DNA of 64,000 nt, taken from positions 1 through 64,000 of the forward strand of contig NZ_JALGQH010000012.1 of NCBI RefSeq assembly GCF_022810305.1, read 5' to 3'. Positions 1-64,000 of the stretch are shown here, piece after piece. Positions within the stretch are counted from its first letter, which is position 1. Every line of letters begins with the position of its first letter. This DNA comes from Rhodococcus sp. ARC_M6. Lineage in GTDB: Bacteria > Actinomycetota > Actinomycetes > Mycobacteriales > Mycobacteriaceae. Position numbers and translations under genes: made by a program. Below the pieces are notes generated by a model, which made no database searches, had not been told where the DNA came from, and saw only the letters and a list, made by a program, of their open reading frames with translations.

Positions 1-8
1 TGCTCACC

Positions 9-81
9 AGATTGGTGCTCCTTGTTTCTGGAATTTTTCAACTGTCGCAAGTCGAATTATCCCAGGTAAGGGCACCAATCT
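9..81. repeat. 10-bp inverted repeat beyond the broken end of orfB
   Basis: AGATTGGTGC at 9-18 is the exact reverse complement of GCACCAATCT at 72-81, with 53 bases between. It lies in the stretch where orfB homology has ended. It could be the end of another small element inserted into or replacing the IS, or a chance pair. No gene is seen in bases 1-98. Confidence 0.35.
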
Positions 82-98
82 TTGTTGGTGACACGGGT

Positions 99-419
99 TT
101 ACCGCGTATTACCGTGAAAGCCCGAGGTTAGTCCGAGTGCACGCATCAGTTTGAGCACGGTCTTCTTCGCCACCGACCAGCCAGCGTTGATCAGCACCTG
201 GTGGATGCGGCGATGCCCGTAGCGGCCGTGGTTGTCGTCGAACGCCGCTGCGATCGCGGCCTTCAGTTCGGCATACGGATCTGGATTGCTCAGTCGGGCC
301 TGGTGATAGAAGAATGTCGACCGGGCAAGGCCGGCAACCTCGAGCAGCGTGTCCAGGCCGTGCTCAGCCTTGAGGGAGATGACGGCGTGGACCTTTACCG
401 TCGTTCCTGTGCCCTCAAG
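99..419 (-). pseudogene. IS3-family transposase OrfB, N-terminal fragment
   Basis: Translating the minus strand in the frame ending at the TAA at 99-101 gives about 105 codons typical of the OrfB N-terminus: a KVHAVISLKAEHGLDTLL helix, the LARSTFFYHQARLS segment, then GRYGHRRIHQVL and KKTVLKLMRALGL. These correspond to the HTH_21 region that precedes the DDE catalytic core. The rve/DDE domain is absent and a stop follows directly after the GLTSG motif. The frame overlaps the end of orfA in the -1/+1 register, as in IS3 elements where OrfAB is made by frameshifting. Without the DDE core no active transposase can be made from this copy. Confidence 0.75.
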
Positions 420-883
420 GCTCGCAGTTTTCCCAGGTACGCGACCTCTGCCCGCAACCGCTCGTTCTCCGCCCTCAACTGCTCCAACTCAGTGCCTTCA
501 CAGGGTTCGGATTCGACAGGTCTCGGCGGGCGGCCTCTGCGTTTGGGGCGTAACCCGTCCTCGCCCTCGTCGCGGTACTTCCGCGCCCACCTCTCGATCA
601 GCTTCGGCGACGACAAGACGAATTCCTTGGCGAGCTCGACCTTCGTCTCGCCAGCGAGGAAACGGCGCACCACATCGAGTTTGAACTCGAACGAGAACGA
701 TTCCTTGTCCGGTTTGGTCACCAACGCTCCTCTGCCGCGAACTCGCCATCTGTCGTACAACTCGCGGATCGGGTGCACGCTCGTTCCCAATTGTGTCGCG
801 ACCGCGCACGTGCCCGCACCTTCCTCGAACAACGCTACCGCTGTGACCCGCTGCTTCTCGGACAGTGAACTTCGTGCATGCAT
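395..883 (-). CDS. IS3-family transposase OrfA (DNA-binding subunit)
   Basis: This 162-aa protein has two helix-turn-helix segments. The first, around residues 8-50, includes EKQRVTAVALFEEG and a VHPIRELYDRW recognition helix. The second, around residues 65-110, includes the FEFKLDVVRRFLAGE and SPKLIERWARKYR motifs. A basic linker RPKRRGRPPRP leads to a C-terminal heptad stretch (LEQLRAENERLRAEVAYLGKL), a leucine zipper used for OrfA/OrfAB multimerisation. The ATG at 881-883 has GGGGAG seven bases upstream, and that site lies inside the terminal hairpin. The start is fixed by this site and by adjacency to the IS end. The orf is intact but functionally orphaned because orfB is broken. Confidence 0.85.
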   Translation of the reverse strand: MHARSSLSEKQRVTAVALFEEGAGTCAVATQLGTSVHPIRELYDRWRVRGRGALVTKPDKESFSFEFKLDVVRRFLAGETKVELAKEFVLSSPKLIERWARKYRDEGEDGLRPKRRGRPPRPVESEPCEGTELEQLRAENERLRAEVAYLGKLRALRAQERR

Positions 884-884
884 A

Positions 885-942
885 GAACTGCTCCCCGGAC
901 GTTGGAACTGAATTTCTCAGTCCAACTTCCGGGGAGCAGTTC
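885..942 (-). promoter_or_regulatory. IS-end palindrome containing the orfA ribosome binding site
   Basis: GAACTGCTCCCCGG (885-898) pairs with CCGGGGAGCAGTTC (929-942). Inside these, GTTGGAACTGA (901-911) pairs with TCAGTCCAAC (917-926) apart from one extra A. The result is a nearly continuous stem of about 25 bp with a small loop. On the minus-strand transcript the GGGGAG that would serve orfA lies in the 3' arm. Transcripts entering from outside the element would fold and hide it. The known precedent is protection of IS transposase genes from impinging transcription. Its role here is inferred. Confidence 0.55.
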
Positions 943-1071
943 AATCCGTGCGTGGGCCCTTTGTGATGTCTACGTTTCGGGCCTATGTCCACATTCCTTG
1001 TTTTATGATCGCCACGTCCATCGGTCGCCGGTCCGGCGGGTCCACATCGTCTGCTCTATAAGGAATCCCTT

Positions 1072-2079
1072 ATGCGTGTAACCCGAATTGCCCTTGCCTG
1101 CGCCGTCTCGCTGGCGTCGGCGTTGTCCCTGCCGGTGATAGCAACAGCCGACGTGGTGGAACCGCCGGCAAAAACGGTGTCCGCCGATGCATCTCCGAGA
1201 ATCGCTGAGGTCACCCGGATTTCGGATCGTGAGGTTCTTCTCGACATCGACAGCCCGGCGATGCAGCGAACGATGCAGGTGAAGGTGCTTTTGCCGGCAG
1301 ACCCCTCGGAACCCCGCGGCAGCTTGTATCTGCTCGACGGAAACTCCGGCCAGATCGAGGACAGCAACTGGCTTGATCCGAATAATGGAAATGCTCGGGA
1401 GTTTTTCGCCGACAAGAATGTCTTCGTGGTTCTTCCGATCGGGGGAACCGGAACTATGTACACGGACTGGCAGGAAGACCACCCGAAGTTCGGCCGGCTC
1501 AAGTGGGAGACCTTCTTGACCAAGGAGCTGCCGCCCTTGATCGAGAAGAAGTTCGATACGAATGGACGCCGGGCAATCGGCGGAATCTCGATGGGTGCGG
1601 AGGCTGCACTCATGCTCGCTCAACGTTCTCTCGGACTTTATGACGCCGTGGCCGGATACAGCGGGTGCTATACGACGGTCGGCGGTTTCGGCAAGGCGCT
1701 GACAGACCTCGTGGTAATTAACGGAATGGCCAAGTCGGAGCAGATGTGGGGCCCGGTCGACAGTCCGGCGTGGCGTGAACACGACATCTTTGCCAACGCC
1801 GACAAGTTGCGTGGAACGAAGGTGTATCTGTCATCCGGTACCGGCCTTCCCGGCCCGCACGAAACGCTCGAGACTCCGGAACTTGCTCGAGTGCTGATCG
1901 TGGGCGGTGTTATGGAACTGGGGTCAACGCTGTGCACCGACCAGATTTCCCAGGTACTGCGTGACAACGGCGTCGACGTCACCCGAAGCGCGCAACCGGT
2001 CGGCATTCACGGATGGCCGTACTGGCGCGACGAGTTGGTCCGTTCGTGGCCGCTGATGGAGTCGGCCCTGGCCGGCTGA
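1072..2079 (+). CDS. Secreted mycolyltransferase-like esterase (antigen 85 / esterase D fold)
   Basis: This 335-aa alpha/beta hydrolase has a Sec signal peptide (residues 1-26, MRVTR then a hydrophobic core ending ATA-DV). The nucleophile elbow GISMG places the catalytic Ser at 173, and a late His in VGIHGWPYW (about 313) is the likely triad base. The segment MWGPVDSPAWREHD resembles the WGP..DPAW..HDP block of corynebacterial and mycobacterial mycolyltransferases, which move mycolic acids onto trehalose and arabinogalactan. GGAA lies a few bases upstream of the ATG. The gene appears to be a single unit next to the IS. It could be a general trehalose-ester esterase rather than a true mycolyltransferase; which of the two it is cannot be settled here. 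Confidence 0.75.
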   Translation: MRVTRIALACAVSLASALSLPVIATADVVEPPAKTVSADASPRIAEVTRISDREVLLDIDSPAMQRTMQVKVLLPADPSEPRGSLYLLDGNSGQIEDSNWLDPNNGNAREFFADKNVFVVLPIGGTGTMYTDWQEDHPKFGRLKWETFLTKELPPLIEKKFDTNGRRAIGGISMGAEAALMLAQRSLGLYDAVAGYSGCYTTVGGFGKALTDLVVINGMAKSEQMWGPVDSPAWREHDIFANADKLRGTKVYLSSGTGLPGPHETLETPELARVLIVGGVMELGSTLCTDQISQVLRDNGVDVTRSAQPVGIHGWPYWRDELVRSWPLMESALAG

Positions 2080-2155
2080 TACCCGCCCTGGTCGTCCGAT
2101 GATTTTCTGCCGCCCGGGCGGTCTATCCCTACGTACACAAACGTAAGGAGTAGCT

Positions 2156-2641
2156 ATGCCCGCAATTACGCCATGCCTGTGGTTCGACACCCAGGCGGAA
2201 GAGGCAGCAGAGTTCTACATCTCCGTTTTCGGGAAGGGAAAGATCCTCGGAATCGAGAGATACGGCGAGGGTTCGCCGTCCGGTCTCCCAGCAGGGTCGG
2301 TGATGACGGTGAGCTTCGAACTGGACGGGCAGCGGTTCACGGGCTTGAACGGCGGACCGATGTTTACCTTCTCGGAGGCCATTTCGTTTGAGATTCCGTG
2401 TGTTGATCAGGCCGAAGTCGACCACTACTGGTTTGCTTTGAGCGAGGGCGGTGATGAAGGCCCGTGCGGTTGGCTCAAGGACAAATTCGGTTTGTCGTGG
2501 CAAGTTGTTCCGAACCGGCTAATGGAACTGATGCATGATCCCGACCGTGAGAAAGCTCAACGAGCGGTCGACGCGATGATGAAAATGAAGAAGATCGATG
2601 TTGCTGAACTCGAGCGAGCGGCTGCTGCCGGCGCACCCTGA
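2156..2641 (+). CDS. VOC-family / PhnB-like protein
   Basis: This 161-aa protein begins ITPCLWFDTQAEEAAEFYISVF and continues with FELDGQRFTGLNGGPMF, SFEIPC and the block YWFALSEGG..GPCGWLKDKFGLSWQVVP. That is the signature of the PhnB / 3-demethylubiquinone-9 methyltransferase-like branch of the vicinal-oxygen-chelate fold. Members are small cytosolic proteins of mostly unknown substrate. GTAAGGAG stands 6-7 bases before the ATG and fixes the start. The C-terminus is a helical tail with a KMKKID stretch. Family assignment is solid; function is not known. Confidence 0.8.
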   Translation: MPAITPCLWFDTQAEEAAEFYISVFGKGKILGIERYGEGSPSGLPAGSVMTVSFELDGQRFTGLNGGPMFTFSEAISFEIPCVDQAEVDHYWFALSEGGDEGPCGWLKDKFGLSWQVVPNRLMELMHDPDREKAQRAVDAMMKMKKIDVAELERAAAAGAP

Positions 2642-2827
2642 TCTTCACGGATGTCGTGGTCCCGTCGCTGTGAGTGTCGACGCAAAGGGTGGCGGGCACC
2701 ACTGCAGCGTCGGTACACTGGACTGAGTGAACTTTCAGCTAACGGGCGCACAGTCGGTGTTTGCCCGGGCTGCCGGATCAGCAGTGGCTACTTGCGAGTG
2801 GGCTGCGGAAACAGGTGTCGTCCGCGT

Positions 2828-3595
2828 ATGAGTGTTTCAACCGTGCCGAATGTTGCTGCTGTAGGTCTCGATCTTCCTTCTCCGCGCTTTCCGCGTCTGC
2901 ATGCGTACATCGACATTGCCGTGGTCATTGCCGTGCTGGTGGGAACTAATCTGATTGCGCACTTCACGACGGTCTGGGCGAGTATCGCGACGGTGCCGAT
3001 ATCGGCGCTCGTGCTCTTGGCCATGAGCAAGCGTCGAGGGTTGGGCTGGGCCGAGTTGGGGCTTTCACGCAAGCACCTCAGAAGCGGGTCGAAGTACGCG
3101 CTCATTGCCGTCGGCCTAGTGCTGACCGTAGTTGCGGTGGGTGCTTTGCTTCCGTTGACCAGGCCGTTCTTCATGGCCGACCGGTATGCGACAGTCTCCG
3201 GTGCCATCATCGCGTCGATGATCGTTATTCCGCTCCAGACTGTGATCCCCGAAGAACTTGCTTTCCGCGGAGTTCTCCACGGGACATTGAATCGAGTGAG
3301 TGGATTCCGCGGTGTCGCGGCGGCAGGTTCCTTGACGTTCGGTCTGTGGCATATCGCGTCGTCGATGGGGTTGACCAGTGGTAACGCGGGATTATCGGGC
3401 TTTCTGGGCAACGGTGTGGCGGGTCAGATTGCCGGTATTCTGGGCGCCGTTCTGGCGACGGCGGCAGCGGGACTGGTGTTCACCTGGTTGCGTCATCGCA
3501 GCGGCAGTTTGATCGCACCCATCGCGTTGCACTGGGCGCTGAACGGTGCGGGCGCTCTGGCTGCGGCTTTTGTGTGGCACGCAACCATGAACTGA
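2828..3595 (+). CDS. CPBP-family intramembrane metalloprotease (CAAX protease / Abi-like)
   Basis: This 255-aa integral membrane protein has about seven hydrophobic segments. The family motifs are present: PEELAFRGVLHG (EE at 142-143, R147), then FGLWHIAS with H175, and a C-terminal ALHWALNG. These Glu and His residues form the membrane-embedded active site of CPBP proteases (Rce1 fold). The start MSVSTVPNV at 2828 is preferred over upstream in-frame starts because the upstream residues are Arg/Cys-rich and atypical. Bacterial members act in peptide maturation or self-immunity. Nothing nearby identifies a substrate. Confidence 0.85.
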   Translation: MSVSTVPNVAAVGLDLPSPRFPRLHAYIDIAVVIAVLVGTNLIAHFTTVWASIATVPISALVLLAMSKRRGLGWAELGLSRKHLRSGSKYALIAVGLVLTVVAVGALLPLTRPFFMADRYATVSGAIIASMIVIPLQTVIPEELAFRGVLHGTLNRVSGFRGVAAAGSLTFGLWHIASSMGLTSGNAGLSGFLGNGVAGQIAGILGAVLATAAAGLVFTWLRHRSGSLIAPIALHWALNGAGALAAAFVWHATMN

Positions 3596-3646
3596 TCGAG
3601 ACAAATCCACCAAGCGCTGACGGTGTGACTGTGATTTGCTGAATGA

Positions 3647-5047
3647 GTGACACAGTTGCATCGGGGCCATGTCTTTCATATTTCCGGTAGCCCGACCGTC
3701 GACACGGCGGCCGACGCACTCGTCTCCGTTCCGGACGGGGTACTGGCGTTCGATGACAGTGGCATCGTCGTCTTCTGTGGTGATTACGAGAATCTGCCCG
3801 AGCAGTTCCGACAAGGTGAAATGCACGATCATCGGCCGGGGTTCCTGCTCCCCGGATTCGTCGACACTCACATTCATTTTCCGCAGGTCTATGCCGGAGA
3901 CGCGTACGGCGGCGGGCAGTTACTCGAGTGGCTCGACCTCTGTGTCTTCCCGTCCGAATCGCGTTTTGCCGATCCGGAATTTGCCACTCATGCCGCCGCA
4001 TCCTTTTGTGAGCGACGGATAGCCACCGGTACCACCGCGGCGATGGTTTTCGGCTCGGCATTTCCTCACGCGCAGGACTCCTTGTTCGCAGAAACTTTGC
4101 GACGCGGCCTTCGCGTAGTCAGTGGCCGAGGTATCCAGACGGTGGGGCCGGATTCGGCCGCAGCACTCATCACGTCGGAGGAAGACGCGATCAGCCTGAC
4201 CCGCGCCGAGATCGAACGTTGGCACGGCGCAGACACGGGCGACATCGACACCGCACTCCTGCACGTTGCCGTCGTACCGCGATTTTCCTTGGCGGTCACG
4301 ACGGAGACCCTCAAGAACCTGGGGGAGTTGTACGACGAGGTTCGGGAACGTGGCGTCTATTTTCACAGTCATCTCAACGAGAACAACAGGCCGGGAACCG
4401 GTGAGGTAGCGACTACCCTCGCGCAGTATCAGGTCAACACCTACCTCGACACGTACGACGGCAAGTTCCTGCCGGGCTCACAGCGCGGCGGAAAGTCGTT
4501 CCTCGGACCGCGCGCAATTCTGGCGCATTCTGTTCACTGCCAGGACGCCGAGCTGGCCCGAATGGCTGAGACCGGGACGTCGATCGCGCATTGCCCGACG
4601 TCGCAGCAGTTTCTCGGCTCGGGCACGATGCCGTGGACCCGAACTGTCGAAGCCGGCGTCAATATCGCGATAGGTTCGGACTTCGGCGGCGGTGACGAGT
4701 GCCTGATCTCGCAGGTTCTCGGCGACGCCTTCAAAGTACATATTTCCGAGGTCGGTGACGCCGGAATCTCGATGCATCCGGCGGAGTTGCTGTTCACCGG
4801 CACGTTGGCGGGGGCTCGCGCCCTGGACATGGAAAGCCGCTTCGGCAACTTCGACGTCGGTAAGGAAGCAGATTTTCTGGTTGTCGATCCGAGTCGCTGG
4901 GCGCCGCTCGAAGGTTTGATCAACCACGGAACTCGCTCGCCGGACCCGGTCCTGGCGCGCGATCAGACCTTGTTCGGGCTGCTGATGGCGATGCGTGAGC
5001 CAGCAATCTCGCAGGTCTACGTCCAGGGTCGCAGGATTTCGGACTGA
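3647..5047 (+). CDS. guaD: Guanine deaminase
   Basis: This 466-aa amidohydrolase converts guanine to xanthine and ammonia. Residues 66-80 carry PGFLLPGFVDTHIHFPQ, with metal-binding H75 and H77; the PQ after the HxH is typical of guanine deaminase rather than other amidohydrolases. Later blocks are YFHSHLNE, ILAHSVHC and IGSDFGGG, giving the remaining metal and catalytic His/Asp residues. The GTG at 3647 gives the expected N-terminus, and an ATG four bases upstream is out of frame. The downstream ABM-type gene starts two bases after the stop, so the two are probably co-transcribed. Confidence 0.9.
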   Translation: MTQLHRGHVFHISGSPTVDTAADALVSVPDGVLAFDDSGIVVFCGDYENLPEQFRQGEMHDHRPGFLLPGFVDTHIHFPQVYAGDAYGGGQLLEWLDLCVFPSESRFADPEFATHAAASFCERRIATGTTAAMVFGSAFPHAQDSLFAETLRRGLRVVSGRGIQTVGPDSAAALITSEEDAISLTRAEIERWHGADTGDIDTALLHVAVVPRFSLAVTTETLKNLGELYDEVRERGVYFHSHLNENNRPGTGEVATTLAQYQVNTYLDTYDGKFLPGSQRGGKSFLGPRAILAHSVHCQDAELARMAETGTSIAHCPTSQQFLGSGTMPWTRTVEAGVNIAIGSDFGGGDECLISQVLGDAFKVHISEVGDAGISMHPAELLFTGTLAGARALDMESRFGNFDVGKEADFLVVDPSRWAPLEGLINHGTRSPDPVLARDQTLFGLLMAMREPAISQVYVQGRRISD

Positions 5048-5048
5048 C

Positions 5049-6008
5049 GTGTCGGGTTCCGCGACGGTCGTCACGGCGTTTCACCGCCTCTCGAGCGGCA
5101 GCGGCGATGTGTTCGAGGAGTGGACTACCCGCGCCGTCGACGCGGCCAAGGTAGCGGAAGGCTATGTCGGCAGCTCGGTCAGCGACGGCTCCGGTCCTGC
5201 GGATTGCGGTGTCTCCCATACCTTTACCGGGGTCGAGCAGCTACATCGGTGGCTTGATTCGCCCGAGTATGCACAGGTTGCGGAAGACGGCGCGGCGTAC
5301 GGAGTTCTTGCGAAAAGCTCGGATCTTGTTCTGGTGGATGGAATTCCGCCGCCACCGGGTATCGGGGTGTATGACCATACGGTTGTCGTCGGCAGGCAAA
5401 CCGAATTTCTTCGGACGCAGCACCTCTTGATCAACGCGAGTTCCCACTTCTCCGGATACGAGGGAGCGTTGCTGCTCCGTTCGGTTCAGGACGAGACGCG
5501 GTGGAAATCGGTTCTGCGCTTCCGAACAGAACAGCAACTCACCGTGTGGATGAGGTCGCCGCAGCGGGCCGAGGTGCTCCCGGAACTACGTGCAGAGTTG
5601 GCCGAGGATTTCACCGAGACCGTGCGGTCGACACCGTTCGGCACGATCTTCCGCACCGAGAACGGACACACTCGCGTGACTCCGAACTGGAAGACCGCGA
5701 TGATCGTTCTTCTGGTTCTCTACCCGACCGTCATGACATTGTCGCGGTTTCTCGGTCCGGTGCTCGACGACGTCGGTGCATCACCGTGGTTGTCGATGTG
5801 GTTGAGCCAGATCGTCAGTGTCGGTGCGATGACGTGGTTCCTGATGCCGGCTGCCACACGCTGGTTCGGTCGGTGGTTGGACCCGATCGATGGTGCGAAA
5901 CGTCGCACCAACATCCGGGGCACCGTTGTTGTCCTGGGTGTCTACGCGGCGACACTCGCGCTGTTCGCTTCCGTCCGATGGCTGCAGTTCTGGGATTACT
6001 TCGACTGA
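5049..6008 (+). CDS. Membrane protein with two antibiotic-biosynthesis-monooxygenase (ABM) domains
   Basis: The protein is 319 aa from the GTG at 5049, one base after the guaD stop. Residues about 5-95 (TVVTAFHRLSSGSGDVFEEWTTRAV) and about 110-205 (HTVVVGRQTEFLRTQHLLINASSHFSGYEGALLLR) are two ferredoxin-like ABM domains in tandem. The C-terminal third has three hydrophobic segments (MIVLLVLYPTVMTL, MWLSQIVSVGAMTWFL, VVVLGVYAATLALF). ABM domains include small monooxygenases and haem-degrading enzymes. The membrane anchor makes a sensory or structural role possible. It is probably coupled to guaD. Its 3' end overlaps the convergent small gene by 13 bp. Confidence 0.7.
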   Translation: MSGSATVVTAFHRLSSGSGDVFEEWTTRAVDAAKVAEGYVGSSVSDGSGPADCGVSHTFTGVEQLHRWLDSPEYAQVAEDGAAYGVLAKSSDLVLVDGIPPPPGIGVYDHTVVVGRQTEFLRTQHLLINASSHFSGYEGALLLRSVQDETRWKSVLRFRTEQQLTVWMRSPQRAEVLPELRAELAEDFTETVRSTPFGTIFRTENGHTRVTPNWKTAMIVLLVLYPTVMTLSRFLGPVLDDVGASPWLSMWLSQIVSVGAMTWFLMPAATRWFGRWLDPIDGAKRRTNIRGTVVVLGVYAATLALFASVRWLQFWDYFD

Positions 6009-6223
6009 ATGCGTCCGCGCCGGAAGTAGGCGATAGGTCCGACGAAGTTGATGGCGATGATCGCAGCCCATTTGGTTTTGCTGCCGTTCACCGACGCTCG
6101 GTCGCGTCGAGCGAGATCCGTCCAGGCCGAGATGGCGAGGATCGATTGAACGGAGAACATTGCGATGATGACGCGTCGTTGGCGGGAGGAAAGCTCACTC
6201 CAGGACTTCTTTTTACCGGTCAT
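5996..6223 (-). CDS. Small membrane protein with PLD nuclease N-terminal-like domain
   Basis: The 75 residues start at MTGKKKSWSEL. They contain a first helix (RRVIIAMFSVQSILAISAWTDLARR) and the closing motif KTKWAAIIAINFVGPIAYFRRGR. This two-helix pattern with a NFVGPIAYF.RGR end is typical of the PLDc_N domain (PF13396), a small membrane module common in actinobacteria and without known activity. The nearer ATG is preferred over the one 19 codons upstream because the extra residues are charged and low-complexity. It is convergent with the ABM gene. Confidence 0.7.
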   Translation of the reverse strand: MTGKKKSWSELSSRQRRVIIAMFSVQSILAISAWTDLARRDRASVNGSKTKWAAIIAINFVGPIAYFRRGRIQSK

Positions 6224-6749
6224 GACTTCACTCTGCCGCTCTCTGCGGCCGGTGGTTGTCGTAACGCGAATCGAAACCACGCGAAATCGGTGTGAATAGC
6301 GTCACGGCCGTGCTGGTCGGGTTTGTTTCGAATCGAGCCCGAGGGATTCGAATCGAGCCTGAGGGGCTCGAACAAAGCGTAAAGAACCCATGAATGCGTG
6401 TCGTGGCTGACTGATTGCGAGCGGGCAGAGTGTCCAGGGCTTCTGTGACCAGTGGAAATTGATCACGGGAGGCTGGTCAGCTCTCTCGGTACACCCACAC
6501 TAATTGCTGAATATTTGCCATTATCGGGAACGGTGTTCGGATATTGTAAAGAAGTGTGCATTTCATCGCGATTTGATTACGTAGTCCGGTTGCTACCTGT
6601 GCATATGTGGATGAGATCAACGCGGGGAAATGTAACGTGCTGGACACATTTGGTGTCGCAGAAGTAACGGAAGGGCTCTACTGTTATCCCCAGCAGCCAG
6701 ACAGCGGCTCGCCATCACGGACAGTTCATCACTGACAGGAGCAATAACA
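6224..6749. other. 526-bp intergenic stretch, partly AT-rich, with a short tandem repeat
   Basis: No convincing gene is seen. The stretch holds a 20-bp tandem repeat (6327-6366) and a TGACCAG / CTGGTCA inverted repeat (46-52 and 73-79 after 6400). A clearly AT-richer block at about 6500-6670 contrasts with the GC-rich surroundings. This block probably contains the promoter of the 34-aa peptide gene that follows. A 71-codon open frame at 6452-6667 has no family features and no ribosome binding site. Confidence 0.6.
6327..6373. repeat. 20-bp direct repeat, two copies plus a partial third
   Basis: TTCGAATCGAGCCCGAGGGA (6327-6346) is followed directly by TTCGAATCGAGCCTGAGGGG (6347-6366), with two substitutions, then CTCGAAC. 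GATTCGAA and TTCGAATC also make an internal inverted repeat, and GAGCC..GGCTC closes a small hairpin. The repeat is non-coding. Confidence 0.7.
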
Positions 6750-6854
6750 ATGCCTAGTTCTTCGGATATCTCAGACTTCCTCGGTGCCTTCTCTGCTCTG
6801 TTCAGCTTCCTCGACTTCATCAGCGGCAGCGTCGAAGGCGTAATGCCGAAGTAG
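6750..6854 (+). CDS. 34-aa amphipathic peptide without signal sequence
   Basis: The ATG at 6750 follows AGGAG with eight bases of spacing. The frame encodes 34 residues, starting MPSSSDISDFLGAFSALF and ending SVEGVMPK. The middle (residues 7-25) is strongly hydrophobic and Phe/Leu-rich, with polar or small residues at 9, 12, 15, 19, 22 and 25. That 3-4 spacing is expected for an amphipathic helix with one polar stripe. Net charge is slightly acidic, and there is no Sec or Tat signal. A strong terminator follows 27 bases after the stop, so this looks like a one-gene transcription unit. Size and character recall the corynebacterial channel peptides PorA and PorH. That comparison is inference; a toxin or a membrane regulator is also possible. 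Confidence 0.6.
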   Translation: MPSSSDISDFLGAFSALFSFLDFISGSVEGVMPK

Positions 6855-6880
6855 GTTCAGAAGACTTACAGCAGATCCGA

Positions 6881-6916
6881 AGCAGTGCCCCCGAGTCTCG
6901 GACTCGGGGGCACTGC
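6881..6916 (+). terminator. Strong hairpin terminator after the 34-aa peptide gene
   Basis: AGCAGTGCCCCCGAGTC (6881-6897) pairs with GACTCGGGGGCACTGCT (6901-6917 region). The 17-bp stem has a 3-base loop and is followed by TTGTGT. Its position just behind the short peptide gene supports that gene as a real unit. Confidence 0.8.
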
Positions 6917-7076
6917 TTTGTGTCGGACAAGGGAGTGGGCTGAGCGGTCCGCGAAATTTGGGGCTGAAGTTCCGCAAGTGTCGGACGGGGCGGTAGGACT
7001 GTGATGGAATCGAGCCGAGACAGATATTTCGACATTTCGCCCAGATTGGGCGAGCCATGCCGCTGATCGGAGCACT

Positions 7077-7880
7077 GTGCACGTTTCACGAAGGAATTTG
7101 TTCAAGTACGCGGCCGCGGGGTCTGCTGCCGTAGGCCTGGCCGCGCTGAGTGGAACCACGTCGGTAGCGAACGCCGGCTCGTTGGGAACACTTCTCGACT
7201 ACTCGGCCGGAGTCCCGTCGGCGCACGCGATCCGCGCGGGAGGCTATGCGGGTGCGATCCGTTATGTATCCGACCGTCGTCCGGATGCGAACTGGATGGT
7301 CGGGAAGCCGGTCCGCGCGAATGAAGTCAATGCGTTGACTGCGGCGGGACTGCAGGTTGTGTCCTGCTACCAGCTCGGCAAAGGCGCTACGGCGGACTGG
7401 CGGGAGAAATTCGAAGGCGGTCGGCGCCACGCCGCGCGTGGGCTCCAGCTACATCGGGAAGCCGGTGGACCCGCGGGAGTGCCCATCTACGCGTCCATCG
7501 ACGACAATCCGAGTCCATGGGAGACGGCTAACCTGGTGCGGCCGTACCTCGAAGGCTGGGCGTCGGTCATCGGCAATCAGAATCTCGGTATCTACGGCAA
7601 TACAAAAGTTATCGACGCCATGATCGGTGCCGGCGTCGGAACCTGGTTCTGGCAACACAATTGGGGATCGACGGGGGTGCACCCCCGAGCGCATCTACAT
7701 CAGTTCGAGATCGACAAGCGGTCGGTCGACGGCGTGGGCGTTGATCTGAATGCGATCCTCGCCGTCAACTACGGGCAGTGGTCGATGGCAGGGTCGCCCA
7801 TTCCCGGAGTGTCGTTCGGATCCGTCCTACCCGCCCTACCTCCGCTACCTCCTCTGCCCCTGGGCTCTATCGGGCTATAG
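7077..7880 (+). CDS. Tat-exported DUF1906 (glycoside-hydrolase-like) protein
   Basis: The 267-aa protein starts at GTG 7077. The N-terminus VSRRNLFKYAAAGSAAVGLAALS has the twin-arginine pair at residues 5-6 and a hydrophobic stretch ending VANA, a Tat signal. The mature part opens GTLLDYSAGVPSAHAIRAGGYAGAIRYVS, then has YQLGKGATADW, GVPIYASIDDNP and WQHNWGS. These match the DUF1906 TIM-barrel family of M. tuberculosis Rv2525c, a Tat substrate linked to cell-wall processes. The C-terminus is a Pro/Leu tail. A GAAGG-like site is lacking upstream, and the start is chosen by the signal peptide. Confidence 0.8.
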   Translation: MHVSRRNLFKYAAAGSAAVGLAALSGTTSVANAGSLGTLLDYSAGVPSAHAIRAGGYAGAIRYVSDRRPDANWMVGKPVRANEVNALTAAGLQVVSCYQLGKGATADWREKFEGGRRHAARGLQLHREAGGPAGVPIYASIDDNPSPWETANLVRPYLEGWASVIGNQNLGIYGNTKVIDAMIGAGVGTWFWQHNWGSTGVHPRAHLHQFEIDKRSVDGVGVDLNAILAVNYGQWSMAGSPIPGVSFGSVLPALPPLPPLPLGSIGL

Positions 7881-8367
7881 CGCCGAATTTGTCCAACCAG
7901 GCGCGGGCATCCTCGGGGAGGTTGCCCGCGGCTTCGGCAGCCAGGCACCAGGCTTTGGTCATCGAGAGAAAGTTCATCGGGTTGTATGCGTCTTCTTCGC
8001 GGGACCACAAGCCGTCGCCCGCGTAGTGCAGGATCGTAATGTTTGCAGCGCCGTGCGTTGAACCGTCGCCCGGATCTTCCATCGGATTGTCGATTTCGGC
8101 GATGATCCATCCGCGCTCTTCGTCGATCACGTGCCAGTTGGCGGGAAACTCCGTCATGCGCTTTCCCGGAAACTCGGTCATCGTGCGAGTGACCCACTTG
8201 CGTACGGCTTCACGGCCGTTGAGGGTTCCGTAGGCATGTTCGACGTAGACGACGTCTTCGGTGAACATGTCGGCAAACGCATTCCAATCACCACTGCGGG
8301 TGCATTCGACGACGGTGTTCTGGAACCCCGCGAATGCGTGTTCGAGTTCTGAGCGTGTCCAAGCCAT
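7867..8367 (-). CDS. SnoaL/NTF2-like protein
   Basis: The start MAWTRSELEHAF is set by AAGGAG seven bases before the ATG, giving 166 aa. The order helix (ELEHAFAGFQNTVVECTRSGDWNAFADMF), then EDVVYVEHAYGTLNGREAVRKW, then a beta-rich half (WHVIDEERGWIIAEIDNPMEDPGDGS..AANITILHYAGDGLWSREEDAYNP) is typical of the SnoaL-like branch of the NTF2 fold. Such proteins are polyketide cyclases, hydratases or ligand-binding proteins, and the substrate here is unknown. Its 3' end overlaps the DUF1906 gene by 14 bp, convergently. Confidence 0.75.
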   Translation of the reverse strand: MAWTRSELEHAFAGFQNTVVECTRSGDWNAFADMFTEDVVYVEHAYGTLNGREAVRKWVTRTMTEFPGKRMTEFPANWHVIDEERGWIIAEIDNPMEDPGDGSTHGAANITILHYAGDGLWSREEDAYNPMNFLSMTKAWCLAAEAAGNLPEDARAWLDKFGAIAR

Positions 8368-8520
8368 GGGTGACTCCTTGGTGGGGGCGTTCAAGGGATT
8401 AGACGATCGAATCAAATTAGAACATGTTCCTATTGGTTTGCGTCGGCGATTCGCCCGACTCCGACTGTGCGGTACCGTCGTTGCCGGGTCGGGAACCCCT
8501 TACACGGAAGGAATCTATTC

Positions 8521-8601
8521 ATGGATCTGCTCATCAACTTCATTTACACCATGCTGTCCGCGTTGCAGACCGGCAGCATCGATGGTTCCTCGTCGAGCTA
8601 G
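8521..8601 (+). CDS. 26-aa amphipathic peptide
   Basis: The ATG at 8521 follows GGAAGGAA with suitable spacing. The frame encodes MDLLINFIYTMLSALQTGSI and a Ser-rich end (DGSSSS). In residues 1-17 the polar positions 2, 6, 10, 13 and 16-17 recur every 3-4 residues among Leu/Ile/Phe/Met, so a single amphipathic helix is expected. There is no signal peptide. A hairpin lies right behind the stop at 8613-8652. Like the 34-aa peptide at 6750, it is a stand-alone, strongly translated-looking micro-gene. No family was recognised. A membrane-active or channel peptide is a guess. Confidence 0.5.
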   Translation: MDLLINFIYTMLSALQTGSIDGSSSS

Positions 8602-8612
8602 CGTCACCGCGA

Positions 8613-8652
8613 GGCTGATTCCCTTATGCGGCTTTCCGTTTGGGAATCAGCC
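8613..8652. terminator. Shared hairpin between the 26-aa peptide gene and the MFS gene
   Basis: GGCTGATTCCC (8613-8623) and GGGAATCAGCC (8642-8652) form an 11-bp perfect stem around an 18-base loop. It lies between two convergent genes and includes the last codons of the MFS gene, so it can serve both. No long T-tract is present. Confidence 0.5.
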
Positions 8653-10054
8653 ACGCGAACAACATGGTGGCGCCCGCGGCGATGATGGAGATCAGGAACG
8701 TCGCTCTGAACATGTCGAGTGTCGGGAAAATGCGGTCGTGGACAACAATCGTGGCGCCGGCCAATACGACGCTCACGACAGCGGCGGAACTCGACGTTCC
8801 GATCGATCGCATCAGTGAGTTCAACCCGTTGGCAGCAGCTGATTCGGTGATCGGCACCGCTCCCATGATCAGGGCGGGCATGGACGAAAATGTCAGCCCG
8901 ACGCCGGCACCGATGATCATTCCGGCCAGTACGATCTGCCAGACCGTCGACGTCGCGAAATATGCGACGGCATAACCGAGTCCGACGATGAAGCCCCCCA
9001 CAGTCAAGGTGATCCGGGGCCCTTTCCACATCGAGAGTCGAGCCGAGACCGGTGAGAGCGCCATCATGACAAGGCCACCCGGTGCGAGCGCCAACCCGGC
9101 GGCGACCATGGAAAGACCCATTCCATAGCCAGTTTCCTTGGGCGCCATCAGAAGTTGTGGGAATGACAACGAGTTTCCGTACATCGCAAACCCGACCGAT
9201 ATCGATGCAAGGTTTGTAAACAGGATCTGTTTTCGGGCGGCGATGCGCAGGTTGACCAGCGGCGCATCCAGTCGCAGTTCCCACAGTCCCCAGATAACAA
9301 AGATTACTACCGACGCCGCAAGCAGTCCTAAAGTCTTCGGATCACTCCATCCCCAGGTTCCGCCCTTGGTGATGGGGAGAAGTAATGCAATCAGGCCGGC
9401 CGCCAGTCCCAGTGCGCCGATGAAGTCGAAGCGGCCCGGACGGCGCACCGTGGACTCCGGAATGACGAAGTACACGGACAACATGCAAATGATTCCGAGT
9501 ATTGCGGATACGACGAACAGGTAGTGCCAATCGGCGGTCTGGGCGATGATTGCGGCGACAGGGAGGCCGATCGCGCCACCGACGCCCAATGTGGCGCTCA
9601 TGACGGCCATGGCGCCGCCCACCTTCTTGGGTGGCAGAACGTCGCGCAGGATGGCAATGCCCAGCGGGATTGCGCCCACGGATGCGCCCTGGAGTACTCG
9701 GCCGATCACCAGCACGATGAGGGAGGGCGCCAAGGCGCAGATGACGGAACCGATGACAACTAAGCCGAGGCTGGCCAGGATCATTAGTTTCTTGCCGAAC
9801 ATGTCGCCGAGGCGACCACTGATGGGCGTGATCACGGCGGCGGCGAGGAGTGTCGCGGTGATTGCCCACGAGGTGTCGGACGGGGAGGCGTCGAGCAAGC
9901 TCGGCAGTTGCGGAATGATCGGGACGACCAACGTTTGCATCAATGCAACGACGATCCCGCAGAGTCCCAGGACGGTCAGGATCAGTCGCGGTTTCACGGT
10001 TGGCGCCGGGTCGGCGTGAGTGCCCGCATTCAGTGGATCTGCGTGGACGGACAT
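8624..10054 (-). CDS. MFS multidrug exporter (14-helix DHA2 / EmrB-QacA type)
   Basis: This 476-aa membrane protein has about 14 hydrophobic segments. It contains the MFS motif A GRLGDMFGKKLM after helix 2, VIGRVLQGASVGAIPLGIAILRDVLPPKK, and the helix-5 motif-C-like block GVGGAIGLPVAAIIAQ. These point to proton-coupled drug export across the inner membrane. GGGAG precedes the ATG at 10054. The gene is divergent from a MarR regulator across an 87-bp region with a 33-bp dyad, so it is the likely target of that regulator. Substrates cannot be read from sequence. Confidence 0.88.
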   Translation of the reverse strand: MSVHADPLNAGTHADPAPTVKPRLILTVLGLCGIVVALMQTLVVPIIPQLPSLLDASPSDTSWAITATLLAAAVITPISGRLGDMFGKKLMILASLGLVVIGSVICALAPSLIVLVIGRVLQGASVGAIPLGIAILRDVLPPKKVGGAMAVMSATLGVGGAIGLPVAAIIAQTADWHYLFVVSAILGIICMLSVYFVIPESTVRRPGRFDFIGALGLAAGLIALLLPITKGGTWGWSDPKTLGLLAASVVIFVIWGLWELRLDAPLVNLRIAARKQILFTNLASISVGFAMYGNSLSFPQLLMAPKETGYGMGLSMVAAGLALAPGGLVMMALSPVSARLSMWKGPRITLTVGGFIVGLGYAVAYFATSTVWQIVLAGMIIGAGVGLTFSSMPALIMGAVPITESAAANGLNSLMRSIGTSSSAAVVSVVLAGATIVVHDRIFPTLDMFRATFLISIIAAGATMLFAWLIPKRKAA

Positions 10055-10106
10055 GTAACTCCCGATGAAATTGCGCGGTGCCTGGCTGTGCGGCAGGAAC
10101 TCTAAG

Positions 10107-10139
10107 TGTGCACGCTACACATTATGTGTATCCTGCACA
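10107..10139. promoter_or_regulatory. 33-bp dyad operator for the MarR regulator
   Basis: Two nested inverted repeats share one centre at 10123. The outer pair is TGTGCA (10107-10112) with TGCACA (10134-10139), and the inner pair is TACACA (10116-10121) with TGTGTA (10125-10130). The site lies between the divergent MFS and MarR genes and ends three bases before the MarR start. Autorepression and control of the exporter by occlusion are therefore likely. MarR dimers are known to bind such 16-20 bp palindromes; here two half-site pairs may bind one or two dimers. Confidence 0.75.
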
Positions 10140-10141
10140 AT

Positions 10142-10633
10142 ATGACCGCCGTGCAAGAACCGACGCCTGATCGAAACAGTGATTTGGTCGATATCGAGTA
10201 CGAACTGACTTTGTTGTCGCGATATCACGCACTGGCTCAACGCGCGGAGCTTCATCTGGACCGTTCCGCTTATCTCTTGCTCGGGCGTCTCGAACTGGAC
10301 CATCCCAAGAGCCTCAAAGAATTGTCTTGCGCATTCTCCTTGGATATCTCGACCATCAATCGTCAGATCGGTGCGCTTCGACGCCAAGGACTGGTTGAGC
10401 GCGTCGAAGATCCCGAAGGCGGTTTGGCTCGAAAAGTTCAGCCGACGGCCGCAGGGTTGTCGAAACTCCGTGCGGACCGCGAGCATTCGATTGTCGGCGT
10501 CGAAAGGGTACTGGGGGATTGGTCGCCGGACTCGCGACGCGCGCTCAGTGAACTTCTGCGGCAATTCAATCAATCAGTCGAGAAACTCGAGGGCCGAGAG
10601 TGGCCGCGACCGAATCCGGTGGATCAGGTCTGA
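10142..10633 (+). CDS. MarR-family transcriptional regulator
   Basis: The start MTAVQEPTPDRNSDLVDIEYEL gives 163 aa. Earlier in-frame starts lie inside the operator and add an odd MCTLHIMCILHN stretch. The winged helix runs over about residues 45-110: the LLGRLELDHPKSLKELSCAFSLDISTINRQIGALRRQGLVERVEDPEGGLARKVQPTAAG region gives the recognition helix (STINRQIGALRRQGLV) and wing. The C-terminal helix (SRRALSELLRQFNQSVEKL) is the dimerisation part. It most likely represses itself and the divergent MFS exporter and is relieved by a small molecule. Confidence 0.85.
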   Translation: MTAVQEPTPDRNSDLVDIEYELTLLSRYHALAQRAELHLDRSAYLLLGRLELDHPKSLKELSCAFSLDISTINRQIGALRRQGLVERVEDPEGGLARKVQPTAAGLSKLRADREHSIVGVERVLGDWSPDSRRALSELLRQFNQSVEKLEGREWPRPNPVDQV

Positions 10634-10929
10634 GAACCAGACAAACTCGAATCAGGTTCGGGCGCAATGACAACAAGCTTCGGATGATCCTCCGGAGACG
10701 AATGGTTTCCGCGCCACGACATCAGTGACCACCGCGAAAGTCCGGACAACGCCGAGCCCAGGCTGGCGAATGATCCGGAACTGAGCAATGACGCGGTCGA
10801 GCCGATACTTCCGACGGACAGAACCGAGAAGGCACTCCCGATCGAGAGGATCGAGTACGCGCTACCGATCGAGAGAATCGATCCTTCGGAGCGAATCGAC
10901 AAAATGGATCTACTTCGTGAATGTCCCAT
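10624..10929 (-). CDS. Ser-x-x triplet-repeat protein (22 consecutive triplets)
   Basis: This short protein (101 aa from the ATG at 10929, 111 aa from one at 10959) is dominated by 22 uninterrupted Ser-x-x triplets. The triplets cluster as 9-residue units of the type SILSIGSAY, SILSIGSAF and SVLSVGSIG, and they degenerate towards SGLSRWSLM. After them comes a hydrophilic tail rich in Pro, Asp and Ser (EDHPKLVVIAPEPDS). The strict period of three with Leu/Ile at the third place suggests a narrow beta-helix or solenoid, or a membrane- or wall-associated fibre. No signal peptide is clear. The start is uncertain because AAGGA abuts the ATG. Its 3' end overlaps marR by 10 bp, convergently. I cannot name the family. 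Confidence 0.6.
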   Translation of the reverse strand: MGHSRSRSILSIRSEGSILSIGSAYSILSIGSAFSVLSVGSIGSTASLLSSGSFASLGSALSGLSRWSLMSWRGNHSSPEDHPKLVVIAPEPDSSLSGSQT

Positions 10930-10961
10930 TCCTTGGTCTATCACGGCACGGAACCACACAA

Positions 10962-10992
10962 AAGAGGCCCGCCGAAATTCGGCGGGCCTCTT
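10962..10992 (-). terminator. Strong intrinsic terminator of the secreted-protein gene
   Basis: AAGAGGCCCGCCGAA (10962-10976) and TTCGGCGGGCCTCTT (10978-10992) form a 15-bp perfect stem with a one-base centre. On the minus strand it is followed by TTTTGTGT. It ends transcription of the gene at 11013-11792. It lies only about 32 bp before the triplet-repeat gene, leaving little room for that gene's own promoter. Confidence 0.85.
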
Positions 10993-11012
10993 CTTGCGTT
11001 GCGTGTGTCAGA

Positions 11013-11792
11013 TCAAGCGACCGCGAACATGCCTATGGTCGGCAGGAAACTGCAGGTGATGCGCTCTGCGCCCTCAGGCTGTGTGGTCAGCGAACCGCTG
11101 ATCACGGACAGTACGCGTCCCGGACCGGTGTCGGCGATTGCCGACAACGTGGCGGGGCCGTCCGGGTTGATACGGGCAGCGTTGGTGAGGTTCTGGGTAG
11201 CGCCGCGCTGGTTGTCGATGTTGATCCAGGTGACCGTCATCGGTACCGGCTGGTCGTCGGTAGCCGGAGCGGTTCCGAGGGCCGTGAAGACAAATCCGGC
11301 CTGACCGGCGGCAGGTCCCGGAGGCGGCAGGTGTGCCGGGCCGGGAACAGCGAGGGCGGTGCCGACGGAATCGGCGGTCGCGCCGATGCAGCCCTTGCCC
11401 AATGTGGGGTAGAGGAACTGGGCGATGACGGGTGCGTTCTCGTTCGGAATTTCCGGTCCGCCGCCGCCGCTGCCGTCGAGGAAGGTGATGACCTTCTCGA
11501 GGGTGGCCTTGAGTTCAGGCGGAAGTCCTGCGGAATTAAGAATCGCACGGGCCTGGTCGAGCAGTGCGGCCTGCGGGTTGCCGGCGACCTGCATGTTGCC
11601 GGTGGCATCCACGGGACCAGCTGCTGCGCCGATGATGGCGGGGGCAAATGATGCCAGGAACTCGATCGGCACACTTCCTGGTGCCGGCGGAGCGGCCGGA
11701 TCGGCCATCGCCTGTGCCGGCAATGCCAGTCCTGCTACTGCGGCAATTGCGACGGCGGTGAACGCCTTACGCATACCTCGGGTTCGAAGCAC
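11013..11792 (-). CDS. Secreted Ala/Pro-rich protein of unknown function
   Basis: The protein is about 259 aa from the GTG at 11792, which GGGGA precedes by a few bases; an ATG at 11774 (MRKAFTAVAIAAVAGLALPAQAMA) is the alternative. Either start leaves a clear Sec signal peptide with an AMA-DP cleavage site. The mature part starts Pro/Ala-rich (PAAPPAPGSVPIEFL), has a conserved-looking core PTLGKGCIGATADSVGTALAVPGPA, a WINIDNQRGATQ strand and ends SFLPTIGMFAVA. Two Cys residues (in KGCIG and ITCSF) may form a disulfide outside the cell. In M. tuberculosis a pair of Ala/Pro-rich exported proteins precedes mutT2, so this could be the counterpart. Confidence 0.7.
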   Translation of the reverse strand: MLRTRGMRKAFTAVAIAAVAGLALPAQAMADPAAPPAPGSVPIEFLASFAPAIIGAAAGPVDATGNMQVAGNPQAALLDQARAILNSAGLPPELKATLEKVITFLDGSGGGGPEIPNENAPVIAQFLYPTLGKGCIGATADSVGTALAVPGPAHLPPPGPAAGQAGFVFTALGTAPATDDQPVPMTVTWINIDNQRGATQNLTNAARINPDGPATLSAIADTGPGRVLSVISGSLTTQPEGAERITCSFLPTIGMFAVA

Positions 11793-12037
11793 TGTTTCCC
11801 CATCCATTGGTCATACTGCGCAGATGCCGGGGCACCCACGTTTGACGGCTCGAGGGGTCACTCTATGTACAGAGCCCCCGGGTTGTACAGCTGTTCAGTT
11901 TCTGATCAGCTACGGATCCCGCAGGAGTCTATTACATGACTGGCCCCGATATGATTTCTCGGCGACCATACCTGTGGCAGAAGTGATCTATGTGAATGTT
12001 GATGCAACTGTTATGTCGGCTTATTCAGTTTCGGGGC

Positions 12038-12337
12038 TTACCGGCTCACGAAATTCTGAATGAGGGCATCAATTTTCCGAGCAAACTTTACATCGAGTTC
12101 GGTGATACCCCCGGCCGAATGGGTCGACAGTGTGTAGGTGACTTTTCGCCAGCGGACGTCGATATCGGGGTGATGATCGGCGGCCTCGGCAGCGGCGGCG
12201 ACCTCTTGCAGGAGCGCGATTGCGTCCGGGAAGGTCGAGGATTCGACGGTGCGCGCGATGGCATCTCCGGTGCGGTGCCATTCGGGTAGGTCGTCGAGGG
12301 CTGCGAGAATTTCGGAATCGGACATCACGGTGGCCAT
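12038..12337 (-). CDS. phhB: Pterin-4a-carbinolamine dehydratase
   Basis: This 99-aa protein is the normal PCD/DCoH length. It shows LPEWHRTGDAIARTVESSTFPDAIALLQEVAAAAEAADHHPDIDVRWRKVTYTLSTH, which includes the [E/D]xxxHHPxxxxxYxxVxxxxxTH signature with the paired active-site His residues, then GGITELDVKFARKID. It dehydrates 4a-hydroxytetrahydropterins in cofactor recycling. It is divergent from mutT, whose start lies 16 bp away. The phhB-mutT neighbourhood matches M. tuberculosis Rv1159A-mutT2. Confidence 0.92.
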   Translation of the reverse strand: MATVMSDSEILAALDDLPEWHRTGDAIARTVESSTFPDAIALLQEVAAAAEAADHHPDIDVRWRKVTYTLSTHSAGGITELDVKFARKIDALIQNFVSR

Positions 12338-12353
12338 ACTCCATCATGGTGTC

Positions 12354-12779
12354 ATGAGCGACGAGCCTGCAAGGGTGTCCGTAGTGGTGGCCGGCGCGAT
12401 CTTCCGCGACGGCCGGCTGCTGCTGGCGCAGCGCGTCCGGCCACCGGAGTTGGCCGGCAAATGGGAGCTGCCGGGCGGGAAGGTCGAGGAGTTCGAGTCG
12501 CCGCCGGAAGCGCTGGAGCGAGAATTAGCGGAAGAACTGGGCGTCGAGGTTCGGTGTGGATCCCGGATCGGCGTCGATGTTGCACTCGGTCAGGGGCGAG
12601 TGTTGCGGGCGTATCGCGTCGACATGCCGGAAGGCGAGCCCGAGGCGCTTGATCACGCGCAACTCGCGTGGGTCGACGCGGACAGCTTGGAAAAGTTCGA
12701 TCTGGTGGCGAATGACGAGGCCTGGGTCCCGGATCTGCTCGCCGAATTGCGATCGCTCAGGCAGCCCGAGCCTTCTTGA
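12354..12779 (+). CDS. mutT2: MutT-type NUDIX pyrophosphohydrolase
   Basis: The 141 aa start at MSDEPARVSVVVAGAIF. A complete Nudix box begins at GKVEEFESPPEALERELAEELGV (Gx5Ex7REUxEExGU, all key residues present). The strand LLLAQRVRPPELAGKWELPGG before it is typical of MutT proteins that hydrolyse 8-oxo-dGTP or dCTP derivatives. Length, context beside phhB and the short C-terminus (PWVPDLLAEL-like end) agree with mycobacterial MutT2. The start is the ATG shared by a short leader; no strong ribosome binding site is visible. Its 3' end overlaps the convergent Cys-rich gene by 23 bp. Confidence 0.85.
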   Translation: MSDEPARVSVVVAGAIFRDGRLLLAQRVRPPELAGKWELPGGKVEEFESPPEALERELAEELGVEVRCGSRIGVDVALGQGRVLRAYRVDMPEGEPEALDHAQLAWVDADSLEKFDLVANDEAWVPDLLAELRSLRQPEPS

Positions 12780-12933
12780 GGCCCGCTTTGAGCTCCTTCT
12801 TGGATGCTCCGGCGCTTTCGAGCTTCTTCATTCGCATGATGACGACGGGGCATTTGATGCACCGGGTCTTCTTGCGGCAGCACTTCTTTTTAGGCTTGAG
12901 CTGTGAGACTTTGCTTGCCTTGACTTTACCCAT
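12757..12933 (-). CDS. Small Cys/Lys-rich protein of unknown function
   Basis: The 58 residues begin at MGKVKASKVSQLKPKKKCCRKKT. A cluster of four Cys (KKKCCRKKTRCIKCPVV) is embedded in Lys/Arg, followed by a basic helix (MRMKKLESAGASKKELKAGLKKARAA). The spacing CC-x5-C-x2-C looks like a small metal-binding or nucleic-acid-binding knuckle. The start is chosen at the ATG directly before the basic region; residues further upstream look like untranslated leader. An IdeR/DtxR-like iron box lies 52 bp upstream. I do not know a named family. Confidence 0.7.
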   Translation of the reverse strand: MGKVKASKVSQLKPKKKCCRKKTRCIKCPVVIMRMKKLESAGASKKELKAGLKKARAA

Positions 12934-13270
12934 GTGGCGCTGCGGCTTTCCTGTGTCGAGATGGCGGAGAAACCGCACTTCAAACAAGGTTAGCGTACCC
13001 TTAAGTGTGATGTTTGACCAGGCGTAACCCCGGATGGATTCAGGGTGTTGTAAATCACTATCTGCAGGTCGGGGCCGTGATAGACACCGCACTATGCGCG
13101 AGTCTGTGCTCAGAGCGAGTAGGATTTACTAGGCCGCGGTGCCTTCTCAAGGCGATTCGTGCACCTACTCGGATCACACATTCGTACAGCGGCCACCAGA
13201 AGAGCCGTGCGTGCGAGTTTCGCGTGGCCGAATCTACTCAGCCGAATTACTCAGCCAGGAGAGCCATCGC
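12934..13270. other. 337-bp intergenic region before typA
   Basis: No gene is seen. It holds an iron-box-like sequence near the Cys-rich gene (12985-13003), a CCTTAA/TTAAGG-rich segment, and, just before typA, the short near-repeat CTCAGCCGAATTACTCAGCC (13238-13257 region). It probably contains divergent promoters for the Cys-rich gene and typA. Confidence 0.5.
12985..13003. promoter_or_regulatory. IdeR/DtxR-like iron box
   Basis: CAAGGTTAGCGTACCCTTA matches 14 of 19 positions of the actinobacterial iron-box consensus TTAGGTTAGSCTAACCTAA, including the GGTTAG half. It lies 52 bp upstream of the start of the Cys-rich protein on the minus strand. This suggests iron-dependent repression. The match is imperfect in the right half, so confidence is limited. 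Confidence 0.4.
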
Positions 13271-15178
13271 GTGACCACCACCAGCTTCCGTAACGTTGCC
13301 ATCGTCGCACACGTCGACCACGGCAAGACCACCCTCGTTGACGCCATGCTTCGTCAGTCCGGCGCCTTCGAGGAGCGCGCCGAGCTGGTCGATCGCGTCA
13401 TGGACTCAGGAGACCTCGAGCGCGAGAAGGGAATTACGATTCTCGCGAAGAACACCTCCGTACATAAGCGCAACGAGGACGGCTCGATCACCGTCATCAA
13501 CGTGATCGACACCCCCGGCCACGCCGACTTCGGTGGAGAGGTCGAGCGCGGCCTGTCCATGGTCGACGGTGTTGTCCTGCTCGTCGACGCTTCCGAGGGC
13601 CCGCTTCCTCAGACCCGCTTCGTGCTCCGCAAGGCACTTGCTGCCTCGCTGCCCGTCATCCTGGTCGTCAACAAGACTGACCGCCCCGACGCGCGCATCG
13701 AAGAGGTCGTCGCCGAGGCTCAGGATCTGCTCCTCGACCTCGCATCCGATCTCTCGGACGAAGCGGCCGAGGCTGCCGAGCTCGCGCTCGGCCTCCCCGT
13801 CCTCTACGCCTCCGGCCGTGAAGGCAAGGCTTCGACCGTGCAGCCCGAGAACGGCCATGCACCCGACGCCGAAGACCTCGAAGCACTTTTCCAGGTTCTG
13901 ATGGAGTACGTCCCGGCCCCCAAGGGCAAGGCCGACGCACCCCTGCAGGCTCACGTCACCAACCTTGACGCTTCCGCATTCCTCGGTCGCCTCGCGCTGG
14001 TTCGTATCCACAACGGCGAACTGCGCAAGGGTCAGACCGTGTCCTGGTGCCGCGAGGTCGACGGCGAGCCCGTCATCACCAAGACCAAGATCACCGAACT
14101 GCTCACCACCATCGGTGTCGAGCGCGTTCCCTCAGAGCTCGCTGTTGCCGGCGACATCTGTGCTGTTGCAGGCTTCCCGGACATCATGATCGGCGACACG
14201 CTCGCGGATCTCGACAACCCGGTGCCGCTGCCCCGCATCACCGTCGATCAGCCGGCCATCTCGGTCACGATCGGCACCAACACGTCGCCGCTCGTCGGCC
14301 GCGTCAAGGGTCACAAGCTGACCTCGCGCATGGTCAAGGCTCGCCTCGACCAGGAGCTCGTCGGTAACGTCTCGCTCAAGGTCCTCGACATCGGTCGCCC
14401 CGATGCGTGGGAGGTCCAGGGTCGTGGAGAGCTCGCTCTCGCCATCCTCGTCGAGCAGATGCGTCGCGAAGGCTTTGAGCTGACCGTCGGCAAGCCGCAG
14501 GTGGTCACCCAGACCGTCGACGGCAAGATCCACGAGCCTTTCGAAGAGCTGACCATCGACAGCCCCGAGGAATACCTCGGCGCCATCACGCAGCTTCTCG
14601 CAAACCGCAAGGGCAAGATGGTCCAGATGGCGAACCACGGCGCAGGCTGGGTTCGTATGGAGTTCATCGTTCCTTCGCGTGGCCTCATCGGCTTCCGTAC
14701 GGAATTCCTCACGGACACCCGCGGAACCGGTATCGCCAACGCTGTCTTCCACGGTTACGCACCGTGGGCCGGCGAGATCCGTGCGCGCCACACCGGCTCG
14801 CTCGTTTCGGACCGCTCCGGCACGGTTACCCCGTTCGCCATGATCCAGTTGGCTGACCGCGGAACCTTCTTCGTCGAGCCCGGCGCCGACACCTACGAGG
14901 GCATGGTCGTGGGCATCAACCCGCGTCAGGAAGACCTCGACATCAACGTCACCCGCGAGAAGAAGCTGACCAATATGCGTCAGTCTTCCGCAGACGTGAT
15001 GGAGACCCTCGCAAAGCCGATCAAGCTCGAACTCGAAGCAGCCATGGAATTCTGCTCCGGCGACGAGTGCGTCGAGGTCACCCCGGAGGACGTCCGCGTC
15101 CGCAAGGTGCACCTCAACGCAACCGAGCGCGCTCGTGAGCGCTCGCGCAGCAAGTCCCGCGACAAGGCTTCTCTCTAA
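13271..15178 (+). CDS. typA: GTP-binding ribosome-associated protein TypA/BipA
   Basis: The 635-aa translational GTPase starts at GTG 13271 with AGGAG upstream. G1 is AHVDHGKTT (residues 13-21), G3 is DTPGHADFGGEVER and G4 is NKTDRPDAR. EF-G-like domains II, III and V follow, and the C-terminal TypA-specific block includes GRGELALAILVEQMRREGFE and HGYAPWAGEI. It acts on the ribosome during assembly and stress adaptation. Codon use is strongly C-ending and unlike its neighbours, a sign of high expression. The position between mutT and lpqW matches mycobacteria apart from the nitrate reductase genes found there in M. tuberculosis. Confidence 0.95.
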   Translation: MTTTSFRNVAIVAHVDHGKTTLVDAMLRQSGAFEERAELVDRVMDSGDLEREKGITILAKNTSVHKRNEDGSITVINVIDTPGHADFGGEVERGLSMVDGVVLLVDASEGPLPQTRFVLRKALAASLPVILVVNKTDRPDARIEEVVAEAQDLLLDLASDLSDEAAEAAELALGLPVLYASGREGKASTVQPENGHAPDAEDLEALFQVLMEYVPAPKGKADAPLQAHVTNLDASAFLGRLALVRIHNGELRKGQTVSWCREVDGEPVITKTKITELLTTIGVERVPSELAVAGDICAVAGFPDIMIGDTLADLDNPVPLPRITVDQPAISVTIGTNTSPLVGRVKGHKLTSRMVKARLDQELVGNVSLKVLDIGRPDAWEVQGRGELALAILVEQMRREGFELTVGKPQVVTQTVDGKIHEPFEELTIDSPEEYLGAITQLLANRKGKMVQMANHGAGWVRMEFIVPSRGLIGFRTEFLTDTRGTGIANAVFHGYAPWAGEIRARHTGSLVSDRSGTVTPFAMIQLADRGTFFVEPGADTYEGMVVGINPRQEDLDINVTREKKLTNMRQSSADVMETLAKPIKLELEAAMEFCSGDECVEVTPEDVRVRKVHLNATERARERSRSKSRDKASL

Positions 15179-15203
15179 GTCTTTCGCTGGTAACAACCTG
15201 ACA

Positions 15204-15253
15204 GGCGAATGTGCCTTTTGCTCGGAGTTCTTCCGGCGAAAGGTACATTCGCC
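15204..15253. terminator. Hairpin after typA
   Basis: GGCGAATGTGCCTTTTGC (15204-15221) and the mirrored GCGAAAGGTACATTCGCC (15236-15253) form an 18-bp stem with two mismatches. It lies 25 bp after the typA stop and before the lpqW promoter region. No long T-run follows, so efficiency is uncertain. Confidence 0.6.
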
Positions 15254-15334
15254 TTCATGGTTTCCAGGAACCGTGCACACCTGGAAGTCGTGGACTGAGG
15301 GGCGCCCTGCACCTCGTACGGAAGGAATTTTTCT

Positions 15335-17116
15335 GTGGTTGGTGGACGTCGTTACCTGGCGTTGGTAGTGGCTGTGACGGCATTGTTGTTGGCTGCTTGT
15401 ACGGCAGATCCGCCTCCGCCGGTCGAGAGCACCGAGACGGTCAAGCCCACGCCCGCACCGGCGACTCCGGCGATGAAGGTCGTGTCGGTCGGCATCGACG
15501 AGGTAGGCGACGGATTCAACCCGCACCTCCTCGCAGACCTGTCCCCGGTTAACTCGGCAGTGGGTAACCTGGTCCTGCCCAGCGTTTTCCGTCCGATCAG
15601 CTCGGCCGTCAATCCGGGAGTGACCGAGTGGATGCTCGACGACTCGTTCGCACTGTCGGCCGAGGTGGTCTCCGAGGCGCCGTTCACGATTCGCTACCAA
15701 CTCCGTAACGAGGCGCAGTGGTCGGACGGTGCGCCGATAGCGGCCGAGGATTTCCGCTACCTGTGGCAGCAGATGATTTCGGTTCCCGGCGTCGTCAATC
15801 CTGCCGGGTACCAACTGATTCAAGACGTGACGTCTTCCGGCGGCGGAAAGACCGTGAACGTCGTGATGCGTGCGGCCTATCCGGCGTGGCGTGAACTGTT
15901 CACCGATCTTCTTCCGTCCCATCTGATCAAAGACACCCTCGGTGGCTTCAGTACCGGTCTCAGTGAAGGAATCCCGGTGTCGGGGGCTCATTTCCACGTC
16001 CGTTCGGTCGATCGTGGCCGCGACGAGATCGTTCTCGAGCGCAATGACAGGTTCTGGGGCAAGCCTTCGGATCCGGACCAGATCGTGATGCGCCGTGCGG
16101 GAACCGGGGCACAAGTGGCCGACGCGATGCGTACCGATGACTCCCAGGTCGCGCAGATCCATGCCGGTAGTGCTACCGAGATTCAGCTGTCCGCAGTTCC
16201 GGGAGTGCAGACTGCCTTCACGTACGTGCCGCGCACTCTCGATATGACCGTGAACGGGCGCAGCGCCACTTTTGCCGATGTTCGTGTCCGGAAAGCCGTA
16301 CTGGGACTTATGGATTCCGATCTCCTTGCTGTGGTGGCTGCGGGCAGTGAGTCTGCTTCGGCGCCTGCCAAAGCTCAAATTCTCTCGCCGTCCGACCCGG
16401 GTTACGCACCCACAGCGCCGCCCAAGCAGAGTCGCGAACAGTCGGTCGAACAACTCGTCGAGTCGGGCTACGTCGTGGAGCAGCCGAGCGGCCCCGTGCC
16501 GGTCGGAGGAACTGTCGGACAGATTGTCCGCGACGGTAAGCCTCTCACTGTGGTTGTCGGGGCTCCGGAAAACGACGATATCGCGATCGCGGTAGCGAAC
16601 ACCGCTGCCGACGAGCTACGCGATGCCGGAATTGCAGTAACTGTGAAATCCGTTCCAGCAGAAGAGTTGTACGGCAAGGAACTTACGACGGGACGCGTCG
16701 ACATGGTGGTGGGCTGGGTTCGCGCCGGCGCAGACCCAGCGACGTCGTTGGCCTCTCGATTCAGTTGCCCACTGGTTCCGATCGCGGTGGCGTCGGCAAC
16801 TCCGGCGCCCACCTCGGTGGCACCCACGCCGACCACTGCACGTGAGTTCAATTCCGAAGCGCCGAGCAATATCTCGGGCCTGTGTGATCCGTCGTTGCAG
16901 CCACGGATCGACGAAGCCCTGAGCGGTATCGGAGATTTCGGCGCCCTGATCGCGGATGCAGAACCGAAACTGTGGGATCTGGCGGCGGTATTGCCGATCG
17001 CGCAGGACCGCACTTTGGTCGCAGTGGGAACCGGGGTGGAAGGCGTCACCCTGGCAGGCCCCGTACAGGTCGGAATTTTTGGTAATGCCACCAACTGGGT
17101 GAGGGTGAAGAAGTGA
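15335..17116 (+). CDS. lpqW: LpqW-like lipoprotein (solute-binding-protein fold)
   Basis: The protein is 593 aa, starting at GTG 15335 with GGAAGGAA upstream. A lipoprotein signal (RRYLALVVAVTALLLAAC) puts the lipid-modified Cys at 22. The rest is an oligopeptide-binding (SBP family 5) fold with DGFNPHLLADLSPVNSAVG, APFTIRYQLRNEAQWSDGAPIAAEDFRYLWQQM and repeated domain halves. In mycobacteria LpqW sits downstream of typA and is needed for normal PIM, lipomannan and lipoarabinomannan synthesis rather than peptide import. A Pro/Thr linker (PAPTSVAPTPTT) interrupts the C-terminal part. It overlaps mshB by four bases, suggesting one transcript. Confidence 0.85.
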   Translation: MVGGRRYLALVVAVTALLLAACTADPPPPVESTETVKPTPAPATPAMKVVSVGIDEVGDGFNPHLLADLSPVNSAVGNLVLPSVFRPISSAVNPGVTEWMLDDSFALSAEVVSEAPFTIRYQLRNEAQWSDGAPIAAEDFRYLWQQMISVPGVVNPAGYQLIQDVTSSGGGKTVNVVMRAAYPAWRELFTDLLPSHLIKDTLGGFSTGLSEGIPVSGAHFHVRSVDRGRDEIVLERNDRFWGKPSDPDQIVMRRAGTGAQVADAMRTDDSQVAQIHAGSATEIQLSAVPGVQTAFTYVPRTLDMTVNGRSATFADVRVRKAVLGLMDSDLLAVVAAGSESASAPAKAQILSPSDPGYAPTAPPKQSREQSVEQLVESGYVVEQPSGPVPVGGTVGQIVRDGKPLTVVVGAPENDDIAIAVANTAADELRDAGIAVTVKSVPAEELYGKELTTGRVDMVVGWVRAGADPATSLASRFSCPLVPIAVASATPAPTSVAPTPTTAREFNSEAPSNISGLCDPSLQPRIDEALSGIGDFGALIADAEPKLWDLAAVLPIAQDRTLVAVGTGVEGVTLAGPVQVGIFGNATNWVRVKK

Positions 17117-17997
17117 CTGCCACGACCAAACGACTCCTCCTGGTGCACGCACACCCCGACGACGAGACGATCACCACCGGTGGAACCATCGCCCGGTACG
17201 TCGACGAAGGCGTCGAGGTCACCGTCCTTACCTGCACGCTGGGTGAGGAGGGTGAGGTGATCGGTGATCGTTGGGCCGGTCTCGTCGCCGGTGAGTCGGA
17301 TCAGCTCGGTGGATACCGGATCTTGGAACTGACGTCGGCGCTGTCTGCTCTCGGTGTTGATGCTCCTCGATTCTTGTTGGGAGCCGGCCATTTTCGTGAT
17401 TCCGGAATGATCGATACCCCGTCGGCCGCCAATCCCCGGGCATTTGTCAACGCTGACACCGAGGATGCTGTTCGCGGTGTGGTTGCGGTGATCCGTGAAC
17501 TGCGTCCGCACGTCGTGATCACGTACGACACCAACGGTGGGTACGGGCATCCTGATCACATTGCGGCCAACGCGATCACCACCGCTGCGGTCGACGCCGC
17601 CGGAACTTCCGTTTACCCGGAAGCCGGGCTGCCGTGGACGCCGCAGAAGTTCTATTGGACAGTGACCGAACGGAGTTCACTGGAACGAGGGATCGCGTCC
17701 ATCTGCGAGTTCCCTGAGCAGTGGCGATTGCCGGAACCGGGCGAACTGCCCAGCGTCGACGGCGCCGAGGTCACCACCGCGATCGATATCGGTGCGGTAC
17801 TGGAGTCCAAGGCCGAAGCTCTCGCCGAGCACGCGACGCAGGTGACGGTCGCTCCGAGCGGCACCGAATTTGCGCTCTCCAACAACGTGGTGCAGCCGAT
17901 TCTGTCGGTGGAGCACTTTGTTCTCGTCCGAGGCGCGCTCGGTGAGGTCGGCGCCGACGGTCGCGAGAGCGATCTGTTCGGCGGTACACACGACTGA
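17113..17997 (+). CDS. mshB: Mycothiol biosynthesis deacetylase MshB
   Basis: This 294-aa LmbE-like zinc deacetylase removes acetyl from GlcNAc-inositol in mycothiol synthesis. The AHPDDE motif spans residues 13-18 (H14, D17 as metal ligands, D16 as base), and GYGHPDH gives the third ligand at about H149. Downstream blocks (DRWAGLVAGESDQLGGYRIL, WTPQKFYWTV) are those of actinobacterial MshB rather than the related Mca. The GTG start overlaps the lpqW stop as GTGA. Mycothiol replaces glutathione in this lineage. Confidence 0.93.
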   Translation: MTATTKRLLLVHAHPDDETITTGGTIARYVDEGVEVTVLTCTLGEEGEVIGDRWAGLVAGESDQLGGYRILELTSALSALGVDAPRFLLGAGHFRDSGMIDTPSAANPRAFVNADTEDAVRGVVAVIRELRPHVVITYDTNGGYGHPDHIAANAITTAAVDAAGTSVYPEAGLPWTPQKFYWTVTERSSLERGIASICEFPEQWRLPEPGELPSVDGAEVTTAIDIGAVLESKAEALAEHATQVTVAPSGTEFALSNNVVQPILSVEHFVLVRGALGEVGADGRESDLFGGTHD

Positions 17998-18102
17998 CCT
18001 GGCAGTTGCGGGTCAGGCATTGCGGCTCACACCGGAATGCGGTGTGATGCATGTCACCGGACGGGTGGTCCTTCGGGTGACAGCAAGGATGGTGGCGCGC
18101 AC

Positions 18103-18261
18103 ATGTTCAACTGGGACGTACAGAATCAGATCGTCGCGTTTGTCGATTCTCTGCGACCGATGGCGGGGTTTTACCACGATCAGTACTACGGATCGTTGTA
18201 CGCGTTCGCGGATCAGCAAAGTCACCTCCTGACATTGCTCGGGTTCCCGCCGGTTCCGTGA
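18103..18261 (+). CDS. Small aromatic peptide (52 aa), hypothetical
   Basis: The frame from ATG 18103 encodes 52 residues starting MFNWDVQNQIVAFVDSLRPM. Tyr and Phe residues follow (FYHDQYYGSLYAF), and it ends HLLTLLGFPPVP. It has no signal peptide and an amphipathic N-terminal half. The region between mshB and the next membrane protein is otherwise empty. AAGGA lies 13 bases upstream, a loose spacing. A start 22 codons earlier is possible but adds a Cys/Gly-rich leader. Coding status is moderate only. Confidence 0.45.
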   Translation: MFNWDVQNQIVAFVDSLRPMAGFYHDQYYGSLYAFADQQSHLLTLLGFPPVP

Positions 18262-18328
18262 TCGTGGATCCGTGTGTGGACGGGACCCGCGCTCACCGGC
18301 ATTCCGCCGATAGACCAAAATTGAGTCC

Positions 18329-18760
18329 ATGACCACGGCCCCGCCGACCTCGAACACAAACATCGTGAAGACAGAAGGGATGTCGTTTCTCGATCCTGTC
18401 ATCCTCGGTGTTCTGATCTTCGACGGGTTTCTGTGCGCGGTGCTCGCGGTGATCTTTCTTCCGAGCTACCTCGGCACCACACCGTTCCCCGTCAGCATTC
18501 TGGTCGCCGCTGTCGTCAACCTCGTTCTGGTCATTGCGGCGCGGACGGTGACCACGGCAGGCAAAGCCGCACTGCCGCTCGCTGGTTGGATCGCCGGATT
18601 CCTGTTGTGCATGGTCGGCGGGCCGGGCGGCGACGTTCTGGTGCTGTCGTCGCCGTTGACTCTCCTCCTTCTCATCGGCGCGCTTGCGCCGGCAGTTGTG
18701 TATTTGTTCAAAGTTGCGAGCACAGCACCCACGTCATCGAAGGATTTCGGCCGCGCATAG
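18329..18760 (+). CDS. Four-helix membrane protein (Rv1171-like)
   Basis: The 143 aa begin with a polar head (residues 1-18). Four hydrophobic segments follow: FLDPVILGVLIFDGFLCAVLAVIFL, VSILVAAVVNLVLVIAARTV, LAGWIAGFLLCMVGGPGG and LLLLIGALAPAVVYLF. The C-terminus is short and cytosolic. The gene lies between mshB and the hemD-like gene, where M. tuberculosis has the membrane protein Rv1171. Function is unknown. The short gap to the next gene (15 bp) suggests co-transcription. Confidence 0.7.
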   Translation: MTTAPPTSNTNIVKTEGMSFLDPVILGVLIFDGFLCAVLAVIFLPSYLGTTPFPVSILVAAVVNLVLVIAARTVTTAGKAALPLAGWIAGFLLCMVGGPGGDVLVLSSPLTLLLLIGALAPAVVYLFKVASTAPTSSKDFGRA

Positions 18761-18775
18761 GGGACACTGACATCT

Positions 18776-19621
18776 GTGGCTGAACTAGACCTTGCGGGTG
18801 CAACTATCGCTTTGACGGCGGAGCGACGGACCGAAGAATTTGCGGCCCTCCTCGAACGGCGGGGCGCCGAGACCGTCCGTACGCCGGTAATCCACGTACT
18901 GCCTTTGATCGATGACGCCGATCTGCGCGTGCAGACGGCGGCGTTGATCGCTGATCCGCCGGAACTGGTGGTCATCAGTACGGGCATCGGGTTTCGGGGT
19001 TGGCTCGAGGCCGTGGCGTCGTGGGATCTGACCGAGCAGTTTCTGGGCGCACTGAACCGGACCCGCATCATTGCCCGCGGACCCAAAGCGATGGGCGCGA
19101 TCCGTGGAGCGGGTTTGCGTGAGGCGTGGTCGCCGGCGGGGGAGTCCTCCGAGGAAGTCCTCGACCACCTTCGCAGTGAGGGCGTCGAGGGAGTGCGCGT
19201 GGCAGTTCAACTGCACGGCATCATCACCGAGTGGGAACCGCTGACCGACCTGAGTGCGTCGTTGGCGGACCTCGGAGCCGCCGTGACCGCGATATCGGTC
19301 TACCGGTGGATCCGGCCACCTGATCAGGGTCCGGTGCGGGCACTGGTGTCTGCGGTGCGGTCCGGCAATATCGATGCACTCACCTTCACCAGTGCCCCCG
19401 CCGTCTCTTCGATGCTCAGTACGGCCAAGGAGATGGGCGAACTTGAACGATTTGTTGCTGCGATGCGAGGGTCGGTGCCCACCTACTGCGTCGGCCCTGT
19501 GACAGCGGCGCCGTTGGAACTGCTCGGAGTGCCTACGATTCAGCCGGAACGATCGAGGCTCGGATCATTGGCGCGGCTGATTATCGACGATCTGCCCAGA
19601 CGTCTCCGGCTCCAGGCGTGA
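18776..19621 (+). CDS. Uroporphyrinogen-III synthase family protein (HemD-like)
   Basis: The 281 aa start at GTG 18776. The HemD double-domain pattern is visible: TIALTAERRTEEFAALLERRGAETVRTPVIHVLPL at the start, VVISTGIGFRGWLEAV, ARGPKAMGAIRGAGL, a middle VRVAVQLHG, and DALTFTSAPAVSSMLSTA plus CVGPVTAAPLELLG at the end. Some actinobacterial HemD-like proteins carry extra regulator domains and are linked to nitrate/nitrite genes; this one ends after the HemD part. It may be a second synthase or a divergent paralogue. Its 3' end overlaps the convergent PH-domain gene by 41 bp. Confidence 0.75.
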   Translation: MAELDLAGATIALTAERRTEEFAALLERRGAETVRTPVIHVLPLIDDADLRVQTAALIADPPELVVISTGIGFRGWLEAVASWDLTEQFLGALNRTRIIARGPKAMGAIRGAGLREAWSPAGESSEEVLDHLRSEGVEGVRVAVQLHGIITEWEPLTDLSASLADLGAAVTAISVYRWIRPPDQGPVRALVSAVRSGNIDALTFTSAPAVSSMLSTAKEMGELERFVAAMRGSVPTYCVGPVTAAPLELLGVPTIQPERSRLGSLARLIIDDLPRRLRLQA

Positions 19622-21152
19622 CAGCTTCGATCAGGCTCCAGGAATCCTGAGCGGGCAGGTCGATCACGGCGTAGCCGCCCGTGCCGGCCGGCGTCGCGGC
19701 AATGACGGTGGCAACTCCGGCGCGCCGCTGGAAGAACGTTTCACGAACCGTCCAGCCGATCACGCCGTCCGCTTCCAGGCTGTGCCGTTTGCGGTCGAGT
19801 GAGCCGCTGCGCGTGATCAGCCATCCGGGTAGTACGGCGTGACCAAGGCCCGTGGCTCGGTCGTAGGCGAGGGCCGCGCCGCCCACTGCCAGCACAGCAA
19901 CGACGACCCACGCGTAGACCGGAACCTGAACTCCGAACGTGAGGCACGCGAGAAGTGCCACAAGCGCGATCCCGGAGGCGAACAGGCCTCGGGTGTAGCG
20001 GCGCCGACGCGCGGCGCTGCCGTGACCGACGAGGGCGACTGAGGCCTGCCGGGTATCGCCTATGACAGTCGCCATCACCCGTTCAGCTTCGGCCCGCGGA
20101 CCCTGCGGCAGCAGAAGCGAGGATTCCTTCTTTTCTGCGCTCACTCCGGTCATGATGGCGTCGAGGCGAGCACCGCCGGCCAGGCGAAGCAGGAGAGGTT
20201 CTTTCAGTGTCGTACCGCGTAGGCGCGCTCGATCCAAGGTGGTCTGGCGGGTCTTGAGTAGACCGTGACTGACATGGAGGATGCGGCCGTTGTCAGTCAA
20301 TGTCATGTTGCCGAACGCGATCAGATACTGAACGCACGCGAAGATGCTGGAAAGGACGAGTAGCGCTACGAGAGCAACGATGACCAATACGGTGATGCCG
20401 AGGCTTTCGAGCGAGTCGACGCTATTGGAGACTGCCGACGATTGTGCGATTGCGCTGCCGACTCCGTATTGGAATGCGATGCCGACTATCGCGGCGATAA
20501 TGAAGATGCCGGTAAACGAAAAGGGCGCGTACCGTACCCAACTCGGCTGCCAGTGCCCGATCTCGGTTTCCGAGGATTCTTGCGTCAGCGGTGTTTCGGA
20601 CGTGGGCTGTCCCGGTCTTTCAGGCTTGCCCTGTGCCCCGGCGAGGAGTGCGGCGCGAAGATCGGGGATAAGTGCGCTCGAGAGTGCGTTGAGCTCGAAC
20701 TTGTTGGACTCGTGCCCTTTACCGGCACGCTGGCCGGTGCCGATCCGGACGATGGAAAGCCCGAGCAGGCGGTGCATGACACCGGCTTCGACGTCGACGG
20801 ATCGAATTCGGCTTCGCGGCACCGAGAGCAGTTTCTTCTGGAAAACTCCGGTACGAAGCTGAACATGTACCGGGCCGATGCGGTAGGTGGTGGTGAACCA
20901 TCGAAGCAGGCCGAAGATCACCAGCAGCGTGACCACACCGATGCCCCACAGATGATTCCCGCTCTGGCTGCCGAGAATGAACGAGACCACCAGGACCGGA
21001 AGTAGTTTGACGACTTCGTTGACCGGGTGAACCAGCAGCATTCGCCGGTCGAGGCGAAGCCACGGCTGTTCTTGCTCCGCGGCTTCGGCGGCCGCAGATT
21101 CGGATTCGGCGGGGATGTCGACCATGGGTTCGATTTCTTGGTATTCGGTCAT
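19581..21152 (-). CDS. PH-domain membrane protein (YdbT-like)
   Basis: The 523 aa contain three bacterial PH (bPH2/DUF304) units linked to transmembrane pairs. The blocks LLSVPRSRIRSVDVEAGVMHRLLGLSIVRIGTG, TLDRARLRGTTLKEPLLLRLAGGARLDAIMTG and the last unit SLDRKRHSLEADGVIGWTVRETFFQRRAGVATVIAAT are typical. The architecture equals B. subtilis YdbT, whose partner YdbS is the next gene upstream. YdbS/YdbT affect resistance to certain bacteriocins. The ATG overlaps the stop of the partner gene (ATGA). It is convergent with the hemD-like gene. Confidence 0.85.
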   Translation of the reverse strand: MTEYQEIEPMVDIPAESESAAAEAAEQEQPWLRLDRRMLLVHPVNEVVKLLPVLVVSFILGSQSGNHLWGIGVVTLLVIFGLLRWFTTTYRIGPVHVQLRTGVFQKKLLSVPRSRIRSVDVEAGVMHRLLGLSIVRIGTGQRAGKGHESNKFELNALSSALIPDLRAALLAGAQGKPERPGQPTSETPLTQESSETEIGHWQPSWVRYAPFSFTGIFIIAAIVGIAFQYGVGSAIAQSSAVSNSVDSLESLGITVLVIVALVALLVLSSIFACVQYLIAFGNMTLTDNGRILHVSHGLLKTRQTTLDRARLRGTTLKEPLLLRLAGGARLDAIMTGVSAEKKESSLLLPQGPRAEAERVMATVIGDTRQASVALVGHGSAARRRRYTRGLFASGIALVALLACLTFGVQVPVYAWVVVAVLAVGGAALAYDRATGLGHAVLPGWLITRSGSLDRKRHSLEADGVIGWTVRETFFQRRAGVATVIAATPAGTGGYAVIDLPAQDSWSLIEAVTPGAGDVWADRR

Positions 21153-21652
21153 GTTGCGTCACCGACGTTGCTGCCGGCGATCTGGGTCAGCTGGGCCACG
21201 GTACGGTCTGCGACATCCTGATCGAGGGCCGAGATCTTCACGGCTCCGGCGGACGACGCCGTCGTCACGGTCACTGTGGCGAGTCCCAGCATTCGGTCGA
21301 TGGGGCCACGCTCGGTGTCGACGGTTTGAATCCTCGAGATGGGGGCGATGCGTCGTTCGTGGGTGAACCAGCCGGTCCGGGTATACACGGCGGTGTCGCT
21401 GATTTCCCAGCGGTGCACGCGATATCTCCAGGCTGGAACCATCAGGATGTGGACGGCGCCGCCCAGAACTGTGACCGCAGCGAGTGCTCCAACCAGCCAG
21501 GTCGGCAATCCGGGGATCAAGATCGCGGCGACGATTTCGGCCACGATGATCGGAGCCCAGGTGAGGGCGGCGGTGATTGCCCATAGTTTGGGGGCGTTGG
21601 TGCTCGGGCGCCATAACGGGTCGGCCATGGTCACAGTGGAAGGCGCGGTCAT
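21149..21652 (-). CDS. PH-domain membrane protein (YdbS-like)
   Basis: The 167 aa run from MTAPSTVTMADPLWRP. Two hydrophobic segments (LWAITAALTWAPIIVAEIVAAILI and WLVGALAAVTVLGGAVHILMV) are followed by one bPH2 domain: YRVHRWEISDTAVYTRTGWFTHERRIAPISRIQTVDTERGPIDRMLGLATVTVTTAS. It pairs with the larger YdbT-like gene, which starts within its stop codon. The longer in-frame extension upstream is Ser/Arg-rich and overlaps the promoter of the divergent acidic gene, so it is rejected. Confidence 0.85.
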   Translation of the reverse strand: MTAPSTVTMADPLWRPSTNAPKLWAITAALTWAPIIVAEIVAAILIPGLPTWLVGALAAVTVLGGAVHILMVPAWRYRVHRWEISDTAVYTRTGWFTHERRIAPISRIQTVDTERGPIDRMLGLATVTVTTASSAGAVKISALDQDVADRTVAQLTQIAGSNVGDAT

Positions 21653-21734
21653 AGTGCCTACTTTGGTCGAGTTGGGGCGATCTGTCGACAACCGCCCTAT
21701 GGTGGAGTGTGGCGACCGATGAAGGGAGCACGTG

Positions 21735-21923
21735 ATGACTGAACAAGATTCGGCATTCGATTCGGAGGCACCGGAGCCGGACGCTCTGGAGCAGGCAGCA
21801 CTGGTAGATCCCAATACTCCCGACGAACCTGATCTCACTGATATTCCGCCTGATGCACCGGCAGCCGATGTTGTCGATCAGCGCCGAGAAGTTGCGCTCG
21901 ACGAGGAGTATCCGCCCACCTGA
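21735..21923 (+). CDS. Small acidic protein of unknown function
   Basis: The 62 residues begin MTEQDSAFDSEAPEPDALEQ, are rich in Asp, Glu and Pro, and end VVDQRREVALDEEYPPT. GAAGGGAG precedes the start at good spacing; GTG 21732 is the alternative. It is probably disordered and cytosolic. Its ending resembles small acidic proteins seen next to housekeeping genes in related genera (DUF5709-like), but I cannot confirm the family. It is divergent from the PH-domain pair. Confidence 0.6.
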   Translation: MTEQDSAFDSEAPEPDALEQAALVDPNTPDEPDLTDIPPDAPAADVVDQRREVALDEEYPPT

Positions 21924-21993
21924 CGGGCGCTGGTGTTCTGGGAGTTCTGGCACCGAGTGGCAGTAGCCGTCCGGTATGGCGCATGATCGCTAA

Positions 21994-24597
21994 GTGAACC
22001 GAACTGGTGATGACTCCGGCAAACCCACCATGCTTCCGATGCCCGGCATATCCGCGTCGGCCGGCTCGAGCGCATCGTCGAGCTCGCCGGCCCCGTCTGC
22101 TTCGGCGATGCGTCGTGTGCTGCGTCGCGCGCGCGACGGAGCGACTCTGAACGTCGACGAGGCATCGACGCTGTTGCAGGCACGTGGCTCCGATCTGACG
22201 GATCTGTGCGCGTCAGCGGCGAAGGTCCGTGACGCCGGGCTGTTGGCTGCTGGACGTCCGAACACCGTGACGTACTCGCGCAAGGTTTTCATTCCGCTGA
22301 CCCGCCTGTGTCAGGACAAGTGCCACTACTGCACTTTCGTGACGGTGCCGGGCAAGCTGCGCGCCGAGGGACACGGAATGTACCTCGAACCTGACGAGGT
22401 GCTTGATATTGCCCGGGCCGGCGCCGAATTGGGTTGCAAGGAGGCGCTGTTCACCTTGGGTGACCGCCCGGAGGCACGCTGGCCCGAGGCCAAGCAGTGG
22501 CTCGACGAGCGCGGTTACGACTCCACCCTCGACTACCTGCGGGCAATGTCGATCCGAGTGCTCGAGGAAACGGGACTGCTCCCGCACCTGAACCCCGGTG
22601 TGATGAGTTGGCAGGAACTTTCGCGTCTCAAGCCGGTCGCTCCGTCGATGGGCATGATGCTCGAGACCACCGCTACCAGGCTGTTCACCGACAAGGGTGA
22701 ATGCCACTACGGCAGCCCGGACAAAGACCCGGCCGTTCGGTTGCGAACGTTGACCGATGCGGGCCGTCTGAACGTTCCGTTCACGACCGGCATTTTGGTG
22801 GGCATCGGGGAGAACTTCCTCGAGCGTGCCGAGTCGATCATGGCGATTCGTAAGTCGCACAAGGCCTTCGGTCATATTCAGGAAGTCATCATCCAGAACT
22901 TCCTGGCCAAGCCGGACACCGCGATGCGTGATACTCCCGACGCAAGCCTCGACGAGTTCCTGGCTTCTATCGCCGTCGCCCGTCTGCTCCTGGGCCCGAC
23001 GATGCGGATCCAGAGCCCGCCCAATCTGGTCTCCAACAGCGAATGCCTGGCCCTCCTCGGTGCCGGCGTCGACGACTGGGGCGGGGTTTCGCCATTGACT
23101 CCCGATCACGTCAACCCGGAGCGCCCGTGGCCGAACCTCGAGACCTTGGCCGCGATCAGTGCGGAGGCAGGCTTCGCGCTCACCGAGCGCACTGCCGCGC
23201 AGCCTGCCTATGTTCTGGCCGGAGCGCCCTGGATCGACCCGCGGATCGCCGGTCATGTTCAGGCACTTGCCGACCCGAAGACGGGCCTGGCCAAGCTCGA
23301 CACCAAGCCGGTGGGTCTGCCGTGGCAGGAGCCGGACGAATCCTGGGAATCCAGCGGACGCGTCGACCTCAATACCGAGATCGACACGGACGGCCGCAAT
23401 ACCGAAACGCGCAGTGACCTGGGCAGTGCCTTCGGTGACTGGGAGACCGTGCGCGAGCAGGTTCTCGAACTGAGCGCTCCCGTTCGCGTCGACACCGATC
23501 TTCTTGCTGCCCTACGCAGTGCCGAGCGTGATCCGGCCGGATGCTCGGACGACGAGTACCGCGCCCTCGCCATTGCCGAAGGCGCCGGACTGGAAGCTGT
23601 TGTGGCACTGGCAGATGCGCTCCGCAAGGAGGCCGTCGGTGAGGACGTCACCTACGTGGTGAACCGCAACATCAACTTCACCAACATTTGCTACACCGGT
23701 TGCCGGTTCTGTGCCTTCGCGCAGCGCAAGGGTGACGACGACGCCTTCACACTCTCGGCTGAGCAAGTCGCCGATCGGGCGTGGGAAGCGCACGTCGCCG
23801 GGGCCACCGAGGTGTGTATGCAGGGCGGCATCGATCCGGAACTTCCCGTCACGGGCTACGCCGATCTGGTGCGCGCGGTCAAGAAGCGCGTGCCGTCCAT
23901 GCACGTCCACGCGTTTTCGCCCATGGAAATTGTGAACGGTGCATCGCGCAGTGGTGAGAGCATCCGCGATTGGCTCACGGCGTTGCGTGAAGCTGGACTC
24001 GATACGATTCCCGGCACCGCAGCCGAGATCCTCGATGACGAGGTGCGCTGGATCCTCACCAAGGGCAAATTGCCGACGGCAGAGTGGATCGAAGTAGTCA
24101 CGACGGCGCACGAAGTGGGTCTGCGATCGAGTTCCACCATGATGTACGGACACGTCGATCAGCCGCATCACTGGGTTGGTCACCTCAACGTATTGCGCGG
24201 AATCCAGGATCGCACAGGCGGATTCACGGAGTTCGTTCTCCTGCCGTTTGTGCATCAGAGCGCTCCGCTGTACTTGGCCGGAGCGTCCCGGCCGGGCCCG
24301 ACCATCCGGGACAACCGCGCTGCGCATGCCTTGGCGCGCATCATGCTGCACGGCCGGATCCCCAACATCCAGACCAGTTGGGTCAAGCTCGGCACCACCG
24401 GAACGCAGATGATGCTCAACGGCGGCGCCAACGACCTCGGCGGAACTTTGATGGAGGAGACCATCTCGCGGATGGCCGGATCCCAGCACGGCAGCGAGAA
24501 GACGGTCGCCGAACTACGCGCTATCGCCGAAGGCATCGGTCGACCCGCAGTCGAGCGCACAACCACGCATGCCCGACGCGAAGGAGTGATCGCCTGA
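21994..24597 (+). CDS. fbiC: FO synthase (fused CofG/CofH), coenzyme F420 biosynthesis
   Basis: This 867-aa protein with two radical-SAM halves starts at GTG 21994. The CofG-like half has CQDKCHYC (Cys 106, 110, 113). The CofH-like half begins near residue 510 and has CYTGCRFC (Cys 566, 570, 573). Each CxxxCxxC binds a [4Fe-4S] cluster and SAM. Together they join 5-amino-6-ribitylaminouracil and tyrosine into the deazaflavin FO. The fusion is typical of actinobacteria, where F420 serves many reductases. The first 50 residues are Ser/Ala-rich and may be dispensable. The next gene starts inside its stop codon. Confidence 0.96.
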
Positions 24598-25355
24598 TGG
24601 CGGATGTCCTGGGTGACCGCAGAGTTGTCGACGTGCTCGATCGAGCGGTCTGGGGCATCAACCCCGTCCTCGACCTTGCGTACAGCGATCCGCTCGGGAT
24701 CAAGCGTCGTACGTTCGAACCCACGGATCCGGAGCGAGGCGCCGCCGAGGCTGTTCTCGACGCCGTCGCCTGGGTTCTGGATGTCATCAAATTCCCCGGC
24801 ACCGCAGCCTGGTCGGTCATGTCCGACGATCAAAGATCCCAGTGGTGGACCACCAGACTCGGTGCACTCAACACGCTAGTTGTCGCATTTCCCGGGATTT
24901 TCGGAGTTTTGCTCAGCCGATTACCGATCCAGGATTTGCTTGCTTTTGCCAATCAAGCCGTCGTCCTGGTGGCTGTTGCGCGTGAGCATGGAGTGACCGC
25001 GCGCGATCAGCAAGTTGATCTTCTTGCGTCAGTTCTGTGCCGCCGCGAGGTGGAATCACGCTCGGTGCTGGCCGGTGAAAATCTTGCCGAACAGCCCGTG
25101 ACCAGCGTCGACGAGACCTGGCGACCGTTTGCGCTGATCGGAACGTTGTGGCGCACTGCCAAGACTTTTCGGGCAATCAGCGACGAACTGCACAAGCGTC
25201 CCCAACGGGCGAAGCCGTACGAGATGGCCGGAAAGATCCCCGTGATCGGCGTCGTAGCCGACTATCTCGGTGAGCGCGGTGCGCTGATCCGTGCTTCGGC
25301 TGCCGGTGAGAAGTGGATAGCGATTCGGACGAAGAACGCCACCACAGTAGGCTGA
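24597..25355 (+). CDS. Conserved-looking protein of unknown function, translationally coupled to fbiC
   Basis: The 252 aa start at the ATG sharing its A with the fbiC stop (TGATG). The protein is soluble to amphipathic, with a hydrophobic stretch LGALNTLVVAFPGIFGVLLSRLPIQDLLAFANQAVVLVAVA in the middle (about residues 85-125) and a basic C-terminal half. The segment GVTARDQQVDLLASVLCRRE and the end EMAGKIPVIGVVADYLGERGALIRASAAGEKW recall EcsC-like proteins, but this is a weak impression. The tight coupling to fbiC is the main clue to its role. No known motif was identified. Confidence 0.65.
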   Translation: MADVLGDRRVVDVLDRAVWGINPVLDLAYSDPLGIKRRTFEPTDPERGAAEAVLDAVAWVLDVIKFPGTAAWSVMSDDQRSQWWTTRLGALNTLVVAFPGIFGVLLSRLPIQDLLAFANQAVVLVAVAREHGVTARDQQVDLLASVLCRREVESRSVLAGENLAEQPVTSVDETWRPFALIGTLWRTAKTFRAISDELHKRPQRAKPYEMAGKIPVIGVVADYLGERGALIRASAAGEKWIAIRTKNATTVG

Positions 25356-25414
25356 AATGTGTTAAGTCGCTTGCGCGGAGCAGGTGCACCTCTGGAAGGT
25401 AGGGAGAGAAGGCA

Positions 25415-25738
25415 GTGACCTACACGATTGCTGAACCGTGTGTAGATGTGTTGGACAAGGCTTGTATCGAGGAATGCCCTGTCGACTGCATCTACGAGGG
25501 TGGGCGCATGCTCTACATCCACCCCGACGAATGTGTCGACTGCGGCGCGTGTGAACCTGTCTGTCCCGTCGAAGCGATCTTCTACGAAGACGACGTTCCC
25601 GAGCAGTGGAGCCCGTACATCAGCGCCAATGTCGATTTCTTCGACAACCTCGGCTCGCCTGGTGGAGCCGCCAAGCTCGGCAAGGTCGACTATGACACGC
25701 CGTTCATCAAGGCCCTGCCTCCCATGGGTGAGGAATAG
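25415..25738 (+). CDS. fdxC: 7Fe ferredoxin FdxC
   Basis: This 107-aa ferredoxin starts MTYTIAEPCVDVLDKACIEE. Cys 9, 17 and 50 fit a [3Fe-4S] cluster, and Cys 21, 40, 43 and 46 a [4Fe-4S] cluster. The CPVDCIYEGGRMLYIHPDECVDCGACEPVCPVEAIF layout matches actinobacterial 7Fe ferredoxins of the FdxA/FdxC type. It carries single electrons for reductive enzymes. GGGAGAGAAGG precedes the start. It lies five bases upstream of the aminotransferase, as in M. tuberculosis fdxC-dapC. Confidence 0.95.
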   Translation: MTYTIAEPCVDVLDKACIEECPVDCIYEGGRMLYIHPDECVDCGACEPVCPVEAIFYEDDVPEQWSPYISANVDFFDNLGSPGGAAKLGKVDYDTPFIKALPPMGEE

Positions 25739-25743
25739 AAATC

Positions 25744-26847
25744 TTGTCTCGTACTCCGGTTGCTGCCGGGCTTCCCGATTTTCCGTGGGATTCGCTGGCA
25801 GATGTCACAGCCAAGGCACACGCGCATCCCGACGGCATCGTGAATTTGTCGGTGGGTACGCCGGTCGACCCGGTTGATCCGGTGATCCGGGAAGCTCTGG
25901 CATCCGTTGCAGAGGTCCCGGGTTACCCGACTACGCACGGAACTCTCGCTCTGCGTGAGGCTGTTGCCGAGTCACTCGATCGCCGCTACAACATTCCGGA
26001 TATCGATCCGGCAGCCGTGCTGCCGGCCATCGGTACCAAGGAAATGATCGCGTGGTTGCCGACGCTCTTGGGCCTCGGTGCCGACGACCTCGTTGTCATT
26101 CCGGAGTTGGCGTACCCCACCTACGAGGTCGCTGCGAAGTTGGCCGGCGCACGGATCATTCGTGCCGACGGGCTGAACAAACTGGGTCCCGAATCGGCAT
26201 CGCTGATCTTCGTGAATTCGCCGTCCAACCCCACCGGCAAGGTGCTCGGCCTCGAACACCTGCAGAAGGTTGTGGCGTGGGCACGCGAGCGAGGCGCCAT
26301 CGTCGTCTCCGACGAGTGCTACCTCGGCCTGACCTGGGAATCGGATGCACTGTCCATTCTCGATCCACGCGTCAACGACGGTGACCTGACCGGCCTGCTG
26401 GCCGTGCATTCACTGTCCAAGACCTCGAACCTGGCGAGCTACCGCGCAGGTTTTGTCACCGGCGATCCGGCCTTGGTCGCGGAACTTCTCGAAGTCCGCA
26501 AGCACGCCGGAATGATTCTGCCGCTGCCCATTCAGGCTGCGATGGAAGCTGCACTCGGCGACGATCTGCACGAGAACGTGCAACGTGAGCGCTACCGCGA
26601 GCGCCGAAGCGTGTTGCTCGACGCCGTTCGCGGTGCCGGATTCACCGTCGACAATTCCGAGGCCGGCCTTTACCTGTGGGCTACTCGCGGTGAAGCCTGC
26701 CGCGACACGGTTGCGTGGTTTGCCGATCGCGGCATCCTGGTCGCTCCCGGCGAGTTCTACGGACCGAGCGGAAGCAAGCATGTACGTATTGCTTTGACGG
26801 CTACGGATGAGCGGATTGCCGCTGCGGCAAAGCGACTCACGGCGTAG
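25744..26847 (+). CDS. dapC: Succinyldiaminopimelate aminotransferase DapC
   Basis: This 367-aa fold-type I PLP aminotransferase starts at TTG 25744, five bases after fdxC. The motif SLSKTSNLASYRAGF places the PLP-binding Lys at 226. SNPTGKVL and VSDECYLGL are the usual cofactor-contact blocks, and HVRIALTA near the end holds the carboxylate-binding Arg. In the lysine/meso-DAP pathway it converts N-succinyl-2-amino-6-ketopimelate to N-succinyl-LL-DAP, between DapD and DapE, both also encoded in this window. Context and length fit actinobacterial DapC. Confidence 0.9.
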   Translation: MSRTPVAAGLPDFPWDSLADVTAKAHAHPDGIVNLSVGTPVDPVDPVIREALASVAEVPGYPTTHGTLALREAVAESLDRRYNIPDIDPAAVLPAIGTKEMIAWLPTLLGLGADDLVVIPELAYPTYEVAAKLAGARIIRADGLNKLGPESASLIFVNSPSNPTGKVLGLEHLQKVVAWARERGAIVVSDECYLGLTWESDALSILDPRVNDGDLTGLLAVHSLSKTSNLASYRAGFVTGDPALVAELLEVRKHAGMILPLPIQAAMEAALGDDLHENVQRERYRERRSVLLDAVRGAGFTVDNSEAGLYLWATRGEACRDTVAWFADRGILVAPGEFYGPSGSKHVRIALTATDERIAAAAKRLTA

Positions 26848-26863
26848 CCAATTCTCGAAAACG

Positions 26864-26906
26864 ATTGTCCGGCACCTGAACTTCAGGTGCCGGACAATTC
26901 TTTTTT
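26864..26906 (+). terminator. Strong intrinsic terminator of the fdxC-dapC unit
   Basis: ATTGTCCGGCACCTGAA (26864-26880) pairs perfectly with TTCAGGTGCCGGACAAT (26882-26898), and TCTTTTTTG follows. This is the clearest rho-independent terminator in the window and ends the fbiC-to-dapC block. Confidence 0.93.
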
Positions 26907-26917
26907 GCCGTCCGGAG

Positions 26918-27814
26918 TCAGTGGCCGGTAGATTCCTTTGCCGGCGAAGTGGGAACCGGAGCACCATATTCGCTGGCGGCCCATGAGGCGAGCAGTCGCA
27001 GCGCTTGTTCGGATCCGGAGTCCGGCTCTGCGGTGTAGATGGTCAGTGTCAGGCCGGGTTCGGCGGCCATCTCGAGTCCCTCGTACGCAAGGGTGAGTTC
27101 ACCGACGACGGGGTGGTGGAAGGTCTTGGAACCAGTGCCGTGGTGTCGGACATTGTGTGCGCTCCATCGACGGCGAAATTCTTCGCAACGGGTGCTGAGC
27201 TCACCGATGAGGTCGTGAAGTTCCTTGTTGTGTGGGTCGCGGGCGGCTTCGGTGCGCAAGATGGCGACCGTCACCTCGGCAAAGAGTTCCCAGTCGGGGT
27301 AGAAGTCGCGTGCCCGCTCGTCGAGGAAGGTATACCGGGCGATGTTCGGCGGCTGGCCAGGCATGTCGTAGACGTCCCCGTAGAACGCGCGGGCCAGCAT
27401 GTTGACAGCAAGGATGTCCATGCGTCCGTTGCGGACGAATGCGGGGCCGGCGGTGATCGCGTCGAGGGCCCACTGCAAACTCTGGTGCGGGACCCACGTT
27501 TTCGAATTGCGGCGCCGCGGGGGCCTGGCCACGGGACTTGCTGCATGGGCGAGATCGAACAGATGTGCACGCTCGGCGTCGTCAAGGCGCAATGCCTTGG
27601 CGAGACTGTCGAGGACCTCGGGTGAGGCGCCGCTGATCGCGCCGCGTTCTATGCGTGTGTAGTACTCGATGCTGACGCCGGCCAGGGTCGCGACCTCACT
27701 GCGGCGAAGCCCTTCGACCCGCCGATTAGTTCCCGCTGGGAGTCCGACTTGTTCCGGAGTGACCAGGGCACGACGCGAGGTCAGGAATTCTCGGACTTCC
27801 GCTCGATTGTCCAT
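26918..27814 (-). CDS. XRE-family regulator with MmyB-like ligand-binding domain
   Basis: The 298 aa start at MDNRAEVREFLTSRRALVTPEQVGL. The XRE helix-turn-helix spans about residues 5-75 (RRVEGLRRSEVATLAGVSIEYYTRIERGAISGASPEVLDSLAKALRLDDAERAHLFDLA). The C-terminal two thirds fit the MmyB-like PAS domain that binds fatty acids: VHQSLQWALDAITAGPAFVRNGRMDILAVNMLARAFYGDVY and the HHPVVGELTLAYEGLEM block. Such regulators often sit divergent from an oxidoreductase or transporter, as here with the MFS-ADH pair, and probably control them. Confidence 0.88.
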   Translation of the reverse strand: MDNRAEVREFLTSRRALVTPEQVGLPAGTNRRVEGLRRSEVATLAGVSIEYYTRIERGAISGASPEVLDSLAKALRLDDAERAHLFDLAHAASPVARPPRRRNSKTWVPHQSLQWALDAITAGPAFVRNGRMDILAVNMLARAFYGDVYDMPGQPPNIARYTFLDERARDFYPDWELFAEVTVAILRTEAARDPHNKELHDLIGELSTRCEEFRRRWSAHNVRHHGTGSKTFHHPVVGELTLAYEGLEMAAEPGLTLTIYTAEPDSGSEQALRLLASWAASEYGAPVPTSPAKESTGH

Positions 27815-27922
27815 ACGTCGACGGTAGTCGAGGCCCCGGTGTCGAGGGAGTCCCTTGCAGTACCTCCACCAACCGGGACTCCCTCCCGTGCGCATTGAGT
27901 GGTGTGCTGGTGAAGAGGGAAA

Positions 27923-29233
27923 TTGCCAAGGCTCCCGCCTGCGACCCGTCGACGAAGAAGAAACGAAACTACCTTGAAGTCAGAGACCAAGCCGATCGAA
28001 ACCGTAAGCGTGCTAGCGCAATCCGCTTCCGTCGACCCAAACACGCCGATGCCGGCCAGACTCGTGGACTCGTCGTATCCACGTGGCAACCTACCGTTGC
28101 AGGCACTACTCGTCATGGCGCTCATGGGGTTCATTCTCATCGCCACCGAAACCATGCCCGCCGGTTTGTTGCCGCACATCGCGGGCGGCTTGAACGTCTC
28201 CGAAGGAGCCGCGGGACAGCTGGTCAGCGCCTACGCTCTGGGTACCGTGGTCCTCACCATCCCGGCGATAGCATTCACCCGCGGCATGCGACGCAAACCT
28301 GTGTTCCTCGTCGGCATCCTGGGATTTCTGATCGCGAACACGATCACCGTTTTCTCCCCGGATATCGCGCTGACGTTGATCGCGAGGTTCGCAGCCGGCG
28401 CTTTCTCCGGTCTGGTGTGGGGAATGCTCGCAGGATACGCACGTCGCATCACCGCCCCCGAACTTGCCGGGCGAGCTCTCACCATTGCTTCGATCGGCAC
28501 ACCCCTCGGCTTGGCCATCGGAACGCCTTTCGGATCGTGGCTGGGCACTACATTCGACTGGCGCTGGTCTTTCGGAGTCCTCTCCGTGTTGACGGTTGTC
28601 ACCGCCGTCCTCGCCCTGACGATCGTTCCCGATGCCCCGGGACAACGTCCGGAATCACGCGTCCCCCTCGTGCGGGTGTTTGCCATTCCCGGCGTCACCG
28701 TCATCCTCGTCGTCATTTTTGCGTGGATGCTCGCGCACAACACGGTCTACACCTATATTGCGTCCTATCTCCGGACCGCGAATGTGTCGATCTCGGTAGA
28801 CGTGGTTCTGATGGTGTTCGGGGTTTCCGCGCTGATCGGCATCGCGATCACCGGCGTCCTCATCGACCGCGTCCCTCGGCCACTGATTTTGGGCAGCCTC
28901 TCCCTCTTCCTCACTGCGGGTGTGATTTTCGGTGTCCTAAGCCAGTCGCTCGCTGCGGTGTTCGTCGCCGTTGTTCTCTGGGGAGTCGCCTTCGGCGGCG
29001 CGGCGCCACAGCTGCAGACAGCTATCAGCGCAGCAAGCGGAGAGAACGCAGACATCGCCAACTCCCTGCTCGGGGTCGCGTTCAACGTCGCCATCTTCTC
29101 GGCCGGAGTTCTGGGAGCGGTACTCGTGAGCACCTTCGACGGAATGGCTCTGCCTTTCCTCATGATCGGGCTCGCCGCAATCGCCGTCTCCATCGCCTTC
29201 ACTGCCCGCCACACAGCATTCCCCGCCCGCTAG
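27923..29233 (+). CDS. MFS transporter (12-helix DHA1 drug / sugar efflux type)
   Basis: The 436-aa protein has twelve hydrophobic segments beginning [28 protein letters not shown], a signature of the AraJ/CmlA-like DHA1 branch. [42 protein letters not shown] follows, along with an R-rich loop. The start TTG 27923 has GAGGG seven bases upstream; the first fifty residues are polar and Arg-rich, so a later start cannot be excluded. It is divergent from the XRE regulator and 46 bp upstream of the alcohol dehydrogenase, giving a likely regulator-exporter-oxidoreductase cassette. Confidence 0.82.
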
Positions 29234-29279
29234 CTCACCGTCACACCCATCCGACCAACCACACCCCGGAGATAGATAC

Positions 29280-30323
29280 ATGCACACCGTCACCGCTTAC
29301 GCCGCCCCGTCCGCAACCGAACCCCTTGTCCGCACACGCATCGAACGCCGCGACGTCGGCCCGAGCGACGTGCTCATCGAAATCAAGTACGCCGGAATCT
29401 GTCACTCGGACATCCACACCGTCCGCGGAGACTGGGGTCCCCAGAACTACCCCCTCGCTCCCGGTCACGAAATCGCCGGCATCGTCACCGAAGTGGGTTC
29501 GGCCGTCACCAAGCACGCCGTCGGTGATCGAGTGGGTGTCGGCTGCATGGTCAACTCGTGCCGCGAATGCGTCCACTGCCGTGGCGGCGAAGAGCAGTAC
29601 TGCCGCGAAGGCAATATCGGGACCTACGGCAGCGTGGACCGCGACGGCACCATCACCCAGGGCGGATACTCCACGCACGTCGTCGTGGACGAAGACTTCG
29701 TCCTTCGCGTTCCGGTGAGCATCGACTTCGCAGCGGCCGCCCCACTGCTGTGCGCCGGCATCACCACCTACTCACCACTCAAACACTGGGGCGCCGGCCC
29801 CGGCAAGAAAGTTGCGATCGTGGGGATGGGCGGACTGGGCCATATGGCGGTCCAGATCGCACACGCGCTGGGCGCCGACGTCACCGTCCTGTCCCAGACC
29901 CTGAGCAAGAAGGACGACGGTGTGCGTCTCGGCGCAGATCACTACTACGCCACCAGTGACCCGACAACATTCACCGATCTTGCAGACACCTTCGATCTGA
30001 TCGTGAACACCGTCAGCGCACACATCGATATCAACTCCTACCTGCAGTTACTGACTCTCGACGGCACTCTGGTGAACGTCGGCGCACCGTCGGAACCGCT
30101 TCCGGTGGAAGTTTTTTCGCTGATCCTAGGGCGCCGTTCCTTCGCAGGGTCGGCGATCGGCGGCATCCGTGAGACCCAGGAAATGCTCGACTTCTGCGCC
30201 GAGCACGGCATCGCTCCCGAAACCGAACTCATCGCCGCCGATCAGATCAACGACGCCTACGAACGCGTCCTTACCTCCGATGTTCGGTACCGGTTCGTCA
30301 TCGACACCGCGACCCTCCTCTAG
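29280..30323 (+). CDS. Zinc-dependent alcohol dehydrogenase (YahK / cinnamyl-alcohol type)
   Basis: This 347-aa MDR-family enzyme places catalytic zinc ligands at C41 (GICHSDIH) and H63-E64 (PGHEIAG). The structural-zinc loop [15 protein letters not shown] has the four usual Cys. The NADP(H) Rossmann motif is [12 protein letters not shown]. The layout and the [25 protein letters not shown] block are those of the NADPH-dependent aldehyde reductase YahK/AdhC branch. It reduces aldehydes to alcohols. AGATAGA precedes the start at short spacing. It is probably co-expressed with the MFS gene upstream. Confidence 0.9.
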
Positions 30324-30359
30324 ACCCGGTGCGAACTGCAATCGCGACAGAAGGAACCC

Positions 30360-30565
30360 ATGCGACAAAGTTTGTCATCGCCGGAACAGTGGCCATCGTG
30401 TTCGCCGTCACCGGATGCACGACATTCGTCGAACGTTCCACCTCACATTCGACGATTCCGGCTGCCGCCAGATCGCTCCCTTCGTCCGCGAGTAGTTCTG
30501 CCGACTCGGCAATCGAGGTGGGCATGGTCGAAGGGACCGTCGATGACGAGGGGCCGATCACGTGA
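30360..30565 (+). pseudogene. Frameshifted small lipoprotein gene
   Basis: Behind AGAAGGAA an ATG (30360) opens MRQSLSS, but the sensible frame is one base away. That frame reads TKFVIAGTVAIVFAVTGC, a lipoprotein signal with a VTGC lipobox, followed by TTFVERSTSHSTIPAA. In that frame the only start is a GTG far upstream at 30329 with no ribosome binding site. Adding one base after the third codon would restore a normal lipoprotein. After some 45 codons the frame runs into the remains of the TPP-enzyme gene on the other strand. It is interpreted as a decayed gene. Confidence 0.5.
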
Positions 30566-30910
30566 GCCGTCTACCCAGTTACGTACCGCATTAAAATCTT
30601 CCGAGGTGCGGACGGCGACACCTTCGGCGCCGTAACCGCGGGCAATTGCCGCGAGGTCGGTTTCCGGAAAGGTCACTATCGAACGGTCCATCTCGGGATC
30701 CGTGAAGTGATGGACCTCGGCGCCGTAGGCGCTGTCGTTGTACATCACAATCACCAGGGGAAGTTTCAGGCGGACAACCGTTTCGAGTTCCGAAATGCCC
30801 ATCAGAAATCCGCCGTCACCGAGGGCTGCGTCGGGTAAGCGATCCGGTTTAGCCAGCGCGGTGCCGATCGCAGAGGCCAATCCGTTGGCCGGAGCAGATG
30901 TGGCGACCAA
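30443..30910 (-). pseudogene. Fragment of a thiamine-diphosphate enzyme (C-terminal TPP-binding domain)
   Basis: The minus strand encodes GLASAIGTALAKPDRLPDAALGDGGFLMGISELETVVRLKLPLVIVMYNDSAYGAEVHHF. It contains the TPP-binding GDGxxxx...N motif (GDGGFLMG then YNDSAYGA) of acetolactate-synthase-like enzymes. It continues through GYGAEGVAVRTSEDFNAVRNWVDGSRDRPLVIDG and then loses homology in an Arg-rich tail. The N-terminal and central domains (about 350 residues) are missing. The fragment is joined directly to a decayed cyclase fragment, so a deletion fused the two. Confidence 0.75.
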
Positions 30911-30911
30911 T

Positions 30912-31180
30912 GCTCGGAATCTGATCGAAGCTGAGACCATCGCGGCGGCTCACCCAATGGGTCGGCGCGTCCAGGTGCGTGCCGGTGTGCTCGCCGGTAT
31001 GCAGTTTATTTCAGCTCCACAAGGGTCCGTCGTCGTCGAAATTGCTCACAGGTTGAGTGTTGCGGCGATCGTGTTCGCGAACGGCTCCGGCAATCACAGC
31101 ACCGGGGTGGTGGAACTCAACGGGGCCGTGAGGTCGATGATCTCGATGGACTGGGTGCCGATTTTAGCGAGCAGTTAGTT
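30912..31180 (-). pseudogene. Decayed cyclase-family (kynurenine-formamidase-like) gene fragment
   Basis: Read on the minus strand, the order is IEIIDLTAPLSSTTPVL, a stop, LPEPFANTIAATLNL, a stop and a frame change, SNFDDDGPLWS, a stop, then NKLHTGEHTGTHLDAPTHWVSRRDGLSFDQIP. The HTGTHLDAPTHW block is the metal-binding HxGTHxDxPxHW signature of the cyclase family (PF04199). At least three stops and one frameshift interrupt it. Homology ends at DQIP, where the TPP-enzyme fragment begins. Only the first third of the gene remains. Confidence 0.7.
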
Positions 31181-31304
31181 GAGTGTCCTCATATGCCATC
31201 CTTCGATTCGAGCGAATCGGGTGTATCCGCACACTATCGAGCACTGCGTTCTGCCACTCGCCGGGTTAGCCTGAAGGAAGGTCCTCACGGGTCAAGGAGT
31301 CAAC

Positions 31305-32948
31305 ATGGACGGCGTTACCGCAGTTCCGATTCCGGTCAATGAACCGGTTCATTCCTACGTGCCGGGTAGTCCTGAGCGTGCTCGGCTTCGATCGGCCTTG
31401 AGCAGTGTGTCCAGTGAATGCATCGAGATCCCGCACGTGATCGGCGGCTCCGAAGTGCGTGGAGCAGGCGTATCTGTGGATGTCGTCGAACCTCACCGGC
31501 ACGCGCATGTACTGGGCACGTTCCGCAACGGCACCGGTGAGGACGCTGCTGCTGCCATCGATGCGGCGACAGTTGCAGCCCCTGGTTGGCGTGAACTTTC
31601 GTTCGACGACAGAGCTGCGGTGATTCTGCGGGCCGCAGACCTACTCTCGGGTCCGTGGCGTGAACGAATCGCGGCGGCAACCATGCTGGGCCAGTCGAAG
31701 TCGGTGCAACAGGCCGAGATTGACGCGCCCTGCGAGTTGGTGGACTTCTGGCGATTCAACGTGCACTTTGCACGCCAGATCCTGGCCGAGCAGCCACAGT
31801 CGTCGCCCGGAGTCTGGAACCGGATGGAATACCGTCCGCTGGAAGGATTTGTCTACGCGATTACGCCGTTCAATTTCACCGCCATTGCCGGTAACCTCCC
31901 GACTGCTCCGGTGCTGATGGGAAACACGGTTCTCTGGAAGCCGTCGCCCACGCAGACGGTCGCGGCGTACTGGACGATGAAACTGCTCGAAGAAGCTGGA
32001 CTTCCGCCCGGGGTGATCAATCTGGTGACCGGCGATGGGCCGGATATTTCTGCAGTGGCACTGCGGGATCGGCGTCTGGCCGGCATTCACTTCACCGGTT
32101 CCACCCGAACTTTCCAATCCTTGTGGGCGCAGGTAGGCGCGAACATCGGGGACTACGCGGGCTATCCACGATTGGTGGGGGAGACCGGCGGGAAGGACTT
32201 TGTGGTTGCTCACCCGTCGGCGGATCCCGACATCCTGAAAACAGCGCTGATCCGGGGAGCGTACGAGTACCAAGGCCAGAAGTGTTCGGCCGCTTCCCGT
32301 GCCTACGTTCCGCGAAGTCTGTGGTCGGTGATGCGTGAGGAATTCCTCGAAGAAGTGGACGGAATCACTTACGGCGACGTGACGGATCTCGAGAACTTCG
32401 GGGGCGCAGTCATTGATCGTCGGTCATTCGACAAGAGCGTGGCGGCAATCGGGCGGGCTCACGCGACGCCGGGCATCGACGTTGTTGTCGGCGGAAAATC
32501 TGACGACAGTGTCGGCTATTTTGTTCGCCCCACGGTATTGCTGGTGGATGATCCACACGACGAGGCGATGACGACGGAGTACTTCGGGCCGATCCTCTCG
32601 ATTCATCTCTACGACGACAATGCACCGGACGCATTTGCGCGGATCCTGTCGGAAGCAGATTCCGCGGCCCCGTATGCACTGACCGGATCGATCTTTGCCA
32701 CAGATCGCGCTGCAGTGGCGCAGGCAACAGATGCTTTGCGATTTACGGCCGGAAATTTCTACGTCAACGACAAGCCCAGTGGGGCAGTGGTGGGGCAGCA
32801 ACCGTTCGGTGGTGCCCGTGCGTCCGGCACTAACGACAAAGCGGGCTCCCCGCTCAACTTGATGCGGTGGGTATCGGCTCGAACGGTGAAAGAAACGTTT
32901 GTTGCTCCCGTGGATTACCGGTATCCGCACATGGAGCCGGAACCGTGA
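31305..32948 (+). CDS. rocA: L-glutamate gamma-semialdehyde (1-pyrroline-5-carboxylate) dehydrogenase
   Basis: The 547-aa aldehyde dehydrogenase has AAGGAG upstream of its ATG. Blocks typical of P5C dehydrogenase are ITPFNFTAIAGNLPTAPVLMGNTVLWKPS, FTGSTRTFQSLW, GETGGKDFVVAHPSADPD and YQGQKCSAASRAYVP, with the catalytic Cys at 327. It oxidises glutamate semialdehyde to glutamate using NAD, the second step of proline breakdown. The stop overlaps the GTG of the proline dehydrogenase gene. The rocA-proDH pair matches M. tuberculosis Rv1187-Rv1188. Confidence 0.95.
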   Translation: MDGVTAVPIPVNEPVHSYVPGSPERARLRSALSSVSSECIEIPHVIGGSEVRGAGVSVDVVEPHRHAHVLGTFRNGTGEDAAAAIDAATVAAPGWRELSFDDRAAVILRAADLLSGPWRERIAAATMLGQSKSVQQAEIDAPCELVDFWRFNVHFARQILAEQPQSSPGVWNRMEYRPLEGFVYAITPFNFTAIAGNLPTAPVLMGNTVLWKPSPTQTVAAYWTMKLLEEAGLPPGVINLVTGDGPDISAVALRDRRLAGIHFTGSTRTFQSLWAQVGANIGDYAGYPRLVGETGGKDFVVAHPSADPDILKTALIRGAYEYQGQKCSAASRAYVPRSLWSVMREEFLEEVDGITYGDVTDLENFGGAVIDRRSFDKSVAAIGRAHATPGIDVVVGGKSDDSVGYFVRPTVLLVDDPHDEAMTTEYFGPILSIHLYDDNAPDAFARILSEADSAAPYALTGSIFATDRAAVAQATDALRFTAGNFYVNDKPSGAVVGQQPFGGARASGTNDKAGSPLNLMRWVSARTVKETFVAPVDYRYPHMEPEP

Positions 32949-33880
32949 AACCGCCTGTTGTACTGACCAATCCGCTTCGGCCGGTAATCTTGGCGGCTGC
33001 ACGATCCTCTCGGTGTGAACACGCGATTACGTCGACGTCTCTGAGTCGGCAGTTGGTGAATCGGTTTGTTGCCGGCAGCGGGCGCAGCGACGCGATCGAC
33101 GTGGTGAGTCGATTGCTCGACGGGGGGCGGTACGTCTCGGTCGACTTTCTGGGGGAGCACGTCACCGATACGGCTGCTGCGCAGGCAACCGTGGACGAAT
33201 ACCTGTCGCTGATCGAGGAATTGGGAAAACTCACCGACTCGACTACCTCGGTGCCGCCGGTGGAGGTGTCGATGAAACTTTCCGCCTTGGGCGTCGAGTT
33301 CTGTGCCGAAGATGCCGTCAAGAATGCTCGAATCCTCTGCGAGGCGGCACAGTCTTCCGGAGTTTGGGTCACCGTCGATGCCGAAGATCACACCACCACT
33401 GATTCGACCCTCGCCGCTGTTCGCTTGTTACACAACGATTTCCCGTGGTTAGGCACAGCGCTGCAGGCCTATCTGAAACGTACCGAATCGGATTGTCATG
33501 AGTTCGCGGATGCCCGGATCAGATTATGCAAAGGCGCCTACAACGAACCGTCGTCAGTGGCGTACCGGCGTCGGGACGAGGTGACGGCGTCGTATCTGCG
33601 GTGTCTTGACGTTCTGTGTGAGGGAACGGGATACCCGATGGTCGCGTCACACGATCCTGCCGTGATCGAGGCGGCGGCACACAGGGTTCGGCGACAGTTC
33701 GAATATCAGATGTTGTACGGCATTCGAGAGGACGAACAGGCGCGGTTGGTGGCTGCCGGAAACCGCGTCCGGACGTATGTTCCCTACGGCAGCGCGTGGT
33801 ACCCGTACTTCATGCGCCGGCTTGCTGAGCGCCCGGCGAATCTCCGGTTCTTCCTGAGATCGCTTGTCTCTCGCAATTGA
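32945..33880 (+). CDS. Proline dehydrogenase (monofunctional PRODH)
   Basis: The 311 aa run from GTG 32945, which overlaps the rocA stop (GTGA). It is an FAD-dependent beta/alpha barrel. The blocks VSMKLSALGVEFCAEDAV, VTVDAEDHTTTDSTLAAVRLLHNDFPWLGTALQAYLKRTESDC and IRLCKGAYNEPSSVAYRRRDEV, together with the ending YVPYGSAWYPYFMRRLAERPAN, are those of bacterial PRODH. It passes P5C to RocA. It is probably induced with rocA. PRODH is often longer in fused PutA proteins; here the two activities are separate, as in other actinobacteria. Confidence 0.93.
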   Translation: MKPPVVLTNPLRPVILAAARSSRCEHAITSTSLSRQLVNRFVAGSGRSDAIDVVSRLLDGGRYVSVDFLGEHVTDTAAAQATVDEYLSLIEELGKLTDSTTSVPPVEVSMKLSALGVEFCAEDAVKNARILCEAAQSSGVWVTVDAEDHTTTDSTLAAVRLLHNDFPWLGTALQAYLKRTESDCHEFADARIRLCKGAYNEPSSVAYRRRDEVTASYLRCLDVLCEGTGYPMVASHDPAVIEAAAHRVRRQFEYQMLYGIREDEQARLVAAGNRVRTYVPYGSAWYPYFMRRLAERPANLRFFLRSLVSRN

Positions 33881-33909
33881 CAGTCAGTGCGTTGTGAGAT
33901 GCTGTCGGT

Positions 33910-35328
33910 ATGCTGCTCCGATCACTGAATTCCCTTGCCATTGCCCGCGGCGACGATGTCGAGGACGCGATCAGGATCGGGGACACGACGCTCTCCCGAA
34001 GCCAGATTCTCGGTGCGGCCACCTCGGTTGCCGAGCGGGTCGCGCAGGCTCAGCGGGTTGCCGTGCTGGCGACACCGACGGCAAAAACGATCCTCGCGGT
34101 AGTCGGCGCTCTCATTGCGGGCGTCACCGTCGTTCCGGTTCCGCCGGACGCCGGGATTGCCGAACGCGAGCACATACTTAATGACTCCGGGGCCCAGGCC
34201 TGGCTGGGGGAGACCGACGAGTTGTGCGTTGGTCTGCCCGTCGTTCCGGTTCGGCTGCATGCCCGTTCGTGGCACAGCTACCAGGAGCCTTCCCCGGAAT
34301 CCACGGCATTTGTTCTCTACACTTCCGGCACGACCGGGCCGCCGAAGGGCGTACTGCTGAGCCGCCGCGCTATCGCCGCCGGCATCGACGCTCTGGCCGA
34401 GGCGTGGGAGTGGACGGGGAAGGACACCGTCGTACACGGACTTCCGCTCTTCCACGTACACGGTCTGATCCTGGGCGTGCTGGGGCCGCTTCGGGTGGGA
34501 AGCCGATTGGTCCATACCGTCAAGCCGACCCCGCAGGCCTATGCGCAAGCCGGTGGCTCCCTCTACTTCGGGGTGCCGACGGTCTGGTCGCGGGTCGTCG
34601 AGGACGAGGCGTCGGCGCGCGCATTGTCGTCGGCGCGGTTGCTGGTTTCCGGCAGCGCGCCCTTGCCGGTTCCGGTGTTCGAGAAACTGCGCGATCTCAC
34701 GGGTCTGACACCGATCGAGCGTTACGGAATGAGCGAGACGATGCTGACGCTCAGTACGCGCGTCGACGGCGAGCGTCGGCCCGGTTGGGTGGGCGTACCC
34801 GTTCGCGGCGTGGAAACTCGGTTGCGCGACGAAGCGGGCAACGACGTGCCTCATGACGGCGAGAGCATCGGCGGCCTCCAGGTGCGTGGTCCGATGTTGT
34901 TCGACGGTTATCTGAACCGTCCCGACGCGACGGCCGAATCCTGGACGGACGATGGGTTCTTCAAGACCGGTGATGTTGCGGTGATCGACGAGGGCGGATT
35001 CCATCGAATTGTCGGCCGTGAATCCATCGACCTGATCAAGACCGGAGGCTTTCGCGTCGGCGCCGGTGAGATCGAGACGGCACTTCTCGGGCATCCTTCG
35101 GTGGCTGAAGTTGCGGTAGTCGGTGTCCCCGATTCGGACCTCGGCCAGCGGATTGTGGCATTTGTCGTTCGGCGTCATTCCGAACCGGAGGTGTCCGAGA
35201 CAGAGCTGATCGATCTGGTTGGTGGACAGCTGTCGGCACATAAGCGTCCGCGCGAAATTCGGTTTGTCGAGGCGCTCCCGCGGAACGCGATGGGCAAGGT
35301 ACAAAAGCGACTTTTGATGCCCGAATAA
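33910..35328 (+). CDS. fadD36: Acyl-CoA synthetase (FadD36-like)
   Basis: This 472-aa AMP-forming ligase contains the P-loop FVLYTSGTTGPPKGVLLSRRA, the HGLPLFHVHGL block, RYGMSETMLTLST and GFFKTGDVAVIDEGGFHRIVGRESIDLIKTGGFRVGAGEIE, plus a catalytic Lys in NAMGKVQKRLL at the end. It activates a carboxylic acid with ATP and CoA. Short length and position beside rocA/proDH fit mycobacterial FadD36; the methylmalonyl/malonyl-type MatB relatives share this layout. The real substrate is unknown. Confidence 0.8.
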   Translation: MLLRSLNSLAIARGDDVEDAIRIGDTTLSRSQILGAATSVAERVAQAQRVAVLATPTAKTILAVVGALIAGVTVVPVPPDAGIAEREHILNDSGAQAWLGETDELCVGLPVVPVRLHARSWHSYQEPSPESTAFVLYTSGTTGPPKGVLLSRRAIAAGIDALAEAWEWTGKDTVVHGLPLFHVHGLILGVLGPLRVGSRLVHTVKPTPQAYAQAGGSLYFGVPTVWSRVVEDEASARALSSARLLVSGSAPLPVPVFEKLRDLTGLTPIERYGMSETMLTLSTRVDGERRPGWVGVPVRGVETRLRDEAGNDVPHDGESIGGLQVRGPMLFDGYLNRPDATAESWTDDGFFKTGDVAVIDEGGFHRIVGRESIDLIKTGGFRVGAGEIETALLGHPSVAEVAVVGVPDSDLGQRIVAFVVRRHSEPEVSETELIDLVGGQLSAHKRPREIRFVEALPRNAMGKVQKRLLMPE

Positions 35329-35425
35329 TCTCGTTTGGTTGGATTTTCCGTGTTCTTCGCTACACTTCCCGCCGGTACGGATTGCTCCAGTCGCACCTGC
35401 GACTGGCTTCGGGAGGGCAGATTTC

Positions 35426-37024
35426 ATGGCGGGCGGACGGCACTCGAGCGCTGACAGCGGGCGTTCATTCGGGTTTTACGCGTTGAGCGGGTTGGTTCTG
35501 GTTGCAGTAGCTGCCACCGGAATTGTCGTTTTCAAGGCAGTCCAACCCGAGACCTGTCCGAGCGTCGACGAGTTCACTCTGGCAGCGGATCCGTCGATCG
35601 CACCCGCCGTATCCGAGGTGCTGGGCGACGTGCCGCCGGAGCAGACGGACTGCGCGCGGATCGTCGTCGAAGCTGCACTCCCGGGCGACATCGTGGGGCG
35701 TCTCGGTAAGGGCGTCGATGCACCCGATCTGTGGATTCCCGACTCCGCCGCGTGGGTCGGCAAAGCCGCTCTTACAGCGGCGGGGCCGGTTGCCACGGCG
35801 GGCGGGTCGATCGCGACCACTCCGGTCGTGCTGGCTTCGGGCGGCGGTGAGCAGTTCGCGAACTGGCTGTCGGTGTTGGAAGTGCCGGACCTTGCAATGG
35901 GCAACCCCCTGTCCACCGGTACTGCGTCGGCCCCGATCCTGGCCGCGCTCGCCGAACACAGTGGTGGGGCGGAATCGGTACGTGCGGCATTGGTGCCGCA
36001 CGCGCAGTCGGAGAGTGTGCGGACCGAGGATCAGCCGGTCGGAGCCAAGATGCTGACCGAGCTGGTCAGCACCGGCAAAGTCGGGGTATCGACCGAGCAG
36101 CAGGTCGTGCAGTTCGGTAATCCGTCCATCAACGCGACCGTGCCGGCCACCGGCACCATGATGATGGACTACCCACTGGTCGTGAGCGCCTCGGACCCCG
36201 AGCGTCACTATCTGTCAGCCAAGAAAGCTGATGCCCTCGAAGTGATATTCAAGAGTGAAGCATCACAGGAAGTATTGACCCGCAACGGTTTCCGTGACGC
36301 CTCCGGAGCGACGCCGGTGGATGGCGGAATCGGAAACGTCACGGCGCTGCCGGCACCGGACCAATCCGCGGCAGATCGAACGCTCGGTGCCTGGACGCTG
36401 ATGGCCAAGCCGATTCGCACCCTGGTCGCGATCGACGTGTCGTCTTCGATGGACTTCCCGGCTACCGGCGGAAAAAATCGGATGCAGCTCACGACAGCCG
36501 CAGCGCTGGCCGGTAACCAAGTTTTCCCGGACAGTGTGGCCGCTGGGTTGTGGGCTTTTTCCCAGGGTATGAACGGAACTCAGGACTACCAGGAATTGGT
36601 TCCGATCCGACGCTACGACACCATTGTCGACGGAGTGTCTCAGCGAACGCTGATGGCAGAGCAGGCCAATCGGTTGACCCAACTCAAGCGCGGGGCGACG
36701 GGTCTCTACGACACCACCCTGGCAGCGTTTCGCAAGGTACAGGAATCGTACGATCCGCGAGCAGTCAACAGTGTGATCGTGCTGACCGACGGCGCCAATG
36801 AGGATGCGGACAGTATTACTCGGGAGCAGCTACTCGATGTGCTTGCACGTGAGCAGGATCCGGCCCGCCCGGTGATCATCGTGACCATCGGTATCACCGA
36901 CGATGCCGACGCAGCTGCGCTGGCGGATATTTCGAGAGTTACCGGCGGCTCCACGTACATCGCGCGTGACCCGTCGGAGATTTCCGAAGTGTTCGTGAAT
37001 GCGTTGGCTCACCGCGGCGCGTAA
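35426..37024 (+). CDS. Membrane-anchored solute-binding-like plus von Willebrand A domain protein
   Basis: The 532 aa start from MAGGRHSSADSGRSFGF. A single N-terminal transmembrane segment (LSGLVLVAVAATGIVVF, about residues 15-35) anchors an extracytoplasmic protein. Residues about 45-330 resemble a type-II solute-binding fold (APDLWIPDSAAWV, TTPVVLASGGGEQF, MMMDYPLVVSASDP). Residues about 350-530 are a VWA domain with the metal site DVSSSMD, then VIVLTDGANEDAD and TIGITDDADAAALADISRVTGGSTYIARDPSEISEVF. This looks like a fused ligand sensor and adhesion/assembly module. The partner is unknown. Confidence 0.75.
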   Translation: MAGGRHSSADSGRSFGFYALSGLVLVAVAATGIVVFKAVQPETCPSVDEFTLAADPSIAPAVSEVLGDVPPEQTDCARIVVEAALPGDIVGRLGKGVDAPDLWIPDSAAWVGKAALTAAGPVATAGGSIATTPVVLASGGGEQFANWLSVLEVPDLAMGNPLSTGTASAPILAALAEHSGGAESVRAALVPHAQSESVRTEDQPVGAKMLTELVSTGKVGVSTEQQVVQFGNPSINATVPATGTMMMDYPLVVSASDPERHYLSAKKADALEVIFKSEASQEVLTRNGFRDASGATPVDGGIGNVTALPAPDQSAADRTLGAWTLMAKPIRTLVAIDVSSSMDFPATGGKNRMQLTTAAALAGNQVFPDSVAAGLWAFSQGMNGTQDYQELVPIRRYDTIVDGVSQRTLMAEQANRLTQLKRGATGLYDTTLAAFRKVQESYDPRAVNSVIVLTDGANEDADSITREQLLDVLAREQDPARPVIIVTIGITDDADAAALADISRVTGGSTYIARDPSEISEVFVNALAHRGA

Positions 37025-37031
37025 AACCCCT

Positions 37032-37082
37032 CTGATGGTGAAGGATTTCGTTCGCTCAGCGAACGAAATCCTTCACCATCAG
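37032..37082. terminator. 25-bp perfect palindrome between convergent genes
   Basis: The arms 37032-37056 and 37058-37082 are exact reverse complements with a single C between. They begin CTGATGGTGAAGGATTTCG and meet at TTCGCTCAGCGAA. The palindrome lies between the stop of the VWA gene and the stop of the amino-acid permease, covering the latter. It should work as a bidirectional terminator although no T-tract follows. The perfect match over 25 bp is unusual. Confidence 0.8.
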
Positions 37083-38458
37083 GGCTGCTTCGCCTTCCGC
37101 AGTCGGGTGTTCAGATACCCGAGTGCCGCGATTATCGCGAAGAGGACCGATGTCGAGATCAGCTGGGCGCGGGCGTCGTCGTCGAACAGCATGAGGATGA
37201 CAAACGCTCCGAGCATCGCCAGGGTGGCGTAGCTGAGATACGGGAACAGCCACATGCGGATCGAGAGCTTGCCTTCGGCCTCGAGTTGCCGGCGCAACCG
37301 AAGGTGCGAGACGACGATGAAGATCCAGATGACGAGCAGTGCCGCGCCGACTGCGTTGAGCAGGATGCCGAGCAGGTCGTCGGGCAGAAGCCAGTTCAGG
37401 AGCACACTGACGAAACCGAAGAAGACCGAGAGCAATACCGCGTTGGTGGGTACACCGGTTTTCGAGAGTTTTGCCATGAACGCCGGACCGTCGCCGCGCC
37501 GGGCCAATGAGAACGCCATACGTGAGGTGCCGTAGATGTTGGCGTTGAATGCCGACAGCAAGGCAACAACCACAACAAGTTCCATGAATCCCGCGACGCC
37601 GGGGATGTCGGCCTTGTTGAGTACGGCGACAAACGGGCCGCTCTCGAGTCCCGGATCGTTCCACGGCAGCACCAAGACCATGATCGAGATGGCGCCGATG
37701 TAGAAGACGCTGATACGCCACACCACGCTGCGGACAGCGATGGCGATGGAGCGTTCCGGATTCTCGGATTCGGCGGCGGCAATGGTGACGATTTCGATAC
37801 CGCCGAAGGCGAAGGCCACCACCAGAAGTCCGGCAGCGACGCCCGAGAATCCGGTGGGCATGAAGCCGCCTTGACCGAACAGGTTGGAGGTTCCTACCGG
37901 GTCGGTACCGGGAAGAAGTCCGAAGACGAGCAACACACCGACGATCAGGAAGCCGATGATGACGGTGACTTTGATTGCGGCGAACCAGAATTCGAACTCG
38001 CCGAAGTTGCTGACCTTGGCCAGGTTCACGGCGGCGAAGAACACCACGAAGACGAGGGCCACCACCCACTGGGGTACCCCGGGTAGCCAGTTGTCGACGA
38101 TGTCGGAGGCTCCGGTGATCTCGGCGCCCAGAACCATGATGAGCATGAACCAGTAGAGCCAGCCCATCACGAATCCGGCCCACTCGCCGATACCCAGACG
38201 GGCGTAGTGCGAGAAGGAACCGCTGGCCGGAATCGCCGCGCCCATCTCGCCGAGCATCCGCATCACGAAGACGACTACGGCGCCCGCGACGATGTAGGAG
38301 AGCAGGACCGCGGGCCCGGCCGTCGCAATACCGACGCCCGTTCCGAGGAACAGGCCGGCGCCGATGGCTGAGCCCAGGCCCATCATCGTGAGATGTCGGA
38401 CCTTGAGGCCGTGACCGAGAGCGGTGGGTGCTTCCTCGCGGGCGTCGGTGTTACTCAT
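37079..38458 (-). CDS. Amino-acid permease (APC superfamily)
   Basis: The 459 aa start at [23 protein letters not shown]. The APC signature follows: MMGLGSAIGAGLFLGTGVGIATAGPAVLLSYIVAGAVVVFVMRMLGEMGAAIPASGSFSHYARLGIGEWAGF, with the GSAIGAG helix-1 substrate loop. About twelve transmembrane helices are present. It imports an amino acid with protons; the AAT-family pattern suggests an aromatic or neutral amino acid. The ATG shares bases with the dapD stop (ATGA), so it may be translated after dapD. It is convergent with the VWA gene. Confidence 0.9.
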   Translation of the reverse strand: MSNTDAREEAPTALGHGLKVRHLTMMGLGSAIGAGLFLGTGVGIATAGPAVLLSYIVAGAVVVFVMRMLGEMGAAIPASGSFSHYARLGIGEWAGFVMGWLYWFMLIMVLGAEITGASDIVDNWLPGVPQWVVALVFVVFFAAVNLAKVSNFGEFEFWFAAIKVTVIIGFLIVGVLLVFGLLPGTDPVGTSNLFGQGGFMPTGFSGVAAGLLVVAFAFGGIEIVTIAAAESENPERSIAIAVRSVVWRISVFYIGAISIMVLVLPWNDPGLESGPFVAVLNKADIPGVAGFMELVVVVALLSAFNANIYGTSRMAFSLARRGDGPAFMAKLSKTGVPTNAVLLSVFFGFVSVLLNWLLPDDLLGILLNAVGAALLVIWIFIVVSHLRLRRQLEAEGKLSIRMWLFPYLSYATLAMLGAFVILMLFDDDARAQLISTSVLFAIIAALGYLNTRLRKAKQP

Positions 38459-39411
38459 CAGTCGTTGGCGTGGAGTGCAGCATTCAATTCGACGCCGGTG
38501 CCCTTCCACGGCACGACCTCGACGGCACCCGATACGGAGTTACGACGGAACAGAAGGTTGGACTTGCCGCTGAGGTCCTTGGCCTTGACGACGGTGCCGT
38601 CGGGGCCGGTGACCTTGGTGCCCGCGGTGACGTACAGGCCGGCTTCGAGGACGCAGTCGTCGCCGAGGGAGATGCCGAGGCCCGAGTTGGCGCCGAGGAG
38701 GCAGCGCTTGCCGAGGGAGATCGTTTCCTTTCCGCCGCCGGACAGGGTGCCCATGATGGATGCGCCGCCGCCCACGTCGGATCCATCGTCGACGACGACG
38801 CCGGCGGAGATGCGGCCTTCGACCATGGAGTTGCCGAGGGTGCCGGCGTTGAAGTTCACGAAGCCTTCGTGCATGACGGTGGTGCCGGCTGCGAGGTGTG
38901 CGCCCAGGCGGACGCGATCGGCATCGGCGATGCGTACGCCGGCGGGGACGACGTAGTCGACCATGCGGGGGAACTTGTCGACGCTGAAGACGGTGACGAC
39001 GCCGCGGATGCGCAGACGCGAACGGACCTGCTCGAATCCTTCGACGGCGCACGGGCCGAAGTTGGTCCAGACGACGTTGGCGAGGAGACCGAACTGGCCG
39101 TCGAGGTTGACGCCGTGAGGCGCGACGAGGCGGTGGGAAAGTAGGTGAAGGCGCAGGTAGACGTCGTAGGCGTCAACCGGGGCCTTGCTGAGGTCGGCGA
39201 TGGTGGTGCGGACGATGACCTGCGAGACCTCGCGAGCTTCGTCGTTGCCGGCCAGCAGGGCGAGATCGGAAGGAATGTCTGTTCCCTCGACGTTCTCGGT
39301 ACCGGATTTGTCGAATGTTCCCAGCTCCGGTGCGGGGAACCAGGTGTCGAGGACGGTTCCGTCCGCGGTCACGTTGGCGATACCTACTGCTGTTGCTCCC
39401 TGTGCGCTCAC
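38458..39411 (-). CDS. dapD: Tetrahydrodipicolinate N-succinyltransferase DapD
   Basis: The 317 aa start from GTG 39411 ([17 protein letters not shown]). The second half is a left-handed beta-helix of hexapeptide repeats: [70 protein letters not shown]. It transfers succinyl from succinyl-CoA to tetrahydrodipicolinate in lysine/DAP synthesis. Size and N-terminal domain match the long actinobacterial DapD. It is divergent from dapE across a 48-bp gap. Confidence 0.95.
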
Positions 39412-39459
39412 AGAACTAGAGATTACTGGTGTCGTGGCCGGCGGCCTATTCTGGTGCGT

Positions 39460-40530
39460 GTGAGCATCCTCGATCTTGCCTCGGACCCCATCGACCTGAC
39501 GGCTGCACTGGTCGACATCCCCAGCGTTTCCCACGACGAATCTGCCATCGCACAGGCTGTCGAGGACGCGCTGCGTGAGCAGACCACCGGCTTCGAGATC
39601 ATTCGCAACGGCAACGCGGTGCTGGCGCGGACGTCCCTCGGACTGCCCAGTCGGGTCATGTTGGCGGGGCACCTCGACACGGTTCCGATTGCCGACAACG
39701 TTCCTTCGCGTCGTGAGGGCGATATCCTGCACGGTTGCGGCACCGTGGATATGAAGTCTGGCGACGCGGTGTTCCTGCACCTCGCCGCGACCATCGAGAA
39801 CTTGGCACACGATCTGACGTTGGTCTTCTACGACTGCGAAGAAATTGCTGCCACCTTCAACGGACTGGGCCGGATCGAACGTGAGATCCCCGAGTGGCTC
39901 GCTGCGGACGTCGCGATCCTGGGCGAGCCGACGGCCGGGTTCATCGAAGCCGGGTGCCAGGGAACCATGCGAGTGCGCTTGAGTGCTTCGGGCACCCGTG
40001 CGCATTCGGCGAGGTCTTGGCTGGGGGACAACGCCATCCACAAGTTCGGTGCGGCTCTCGAACGCTTGTCTGCGTACCAGCCGCGCTCGGTCGACATCGA
40101 TGGTTGCGGTTACCGCGAAGGCTTGTCAGCTGTGCGGATCTCCGGTGGCGTCGCGGGAAACGTGGTGCCCGACGAGGCGGAGATGGATGTCAATTTCCGT
40201 TTTGCGCCCGACCGTAGTCAGGAACAGGCGGAGGCCCACGTGCGGGAAGTGTTCGACGGACTGGGTCTCGGTTTCGAGGTCACGGATTCCTCGCCCGGCG
40301 CTCTGCCGGGGCTGGCGAACCCGTCGGCTGCCGCACTGATCGAAGCTGCCGGCGGCCAGTTCCGCGCCAAGTACGGCTGGACGGATGTCTCCAGATTCTC
40401 GGCACTCGGTATTCCGGCCGTCAACTACGGCCCCGGTGATCCCAACCTCGCGCACAAGCGCGACGAGCACGTCCCGGTGCAGCAGATTACCGACGTCGCG
40501 GCCGTATTGAGGAAGTACTTGTCGGCCTAG
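39460..40530 (+). CDS. dapE: Succinyl-diaminopimelate desuccinylase DapE
   Basis: The 356 aa start at GTG 39460 ([21 protein letters not shown]). This M20-type two-zinc hydrolase has AGHLDTVP (metal-binding H and D), [22 protein letters not shown] with the catalytic Glu, [13 protein letters not shown] and a late KRDEHVP His. It releases succinate to give LL-DAP. It lies divergent from dapD, and the short shared region must hold both promoters. Together with dapC at 25744, three of the succinylase-branch steps are in this window. Confidence 0.94.
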
Positions 40531-40547
40531 CCGTTAGCCTTGCGTGC

Positions 40548-41351
40548 ATGGCACCTGAGAAGAGTTCAGCCTCCAAGAAGCAGACCTCGTCCATCAAGCA
40601 TCGCGGCCCGGTTCAGTTGCGTCGTAAACGCAAGGATGAGTCGACCACCACCGACCAGCGGTTGCTGGACTCGCGGGGACCGACCGACTGGGTGCATACC
40701 GATCCGTGGCGGGTGCTGCGCATCCAGAGTGAATTCATCGAAGGGTTCGGTGCGCTCGCGGAGGTGCCGCGTGCGGTAACCGTTTTCGGTTCGGCGCGCA
40801 CTCCGGTCGACCATCCCGAGTACCTCGCCGGCCGTGAACTCGGAACTGCCCTTGCAGAGGAGGGCTTCGCGGTTATCACGGGCGGTGGCCCCGGCGTCAT
40901 GGAAGCTGCCAACCGTGGTTGCAGCGAAGCGGGCGGCTACTCGATCGGACTCGGCATCGAGTTGCCGTTCGAGCAGGGGCTCAACGAGTGGGTCGACCTC
41001 GGTATCAACTTCCGGTACTTTTTTGCGCGTAAGACGATGTTCGTGAAGTACTCGCAGGCCTTCATCTGCCTGCCGGGCGGGTTCGGAACGCTCGACGAGT
41101 TGTTCGAGGCACTCACTCTGGTCCAGACGCACAAGGTCACACGCTTTCCGATCATTCTGTTCGGGACCGAGTACTGGTCCGGGCTGGTGGAGTGGATCCA
41201 GGGCACCCTCGAGCGCGAAGGAAAGATCTCCGCGGGCGATGCAAACTTGCTGCACGTCACGGACAGTGTCGAAGAAGCAGTCCGAATTGTTGTCGACGCG
41301 AACAAGGGCGTCGACGAGGCAGCAGATCTGGGGAAAGAAGAAGAATGGTGA
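40548..41351 (+). CDS. LOG-family (TIGR00730) nucleotide phosphoribohydrolase-like protein
   Basis: This 267-aa protein has a basic, Lys/Arg-rich N-terminal extension (about residues 1-60). The Rossmann-like domain follows with VFGSARTPVDHPEYLAGRELGTALAEEGFAVITGGGPGVMEAANRGCSEAGGYSIGLGIELPFE, RKTMFVKYSQAFICLPGGFGTLDELFEALTL. PGGxGTxxE is the LOG catalytic motif; plant and mycobacterial LOG proteins release cytokinin bases from nucleotide monophosphates. It overlaps the next LOG gene by 7 bp. Confidence 0.85.
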   Translation: MAPEKSSASKKQTSSIKHRGPVQLRRKRKDESTTTDQRLLDSRGPTDWVHTDPWRVLRIQSEFIEGFGALAEVPRAVTVFGSARTPVDHPEYLAGRELGTALAEEGFAVITGGGPGVMEAANRGCSEAGGYSIGLGIELPFEQGLNEWVDLGINFRYFFARKTMFVKYSQAFICLPGGFGTLDELFEALTLVQTHKVTRFPIILFGTEYWSGLVEWIQGTLEREGKISAGDANLLHVTDSVEEAVRIVVDANKGVDEAADLGKEEEW

Positions 41352-41908
41352 CCGATAGTCGCGAGGGCAAGAAGTTTTCGGTGTGCGTTTACTGCGCGTC
41401 GGGTCCGGTGGACGAATCGTTCCTGGCTCTGGCTACCGAGGTGGGCACGGCGATCGGTCGACGCGGATGGCAGTTGGTCTCGGGCGGCGGCAACGTCTCG
41501 ATGATGGGCGCTGTGGCCGAGTCGGCACGGGCGGCGGGGGCGTGGACCATCGGTGTTATTCCGAAGGCCTTGGTGCACAAGGAAGTTGCGGATGTCGATG
41601 CCGACGAGCTGATCGTCACCGACACGATGCGTCAGCGCAAGCAGTTGATGGAAGACAACGCGGACGCGTTCATCACGTTGCCGGGCGGTATCGGGACATT
41701 GGAAGAGTTGTTCGAGACGTGGACCGCCGGCTACCTGGGAATGCACAGTAAGCCGGTGGTGCTTCTTGATCCGGTCGGGCACTACACGGGTCTACTCGAG
41801 TGGTTGAACAAGTTGGACGGCACCGGTTTTGTCGGTCGTAGGGCTTTGGACACGCTGTTGGTCAGGACCGACGTGGAGGCCGCACTGGATGCGTGCGTAA
41901 GCGACTGA
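41345..41908 (+). CDS. LOG-family cytokinin riboside 5'-monophosphate phosphoribohydrolase
   Basis: The 187 aa start at ATG 41345 (VTDSREGKKFSVCVYCASGPVDE). The core GWQLVSGGGNVSMMGAVAESARAAGAWTIGVIPKAL..EVADVDADELIVTDTMRQRKQLMEDNADAFITLPGGIGTLEELFETWTAGYLG contains the family MxxRK and PGGxGTxxE motifs. This shorter copy is the closer match to M. tuberculosis Rv1205, a proven LOG enzyme. It is encoded directly after a longer paralogue, with the frames overlapping. A hairpin follows the stop. Confidence 0.88.
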   Translation: MVTDSREGKKFSVCVYCASGPVDESFLALATEVGTAIGRRGWQLVSGGGNVSMMGAVAESARAAGAWTIGVIPKALVHKEVADVDADELIVTDTMRQRKQLMEDNADAFITLPGGIGTLEELFETWTAGYLGMHSKPVVLLDPVGHYTGLLEWLNKLDGTGFVGRRALDTLLVRTDVEAALDACVSD

Positions 41909-41920
41909 TCAAGTGCGTGA

Positions 41921-41952
41921 CGGGCCACCTTACTGTGAAGTAAGGTGGCCCG
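41921..41952 (+). terminator. Hairpin after the LOG gene pair
   Basis: CGGGCCACCTTAC (41921-41933) and GTAAGGTGGCCCG (41940-41952) form a 13-bp perfect stem with a TGTGAA loop. It lies 12 bp after the stop and 39 bp before the fadD6 start. No T-tract follows. Confidence 0.6.
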
Positions 41953-41991
41953 AGGCGACCGCGCCGGCGCTGGATACATGATTGGGGAAAC

Positions 41992-43764
41992 ATGAGTTCG
42001 GAAGCCCGCAGGACTATCGGTCTACTGGATCTCGCGGTGAAACTGCCGTCGATGATCACTGAAGTGCCCATCCTCTTGCAGGGGGCAGCGGGCCTGACCC
42101 GCAAGCCCTCCGCCGCAGAGTCCATCGGACTGATCTTTCAGAAGAACGCTCATGCCCATCCGTCGCGGCCGTTCATCCGGTTCGAAGGCCGCGCAACCAG
42201 TTACGCCGACGCCAACACAAAGGTCAACCGCTACGCCGACGTCCTGCGAGGCAGCGGAGTCCAGCGCGGCGACGTTGTTGCGATCCTGGGCAAGAACACG
42301 CCCGAATCGCTGTTGATCGCTTTGGCTGCAGTCAAACTCGGTGCGGCCGCAGGCATGCTGAACTACAACCAGCGTGATGATGTTCTCGCGCACAGTCTTA
42401 CGCTGATCGGCGCCCGGGTGCTGGTAGTGGCCGACGAGTGCGAAGAGTCGCTCGAAACCCTGCCCGACGCCTTTGTCGCGCCACAGCAACTTCTTTACAG
42501 CGAACTCGAAGAACGTGCGAAGACGGCCGACGCCACCAACCCGGCAGTGACGGCCGAAATCCTCGCCAAGGAAAAAGCGTTCTACATCTTCACGTCCGGT
42601 ACCACCGGAATGCCCAAGGCCAGCTTGATGACTCACTTCCGCTGGCTCAAGTCGATGTCCGGTCTCGGACTCATGGGCGTTCGTTTGCGCAGTTCGGACA
42701 CCCTGTACTGCTGCCTGCCGCTCTATCACAACAATGCCTTGACGGTGTCGCTGTCGTCGGTGCTGGCGTCCGGTGCAACGCTCGCCATCGGACGGCAGTT
42801 TTCGGCGTCGCGATTCTGGGACGACATCTCCCTGAACAAGGCAACGGCATTCGCCTACATCGGCGAACTGTGTCGCTACCTGCTCAATCAACCCGAGAAG
42901 CCCACCGATCGAGACAACGCCGTCCGTCTCATGGTCGGAAACGGGTTGCGCCCCGAAATCTGGGCAGATTTCACCGAGCGCTTCGGCATCAAGCGAGTAG
43001 CCGAGTTCTACGGCGCCAGTGAGTGCAACATCGCGTTCGTCAACGCCCTCAACGTCGACAAGACCGCCGGAATCTGCCCGCTGCCACACGCTGTCGTCGA
43101 ATTCGACGAAGAAACCGGGAAGGCTCTGCGCGGTCCGGACGGGCGGTTGCGCAAGGTGCCGACAGGATCCGTCGGCCTGCTGCTCTCCAAGATCACCGAT
43201 CGTGCGCCTTTCGACGGATATACCGACGAGGCCGCGAGCAACAGCAAGTTGGTCCGGGACGGTTTCAAAGACGGGGACACGTGGTTCGACACCGGTGACC
43301 TCGTGCGCAAGCAGGGCTGGGGGCACGTGGCCTTCGTCGACCGACTCGGCGACACCTTCCGCTGGAAGGGTGAGAACGTCGCGACCACCGAAGTCGAGGG
43401 CGCACTCAGTTCACATCCCGCGGTCGAGGAAGCCGTCGTCTACGGCGTCGAAATCCCGGGTACCGACGGCCGCGCCGGTATGGCAGCAGTGAAGTTGCGC
43501 GACGGTCACGCCGTCGACGACAGCAACATCGCGGCCCACCTGTACGGAAAACTTCCCGGCTACGCCGTTCCGTTGTTCATTCGCATCGTCGACTCTCTCG
43601 AACACACCAGCACGTTCAAGTCGCGCAAGGTGGAACTACGCAATGACGGATACGACGTCGGCGCAGACAGCCTGTACGTTCTCACCGGTCGTGAGAGCGG
43701 CTACGCGGGTTCGTACGACGGTTACGTCGGCGAGGTCGCAGCCGGTGCGATCCCCAAGGGCTAG
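41992..43764 (+). CDS. fadD6: Long-chain acyl-CoA synthetase (FadD6/FATP-like)
   Basis: This 590-aa AMP-forming ligase contains FYIFTSGTTGMPKASLMTHFRW, CCLPLYHNNALTV, EFYGASECNIAFVN and DTWFDTGDLVRKQGWGHVAFVDRLGDTFRWKGENVATTEVEGAL. Lys in TFKSRKVELRNDGYD is the C-terminal catalytic candidate. The FATP/very-long-chain layout and position before folP2 match mycobacterial fadD6. It activates fatty acids for lipid synthesis or degradation. The promoter lies in the 39 bp after the LOG hairpin. Confidence 0.9.
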   Translation: MSSEARRTIGLLDLAVKLPSMITEVPILLQGAAGLTRKPSAAESIGLIFQKNAHAHPSRPFIRFEGRATSYADANTKVNRYADVLRGSGVQRGDVVAILGKNTPESLLIALAAVKLGAAAGMLNYNQRDDVLAHSLTLIGARVLVVADECEESLETLPDAFVAPQQLLYSELEERAKTADATNPAVTAEILAKEKAFYIFTSGTTGMPKASLMTHFRWLKSMSGLGLMGVRLRSSDTLYCCLPLYHNNALTVSLSSVLASGATLAIGRQFSASRFWDDISLNKATAFAYIGELCRYLLNQPEKPTDRDNAVRLMVGNGLRPEIWADFTERFGIKRVAEFYGASECNIAFVNALNVDKTAGICPLPHAVVEFDEETGKALRGPDGRLRKVPTGSVGLLLSKITDRAPFDGYTDEAASNSKLVRDGFKDGDTWFDTGDLVRKQGWGHVAFVDRLGDTFRWKGENVATTEVEGALSSHPAVEEAVVYGVEIPGTDGRAGMAAVKLRDGHAVDDSNIAAHLYGKLPGYAVPLFIRIVDSLEHTSTFKSRKVELRNDGYDVGADSLYVLTGRESGYAGSYDGYVGEVAAGAIPKG

Positions 43765-43785
43765 AGCCCTCTCTGTCATGCCAGT

Positions 43786-44694
43786 ATGAACGGCATGTCT
43801 TCATTCGCCGGTTCACCCGCGCAGCCAGAGCCGGCGCCCACATTGTGTGGGCGCCTCGTCGCGGTCGATCGTGCGTTGGTCATGGCGATCGTCAACCGAA
43901 CACCCGATTCGTTCTACGACCAGGGCGCGACGTTCTCCGATTCCGCCGCGATGGCGGCGGTGGACCGCGCTGTGGACGAGGGCGCCGATCTGGTGGATAT
44001 CGGCGGCGTGAAAGCCGGACCGGGTGATCTGGTGGATACGGACGAGGAAATCCGTCGGGTGGTGCCCTTCGTGGCCGCGATTCGCGCCAAGTACCCGGAC
44101 ATGCTGATCAGCATCGACACCTGGCGAAGTGACGTCGCGCTTCTTGCTCGTCGGGAAGGCGCTGACCTGATCAACGACACCTGGGCCGGCGCCGATCCCG
44201 AGTTGGTGATGGTGGCCGCCGAAACCGGGGCGGGAATTGTCTGCTCGCATACCGGGGGAGCCGTTCCGCGCACGCGTCCGCACCGCGTCCGGTACGCCGA
44301 TGTTGTCGCCGATGTCGTGACCGAAGTTGTCTCGGCTGCGGAACGCGCCGTCGCCCTGGGTGTTCCGCGCGACGCAATTCTGATCGATCCCACCCATGAT
44401 TTCGGCAAGAACACCTTCCACGGGCTCGAGTTGTTGCGAAAAGTGGACGTTCTTGTAAACACCGGGTGGCCAGTGCTGATGGCACTGAGCAATAAGGACT
44501 TCATCGGGGAGACTCTTGGTGTGGAGCTTTCCGAGAGGTTGGAGGGAACATTGGCAGCGACAGCAATGGCCGCGGCGGGCGGCGCCCGAGTGTTCCGGGT
44601 CCATGAGGTGGCATCTACTCGCCGGGTGGTCGACATGGTGGCGGCAATTCAGGGGCGTCGTGCTCCGGTTCGGACTGTTCGGGGGCTGGCATGA
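43786..44694 (+). CDS. folP2: Dihydropteroate synthase homologue FolP2
   Basis: The 302-aa TIM-barrel protein contains VMAIVNRTPDSFYDQGATF, GADLVDIGGVKAGPG, ISIDTWRSDVALLARREGADLINDTWAGADPE and ILIDPTHDFGKNTFHGLELLRKVD. In mycobacteria FolP2 lacks measurable synthase activity although the fold is kept. The typical DPGxGF block reads DPTHDFGKN here and IGGVKAGPG replaces IGGESTRPG, so catalysis is doubtful. The start at 43786 or an ATG nine bases later is possible. It overlaps gpgS by four bases, suggesting a role with that enzyme rather than in folate synthesis. Confidence 0.88.
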   Translation: MNGMSSFAGSPAQPEPAPTLCGRLVAVDRALVMAIVNRTPDSFYDQGATFSDSAAMAAVDRAVDEGADLVDIGGVKAGPGDLVDTDEEIRRVVPFVAAIRAKYPDMLISIDTWRSDVALLARREGADLINDTWAGADPELVMVAAETGAGIVCSHTGGAVPRTRPHRVRYADVVADVVTEVVSAAERAVALGVPRDAILIDPTHDFGKNTFHGLELLRKVDVLVNTGWPVLMALSNKDFIGETLGVELSERLEGTLAATAMAAAGGARVFRVHEVASTRRVVDMVAAIQGRRAPVRTVRGLA

Positions 44695-45626
44695 GTGTCA
44701 CTGGGTCAACGCGCACCTGGTCCGAAGCCAACAGTTGGGATCACCCGAGTTGGACGGTCGAGGAACTCGAACAAGCGAAAGCCGGCCGCACCATTTCGGT
44801 GGTGCTGCCCGCACTTAACGAAGAGAAAACCGTCGCATCGGTGGTCGACACTATTCATCCGTTGCTTGGCGGTTTGGTGGATGAACTGATCGTGCTCGAT
44901 TCCGGATCCACCGATCGCACCGCGAAGCGGGCCCGCGCGGCCGGCGCGCGCGTGATCAGCCGCGAGAGCGCTGTCCCGTCGCTCCCACCGGCAGCCGGTA
45001 AGGGCGAGGTGCTGTGGCGGTCGATCGCGGCGACGACGGGTGATCTGATCGCCTTCGTGGACTCCGATCTGATCAACCCGGATCCGGCGTTTGTTCCGAA
45101 GTTGTTGGGTCCCTTGTTGACCGTCGACGGCATTCACCTCGTGAAGGGGTATTACCGCCGCCCGTTGCGCGTCAGTGGGACCGAGGACGCCAATGGCGGT
45201 GGACGGGTTACCGAGTTGGTGGCTCGGCCGATGTTGGCGGCTCTGCGACCCGAACTCACGGCAGTACTCCAGCCGCTGGGCGGAGAGTATGCCGGAACTC
45301 GGGAACTGCTGTCCGCCGTGCCTTTCGCAGCCGGATACGGTGTCGAGATCGGACTGCTCCTCGATACCTACGACTCGTTGGGGCTCGGCGCGATCGGACA
45401 GGTCAATCTCGGGGTGCGTAAGCACCGCAACCGGCCGCTCAGCGAGTTGGGTGTGATGAGCCGTCAGATCATCGGGACGATGCTGCGCAGATGTGGCATC
45501 GAGGATTCTGGTGCCGGGCTGACGCAGTTTCTTGTCGACGGTGATTCCTTCGTGCCGGAGACCACTGAGGTGTCGCTGCTCGATCGGCCGCCGATGAATT
45601 CGCTTATTCGCAGCGCGGGGGTCTGA
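44691..45626 (+). CDS. gpgS: Glucosyl-3-phosphoglycerate synthase GpgS
   Basis: The 311-aa GT81-family glycosyltransferase starts at ATG 44691, overlapping folP2 (ATGA). The GT-A elements are visible: ISVVLPALNEEKTVASVVDTI, DELIVLDSGSTDRTAKRARAAGARVI, GEVLWRSIAATTGDLIAFVDSDLINPDP (DSD metal motif), and later GGRVTELVARPML and QPLGGEYAGTRELL. It moves glucose from UDP-glucose to 3-phosphoglycerate, the first step to glucosylglycerate and methylglucose lipopolysaccharides. Confidence 0.93.
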   Translation: MSVTGSTRTWSEANSWDHPSWTVEELEQAKAGRTISVVLPALNEEKTVASVVDTIHPLLGGLVDELIVLDSGSTDRTAKRARAAGARVISRESAVPSLPPAAGKGEVLWRSIAATTGDLIAFVDSDLINPDPAFVPKLLGPLLTVDGIHLVKGYYRRPLRVSGTEDANGGGRVTELVARPMLAALRPELTAVLQPLGGEYAGTRELLSAVPFAAGYGVEIGLLLDTYDSLGLGAIGQVNLGVRKHRNRPLSELGVMSRQIIGTMLRRCGIEDSGAGLTQFLVDGDSFVPETTEVSLLDRPPMNSLIRSAGV

Positions 45627-45658
45627 CTCGGCGGACAGCTGTGTGAGAGCATCGGGGA

Positions 45659-46033
45659 ATGCTGACGATCCTCCTGTACCTGATTGTCATGGCGCTTGTC
45701 GGCGGGGCGATCTTCCTCGCTGCGAGTGCGGTTTTCGGGCGCTCGGAAGAACTGCCGCCGCTTCCCCCGGGGACTACCGCGACGGTTCTGCCTGCCGAAG
45801 GTGTGACGGGTGCAGACGTCGACGCGCTGCGATTCCAGCAGGTTCTGCGCGGCTACAAGGCCAGTGAAGTTGACTGGGCTCTGCATCGCCTCGGAATGGA
45901 AATCGATTATCTCCGTACACAATTGGAGAAGCGGGATTCCGTGCCGAGCGAAGAGATCGCGACCGAACCCGAGACGGCCGTCGAACCGGCACCGGCACCG
46001 GCACCGGTGAGTGAGCGTCCGACAGATGACTGA
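45659..46033 (+). CDS. DivIVA-domain small membrane protein (Rv1209-like)
   Basis: The 124 aa start with one transmembrane segment (MLTILLYLIVMALVGGAIFLAASAVF) and a short linker. The DivIVA-domain signature VDALRFQQVLRGYKASEVDWALHRLGMEIDYLRTQLEKRD is next. The C-terminus is Glu/Pro/Ala-rich and disordered. It resembles the protein between gpgS and tagA in mycobacteria. Such proteins may be recruited to curved or polar membrane. The final codons overlap the tagA start. Confidence 0.85.
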   Translation: MLTILLYLIVMALVGGAIFLAASAVFGRSEELPPLPPGTTATVLPAEGVTGADVDALRFQQVLRGYKASEVDWALHRLGMEIDYLRTQLEKRDSVPSEEIATEPETAVEPAPAPAPVSERPTDD

Positions 46034-46601
46034 CGGACTGATTCGATGCGGCTGGGTGACGTCGAGCGCCGACGACACCATCTATCGGGACTACCACGAC
46101 CACGAATGGGGACAGCCCCTTCACGGGCGTGACGCACTGTTCGAGAGGCTGGCACTCGAAGCTTTCCAATCCGGGCTTTCGTGGATCACGATTTTGCGTA
46201 AACGTGAGGCTTTCCGATCTGTATTCGACGGTTTCGATCCGGAGAAAATCGCAGAGTACGGCGCTGCCGACGTCGATCGGTTACTCGCGGACGCGTCGAT
46301 CGTCCGCAACAGGTCAAAAATCGAAGCGACGATTTCCAATGCTCGACTACTCGTGAATTCTCCGGAATTGGACCTCGATTCGTTGCTTTGGTCGTTTGCA
46401 CCGCCGCGACGCACCGCGCGTCTTGCATCAATTGCGGACGTCCCTGCAGTAACCCCGGAATCGACTGCGATGGCCAAGGAACTCAAACGTCTCGGGTTCA
46501 AGTTTATCGGCCCTACCACGGCTTATGCACTCATGCAGGCGACTGGCATGGTGGACGATCACGTTGCCGATTGTTGGGTTCCGGTACCGCCCGGAAGGTA
46601 G
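46026..46601 (+). CDS. tagA: DNA-3-methyladenine glycosylase I
   Basis: The 191 aa start from ATG 46026, overlapping the DivIVA-domain gene. The opening RCGWVTSSADDTIYRDYHDHEWGQPLHGRDALFERLALEAFQSGLSWITILRKREAFR is the TagA/Tag signature. It includes the Glu/Trp base pocket and the HhH helix, and VDRLLADASIVRNRSKIEATISNARL, FIGPTTAYALMQATGMVDDHVADCW follow, with Cys and His that coordinate zinc. It removes 3-methyladenine from alkylated DNA. Confidence 0.93.
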   Translation: MTDGLIRCGWVTSSADDTIYRDYHDHEWGQPLHGRDALFERLALEAFQSGLSWITILRKREAFRSVFDGFDPEKIAEYGAADVDRLLADASIVRNRSKIEATISNARLLVNSPELDLDSLLWSFAPPRRTARLASIADVPAVTPESTAMAKELKRLGFKFIGPTTAYALMQATGMVDDHVADCWVPVPPGR

Positions 46602-46746
46602 GCGGAACCCCCGTAAATGTGACTCAAATTCCCGGTTCCCGAGCCAATAGGGAACAATGGAGGCTACGAGCCTCGCTGATCGTTGGCGGGGCACACCGTT
46701 TGTCGACGCGCAGTGCAGTGCAGCGCAGATCTGGAGGGAGCAGAGG

Positions 46747-46914
46747 ATGGCGGCCATGAAGCCCCGGACCGGGGACGGTCCCCTCGAAGCAACCAAAGAG
46801 GGACGAGGAATCGTCATGCGGGTTCCACTCGAGGGTGGCGGACGCCTTGTCGTCGAGCTGACCCCGGATGAAGCTGCTGCGCTCGGTGTGGAACTCACGA
46901 ACGTCACCAGCTAG
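46747..46914 (+). CDS. DUF3117 protein (Rv1211-like)
   Basis: The 55 aa start at ATG 46747 with GGGAGCAGAGG upstream. The sequence MAAMKPRTGDGPLEATKEGR, then IVMRVPLEGGGRLVVELTPDEAAALG, is the hallmark of DUF3117, a near-invariant small protein of mycolata. M. tuberculosis has it (Rv1211) in the same place. Its function is unknown. The upstream in-frame extension (MEATSLADRW...) is rejected because homology begins at MAAMKP. Confidence 0.92.
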   Translation: MAAMKPRTGDGPLEATKEGRGIVMRVPLEGGGRLVVELTPDEAAALGVELTNVTS

Positions 46915-47022
46915 TCGGGTCCAGGTAGAAGAGTGCACGCAGGCTCCGTAACCGATCTTCGGTGCGGGGCCTGAAGTGTGTGTGCCTGCAGTATGTGTAA
47001 CGGATATGTGGGACGAGGACCA

Positions 47023-47874
47023 ATGCTTGCCGAAGTGATCGATCTATTGGCGTGTCCGCAATGTCGCTCTGAACTAGACCTCGTGGACGGCGCCGCAGAA
47101 TGCCCGCGGGGGCACCGATTTGATATCGCCCGGCAGGGCTACGTCTCGCTGATCAGTGGTGGGTCCACCAAATTCACCGGCGACAGCGCGGAGATGATTG
47201 CGGCGCGGTCCAGACTGCTCGGTAGCGGGCACTTCAGGCCCTTGATGGACGGCGTAGCGTCAGCGTGCGCCGGTACCGCCGGAAAAGATCCGGCTCGGAT
47301 CGTCGAAATCGGTTCCGGCACAGGACAATATCTCGAACACGTGATCAGTAGGCTTCCCGAGTCACGAGGCATTGCCCTCGACGTATCGAAATTCGCGGCA
47401 CGCCGAGCTGCCAAAGTTCATGATCGCATCGGTTCGATCGTTGCAGATGTGTGGCAGCCGTTGCCCATTCGCGACGGGTCGCTCTCTCACGTGCTCTGTG
47501 TGTTCGCTCCACGCAACGGCAGTGAATCCCATCGGATCTTGGCTGATGACGGTTTCCTGGTGGTTCTCACGCCCACGGATCGGCATCTGCGCGAGCTCGT
47601 GGAGTTGCTCGGCATGGTTCGGGTCGACGACAAGAAGGTAGAACGTCTCGGGTCCTCGATGGCCGGACTGTTCGAGCGTGAACATTTCGAGGATGTCGAG
47701 TACGGGTTGAACCTCACCCATTCCGACATTCTCGATCTGGTGGGGATGGGTCCGTCGGCGAGACACCTGTCGACAGGGCAGCTTGCTGCCGCGGTGGAAC
47801 AACTCCCCGAGCGCACCCCGATCACCGCGTCGGCAACAATCTCCACCTACCGAAAAATTAACAGCGGCGCTTGA
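47023..47874 (+). CDS. 23S rRNA (guanine-N1)-methyltransferase (RlmA/TlrB-like)
   Basis: The 283 aa start from MLAEVIDLLACPQCRSELDLVDG. An N-terminal zinc-binding module (CPQC ... CPRGH) is followed by RFDIARQGYVSLISG, and the SAM site IVEIGSGTGQYLEHVI leads the Rossmann domain. The pattern fits RlmA, which methylates G745/G748 in 23S rRNA; the TlrB relative gives tylosin resistance. GAGGA precedes the ATG. Its 3' end overlaps the convergent glgA by 17 bp. Confidence 0.85.
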   Translation: MLAEVIDLLACPQCRSELDLVDGAAECPRGHRFDIARQGYVSLISGGSTKFTGDSAEMIAARSRLLGSGHFRPLMDGVASACAGTAGKDPARIVEIGSGTGQYLEHVISRLPESRGIALDVSKFAARRAAKVHDRIGSIVADVWQPLPIRDGSLSHVLCVFAPRNGSESHRILADDGFLVVLTPTDRHLRELVELLGMVRVDDKKVERLGSSMAGLFEREHFEDVEYGLNLTHSDILDLVGMGPSARHLSTGQLAAAVEQLPERTPITASATISTYRKINSGA

Positions 47875-49033
47875 CGGCGTCGTCGTAGACCTCCAAGGTC
47901 TGCTTGGCGATTTCAGCCCACGAGAATTCGTTGATCGCTCGGACGCGGCCCGCCCGGCCCATAGCGTCGGCGCCGATTCGGTCAGCGACAACGGCGTTTA
48001 CCGTTGCAGCCAGCGACTCCTCGAAAGCCGTGGGCTCGTAGGAGTTGTAGTGGACGAGGCGCCCGGTCGCTCCGTCGTCGACAACCTCGGGGATACCGCC
48101 CACGTCTGAAGCGACAACGGCGGTTTCGCAGGCCATGGCTTCGAGATTGACAATTCCCAGCGGTTCGTAGACGGATGGGCAGACAAAAACCGTTGCGGCC
48201 GAGAGTATTTCCCGGATTTGTTCGGTGGGAAGCATTTCGCGGACCCAGAACACATTGCCGCGATGCGCAGCGAGATCCGCGACCGCCTGCGCCGTCTCGG
48301 CCGCGATCTCCGGAGTATCCGGGGCACCCGCACACAGGACTAGTTGGATCGACGGATCAAAATCATGCGCCGCGGCAATCAGATGCCCGACACCTTTCTG
48401 CCTCGTGATGCGCCCGACAAACGCGACAATCGGCTGCTCGGTGTCGACGCCGATGGTAGCCAGGGCAGACTGGGCGGCCACTGCCGCCGGGCCAGGATGC
48501 CAGACAGTCGTGTCGATTCCGTTGCGGACCACATGAATACGGCTCGGGTCCAGCGACGGATAGGCGTCGAGCACATCGAGGCGCATGCCGGAACTGACCG
48601 CAATGACGGCGTCGGCGTTCTCGATTGCCGTGCGTTCGGACCACGACGAGACGCGATACCCGCCGCCCAACTGCTCGGCCTTCCACGGACGTCGAGGTTC
48701 GAGGGAGTGCGCGGTCAAGATGTGCGGTACGTCGTAGAGTGCCGCTGCCAAGTGCCCGGCCAATCCGGTGTACCAGGTGTGTGAGTGAACGATGTCGACT
48801 CCGCTTGCCGCAGCAGCCATCCGAAGCTCGGTGGAGAGCGTCGTCAACGTGGGATTAGCTCCGGCCAACGCTGGATCGGGGGAGTGAACGATCGCGTCGT
48901 CGCGGGGAATTCCCATGCAGTGGACATCGACGTCGACGAGTCGCTTCATCTGAGCGACGAGCTCGGTGACGTGTACTCCTGCGCCGCCGTAGATCTCCGG
49001 CGGATATTCCTTGGTCATCATCGCGACTCGCAC
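47858..49033 (-). CDS. glgA: Glycosyltransferase GlgA/GlgM (GT4, glycogen/maltose-1-phosphate synthesis)
   Basis: The 391 aa start at GTG 49033 (RVAMMTKEYPPEIYGGAGVHVTELVAQM), the Glycogen-synthase N-terminal KEYPPEIYGGAG signature. HSHTWYTGLAG, VGRITRQKGVGHLIAA and FVCPSVYEPLGIVNLEAMACETAVVASDVGGIPEVV are the GT4 donor-site blocks. In mycobacteria this gene (Rv1212c, GlgM) uses ADP-glucose to make maltose-1-phosphate, the substrate of GlgE. It is divergent from glgC across 108 bp, giving coordinated control. Confidence 0.93.
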   Translation of the reverse strand: MRVAMMTKEYPPEIYGGAGVHVTELVAQMKRLVDVDVHCMGIPRDDAIVHSPDPALAGANPTLTTLSTELRMAAAASGVDIVHSHTWYTGLAGHLAAALYDVPHILTAHSLEPRRPWKAEQLGGGYRVSSWSERTAIENADAVIAVSSGMRLDVLDAYPSLDPSRIHVVRNGIDTTVWHPGPAAVAAQSALATIGVDTEQPIVAFVGRITRQKGVGHLIAAAHDFDPSIQLVLCAGAPDTPEIAAETAQAVADLAAHRGNVFWVREMLPTEQIREILSAATVFVCPSVYEPLGIVNLEAMACETAVVASDVGGIPEVVDDGATGRLVHYNSYEPTAFEESLAATVNAVVADRIGADAMGRAGRVRAINEFSWAEIAKQTLEVYDDAVKRRC

Positions 49034-49141
49034 GGGCTAAACCTAACCGCCCGTAGTCGATCCGGCTACCGCTCGGCGTTCTTGCGAGTGTCGCGGGTGC
49101 CATCGCTAGCGGGAGTAGTGCAGTGCGGATAGGTTAACGGT

Positions 49142-50356
49142 GTGAGAAGCCAGCCGCATGTGCTTGGAATCGTGCTCGCCGGAGGCGAGGGCAAACGTCT
49201 CTATCCGCTGACGGCGGATAGAGCGAAACCCGCGGTGCCGTTCGGCGGCGCCTATCGACTGATCGACTTCGTGCTGAGCAACTTGGTGAACGCAGGCTAT
49301 CTGCGTCTCTGTGTGCTCACGCAATACAAGTCGCATTCACTCGACCGACATATATCCCAGACCTGGAGGCTGTCCGGATTCGCGGGCGAATACATCACCC
49401 CAGTCCCGGCGCAGCAGCGGCTCGGGCCGCGCTGGTATACCGGTAGTGCCGACGCAATTCTGCAGTCGCTCAACCTGGTTTACGACGAGGACCCCGAGTA
49501 CATCGTGGTGTTCGGTGCCGACCACGTGTATCGCATGGACCCCGAACAGATGGTGCAGCACCACATCGATTCCGGTGCCGGTGTGACCGTCGCCGGTATT
49601 CGGGTGCCGCGCAGCGAGGCGTTCGCCTTCGGATGCATCGACAGCGACGAGTCCGGCCGCATCACCCAGTTCCTCGAGAAGCCGGCTCATCCGCCCGGCA
49701 CCCCCGACGACCCCAATTCCACCTTCGCGTCCATGGGTAACTACGTGTTCACCACCAAGGTGCTCGTCGACGCCATCCGTGCGGATTCGGAGAATTCCGA
49801 TTCGGATCACGACATGGGCGGAGACATCATCCCCGCGCTGGTCGCCGCCGGTGAAGCTTCGGTATACGACTTCAAGGACAACATCGTCCCTGGCGCCACT
49901 GATCGTGACCGCGGCTATTGGCGTGACGTCGGTACCCTCGACGCTTTCTACGACGCACACATGGACCTGGTGTCAGTGCATCCGATCTTCAACCTCTACA
50001 ACCGGCGCTGGCCTATCCGCGGCGCCACCGAGAACCTGGCACCGGCCAAGTTCGTCAAGGGCGGGCTTGCCCAGGAATCGATAGTCGGCGCGGGATCGAT
50101 TCTCTCGGCTGCCACGGTGCGCAACTCGGTTCTCAGTTCCAACGTGATGATCGAGGACGGGGCGACTGTCGAGGGCAGTGTTCTGATGCCGGGTGTGCGC
50201 ATCGGAAAGGGAGCTGTCGTTCGTCGAGCCATCCTCGACAAGAACGTTGTCGTGGGTCCCGGCGAGATCATCGGCGTCGACCTCGAACGAGATCGGGAAC
50301 GATTCGCGATCAGTCAGGGTGGCGTCGTCGCCATCGGCAAGGGTGTGTGGATCTAG
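49142..50356 (+). CDS. glgC: Glucose-1-phosphate adenylyltransferase
   Basis: The 404-aa nucleotidyltransferase begins [35 protein letters not shown] (GTP/ATP loop). The [14 protein letters not shown] block, [27 protein letters not shown] and a C-terminal left-handed beta-helix follow. It makes ADP-glucose for glycogen synthesis. The GTG start at 49142 has no strong ribosome binding site, and the AGGTTAACG just upstream may be part of the promoter. It pairs with the divergent glgA. Confidence 0.95.
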
Positions 50357-50373
50357 CTAGAGGTTGCTTACCG

Positions 50374-51003
50374 CTAGATCTTGCTTGCGCACAGGAGTCC
50401 CTCGCCCAACGGTAAGAGAACACGAATGAGGCGTGTGTCGTCCGCAACAGCTTTTGCTGCTTCGCGGACGGCCACGGTGGCTGCGTCGCGTGCTGAAGGG
50501 TCCGCGACCCGGCCACCGGCCAGGGCGGCGTGGAGAACGATCACTCCGCCGGGACGAAGCAACCGGACGCCTTCGCGGACGTAATGTGGGTGGTCAACGG
50601 GCTCGCAGTCGACGAAGACCAGGTCATAGCCGCCGTCGGCCAGACGCGGCAGCACGTCGAGCGCGTCGCCGTTGATCAGGCGAGTACGGGCCGGTGCAAT
50701 GCCGCTTTCGCGGAAGGTTGCCTTGGCCGCGCGCTGGTGCTCGGGTTCGCTGTCGATAGTGGTCAGGACCCCGTCGTCGCGCATGCCGTGCAACAGCCAC
50801 AAACTACTCACGCCGGCTCCGGTACCGATCTCGACCGCTGTTTTTGCTCCGAGCATGCGGGCGAACATCGCCAGTACTGCTCCCACCGCAGGCGTTACCG
50901 GAGTTGTGCCGAGGTCGTTGGCTCGGTTCCGCGCCGCAGTCAAAATCTCGTCCTCGGAAACAACGTCCTCGACGTGGCGGAGTATCTGTTCGGCGTGGGT
51001 CAC
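50374..51003 (-). CDS. SAM-dependent O-methyltransferase (Rv1220c-like)
   Basis: The 209 aa start at GTG 51003 ([20 protein letters not shown]). It has the family-3 O-methyltransferase pattern: [36 protein letters not shown] (SAM site), [60 protein letters not shown]. The FVDCEP block carries the metal-binding Asp. A gene of this type stands divergent from sigE in mycobacteria as well. The substrate is unknown. Confidence 0.9.
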
Positions 51004-51082
51004 ACCATGAGGTTATCGGGCGCCTTCCCTTGTCTGTGCAAGGCGCGCAACTTGTCTGTGCCGGGCATGTGCCGAGGCAAGA

Positions 51083-51101
51083 TTCTCAGCAATCCCTCAG
51101 G
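51083..51101 (+). promoter_or_regulatory. MprA-box-like direct repeat upstream of sigE
   Basis: TTCTCAGC, three bases, then CCCTCAGG: two 8-bp direct repeats sharing CTCAG. In M. tuberculosis the MprAB system regulates sigE through such paired 8-bp direct repeats. The position, about 100 bp before a probable sigE promoter, fits. One mismatch per repeat and no search limit confidence. Confidence 0.4.
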
Positions 51102-51201
51102 CTCCTCATAGGGCATGCACACCGCGATGCGAAAGGGTAGGTACATCGCCGGAAATGAAGATCACCGCCGGCGATGACAGCATGGCTGATTCGGTGTTCC
51201 G

Positions 51202-51227
51202 GGAACAAAACACCACGGTGTTCGGTT
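51202..51227 (+). promoter_or_regulatory. sigE: ECF-type promoter (GGAAC-18-GTT) for sigE
   Basis: GGAAC (51202-51206) is followed after 18 bases by GTT (51225-51227). This is the SigE/SigH-type core in actinobacteria. It suggests autoregulation of sigE. The transcript would have about 100 bases of leader before ATG 51330. Confidence 0.45.
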
Positions 51228-51329
51228 GTCCCAGTCACCACGTGAGCTGACAGCGCCGTCCCGAGCGAGCAGGAGGACCAACCTATTTTCCAGATCAACG
51301 ACGAGCCTCGCCCTCGAGAGTCGGAAGTA

Positions 51330-51926
51330 ATGACGACGGAATCGGCTGTGGATTCCGAATTGATCGGTACTGCTGTTTTCGACGCGACAGGTGAGAAGTC
51401 CGCGATGCCGTCGTGGGACGAACTCGTCCGCCAGCACGGTGACCGCGTGTACAGACTTGCGTATCGGTTGTCCGGTGACGCCCAGGACGCCGAAGATCTG
51501 ACCCAGGACACCTTCATCCGTGTGTTCCGCTCGCTCTCCGATTACCAGCCCGGCACCTTCGAGGGTTGGTTGCACCGGATCACGACCAATTTGTTCCTCG
51601 ACATGGTCCGTCGCCGCAATCGCATCCGGATGGAAGCACTACCGGAGGACTACGACCGCGTACCGTCGGCGGGTCCGAACCCCGAGCAGATCTATCACGA
51701 CGCTCGTCTCGACGCGGATCTCCAGGCCGCTTTGGACTCTTTGGCACCGGATTTCCGTGCTGCAGTTGTGCTCTGTGACATCGAAGGTCTGTCGTATGAG
51801 GAAATCGGTGCCACACTGGGAGTGAAGCTCGGAACGGTACGTAGCCGGATCCACCGTGGACGACAGGCGATTCGTGATCATCTGGCGGCGCAACGCGCAG
51901 CCGAATCCGAATCCGTCGGCGTCTGA
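51330..51926 (+). CDS. sigE: ECF sigma factor SigE
   Basis: The 198 aa run from ATG 51330. Region 2 ([74 protein letters not shown]) and region 4 ([48 protein letters not shown]) are nearly those of M. tuberculosis SigE, including TAVFDATG and [28 protein letters not shown]. It directs RNA polymerase to envelope-stress genes. The start may lie upstream: AGGAGG stands eight bases before an in-frame ATT (51285), while the spacing for ATG 51330 is poor. It is followed by rseA and htrA. Confidence 0.95.
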
Positions 51927-51978
51927 CGGCCGGGCAGTGAGACGGCAGGGACAGTTGGTCGATCATCTGGAGGGACGA

Positions 51979-52314
51979 ATGACGGAGACGCGGGCACCCC
52001 GCCAGTTCGGCTCGACCGAGCACCTGGCAAGTGAGGCAATTGCCGCCTACGTCGACGGAGAACTCCGGATGCAGGCCTACCTCCGGGCCTCCCATCACAT
52101 TTCCATCTGCCCCGAATGCGCCGGCGCAGTCGATGCGCAGCAGCAGGCGCGCGGTGCACTCCGACGCAGTGGCGAGATGACGATGCCACTCTCGCTTGTC
52201 GGATTGTTGAGCCAGATTCCGTCGTGCAACAGCCACACCGCCGAAAGTGCACCCGGAGCCGACGCCGGGTTCGGTGCCATCGGCAAACGGTTGTCCCGTC
52301 GTTGGCGCAAATGA
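51979..52314 (+). CDS. rseA: Anti-sigma factor RseA (ZAS type)
   Basis: The 111 aa start at ATG 51979 (TETRAPRQFGSTEHLASEAIAAYVDGELRM), with GGAGGGA upstream. The zinc-associated anti-sigma motif HHISICPEC gives H40, C44 and C47. The helical N-terminus fits the SigE-binding region of mycobacterial RseA. No transmembrane segment is present, so it is a soluble regulator. The C-terminus is basic (GKRLSRRWRK). It holds SigE inactive until thiol or cleavage signals release it. Confidence 0.92.
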   Translation: MTETRAPRQFGSTEHLASEAIAAYVDGELRMQAYLRASHHISICPECAGAVDAQQQARGALRRSGEMTMPLSLVGLLSQIPSCNSHTAESAPGADAGFGAIGKRLSRRWRK

Positions 52315-52369
52315 GCGCTTCGGGGCGGCTGCATCAGCTTTCATTCGTCGATCAGCGATACTGGACCGC

Positions 52370-52440
52370 GTGACTGACGGACAGCGTGTGACTGACGGAC
52401 AGCGTGTGACTGACGGACAGCGTGTGACTGACGGACAGCG
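52370..52440 (+). repeat. 18-bp tandem repeat, four copies, at the htrA start
   Basis: GTGACTGACGGACAGCGT occurs three times in full at 52370, 52388 and 52406, and a fourth time at 52424 with its last base changed. In frame it encodes VTDGQR repeated. Each copy begins with a GTG start codon. The copies look identical, so the array is recent or kept by slippage. Confidence 0.95.
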
Positions 52441-53932
52441 GGGGCATTCCGGGGTGGATACCAATTCTTCGGCAAACGGTTCGGTGGATCGCCCGGCAGA
52501 TGCGCCTGTTCTCGAACCTCGGCCTGTGTACCGGCCGCAGATCGATCCGGCGTCCCGACAAGTTTTCGGTCGCCCCAGTGGAGTCGACGGATCATTCTCG
52601 CCGACGTCGGTGCGGGGTATGCCGGCACCGGATGTGTCGGTCGGATCACCGGACCCAGTCCTTGCCGAGGCCTTCGGACGACCGGACGGCGAGAGCGAAT
52701 CCATCGGCCGGGATCCCGACGCGGAATCGGCGAGCGAGCCCGAAGACGAACAACCGAGCGACCCGTGGCGTGATCCGGCGTCGTCGGTGGCATTGGGGTC
52801 ACCCGCAGCGCAGACGCAGCCGGAGATCTTGCCGCCCGCCCCGAAACTCGATGTCAGGGACGTGCTGTTCGGCCGTAAGGTTGCGCCGTCGGCATTGGCA
52901 GCTCTTGCCGGAATGGCGCTGGTGATCGCATTGGTAGGCGGATTGCTGGCGACGGTGATCACCGCTGATCGAGGCGCGTTGACCAGCCAGCGGGTCACCC
53001 TGGTGCAATCGGGCAGTGGCGAACAACCTCAGTCGCAGGTGGCCAAGGTCGCGGATGCCGTGCTGCCGTCCGTCGTCTCGATTCAAGTTGCCGTGGGCGA
53101 TCAGGGCAGTACCGGTTCAGGCGTCGTGATCGAAGGTGCCGGATACATCGTCACCAACAACCACGTGATTTCGTCAGCTGTCCCACCGGCTCAGAACGCT
53201 CGTATCCAGGTCATCTTCTCGGACGGAACGAAGACCGACGCTCAGATCGTCGGCCGTGACGTGAAAACGGACCTCGCAGTGCTCAAGGTGGCGGCAGACA
53301 ATCTGACAGTTGCACAACTCGGAAAGTCAGATGACGTTCAGGTCGGCGACGAGGTCATCGCGGTCGGTTCACCGCTCGGGCTGAGCAAGACGGTAACTTC
53401 CGGAATCGTCAGCGCCTTGAACCGTCCGCTCCGCTTGTCCGGGGACGGCACCGACACCAATGCTGTCATCGATGCAGTCCAGACGGACGCGGCCATCAAC
53501 CACGGCAACTCCGGTGGCGCTCTGGTCGACGACGAGGCCCGGGTGATCGGTATCAACACTGCGATGCTCAGCGAGTCCGGCGGTTCCGTGGGACTGGGTT
53601 TCGCGATTCCCATCGATACCGTCACTACGGTGGCGCAGGCCATCATTCGTGACGGTTTGGTGCATCACCCCGATATCGGCGTCAACGCGCGCACTGCGGT
53701 CAACGACGCCACCAGCGGTGCGGCGGTGGCCAACGTTCGTGACGGCAGTCCCGCGCAACGGGCCGGAATTGTCGAAGGCGATGTCATCGTCAAGGTCGGG
53801 GATCGCCCGGTGACGAGTGCCGACGAACTGGTGGTGGCGGTCAATGCCACGACCGTCGGACAACCCGTCAACGTGCAGTTGATCCGCGACGGACGCCAGG
53901 TCGACATATCGGTCACGCCGGTTTCCGACTGA
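52370..53932 (+). CDS. htrA: HtrA-like membrane serine protease
   Basis: The 520 aa run from the first GTG of the repeat (52370). A long disordered, Pro/Asp/Ser-rich cytosolic N-terminus (about residues 1-170) leads to a transmembrane segment (LAALAGMALVIALVGGLLATVITA). The trypsin-like domain has the triad H265 (TNNHVIS), D301 (TDLAVLK) and S381 (GNSGGAL), and a C-terminal PDZ domain ends the protein (GVNARTAVNDATSGAAVANVRDGSPAQRAG, VGDRPVTSADELV). It degrades or remodels misfolded envelope proteins. It is the third gene of the sigE-rseA-htrA stress module. The start depends on which repeat copy is used. Confidence 0.93.
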   Translation: MTDGQRVTDGQRVTDGQRVTDGQRGHSGVDTNSSANGSVDRPADAPVLEPRPVYRPQIDPASRQVFGRPSGVDGSFSPTSVRGMPAPDVSVGSPDPVLAEAFGRPDGESESIGRDPDAESASEPEDEQPSDPWRDPASSVALGSPAAQTQPEILPPAPKLDVRDVLFGRKVAPSALAALAGMALVIALVGGLLATVITADRGALTSQRVTLVQSGSGEQPQSQVAKVADAVLPSVVSIQVAVGDQGSTGSGVVIEGAGYIVTNNHVISSAVPPAQNARIQVIFSDGTKTDAQIVGRDVKTDLAVLKVAADNLTVAQLGKSDDVQVGDEVIAVGSPLGLSKTVTSGIVSALNRPLRLSGDGTDTNAVIDAVQTDAAINHGNSGGALVDDEARVIGINTAMLSESGGSVGLGFAIPIDTVTTVAQAIIRDGLVHHPDIGVNARTAVNDATSGAAVANVRDGSPAQRAGIVEGDVIVKVGDRPVTSADELVVAVNATTVGQPVNVQLIRDGRQVDISVTPVSD

Positions 53933-54005
53933 TCCAACCTCCGACCTTGCTGTGAAGTTGATCCGGACCCGCACGAACCTGGCGAGCACACAGTAGGCTG
54001 ACCCT

Positions 54006-54422
54006 GTGTTTGGCAACATCGGTTGGGGCGAGTTCATGATCCTCCTCGTAGCGGCTCTGGTCATCTTGGGACCTGAGCGGCTTCCGGGCGCGGTCTCCTG
54101 GGTAACCAAGTCATTGAGGCAGGTGCGTGAATACGCCTCCGGCGCTTCCAATCAACTCAAGGAAGAGTTGGGAACCGACTTCGAGGATCTGCGCAAACCT
54201 CTGGCAGATCTGAACAAGCTGCGCGGCATGACACCGCGCGCTGTGATCACCCAGCACCTTCTCGACGGTGACGATTCCATTTTCACCGGAAACTTCGACA
54301 AGAAGCCGGGTGGAGCAGACAAGCCACAAAGTGGGGTGCAGCAGCCCACGACGATGTCGCTCTCCAAGAACACGCCACTGTCGGCCGGCGAGCGCCCACC
54401 AGTCGACCTCGACGCGACCTAG
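54006..54422 (+). CDS. tatB: Twin-arginine translocase subunit TatB
   Basis: The 138 aa start at GTG 54006 ([32 protein letters not shown]). The hydrophobic helix ends at the LGPERLP hinge, and an amphipathic helix and charged tail ([19 protein letters not shown]) follow. That is the TatB rather than TatA pattern. It forms the signal-binding complex with TatC. The Tat substrates in this window (for example the DUF1906 protein) depend on it. The position after htrA matches mycobacteria. Confidence 0.93.
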
Positions 54423-54456
54423 CCTCCGACCAGACGCGCCACAGGCTTGTACAGAC

Positions 54457-54492
54457 AAAAGTGCCGCCCACCTTTCGGTGGGCGGCACTTTT
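54457..54492. terminator. Bidirectional terminator between tatB and mrp
   Basis: AAAAGTGCCGCCCACC (54457-54472) and GGTGGGCGGCACTTTT (54477-54492) form a 16-bp perfect stem with a TTTC loop. A/T-rich flanks on both sides allow use in both directions. It lies between the convergent tatB and mrp. Confidence 0.9.
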
Positions 54493-54504
54493 GGTACGTG
54501 CGTA

Positions 54505-55641
54505 CTACATGTTTCGAACGGTATTGATACCCAGCGACATTCCGGCCAGTCCGCGCTGACGGACGGCCAACTTGTCGGCGATGTCCTTCAGCGCGATTGC
54601 TGCTGCGCTGTTGGGAGCGCTGAGCACGATCGGTGTTCCGGCGTCACCGGCTTCACGGACCGCCGGGTCCAACGGGATCTGGCCGAGAAGCGGAACCTTG
54701 GCGCCGACGGCCTTGGTGAGGCGATCGGAAACCGTCTGGCCGCCGCCCTCGCCGAAGACGTCCATGCGGGTGCCGTCGGGAAGTTCGAGCCAGGACATGT
54801 TCTCGACGACGCCGGCAATGCGCTGACGGGTCTGCAGGGCAATGGCGCCGGCGCGTTCGGCGACCTCGGCGGCTGCCTGCTGTGGGGTGGTGACAACCAG
54901 GATCTCGGCGCTCGGAATGAGCTGGGCGACAGAGATCGCGATGTCGCCGGTTCCCGGCGGCAGGTCGAGCAGGAGGATGTCGAGGTCGCCCCAGAAGACG
55001 TCGGCCAGGAATTGCTGCAGAGCGCGGTGCAGCATCGGTCCACGCCAGACGACGGGGGTGTTGCCCTGTGTGAACTGAGCAATCGAGATCATCTTGATGT
55101 CGTGGGCGACTGGCGGCATGATCATGCGCTCGACCTGGGTGGGCTTGGCATCCGTGCCCAGCATGCGGGGGATGGAGTGCCCGTAGATGTCGGCATCCAA
55201 GACTCCGACGGACAAGCCGCGTGCAGCGAGCGCGGCAGCGAGATTGACTGTGACACTGGACTTTCCGACGCCGCCCTTGCCGGATGCGACTGCGTACACG
55301 CGAGTGAGTGAGCCGGGCTGAGCGAACGGGATCACCGGTTCGGCGGAGTCGCCGCGAAGGGACTTTCGGAGTTCGGTGCGCTGCGTGTCGTTCATGACGT
55401 CGAGTTCGACGCTGATGGCGCCCACACCGGCGACGTCGGCGACGGCCTTGGTGACGCGCTCGGTGATCTCGGTGCGCAGCGGGCAACCGGCCGTCGTGAG
55501 GTAGATATCGACGTGAACACTGTTGGCATCACCGAGTGTGATGCCTTTGACCATCCCCAATTCGGTGATGGGCTTGCGGATTTCCGGATCGAGAACTCGC
55601 GCGAGCGCGGAGCGTACGTCGGACTCGGTCAGTACAGACAT
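54505..55641 (-). CDS. mrp: Iron-sulfur cluster carrier Mrp/ApbC
   Basis: The 378-aa P-loop ATPase starts at ATG 55641. An N-terminal MIP18-like (DUF59) domain (ESDVRSALARVLDPEIRKPITELGMVKGI) precedes the ATPase with AVASGKGGVGKSSVTVNLAAALAARG (deviant Walker A GKGGVGKSS), VGVLDADIYGHSIPRMLG and the DLPPGTGDIAISVAQ block. The CxxC scaffold Cys expected near the C-terminus is not obvious; only one Cys-containing segment (AGCPLRTE) near the start is seen. It assembles or carries Fe-S clusters. It is the first of a minus-strand run. Confidence 0.88.
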   Translation of the reverse strand: MSVLTESDVRSALARVLDPEIRKPITELGMVKGITLGDANSVHVDIYLTTAGCPLRTEITERVTKAVADVAGVGAISVELDVMNDTQRTELRKSLRGDSAEPVIPFAQPGSLTRVYAVASGKGGVGKSSVTVNLAAALAARGLSVGVLDADIYGHSIPRMLGTDAKPTQVERMIMPPVAHDIKMISIAQFTQGNTPVVWRGPMLHRALQQFLADVFWGDLDILLLDLPPGTGDIAISVAQLIPSAEILVVTTPQQAAAEVAERAGAIALQTRQRIAGVVENMSWLELPDGTRMDVFGEGGGQTVSDRLTKAVGAKVPLLGQIPLDPAVREAGDAGTPIVLSAPNSAAAIALKDIADKLAVRQRGLAGMSLGINTVRNM

Positions 55642-55692
55642 GGCTCCATGGTAGGTCCAGGTCCTCGACGGGGAGGAAGCGAGGGCCGTGGA

Positions 55693-56550
55693 TCAGTGAA
55701 TGCGAGGCAGGTCCGATGCGGCGGGAACGATGCCGGTGGAGTAGCCCGCGGTCCAGGCCAGGACGTTGGCGACGTATGCCGCAGAGTTGTTGTAGCGGTG
55801 GATCGCTTTGGCGGCCTGAGTGATGTCCTGCATGTTCAATCCACCGTCGCACAGGTATTTTCCGGTGGTCAGCGCGGAGTCGAACAGGTTCTGCGGATCG
55901 GAGATGCCGTCACCGTTGCCGTCGCCGGCGTATTGCGTCCAGGTGGACGGGATGAACTGCATGGGGCCCACAGCGCGGTCGTAGACACTGTCGCCGTCGA
56001 GTGCGCCGCCGTCGGTGTCCATGATCACGGCCTGGCCGGGGAGGCTGCCGTTGAGGGGCAGTCCAATCACGGGGTCGAAGAGGTTGCCGTTCGCGTCGGC
56101 ATCCTTGCCGTCGTGAGCGTGGCCGGATTCGACGCGGCCGATACCGGCCATCAGAGTCCACTGCATGTTGCAGGTGGGGTTTTCGACAGCGAGGATGCGC
56201 TCGGCATTCTGGTACGCCGCGACGCTGACGCTCGGGATACCGAGAGCGCCCTCTGCCATCGATGCAGGCAGTGGCGGAGTTTCCTGGACCGGTGCGAGCG
56301 GAGCAGGCTCCGGAGCTGCGACGGGAGTTTCGGCCAGGTCCGCGATCGGGAGGATCTGGGCCTGCGGTTCCTGCGTGGCCAGGGCGGCTGCGTCGGCAGA
56401 TTGTGCGGCGCTGGTGTTGAAGAAGGGGATCTCGGATGCGGCGCCGGCAGAGTTGGCTGCTGTTACCAATCCGATAGGAATGAGTCCGGTTAGCGCGATG
56501 ACCGAATTGCGACGGATGTGCGAATCTGTCTTCTGGTTATGCCGACCCAC
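55693..56550 (-). CDS. Secreted lytic transglycosylase (short paralogue)
   Basis: The 285 aa start from MGRHNQKTDSHIRRNSVIALTGLIPIGLVTAANSAGA, a signal-peptide region. A Pro/Ala linker is followed by the SLT domain ILAVENPTCNMQWTLMAGIGRVESGHAHDGKD, which has the catalytic Glu in GRVESGH, then DRAVGPMQFIPSTWTQYAGDGNGDG and LCDGGLNMQDITQAAKAIHRYNNSAAYVANVLAWTAGY. This is the mycobacterial Rv1230c-type wall-lytic enzyme. AGGAGG precedes the ATG. A two-hairpin leader lies in its 5' region. It stands next to a longer paralogue. Confidence 0.9.
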   Translation of the reverse strand: MGRHNQKTDSHIRRNSVIALTGLIPIGLVTAANSAGAASEIPFFNTSAAQSADAAALATQEPQAQILPIADLAETPVAAPEPAPLAPVQETPPLPASMAEGALGIPSVSVAAYQNAERILAVENPTCNMQWTLMAGIGRVESGHAHDGKDADANGNLFDPVIGLPLNGSLPGQAVIMDTDGGALDGDSVYDRAVGPMQFIPSTWTQYAGDGNGDGISDPQNLFDSALTTGKYLCDGGLNMQDITQAAKAIHRYNNSAAYVANVLAWTAGYSTGIVPAASDLPRIH

Positions 56551-56566
56551 TGTTTAACGCCTCCTG

Positions 56567-56602
56567 AACCCCGGATTCGGGGTTTTCCGTCCGCTGACGG
56601 AA
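56567..56602 (-). promoter_or_regulatory. Two hairpins in the 5' leader of the short transglycosylase gene
   Basis: AACCCCG with CGGGGTT (56567-56584) and TTCCGTC with GACGGAA (56585-56602) are adjacent small stems. They lie directly upstream of the AGGAGG of the gene at 55693-56550. They could be part of a transcriptional or translational control leader. No known riboswitch pattern was recognised. Confidence 0.4.
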
Positions 56603-56697
56603 TCGAGGCTACCTGATTTGTTGCAGTTCCGTTACTTAACCGTGATCTTCGAGGTCAGTCCGGTGCACAATGGTGTGGGTTCGTTACTTTTTGTTAC

Positions 56698-58110
56698 CTA
56701 GAAGGCCGGCATGAACGGCAGTCCGGGGAACAGTGGTGCCGGAGGCGCAGGGGGTGCCGGCGGAGCCGGAGCGGCTTCGGGGGCGGGCGCGGCGGCCGGA
56801 GTAGTGGCGACGGGGGCCTCCGGAGTAGTCGTTTCTGCGGTCCTGTCGGTCGCCTGAGCCAGTCCCGGAGCGTCGGGGGTGGGAACCGCACACGGAAGTG
56901 CGATGCCGGCCGGCAAGGCTGCCAGGGCTGCGGGATCAAGAATCGTGCACATGTCGTCGGGCCAACGCCAGCCTTCGGCAGTCAGGAACGGCCAGACAAG
57001 GCCGCGTGACGTCATGACCGGGAGCGGGATGACGGGACCCCCGGCGGCGGCGTTGGGAACGGTTGTCGGGCTAGGTAGGAGGCCGGGCGGGATGAGTGCC
57101 TGAATCTCTGGCGACAGGGCAGGCATGTCCGGAAGTCCGGGAAGTAGAGGCGGCGTCGTCGGCGTCGTAGTGGCGGCTGCTGCTTCCTTCGCTTTGTCTG
57201 TGTCCTTTGCATCCGGTGCGACTGCGGCCGCCGCGGCCAGAATTGCGGAAGTTCCGCCGGCACTTCCGGTGTTCGCACTTCCGGTGTTGTTACCGCCGAC
57301 GTAGGGAAGAGGTCCGGACGGAACGACGCCACTCTTGTAGGCCGTCGACCACATGATCACGTTCGCGGCGTACGCGGCGGAATTGTTGTATCGAAGAACA
57401 GCTTTGGTTTCCTGGTCGAGATTGCGGAGGTCGAGTCCGCCGCTGCAGAGGTACTTTGCCGACGACAATGCAGCGTCGAACACGTTGTTGGGATCGGCTA
57501 CGCCATCGCCGTTGCCGTCGCTGGCATAGCCCTTCCACGTCGCTGGGATGAACTGCATCGGGCCGACTGCGCGATCATGCGTCGGGTCGCCGTCGACGGC
57601 GCCCTTGTCGGTGTCGGTGATGACCTCGTTGCCGGCGAGGCGTCCGTCCAGGACCGGCCCGAGGATCGGGGTCAGTGTTGTGCCGACGGAGTTGGTCCGT
57701 CCACCGTTGGCATGACCGGACTCGATTCGCCCGATACCGGCGAGGAGGTGCCAGGGGATCCCACACTTGGGCGCCTCGGTCATCATCACGAGTTCGGCGG
57801 AGCGATACGCATTGAGAACGATCTCGGGAATGCCGAGCGATGTCAGCACGATCGCGGCCGCTTCAGGGTTTTGCCCGGGACTGCCGGTGATCGCCGAACT
57901 AGGTGGAGCCGATCGTTGGGTGCGCACCGTTCGGGGTGTCGGTAGGAAGTCCGGTAGCGGAGCAGGCTTCGTCGATGCGGAACCTGCCAGGGCGATAGGT
58001 ATCTGTGACCCGGTTGCGGGCGCGCTACTTGCAGTGAGAGCTGCCGGCCCGGTGACCGCCAACAGTCCCCCTACCAGCGTGGACACTGCAATCATTCCTC
58101 GTACGCGCAC
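56698..58110 (-). CDS. Secreted lytic transglycosylase with Ala/Pro-rich tail
   Basis: The 470 aa run from GTG 58110 (AAGGGGA upstream). A signal peptide (VRGMIAVSTLVGGLLAVTGPAALTASSA) is followed by a disordered segment. The SLT domain shows CGIPWHLLAGIGRIESGHANGGRTN with the catalytic Glu, then DRAVGPMQFIPATWKGYASDGNGDGVADPNNVFDAALSSAKYLCSGGLDL and RYNNSAAYAANVIMW. A long variable region follows, and the last 60 residues are mostly Ala/Pro. It cleaves peptidoglycan glycan strands and may act with Rpf-like enzymes. A CRP-like site lies 58-75 bp upstream. Confidence 0.88.
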   Translation of the reverse strand: MRVRGMIAVSTLVGGLLAVTGPAALTASSAPATGSQIPIALAGSASTKPAPLPDFLPTPRTVRTQRSAPPSSAITGSPGQNPEAAAIVLTSLGIPEIVLNAYRSAELVMMTEAPKCGIPWHLLAGIGRIESGHANGGRTNSVGTTLTPILGPVLDGRLAGNEVITDTDKGAVDGDPTHDRAVGPMQFIPATWKGYASDGNGDGVADPNNVFDAALSSAKYLCSGGLDLRNLDQETKAVLRYNNSAAYAANVIMWSTAYKSGVVPSGPLPYVGGNNTGSANTGSAGGTSAILAAAAAVAPDAKDTDKAKEAAAATTTPTTPPLLPGLPDMPALSPEIQALIPPGLLPSPTTVPNAAAGGPVIPLPVMTSRGLVWPFLTAEGWRWPDDMCTILDPAALAALPAGIALPCAVPTPDAPGLAQATDRTAETTTPEAPVATTPAAAPAPEAAPAPPAPPAPPAPLFPGLPFMPAF

Positions 58111-58168
58111 GATTCCCCTTTGCTGGTTCTCCGGTTCCGGAGTACCCACCGATAAATATATAAACGCC

Positions 58169-58184
58169 TGTGACTTACGTTACA
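58169..58184 (-). promoter_or_regulatory. CRP-type site upstream of the long transglycosylase gene
   Basis: TGTGA-CTTACG-TTACA (58169-58184) matches the CRP/GlxR half-site pair TGTGA-N6-TCACA except one base. An AT-rich ATAAATATATAAA lies next to it (58152-58164) and may be the -10 region of the minus-strand promoter. Mycobacterial CRP controls a wall-remodelling rpf gene through such a site, so regulation by cAMP is plausible. Confidence 0.45.
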
Positions 58185-58226
58185 TATCGGTCACGGTGTG
58201 CGCACCAAAACTCAGTGAATTCTCAG

Positions 58227-58769
58227 TTATTGAGACTCGCGTTTCGAGGAACCTGACTCTCGATGCTTCTTCTTGGGTGTCGGTTCGTTGTCGGAGCTGA
58301 GCAACGACTTGATTTCGTCGAGTTCCCGGCGCAAGTAGTCGCGAGTTGCGACCTCGCCGAGTGCGATACGCAGAGCGGCCAATTCCCGGGCGAGGAACTC
58401 GGTATCGGCCTTGGTCTGTTCGGCGCGCGAGCGGTCCTCCTCCAGGGAAACCTTGTCCCGGTTCTCCTGCCTGTTCTGCGCCAGCAGGATCAACGGTGCC
58501 GCGTAGGCAGCCTGCGTCGAAAACGCCAGATTGAGAAGGATGAACGGATACGGATCCCATCGCAGGGCGACGACGAAGATGTTGATCAGAATCCAGACGA
58601 TCACGATGATGGTCTGAATCGCCAGGTACCGGCCGGTCCCGAGGAACCGCGCAATGCGCTCGCTGACGCGTCCCACCGCTTCGACGTCGAAGTCGAAATG
58701 AAAACGACGGTTCCCTCGAGGGGTTTCCAGGCGTTGACGCGCCGAGGTGCTCGAGAATCGATCGCTCAT
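58227..58769 (-). CDS. DUF1003 membrane protein
   Basis: The 180 aa start at ATG 58769, overlapping the MgtE_N/CBS stop (ATGA). The DUF1003 core FLGTGRYLAIQTIIVIVWILINIFVVALRWDPYPFILLNLAFSTQAAYAAPLILLAQNRQENRDK contains two transmembrane helices and the characteristic PYPFILLNL loop. A charged coiled-coil region (EEDRSRAEQTKADTEFLARELAALRIALGEVATRDYLRRELDEIKSLLSS) and a Lys/Ser tail follow. Function is unknown, and the coupling to the MgtE-like gene suggests a link with divalent cation handling. Confidence 0.88.
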   Translation of the reverse strand: MSDRFSSTSARQRLETPRGNRRFHFDFDVEAVGRVSERIARFLGTGRYLAIQTIIVIVWILINIFVVALRWDPYPFILLNLAFSTQAAYAAPLILLAQNRQENRDKVSLEEDRSRAEQTKADTEFLARELAALRIALGEVATRDYLRRELDEIKSLLSSDNEPTPKKKHRESGSSKRESQ

Positions 58770-60052
58770 CGTAAGAGTCCTCCGTCGTCCGAGTCGTCCT
58801 CGCGCCAGTCTTCGGGGAGGAGATGGTCGAGGACGTCGTCGACGGTTACCGCGCCGATCAGGTGATTCTGGTCGTCCACCACCGGGCCGCACACCAGGTT
58901 GTACGTCGCGAAGTATCGCGTCACCGCAGCCAGCGAATCGTCCGCACCGAGTGTCGGCAGGTCGCTGTCCAGAAGTCCGCCGACCAAGCTGGCGGGCGGT
59001 TCTCTCAGTAATTTCTGCAGGTGAACACAACCGAGATAGCGTCCGGTGGGTGTTGCGGTCGGCGGCCGCACTACGAAGACCATGCTCGAAAGCGCCGGTG
59101 TGACGTCGTAGTTTCGTGCCCGCGCGAGCGCCTCGGCAACAGTCGTCGACGCCGTCAGCACCACGGGTTCTGGCGTCATCAGACCGCCGGCCGTGTCAGG
59201 GGAGTGTTCGAGGAGCCGACGCACCGGTTCCGAATCCTGCGGATCCATCAACTGGAGCAGGGATTCGGCTTCGGTTGCGGGGAGCTCACCGAGGAGGTCG
59301 GCGGCGTCGTCCGGATCCATCGCCTCGAGGACATCCGCTGCCCGTTCTACTTCGAGGTGCATGAGGAGATCGGTCTGATCGTCGGCCGGCAATTCCTGGA
59401 CGACGTCGGCGAGACGTTCGTCGTCGAGTGCCGCGGCAAGTTCTCGTCGACGCTTCTCCGGGAGTTCGCGCATGGCATTGGCGACATCGGCCGGACGCAT
59501 GCCCTCGTATTGGAGAAGAAGGTGCGCGACTCCCTGGCCGGGTAACGAAAGGTCACTCTGTGTTAATCCCGCAACGTATTGCCACTCGACGACGTGGATT
59601 GCGGCCCGGCGACCCAGCCGTCCGCGATGGGCACGGACCGCGACCTTCGAGACCACCCAGTCGCGGGTCCGTCTCGATTCGATACCCAGATCGACCACCA
59701 CCGCGTCGACGCCGTGAAGCTCGGTCAGCTCAGGGTCATCAACGCGCACATGTGAATCGAGCACCTGGGCGAGTGCCAGTACTTCACCGGGCCGTTGGGT
59801 GAAGCGACGGATACTGACGTTGCCGGTCGTTAGCGTGACCGCGCTCGGCTCGATGGCTGTCACACGCAGCATCGGTACGAAAATACGTTTGCGCGTGAAC
59901 ATTTCGATCACCAGGCCGAGTACGCGCGGTTGCTGGCGCCCGATACGAACAGTGATCACGACATCACGCACTCGCCCGATCGACTCACCGTCCGGACCGA
60001 GGACAACCAGGCCCGCCAGCCTGGCTGCAAATACCTTGCCTGCTGCTGCCAT
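58766..60052 (-). CDS. MgtE_N/CBS protein with PRC-barrel start (Rv1232c-like)
   Basis: The 428 aa begin with a PRC-barrel-like region (AARLAGLVVLGPDGESIGRVRDVVITVRIG). An MgtE_N superhelix follows (GMRPADVANAMRELPEKRRRELAAALDDERLADVVQELPADDQTDLLMHLEVERAADVLEAMDPDDAADLLGELPATEAESLLQLM), then a CBS pair near the C-terminus (SPDTAGGLMTPEPVVLTASTTVAEAL and LPTLGADDSLAAVTRYFATYNLVCGPVVDDQNHLIGAVTVDDVLDHLLPED). It has no transmembrane helices, so it is a regulatory relative of magnesium channels rather than a transporter. It is coupled to the DUF1003 gene. Confidence 0.87.
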   Translation of the reverse strand: MAAAGKVFAARLAGLVVLGPDGESIGRVRDVVITVRIGRQQPRVLGLVIEMFTRKRIFVPMLRVTAIEPSAVTLTTGNVSIRRFTQRPGEVLALAQVLDSHVRVDDPELTELHGVDAVVVDLGIESRRTRDWVVSKVAVRAHRGRLGRRAAIHVVEWQYVAGLTQSDLSLPGQGVAHLLLQYEGMRPADVANAMRELPEKRRRELAAALDDERLADVVQELPADDQTDLLMHLEVERAADVLEAMDPDDAADLLGELPATEAESLLQLMDPQDSEPVRRLLEHSPDTAGGLMTPEPVVLTASTTVAEALARARNYDVTPALSSMVFVVRPPTATPTGRYLGCVHLQKLLREPPASLVGGLLDSDLPTLGADDSLAAVTRYFATYNLVCGPVVDDQNHLIGAVTVDDVLDHLLPEDWREDDSDDGGLLR

Positions 60053-60149
60053 GATTGCAAGGCTAATTCGTCGAACGTAGAAATCTGCAACGGAGCCGTA
60101 TTACACGTCGCAGAAAGCGCGAGACACCGATCACGAAGGGCACTCCGAG

Positions 60150-61112
60150 ATGACTTCACGCAATCGTTCCCGCCGATCAGTCCTGGCTGTGCCGGGCAGC
60201 AGCCGCAAGATGATCGACAAGGCGAAGGGACTGCCGGCCGATGAGATCTTCCTCGATCTGGAAGATGCTGTCGCGCCCTTGGCGAAGCAGGCCGCGCGTG
60301 AGGCCGTAGGTGATGCGCTGGCTGAGGACGGGTGGGGCAAGCAGGTCAAGGTGGTTCGCGTGAACGACTGGACCACGGAATGGACGTATGCCGACGTCGT
60401 AGAGGTTGTCGGACGAGCCGGCGCGCACCTCGACGCGATTCTGCTGCCCAAGGTTCCCGATGCAAGCCATGTGCAGGCCCTGGACCTGCTATTGACCCAG
60501 GTGGAGAAGGCAAACGGACTCGAAGTGGGGCGGATCGGCATCGAACCGCAGATCGAGAATGCCATCGGCCTGACCAACATCGATGCGATCGCGACGGCGA
60601 GTCCACGCGTCGAGGCCCTGGTCTTCGGGCCGGCTGATTTCATGGCGAGCCTGAACATGCGCACCTTGGTGGTCGGTGAGCAGCCCGACGGCTACGACCG
60701 CGGTGACGCTTATCACCACATTCTGATGACGATTCTGATGGCGGCACGAGCCCACGGCGTCCAGGCAATCGACGGTCCGTACCTCCAGATTCGTGACGTC
60801 GAGGCGTTCACCCGAAGCGCCGCACGCACTGCGGCACTGGGTTTCGACGGCAAATGGGTGCTCCACCCGACGCAGATCGAGGCGGCCAACGAGGTGTTCA
60901 GCCCGCGTCAATCCGATTACGACAGAGCAGAATTGATCTTGGACGCCTACGCATTTCATACCTCCGCAGCCGGCGGTGGACGAGGCGCGGTGATGCTCGG
61001 CGACGAGATGATCGACGAGGCGAGTCGCAAGATGGCACTGGTGATTTCGGCGAAGGGGCGCGCTGCCGACATGGCACGTACCTCCGAATTCACTCCACCC
61101 GAACACGCCTGA
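60150..61112 (+). CDS. CitE/HpcH-like CoA-ester lyase
   Basis: The 320 aa start at ATG 60150 (TSRNRSRRSVLAVPGSSRKMIDKAKGLPADEIFLDLEDAVAPLAKQAAREAV). The aldolase-lyase barrel motifs are FLDLEDAVAP, ILLPKVPDASHVQALDLLL, VGRIGIEPQIENAIGL and ALVFGPADFMASLN. Metal-binding residues are expected at the Glu of IEPQIE and the Asp of GPADF. It belongs to the malyl-/citramalyl-CoA lyase-like branch of the CitE family. The substrate cannot be decided from sequence. It stands alone. Confidence 0.85.
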   Translation: MTSRNRSRRSVLAVPGSSRKMIDKAKGLPADEIFLDLEDAVAPLAKQAAREAVGDALAEDGWGKQVKVVRVNDWTTEWTYADVVEVVGRAGAHLDAILLPKVPDASHVQALDLLLTQVEKANGLEVGRIGIEPQIENAIGLTNIDAIATASPRVEALVFGPADFMASLNMRTLVVGEQPDGYDRGDAYHHILMTILMAARAHGVQAIDGPYLQIRDVEAFTRSAARTAALGFDGKWVLHPTQIEAANEVFSPRQSDYDRAELILDAYAFHTSAAGGGRGAVMLGDEMIDEASRKMALVISAKGRAADMARTSEFTPPEHA

Positions 61113-61219
61113 CGTTCGACATGTCGACCAATTCGAGTCGGCAAAGGGCACAATAGAGACCATAGGTATCGCGTTGTTCAGCCGTGGATTACGCGCCCGA
61201 AACGAGGAGCACTGTCGCC

Positions 61220-61714
61220 ATGTCCAATCCGCTCGCACAATCGCCGAATGGGTCGCGCCGCGGCGGGTTGCCGACGCCGCCTTCGGGTTGGCCGATCGGC
61301 TCCTATCCGACATACGCAGAAGCGCAGCGTGCCGTCGACTACCTGTCGGATCAGGAATTCTCGGTCCAGGACGTCACCATCGTCGGTGTGAACCTCATGC
61401 AGGTCGAGCGCGTTCTGGGACGCCTCACCTGGCCCAAGGTGATCGGTGGTGGGTTGGTGTCCGGAGCGTGGCTGGGTGTCTTCTTCGGATTGGTGCTCGG
61501 CATCGTCACCGGCGGATTCCTGGCTCCGTTGATCACGGGCATCATCGGCGGCATCATCTTCGGCGTAATCACCACGACCATCCCGTACGCAGCGACGCGT
61601 GGTCAGCGCGATTTTGCGTCGACCATGCAGCTGGTTGCCGGTCGCTACGACGTGCTGTGCGAACCCAAAACTGCGGAGGCCGCTCGCGACTTGCTCGCGA
61701 AACTTGCTATCTGA
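61220..61714 (+). CDS. Small membrane protein with general-stress-17M-like domain (Rv1234-like)
   Basis: The 164 aa start from ATG 61220 (SNPLAQSPNGSRRGGLPTPPSGWPIGSYPTYAEAQRAVDYLSDQEF). An N-terminal domain (GSYPTYAEAQRAVDYLSDQEFSVQDVTIVGVNLMQVERVLG) resembles the YflT/GSP17M fold. A double glycine-rich hydrophobic stretch (LVSGAWLGVFFGLVLGIVTGGFLAPLITGIIGGIIFGVITTTI) and a soluble tail follow. GAGGAG lies ten bases before the start. Function is unknown. It sits in the same place in mycobacteria (Rv1234). Confidence 0.8.
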   Translation: MSNPLAQSPNGSRRGGLPTPPSGWPIGSYPTYAEAQRAVDYLSDQEFSVQDVTIVGVNLMQVERVLGRLTWPKVIGGGLVSGAWLGVFFGLVLGIVTGGFLAPLITGIIGGIIFGVITTTIPYAATRGQRDFASTMQLVAGRYDVLCEPKTAEAARDLLAKLAI

Positions 61715-61760
61715 GTTCTTCGCCGCGGAGGTGATGGCTTTTGTCGAAAGCTGCAGCAGC

Positions 61761-62048
61761 TCAGGATAATTCGCTTGCTATTTGGCCGTACTCGGCTGAG
61801 ATGACGGTGAACGAATATGTTGGTCCCGCAGCGGTGGGAACCTGCACGGGGCCGGGCGCGGTGTAGCCCGGCTCGGGCAGGGGAGCCAGATCGCCCAGAT
61901 CTTCGTGATGCGTGGTGGCCACCGGGGAGGCATGCGCAGTTCCGGTGATCAGAGCGATCGGGGCAGCCGCCAAAGCACCGGCGAGGGCAAAACGAGTAGC
62001 GAAGTGCCGCTTGTCTACTCGGTTCGAAACCTGTGTGGTGGTGTTCAT
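61761..62048 (-). CDS. Small secreted protein of unknown function
   Basis: The 95 aa start with the signal peptide MNTTTQVSNRVDKRHFATRF, followed by ALAGALAAAPIALITGTAHA and a probable cleavage at AHA-SP. The mature part is about 55 residues, Pro-rich (LGDLAPLPEPGYTAPGPVQVP), with a short beta-like end SYSFTVISAEYGQIASEL-like. No Cys and no transmembrane segment after cleavage. It is convergent with the stress-17M-like gene and divergent from the sensor kinase. Confidence 0.65.
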   Translation of the reverse strand: MNTTTQVSNRVDKRHFATRFALAGALAAAPIALITGTAHASPVATTHHEDLGDLAPLPEPGYTAPGPVQVPTAAGPTYSFTVISAEYGQIASELS

Positions 62049-62167
62049 GCCGTCTCCTCAGTTTGTAATGCTGTGCTGTCGGTCTTCACCGTATTCCGGC
62101 ACCGGGGAAATATTGTCTGTGCGAAGCTGATTCCCAGGGAACTCGGATGATCGGCACAGGAGGACAC

Positions 62168-63511
62168 ATGTTCGGATCCGGGCCGTCGACAGACGATCTG
62201 CATGCTGGGCCGGAACTCGAACAGATACTGCGTGAACACGCGTACCGGGGCGCGTACCTCCAACTCGGGGTGCGTGGCGTGCTGGTCGTGTTCATAGCGT
62301 CGACGCTGATCGTTGTTCCGCCGGCTCACGGTTCCGGGTGGTGCTTTCTCATCCTCGGGTTGTACGTGAGCTGGTGTGTGGGCCTTGCTCTGTGGATCGG
62401 GCACACATCTCCCTTCGCTTCGCTCAACCGGCACACATCTCCCTTCGCTTCGCTCAACCGGCACACATCTCCCTTCGCTTCGCTCAACCGGCACACGGGT
62501 GCAGGCCCGGTGAACGCGCTCTGGCTCGGTCTTCTCGTCGACCTGGCAGTGCTCGCGACCCTGACCTTGTTGACGGGACTTACCGCGCAGGAAAGCTGGA
62601 CCGCGGACATCCTCTGCAACGGACTCTTCGTGATTCCCGTTCTGGCCTGCACTCAACTGCGGACCGACATTTGCGCAGCGATCGTCGCCGCCACAATCGC
62701 AGTCTTCTTTGCCGCGAGTTGGGCGACGATGGCCTCCAACGAGGAACCGTGGGCGTCGATTCTGCTCAGCACCACGGCTCTGGCAGCACTCGGAGTAGGT
62801 GCCGTCGGGTTGACGCGAATCCAACGATCTCGGGTTCTGACAATCGCCGAGTTGGTGGGGCACCGTACAAGCCTTCTCGCGGAGCTGATGAGCCTCGAGC
62901 AACGTCAGCGTAGAGCGCTGTCGGAACAGCTGCATGACGGCGCTCTGCAGTACGTTCTTGTCGCCCGGATGGACATCGACGAGCTGGGAACAAGTGTAGA
63001 TCCCCTTGTCCGGCAACGTGCACTTCAAGCATTGAGCGAGGCAACCACCTTGCTGAGATCCTCGGTTGCAGAGCTACATCCGACGGTTCTGGGTCACGTG
63101 GGTCTGGCACGGGCGATCGGAGACGTGGCGCGATCCGTGGAAGGCCGTGGAGGTTTGGCGGTAGCGGTCGAGGCGTCCCGCTGGAGGGACGACTTGCGTA
63201 CCTCGGCGGACGATATCTTGTTCGGTGCGGCACGGGAGTTGCTGAACAACGTCGTCAAACATGCTGCGGCAGCGAATGTTCGCATCGAGCTTTCAGCGTC
63301 GGATCGGATAGCTGTTCTGACGGTGACAGACGACGGTCGCGGCATCAGCAGCGACAAGATTGCGGCCAGTCAGGGACGTGGCCATATCGGTCTTCTGTCA
63401 CATCAACTGCGGGTTGTCGCGGCCGGCGGTTCATTCTCGATCGGACCGGGGGAGCCAACGGGAACCGTTGCGCGCGTGGAGTTACCGTTCGAAATTGTTG
63501 ACGACCGATGA
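62168..63511 (+). CDS. NarL-type sensor histidine kinase
   Basis: The 447 aa run from ATG 62168, chosen because AGGAGG stands five bases upstream. Six or so transmembrane segments occupy residues 25-205. The 10-residue repeat HTSPFASLNR is in an early loop (residues 79-108). The cytosolic part has the HisKA_3 box EQRQRRALSEQLHDGALQYVLVARMDID with phosphorylated H256, and HATPase blocks ELLNNVVKHAAAANVRI, VTDDGRGI and GRGHIGLLSHQLRVVAAGGSF. It phosphorylates a LuxR-type response regulator, which is not directly adjacent. The signal is unknown. Confidence 0.9.
   Translation: MFGSGPSTDDLHAGPELEQILREHAYRGAYLQLGVRGVLVVFIASTLIVVPPAHGSGWCFLILGLYVSWCVGLALWIGHTSPFASLNRHTSPFASLNRHTSPFASLNRHTGAGPVNALWLGLLVDLAVLATLTLLTGLTAQESWTADILCNGLFVIPVLACTQLRTDICAAIVAATIAVFFAASWATMASNEEPWASILLSTTALAALGVGAVGLTRIQRSRVLTIAELVGHRTSLLAELMSLEQRQRRALSEQLHDGALQYVLVARMDIDELGTSVDPLVRQRALQALSEATTLLRSSVAELHPTVLGHVGLARAIGDVARSVEGRGGLAVAVEASRWRDDLRTSADDILFGAARELLNNVVKHAAAANVRIELSASDRIAVLTVTDDGRGISSDKIAASQGRGHIGLLSHQLRVVAAGGSFSIGPGEPTGTVARVELPFEIVDDR
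62401..62490 (+). repeat. 30-bp tandem repeat, three perfect copies, inside the sensor kinase gene
   Basis: The unit begins GCACACATCTCCCTTCGCTT and ends CGCTCAACCG; copies start at 62401, 62431 and 62461, and a partial GCACAC follows. The unit length is a multiple of three, so the frame is kept and HTSPFASLNR is repeated three times. The copies appear identical at the DNA level, including silent positions. Confidence 0.95.
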
Positions 63512-63521
63512 AAGGTGCACT

Positions 63522-64000
63522 GTGGTAGTGATGAACGACCGGGCTCTCGCGCGGGCAACTCTTGCTCGCCAGTACCTGATGGAGCGAGCAGATGTCAGTA
63601 CGCTCGAAGCGGTCTCCCACCTCGCCGGTTTGCAGGCGCAGGCGCCGGTACCTCCCTATCTGGCGCTGTGGGCTCGGCTGAAAAACTTTGCGGCAGAAGA
63701 TCTGTCAACTCTCATTGAAAACCGCCATGTTGTACGTCTGGTTGCCATGCGGGGAACGGTCTTTGCCCTCTCGGTTGCTGATGCCGCGACCTTCCGTGGA
63801 ACGGTTCAGTCGATCATGGAACGAGACCTCCACACCAACACGGCACACCGCGCGGCACTGACCGGAATGGATTTCGAGGCGCTGGCGCAGGCCGGACGTG
63901 AACTGGTTTCGGAGGGTCCGCTCACTCAGATGCAGATGAGGCCTCTTCTGGCCGAGTGCTTTCCGGATCGTGCGCCCGAAGGTTTGGCGCATGCGGTTCG
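63522..64000 (+). CDS. Winged-helix DNA-binding domain protein (AlkZ-like HTH_42), partial
   Basis: The frame is open to the window edge (about 159 codons seen). The start is at GTG 63522 (AAAGG upstream) or ATG 63531. LARQYLMERADVSTLEAVSHLAGLQAQAPVPPYLALWARLKNF, then ENRHVVRLVAMRGTVFALSVADAATF, is the signature of the HTH_42 winged-helix family, to which the DNA glycosylase AlkZ/YcaQ belongs. Members remove bases or interstrand crosslinks, sometimes as self-resistance to DNA-damaging antibiotics. The catalytic QxQ/QxD region would be partly visible as LQAQAPVPP. The C-terminal half is missing from the window. Confidence 0.8.
   Translation, partial: MVVMNDRALARATLARQYLMERADVSTLEAVSHLAGLQAQAPVPPYLALWARLKNFAAEDLSTLIENRHVVRLVAMRGTVFALSVADAATFRGTVQSIMERDLHTNTAHRAALTGMDFEALAQAGRELVSEGPLTQMQMRPLLAECFPDRAPEGLAHAV

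Follow-up and report, generated by a model that had tools for sequence, protein, structure and literature searches.

The 64,000-nucleotide stretch of the Rhodococcus sp. ARC_M6 genome analyzed here (the whole stretch is hereafter the window) contains a minus-strand frame in which every third residue is serine for 66 residues. Does this pattern belong to a gene under selection, and if so, what kind of protein does it encode? The original prediction regarded it as an old, selected repeat of no known family, and considered a slim beta-solenoid or an ice-like or wall-binding ladder conceivable.

Reading frame and nine-residue unit

The gene, here called SxxS, occupies 10627..10929 on the minus strand, with an ATG at 10929 and a stop codon at 10624-10626. 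It encodes 101 residues (MGHSRSRSILSIRSEGSILSIGSAYSILSIGSAFSVLSVGSIGSTASLLSSGSFASLGSALSGLSRWSLMSWRGNHSSPEDHPKLVVIAPEPDSSLSGSQT) in an open frame that is kept in relatives and has low pN/pS. Residues 8-73 (10711..10908, minus strand) form an array of 22 uninterrupted Ser-x-x triplets, or 66 residues, confirming the predicted extent, strand, and frame. The run far exceeds chance: across all six frames of the window, the second-longest run with any one residue at every third position has 7 triplets, and Ser-x-x runs in base-shuffled windows (n = 20) are at most 5 triplets. The gene is easily missed, because a simple codon-based gene caller (our own script) left the array without a gene in 14 of 40 distant regions and called a gene on the opposite strand over it in 7 of the 40.

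The repeat has a nine-residue unit, S-[VI]-L-S-[IV]-G-S-x-G, and residues 17-43 of the window protein read SILSIGSAY, SILSIGSAF, and SVLSVGSIG. The predicted nine-residue grouping is real. Among 56 distant members, identity between non-serine residues is 0.40 at a lag of 9, 0.33 at 18, and 0.23 at 27, versus 0.09-0.18 at the remaining multiples of three up to 39 (including lag 36). These members are script-found arrays in the best matches with returned loci (L104-L126, L129-L156, L197-L206, and L208), after omission of L125, L131, and L132 (duplicate places), L202 (its array is that of L126), L115 and L203 (arrays off-center in their loci), L207 (an SVG microsatellite-like array), and L209 and L210 (second matches of L201 and L200, respectively). 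The 191 anchored units of this set give S-[VIFA]-[LA]-S-[IV]-G-S-x-G, where the anchor itself fixes [LA] at position 3, [IV] at position 5, and G at position 6. Position 8 is the most variable, with T, S, R, E, and K occurring besides V, I, and A. The third position of the triplets is most often glycine (491 of ∼1262), and proline and aspartate make up 0.1% and 0.8% of array residues.

The nonapeptide acts as an indel unit. Across 77 Nocardiaceae sequences, the distance between two anchors (E15 to W67 in window numbering) is 54 residues in 58, 45 in 18, and 60 in one, with two rows assigned by eye. The spacing of 45 instead of 54 means that 18 of the 77 lack exactly one unit, and all 17 of these that were traced to source titles are Nocardia. 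In L058, L087, and other Nocardia loci, the array is prolonged N-terminally with arginine replacing glycine (L087: SVLSTRSHRSILSFRSERS), indicating that there is also a basic version of the unit. At the DNA level, a section of the array is a tandem repeat with a 27-bp unit. Elsewhere in the window are two perfect tandem arrays, one of a 30-bp unit in 3.2 copies (62400-62496; GGCACACATCTCCCTTCGCTTCGCTCAACC) and the other of an 18-bp unit in 3.9 copies (52370-52440).

Conservation and reach of the family

Homologs in the same frame are near-universal in the genus. A genome search returned a match in the window's own genome and in 23 of 24 other Rhodococcus genomes; the single genome without one is 75% complete. 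At the best 80 of at least 132 loci, source titles are all Rhodococcus, Nocardia, Aldersonia, or Antrihabitans, and 76 of these 80 make up alignment A1, from which identical sequences were removed. Of the 28 columns invariant among the 77 Nocardiaceae sequences, 27 are within the array. Each of the 22 array serine columns is at least 94% serine where the position exists, and many residues between serines are as conserved as the serines. Toward the C-terminal end, F54, S56, G58, S59, A60, S62, G63, L64, S65, R66, W67, S68, L69, and W72 each occur in 90% or more of the 77. The C-terminal part of the array is thus specialized position by position. The original prediction took a decay of the repeat toward the C-terminus as a sign of age; the repeat is indeed old and selected, but the apparent decay is position-specific conservation.

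Substitutions show constraint at the level of the protein. In 12 comparisons to the window, the array has pN of 0.007-0.22, pS of 0.07-0.70, and pN/pS of 0.10-0.35. This ratio is lower than that of the neighboring Rv1157c-family gene in nine comparisons and higher in those with the three nearest relatives. All four GGN codons are in use in invariant glycine columns, and invariant glycine and arginine codons are free at the third base. Serine codon class (TCN or AGY) is fixed in 16 of the 22 columns, with both classes present in the other six. We read this near-fixation as suggesting that serines seldom pass through another residue, and a DNA-level constraint would fit too. Constraint together with same-frame homologs favors an old selected repeat over fresh slippage, as was originally argued.

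The family extends beyond Nocardiaceae, to other families of its class and, with less certainty, to further classes of the phylum. Within the order, matches at E ≤ 0.01 occur in 54 of 298 genomes, and many of these are weak. Profile searches were confined to Actinomycetota and used a 27-row profile (A2) to which some of the matched genomes had themselves supplied rows. At the level of class, 85 of 296 genomes match at E ≤ 1e-4 and 57 at E ≤ 1e-10, the latter including the window's genome and the microsatellite-like L207. At the level of phylum, 17 of 296 match at E ≤ 1e-10, seven of which are outside the class. Copy number is usually one per genome, as most second hits are weak or belong to the array already matched, although one genome (G786) has two strong matches to A2. 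A second weak match in the window's own genome (E 0.008) has a stop inside and was dismissed. Genus g18 of the same family, inferred to be probably Mycobacterium, has no strong match in the order and class searches. In L126 and L202, which are from one genome, the array breaks off and SxxS-like sequence continues in another frame, reflecting either a broken gene or a sequencing error.

Because composition alone can carry a repeat profile, triplets were shuffled within each distant array (50 shuffles) and scored on a profile made solely from Nocardiaceae. Native order beat all 50 shuffles in 32 of the 56 distant members (median z 2.9) and did not in 24. The furthest members may be merely repeat-like, because 7-13 of the 50 shuffles score as high as the native arrays of L126, L198, L206, and L208. 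Among the seven genomes from other classes, this test is passed by two (L197 and L204) and failed by four (L126, L205, L206, and L208), with one outside the test (L203). Some of these arrays are near-perfect repeats, for which order is a weak test, but membership beyond the class is not secure. Within these bounds, SxxS is almost certainly a genuine small-protein family of Actinomycetota, usually single copy, with a nine-residue unit and serine at every third position.

Start codon, candidate promoter layout, and neighbors

An extended -10-like box, TGATAGACC (10935..10943, minus strand), is located 5 nt before the ATG and is a candidate promoter for a leaderless mRNA. Among the 76 Nocardiaceae loci of A1 (from the best 80 of at least 132), 74 have TGNTANACC upstream, 72 of them with an in-frame ATG 5-7 nt downstream. 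The hexamer in the window is TAGACC, without the T that ends TATAAT; it fails the rule used for the distant set, which requires A as second base, T as last base, and at least three of six bases as in TATAAT. In that set, the ATG was picked solely by its nearness to the array, and 49 of the 56 members were counted; seven had no ATG within 30 codons or too little upstream sequence. In 27 of the 49, versus 19 of 177 called neighbor genes with an ATG (whose starts are less exact), a -10-like hexamer precedes the ATG by exactly 6 nt. The other 22 lack a hexamer at 6 nt, and any other spacing from 2 to 45 nt is found in at most four members. Shine-Dalgarno-like sequences are present in 4 of the 49 versus 48 of the 177, and in the window an SD-like AAGGA abuts the ATG.

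Scanners found neither a two-hexamer sigma-70 promoter nor a terminator at 10500-11100, and 9500-12500 has no Rfam match. The sequence slightly upstream does, however, contain a GC-rich inverted repeat with TTTT after it. The layout suggests that SxxS very probably has a promoter of its own that yields a leaderless mRNA starting at or next to the ATG. Leaderless genes are laid out in this way, with a -10 box about 6-7 nt ahead of the start codon and no Shine-Dalgarno site, and the layout is independent evidence for the start codon and for transcription as a separate unit. This layout predicts expression of SxxS when normal initiation is limited.

Neighboring genes are conserved among close relatives. 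The upstream neighbor on the same strand (11016..11807, minus strand) matches the Rv1157c family in NCBIfam (NF050168), and a gene of this family is upstream on the same strand in all 80 of the best 80 of at least 132 loci. A pterin-4a-carbinolamine dehydratase is present in 78 and TypA in 75 of the same 80, some of which are cut by contig ends. A convergent MarR-type regulator (10106..10633, plus strand) overlaps the end of SxxS by 10 nt; a MarR match in that place and orientation occurs in 10 of the 80 loci, all Rhodococcus. In the window, the regulator is divergent to an MFS exporter (8624-10633), a common regulator and efflux pair.

Outside Nocardiaceae, no partner gene recurs across 40 flanking regions, and for this reason context gives no clue to function. 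Three protein clusters reach 4-6 of these 40 loci in scattered positions and orientations, and remaining shared neighbors are in two or three loci, mostly reflecting synteny between near relatives. In a Pfam scan of 78 of 80 nearest-neighbor proteins (the two longest omitted), none of the 25 listed of 100 matched families is in more than three proteins. A mobile-element origin was considered and rejected, with no match in plasmid records, phage records, or IMG/VR.

Possible structures and known systems

In almost all Rhodococcus genomes covered, SxxS is subject to strong purifying selection, and it has relatives in many other Actinomycetota, yet it matches nothing in Pfam or NCBIfam. The window protein has no Pfam match at E ≤ 1 and, as the one protein searched there, none in NCBIfam. 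For the 27 members in A2, Pfam gave nothing beyond two isolated weak hits, to other families. PHROGs has no match to the window protein or L109; L124 has two matches of unknown function (E 4e-6 and 1e-3) inside long profiles. Ten sequence matches in PDB (E 0.001-0.9, the best to kinesin light chain fusions) were taken as low-complexity chance. Open-licence PMC text, searched with repeat peptide strings and through titles and abstract openings, has no account of the family; one string gave a single listed hit, to a physics paper. The family is thus undescribed in the sources searched, in line with the original prediction, and while nothing known was matched in these libraries, its fold may prove to be a variation on a beta-solenoid already known.

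The array is uncharged at its center and capped at its ends. In its middle fifth, Lys/Arg and Asp/Glu are both 0.0%, in the 77 Nocardiaceae sequences and in 53 distant arrays (3 of 56 with fewer than 18 triplets omitted). Tryptophan and Arg/Lys are concentrated at both ends of distant arrays; in Nocardiaceae, Arg/Lys are at the N-terminal end, and Trp and Arg at the C-terminal end. The median longest uncharged stretch is 48-50 residues (distant set counted with tails). Charge-free length and capped ends could reflect membrane association, but strength of hydrophobicity depends on the scale. Over 17 residues, the Kyte-Doolittle maximum reaches 1.70 for the window protein and ranges from 1.2 to 2.1 across the 56 distant arrays, whereas the Hessa sum for the best 19 residues per distant array is +1.5 to +5.6 kcal/mol. 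Chou-Fasman means over the first 42 array residues weakly lean to strand (1.06) over helix (0.95). No signal peptide is visible by eye in the N-terminus, MGHSRSRSILS.

Tails are more variable. The Nocardiaceae-type C-terminal tail (residues 74-101, GNHSSPEDHPKLVVIAPEPDSSLSGSQT; 10627..10710, minus strand) has L85, V87, E91, P92, D93, Q100, and a final T/S conserved in the 77 sequences, with P79 in 69. It ends in H-x-Q-[TS], with H in 74 of the 77, G in the window protein and one other, and R in one; several Nocardia loci (for example, L031, L050, and L092) have CHCQT where the window has SGSQT. By eye, this tail is absent from the 21 distant rows of A2. A hydrophobic C-terminal segment (Kyte-Doolittle mean of at least 1.6 over 17 residues), often followed by Arg, is present in 21 of 56 distant members. 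On the Hessa scale, these 21 range from -0.4 to +7.3 kcal/mol and most are weakly hydrophobic. In L117, L118, and L121, which are of one family (f16; matches at ∼1470-1800), the array ends in a Cys-rich tail, ..ECDCCGSA, that is possibly metal-binding.

Our best guess, with a probability of roughly one in three, is that SxxS is a membrane-associated, self-stacking, beta-rich structural protein. Each nonapeptide would form a short strand and a turn, and units would stack so that each residue is aligned with a similar one nine or eighteen positions later. The product would be a slim, uncharged rod or sheet, rich in beta structure and bearing serine ladders, a possible but doubtful arrangement. 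Two nonapeptides per coil, resembling an RTX beta-roll but calcium-free, is the geometry easiest to imagine. With only about four to nine units, stability would need end-to-end or side-by-side self-assembly. Ends rich in Arg and Trp and, in some relatives, a hydrophobic C-terminal tail could tether the assembly to the cytoplasmic membrane on its inner side; there it would act as a structural or stress-related element, not an enzyme, and leaderless translation would keep the protein made when normal initiation falls.

Several observations weigh against this guess. AlphaFold2 with 77 sequences predicted one low-confidence helix (residues 54-73) and no strands (pLDDT 50.2, pTM 0.21), and with a single Nocardia array sequence, two long low-confidence helices and no strands (pLDDT 55.1, pTM 0.19). 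The slim beta-solenoid first imagined is therefore seen in no model, but neither model is trustworthy, and confidence this low neither shows nor excludes a solenoid. A strict period of three also fits strand alternation poorly. With regard to a C-terminal tail anchor in the membrane, 35 of 56 distant members are below the threshold, the window protein's own tail is polar, and most Hessa sums are unconvincing as spans. An ice-like or wall-binding ladder finds no evidence: there is no Pfam match, no accepted PDB match, and no signal peptide by eye.

The main rival is a helical membrane protein, in which the charge-free stretch, about twice the length of a membrane span with aromatic and cationic ends, would form either a re-entrant hairpin of two helices or, as an oligomer, a pore lined with serines. 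The Kyte-Doolittle maxima are in its favor, and helices are the sole elements that AlphaFold2 predicts. But the Hessa sums of the arrays make insertion unfavorable, a strict period of three gives an alpha helix no fixed face, and gain or loss of nine residues would rotate a helix by half a turn, so we consider it unlikely, if a serious contender. A functional amyloid or condensate segment, with no unique fold and polymerizing through cross-beta stacking of its repeats, is distinctly unlikely. Low-complexity Ile/Val/Gly/Ser repeats, a charge-free core, and the lack of a predicted fold suit it, but the residue-by-residue conservation represented by the invariant columns is stricter than expected.

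Long 3-10 helices are rare, which counts against a period-three rod, that is, a 3-10 or polyproline-II-like helix, or a bundle, with one serine face. Three residues per turn would yield exactly one stripe of serines, and the Gly-x-x bundles of Collembola antifreeze proteins (PMC10235112) show that period-three folds exist. In SxxS, however, proline is nearly absent, the strict position is Ser and not Gly, and the nine-residue period would be unexplained, making this reading quite improbable. Poorer odds still go to a substrate array, where the final product is a form with modified serines: phosphorylated, glycosylated, or dehydrated, the last as in ribosomal peptide (lanthipeptide) precursors. 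The strict conservation of the array serines is in its favor, but many inter-serine residues are equally conserved, no leader or signal is evident by eye, and no dedicated modifying enzyme is visible among the 78 nearest neighbors (25 of 100 matched families listed). Finally, that SxxS is not a gene but a DNA-level repeat open by chance would account for the 27-bp tandem repeat, the fixed serine codon classes, and an out-of-frame query that still matched two genomes, but we regard it as refuted by the low pN/pS of the array despite pS of up to 0.70, the free third bases in invariant Gly and Arg codons, and the fixed distance of the -10-like box from an in-frame ATG.

Taken as a whole, the tentative proposal, less likely than not, is of a new phylum-wide structural protein whose Ser-x-x nonapeptides may fold or polymerize into a serine-laddered, charge-free, calcium-free, membrane-held architecture, and whose production would be sustained by a conserved leaderless layout. 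If the strict Ser-x-x nonapeptide has its own fold, it adds a repeat architecture.

Relative to known systems, SxxS shares some features and departs in others. Serine-rich repeat adhesins share Ser-rich repeats with SxxS, but SxxS is small, has by eye no signal peptide or wall anchor, and has aliphatic residues between its strict serines. There is no excess at the coiled-coil lags of 21 (0.167) or 33 (0.141), measured at multiples of three, consistent with the earlier view that this is not a usual coiled coil. Likewise, for pentapeptide and hexapeptide repeat proteins there is no Pfam match and no excess in identity at lag 6 (0.17). The RTX beta-roll (PMC3034196) has a nine-residue unit with a glycine turn and an aliphatic strand position, and two units form one coil. 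SxxS has the same nine-residue period, but it lacks the conserved Asp, the Gly-Gly-x-Gly turn, a Pfam match, and, by eye, a secretion signal, and has Ser at every third residue. A strict tripeptide period is shared with the polyproline-II antifreeze proteins of Collembola (snow flea type; PMC10235112), from which SxxS differs in having Ser rather than Gly at the strict position and in its additional nine-residue period. In gene layout, SxxS resembles the leaderless small-protein genes of mycobacteria (PMC8485053) in having a -10-like box immediately ahead of the ATG and, as a rule, no Shine-Dalgarno sequence; unlike in those genes, the layout of SxxS recurs for one protein family across many genera.
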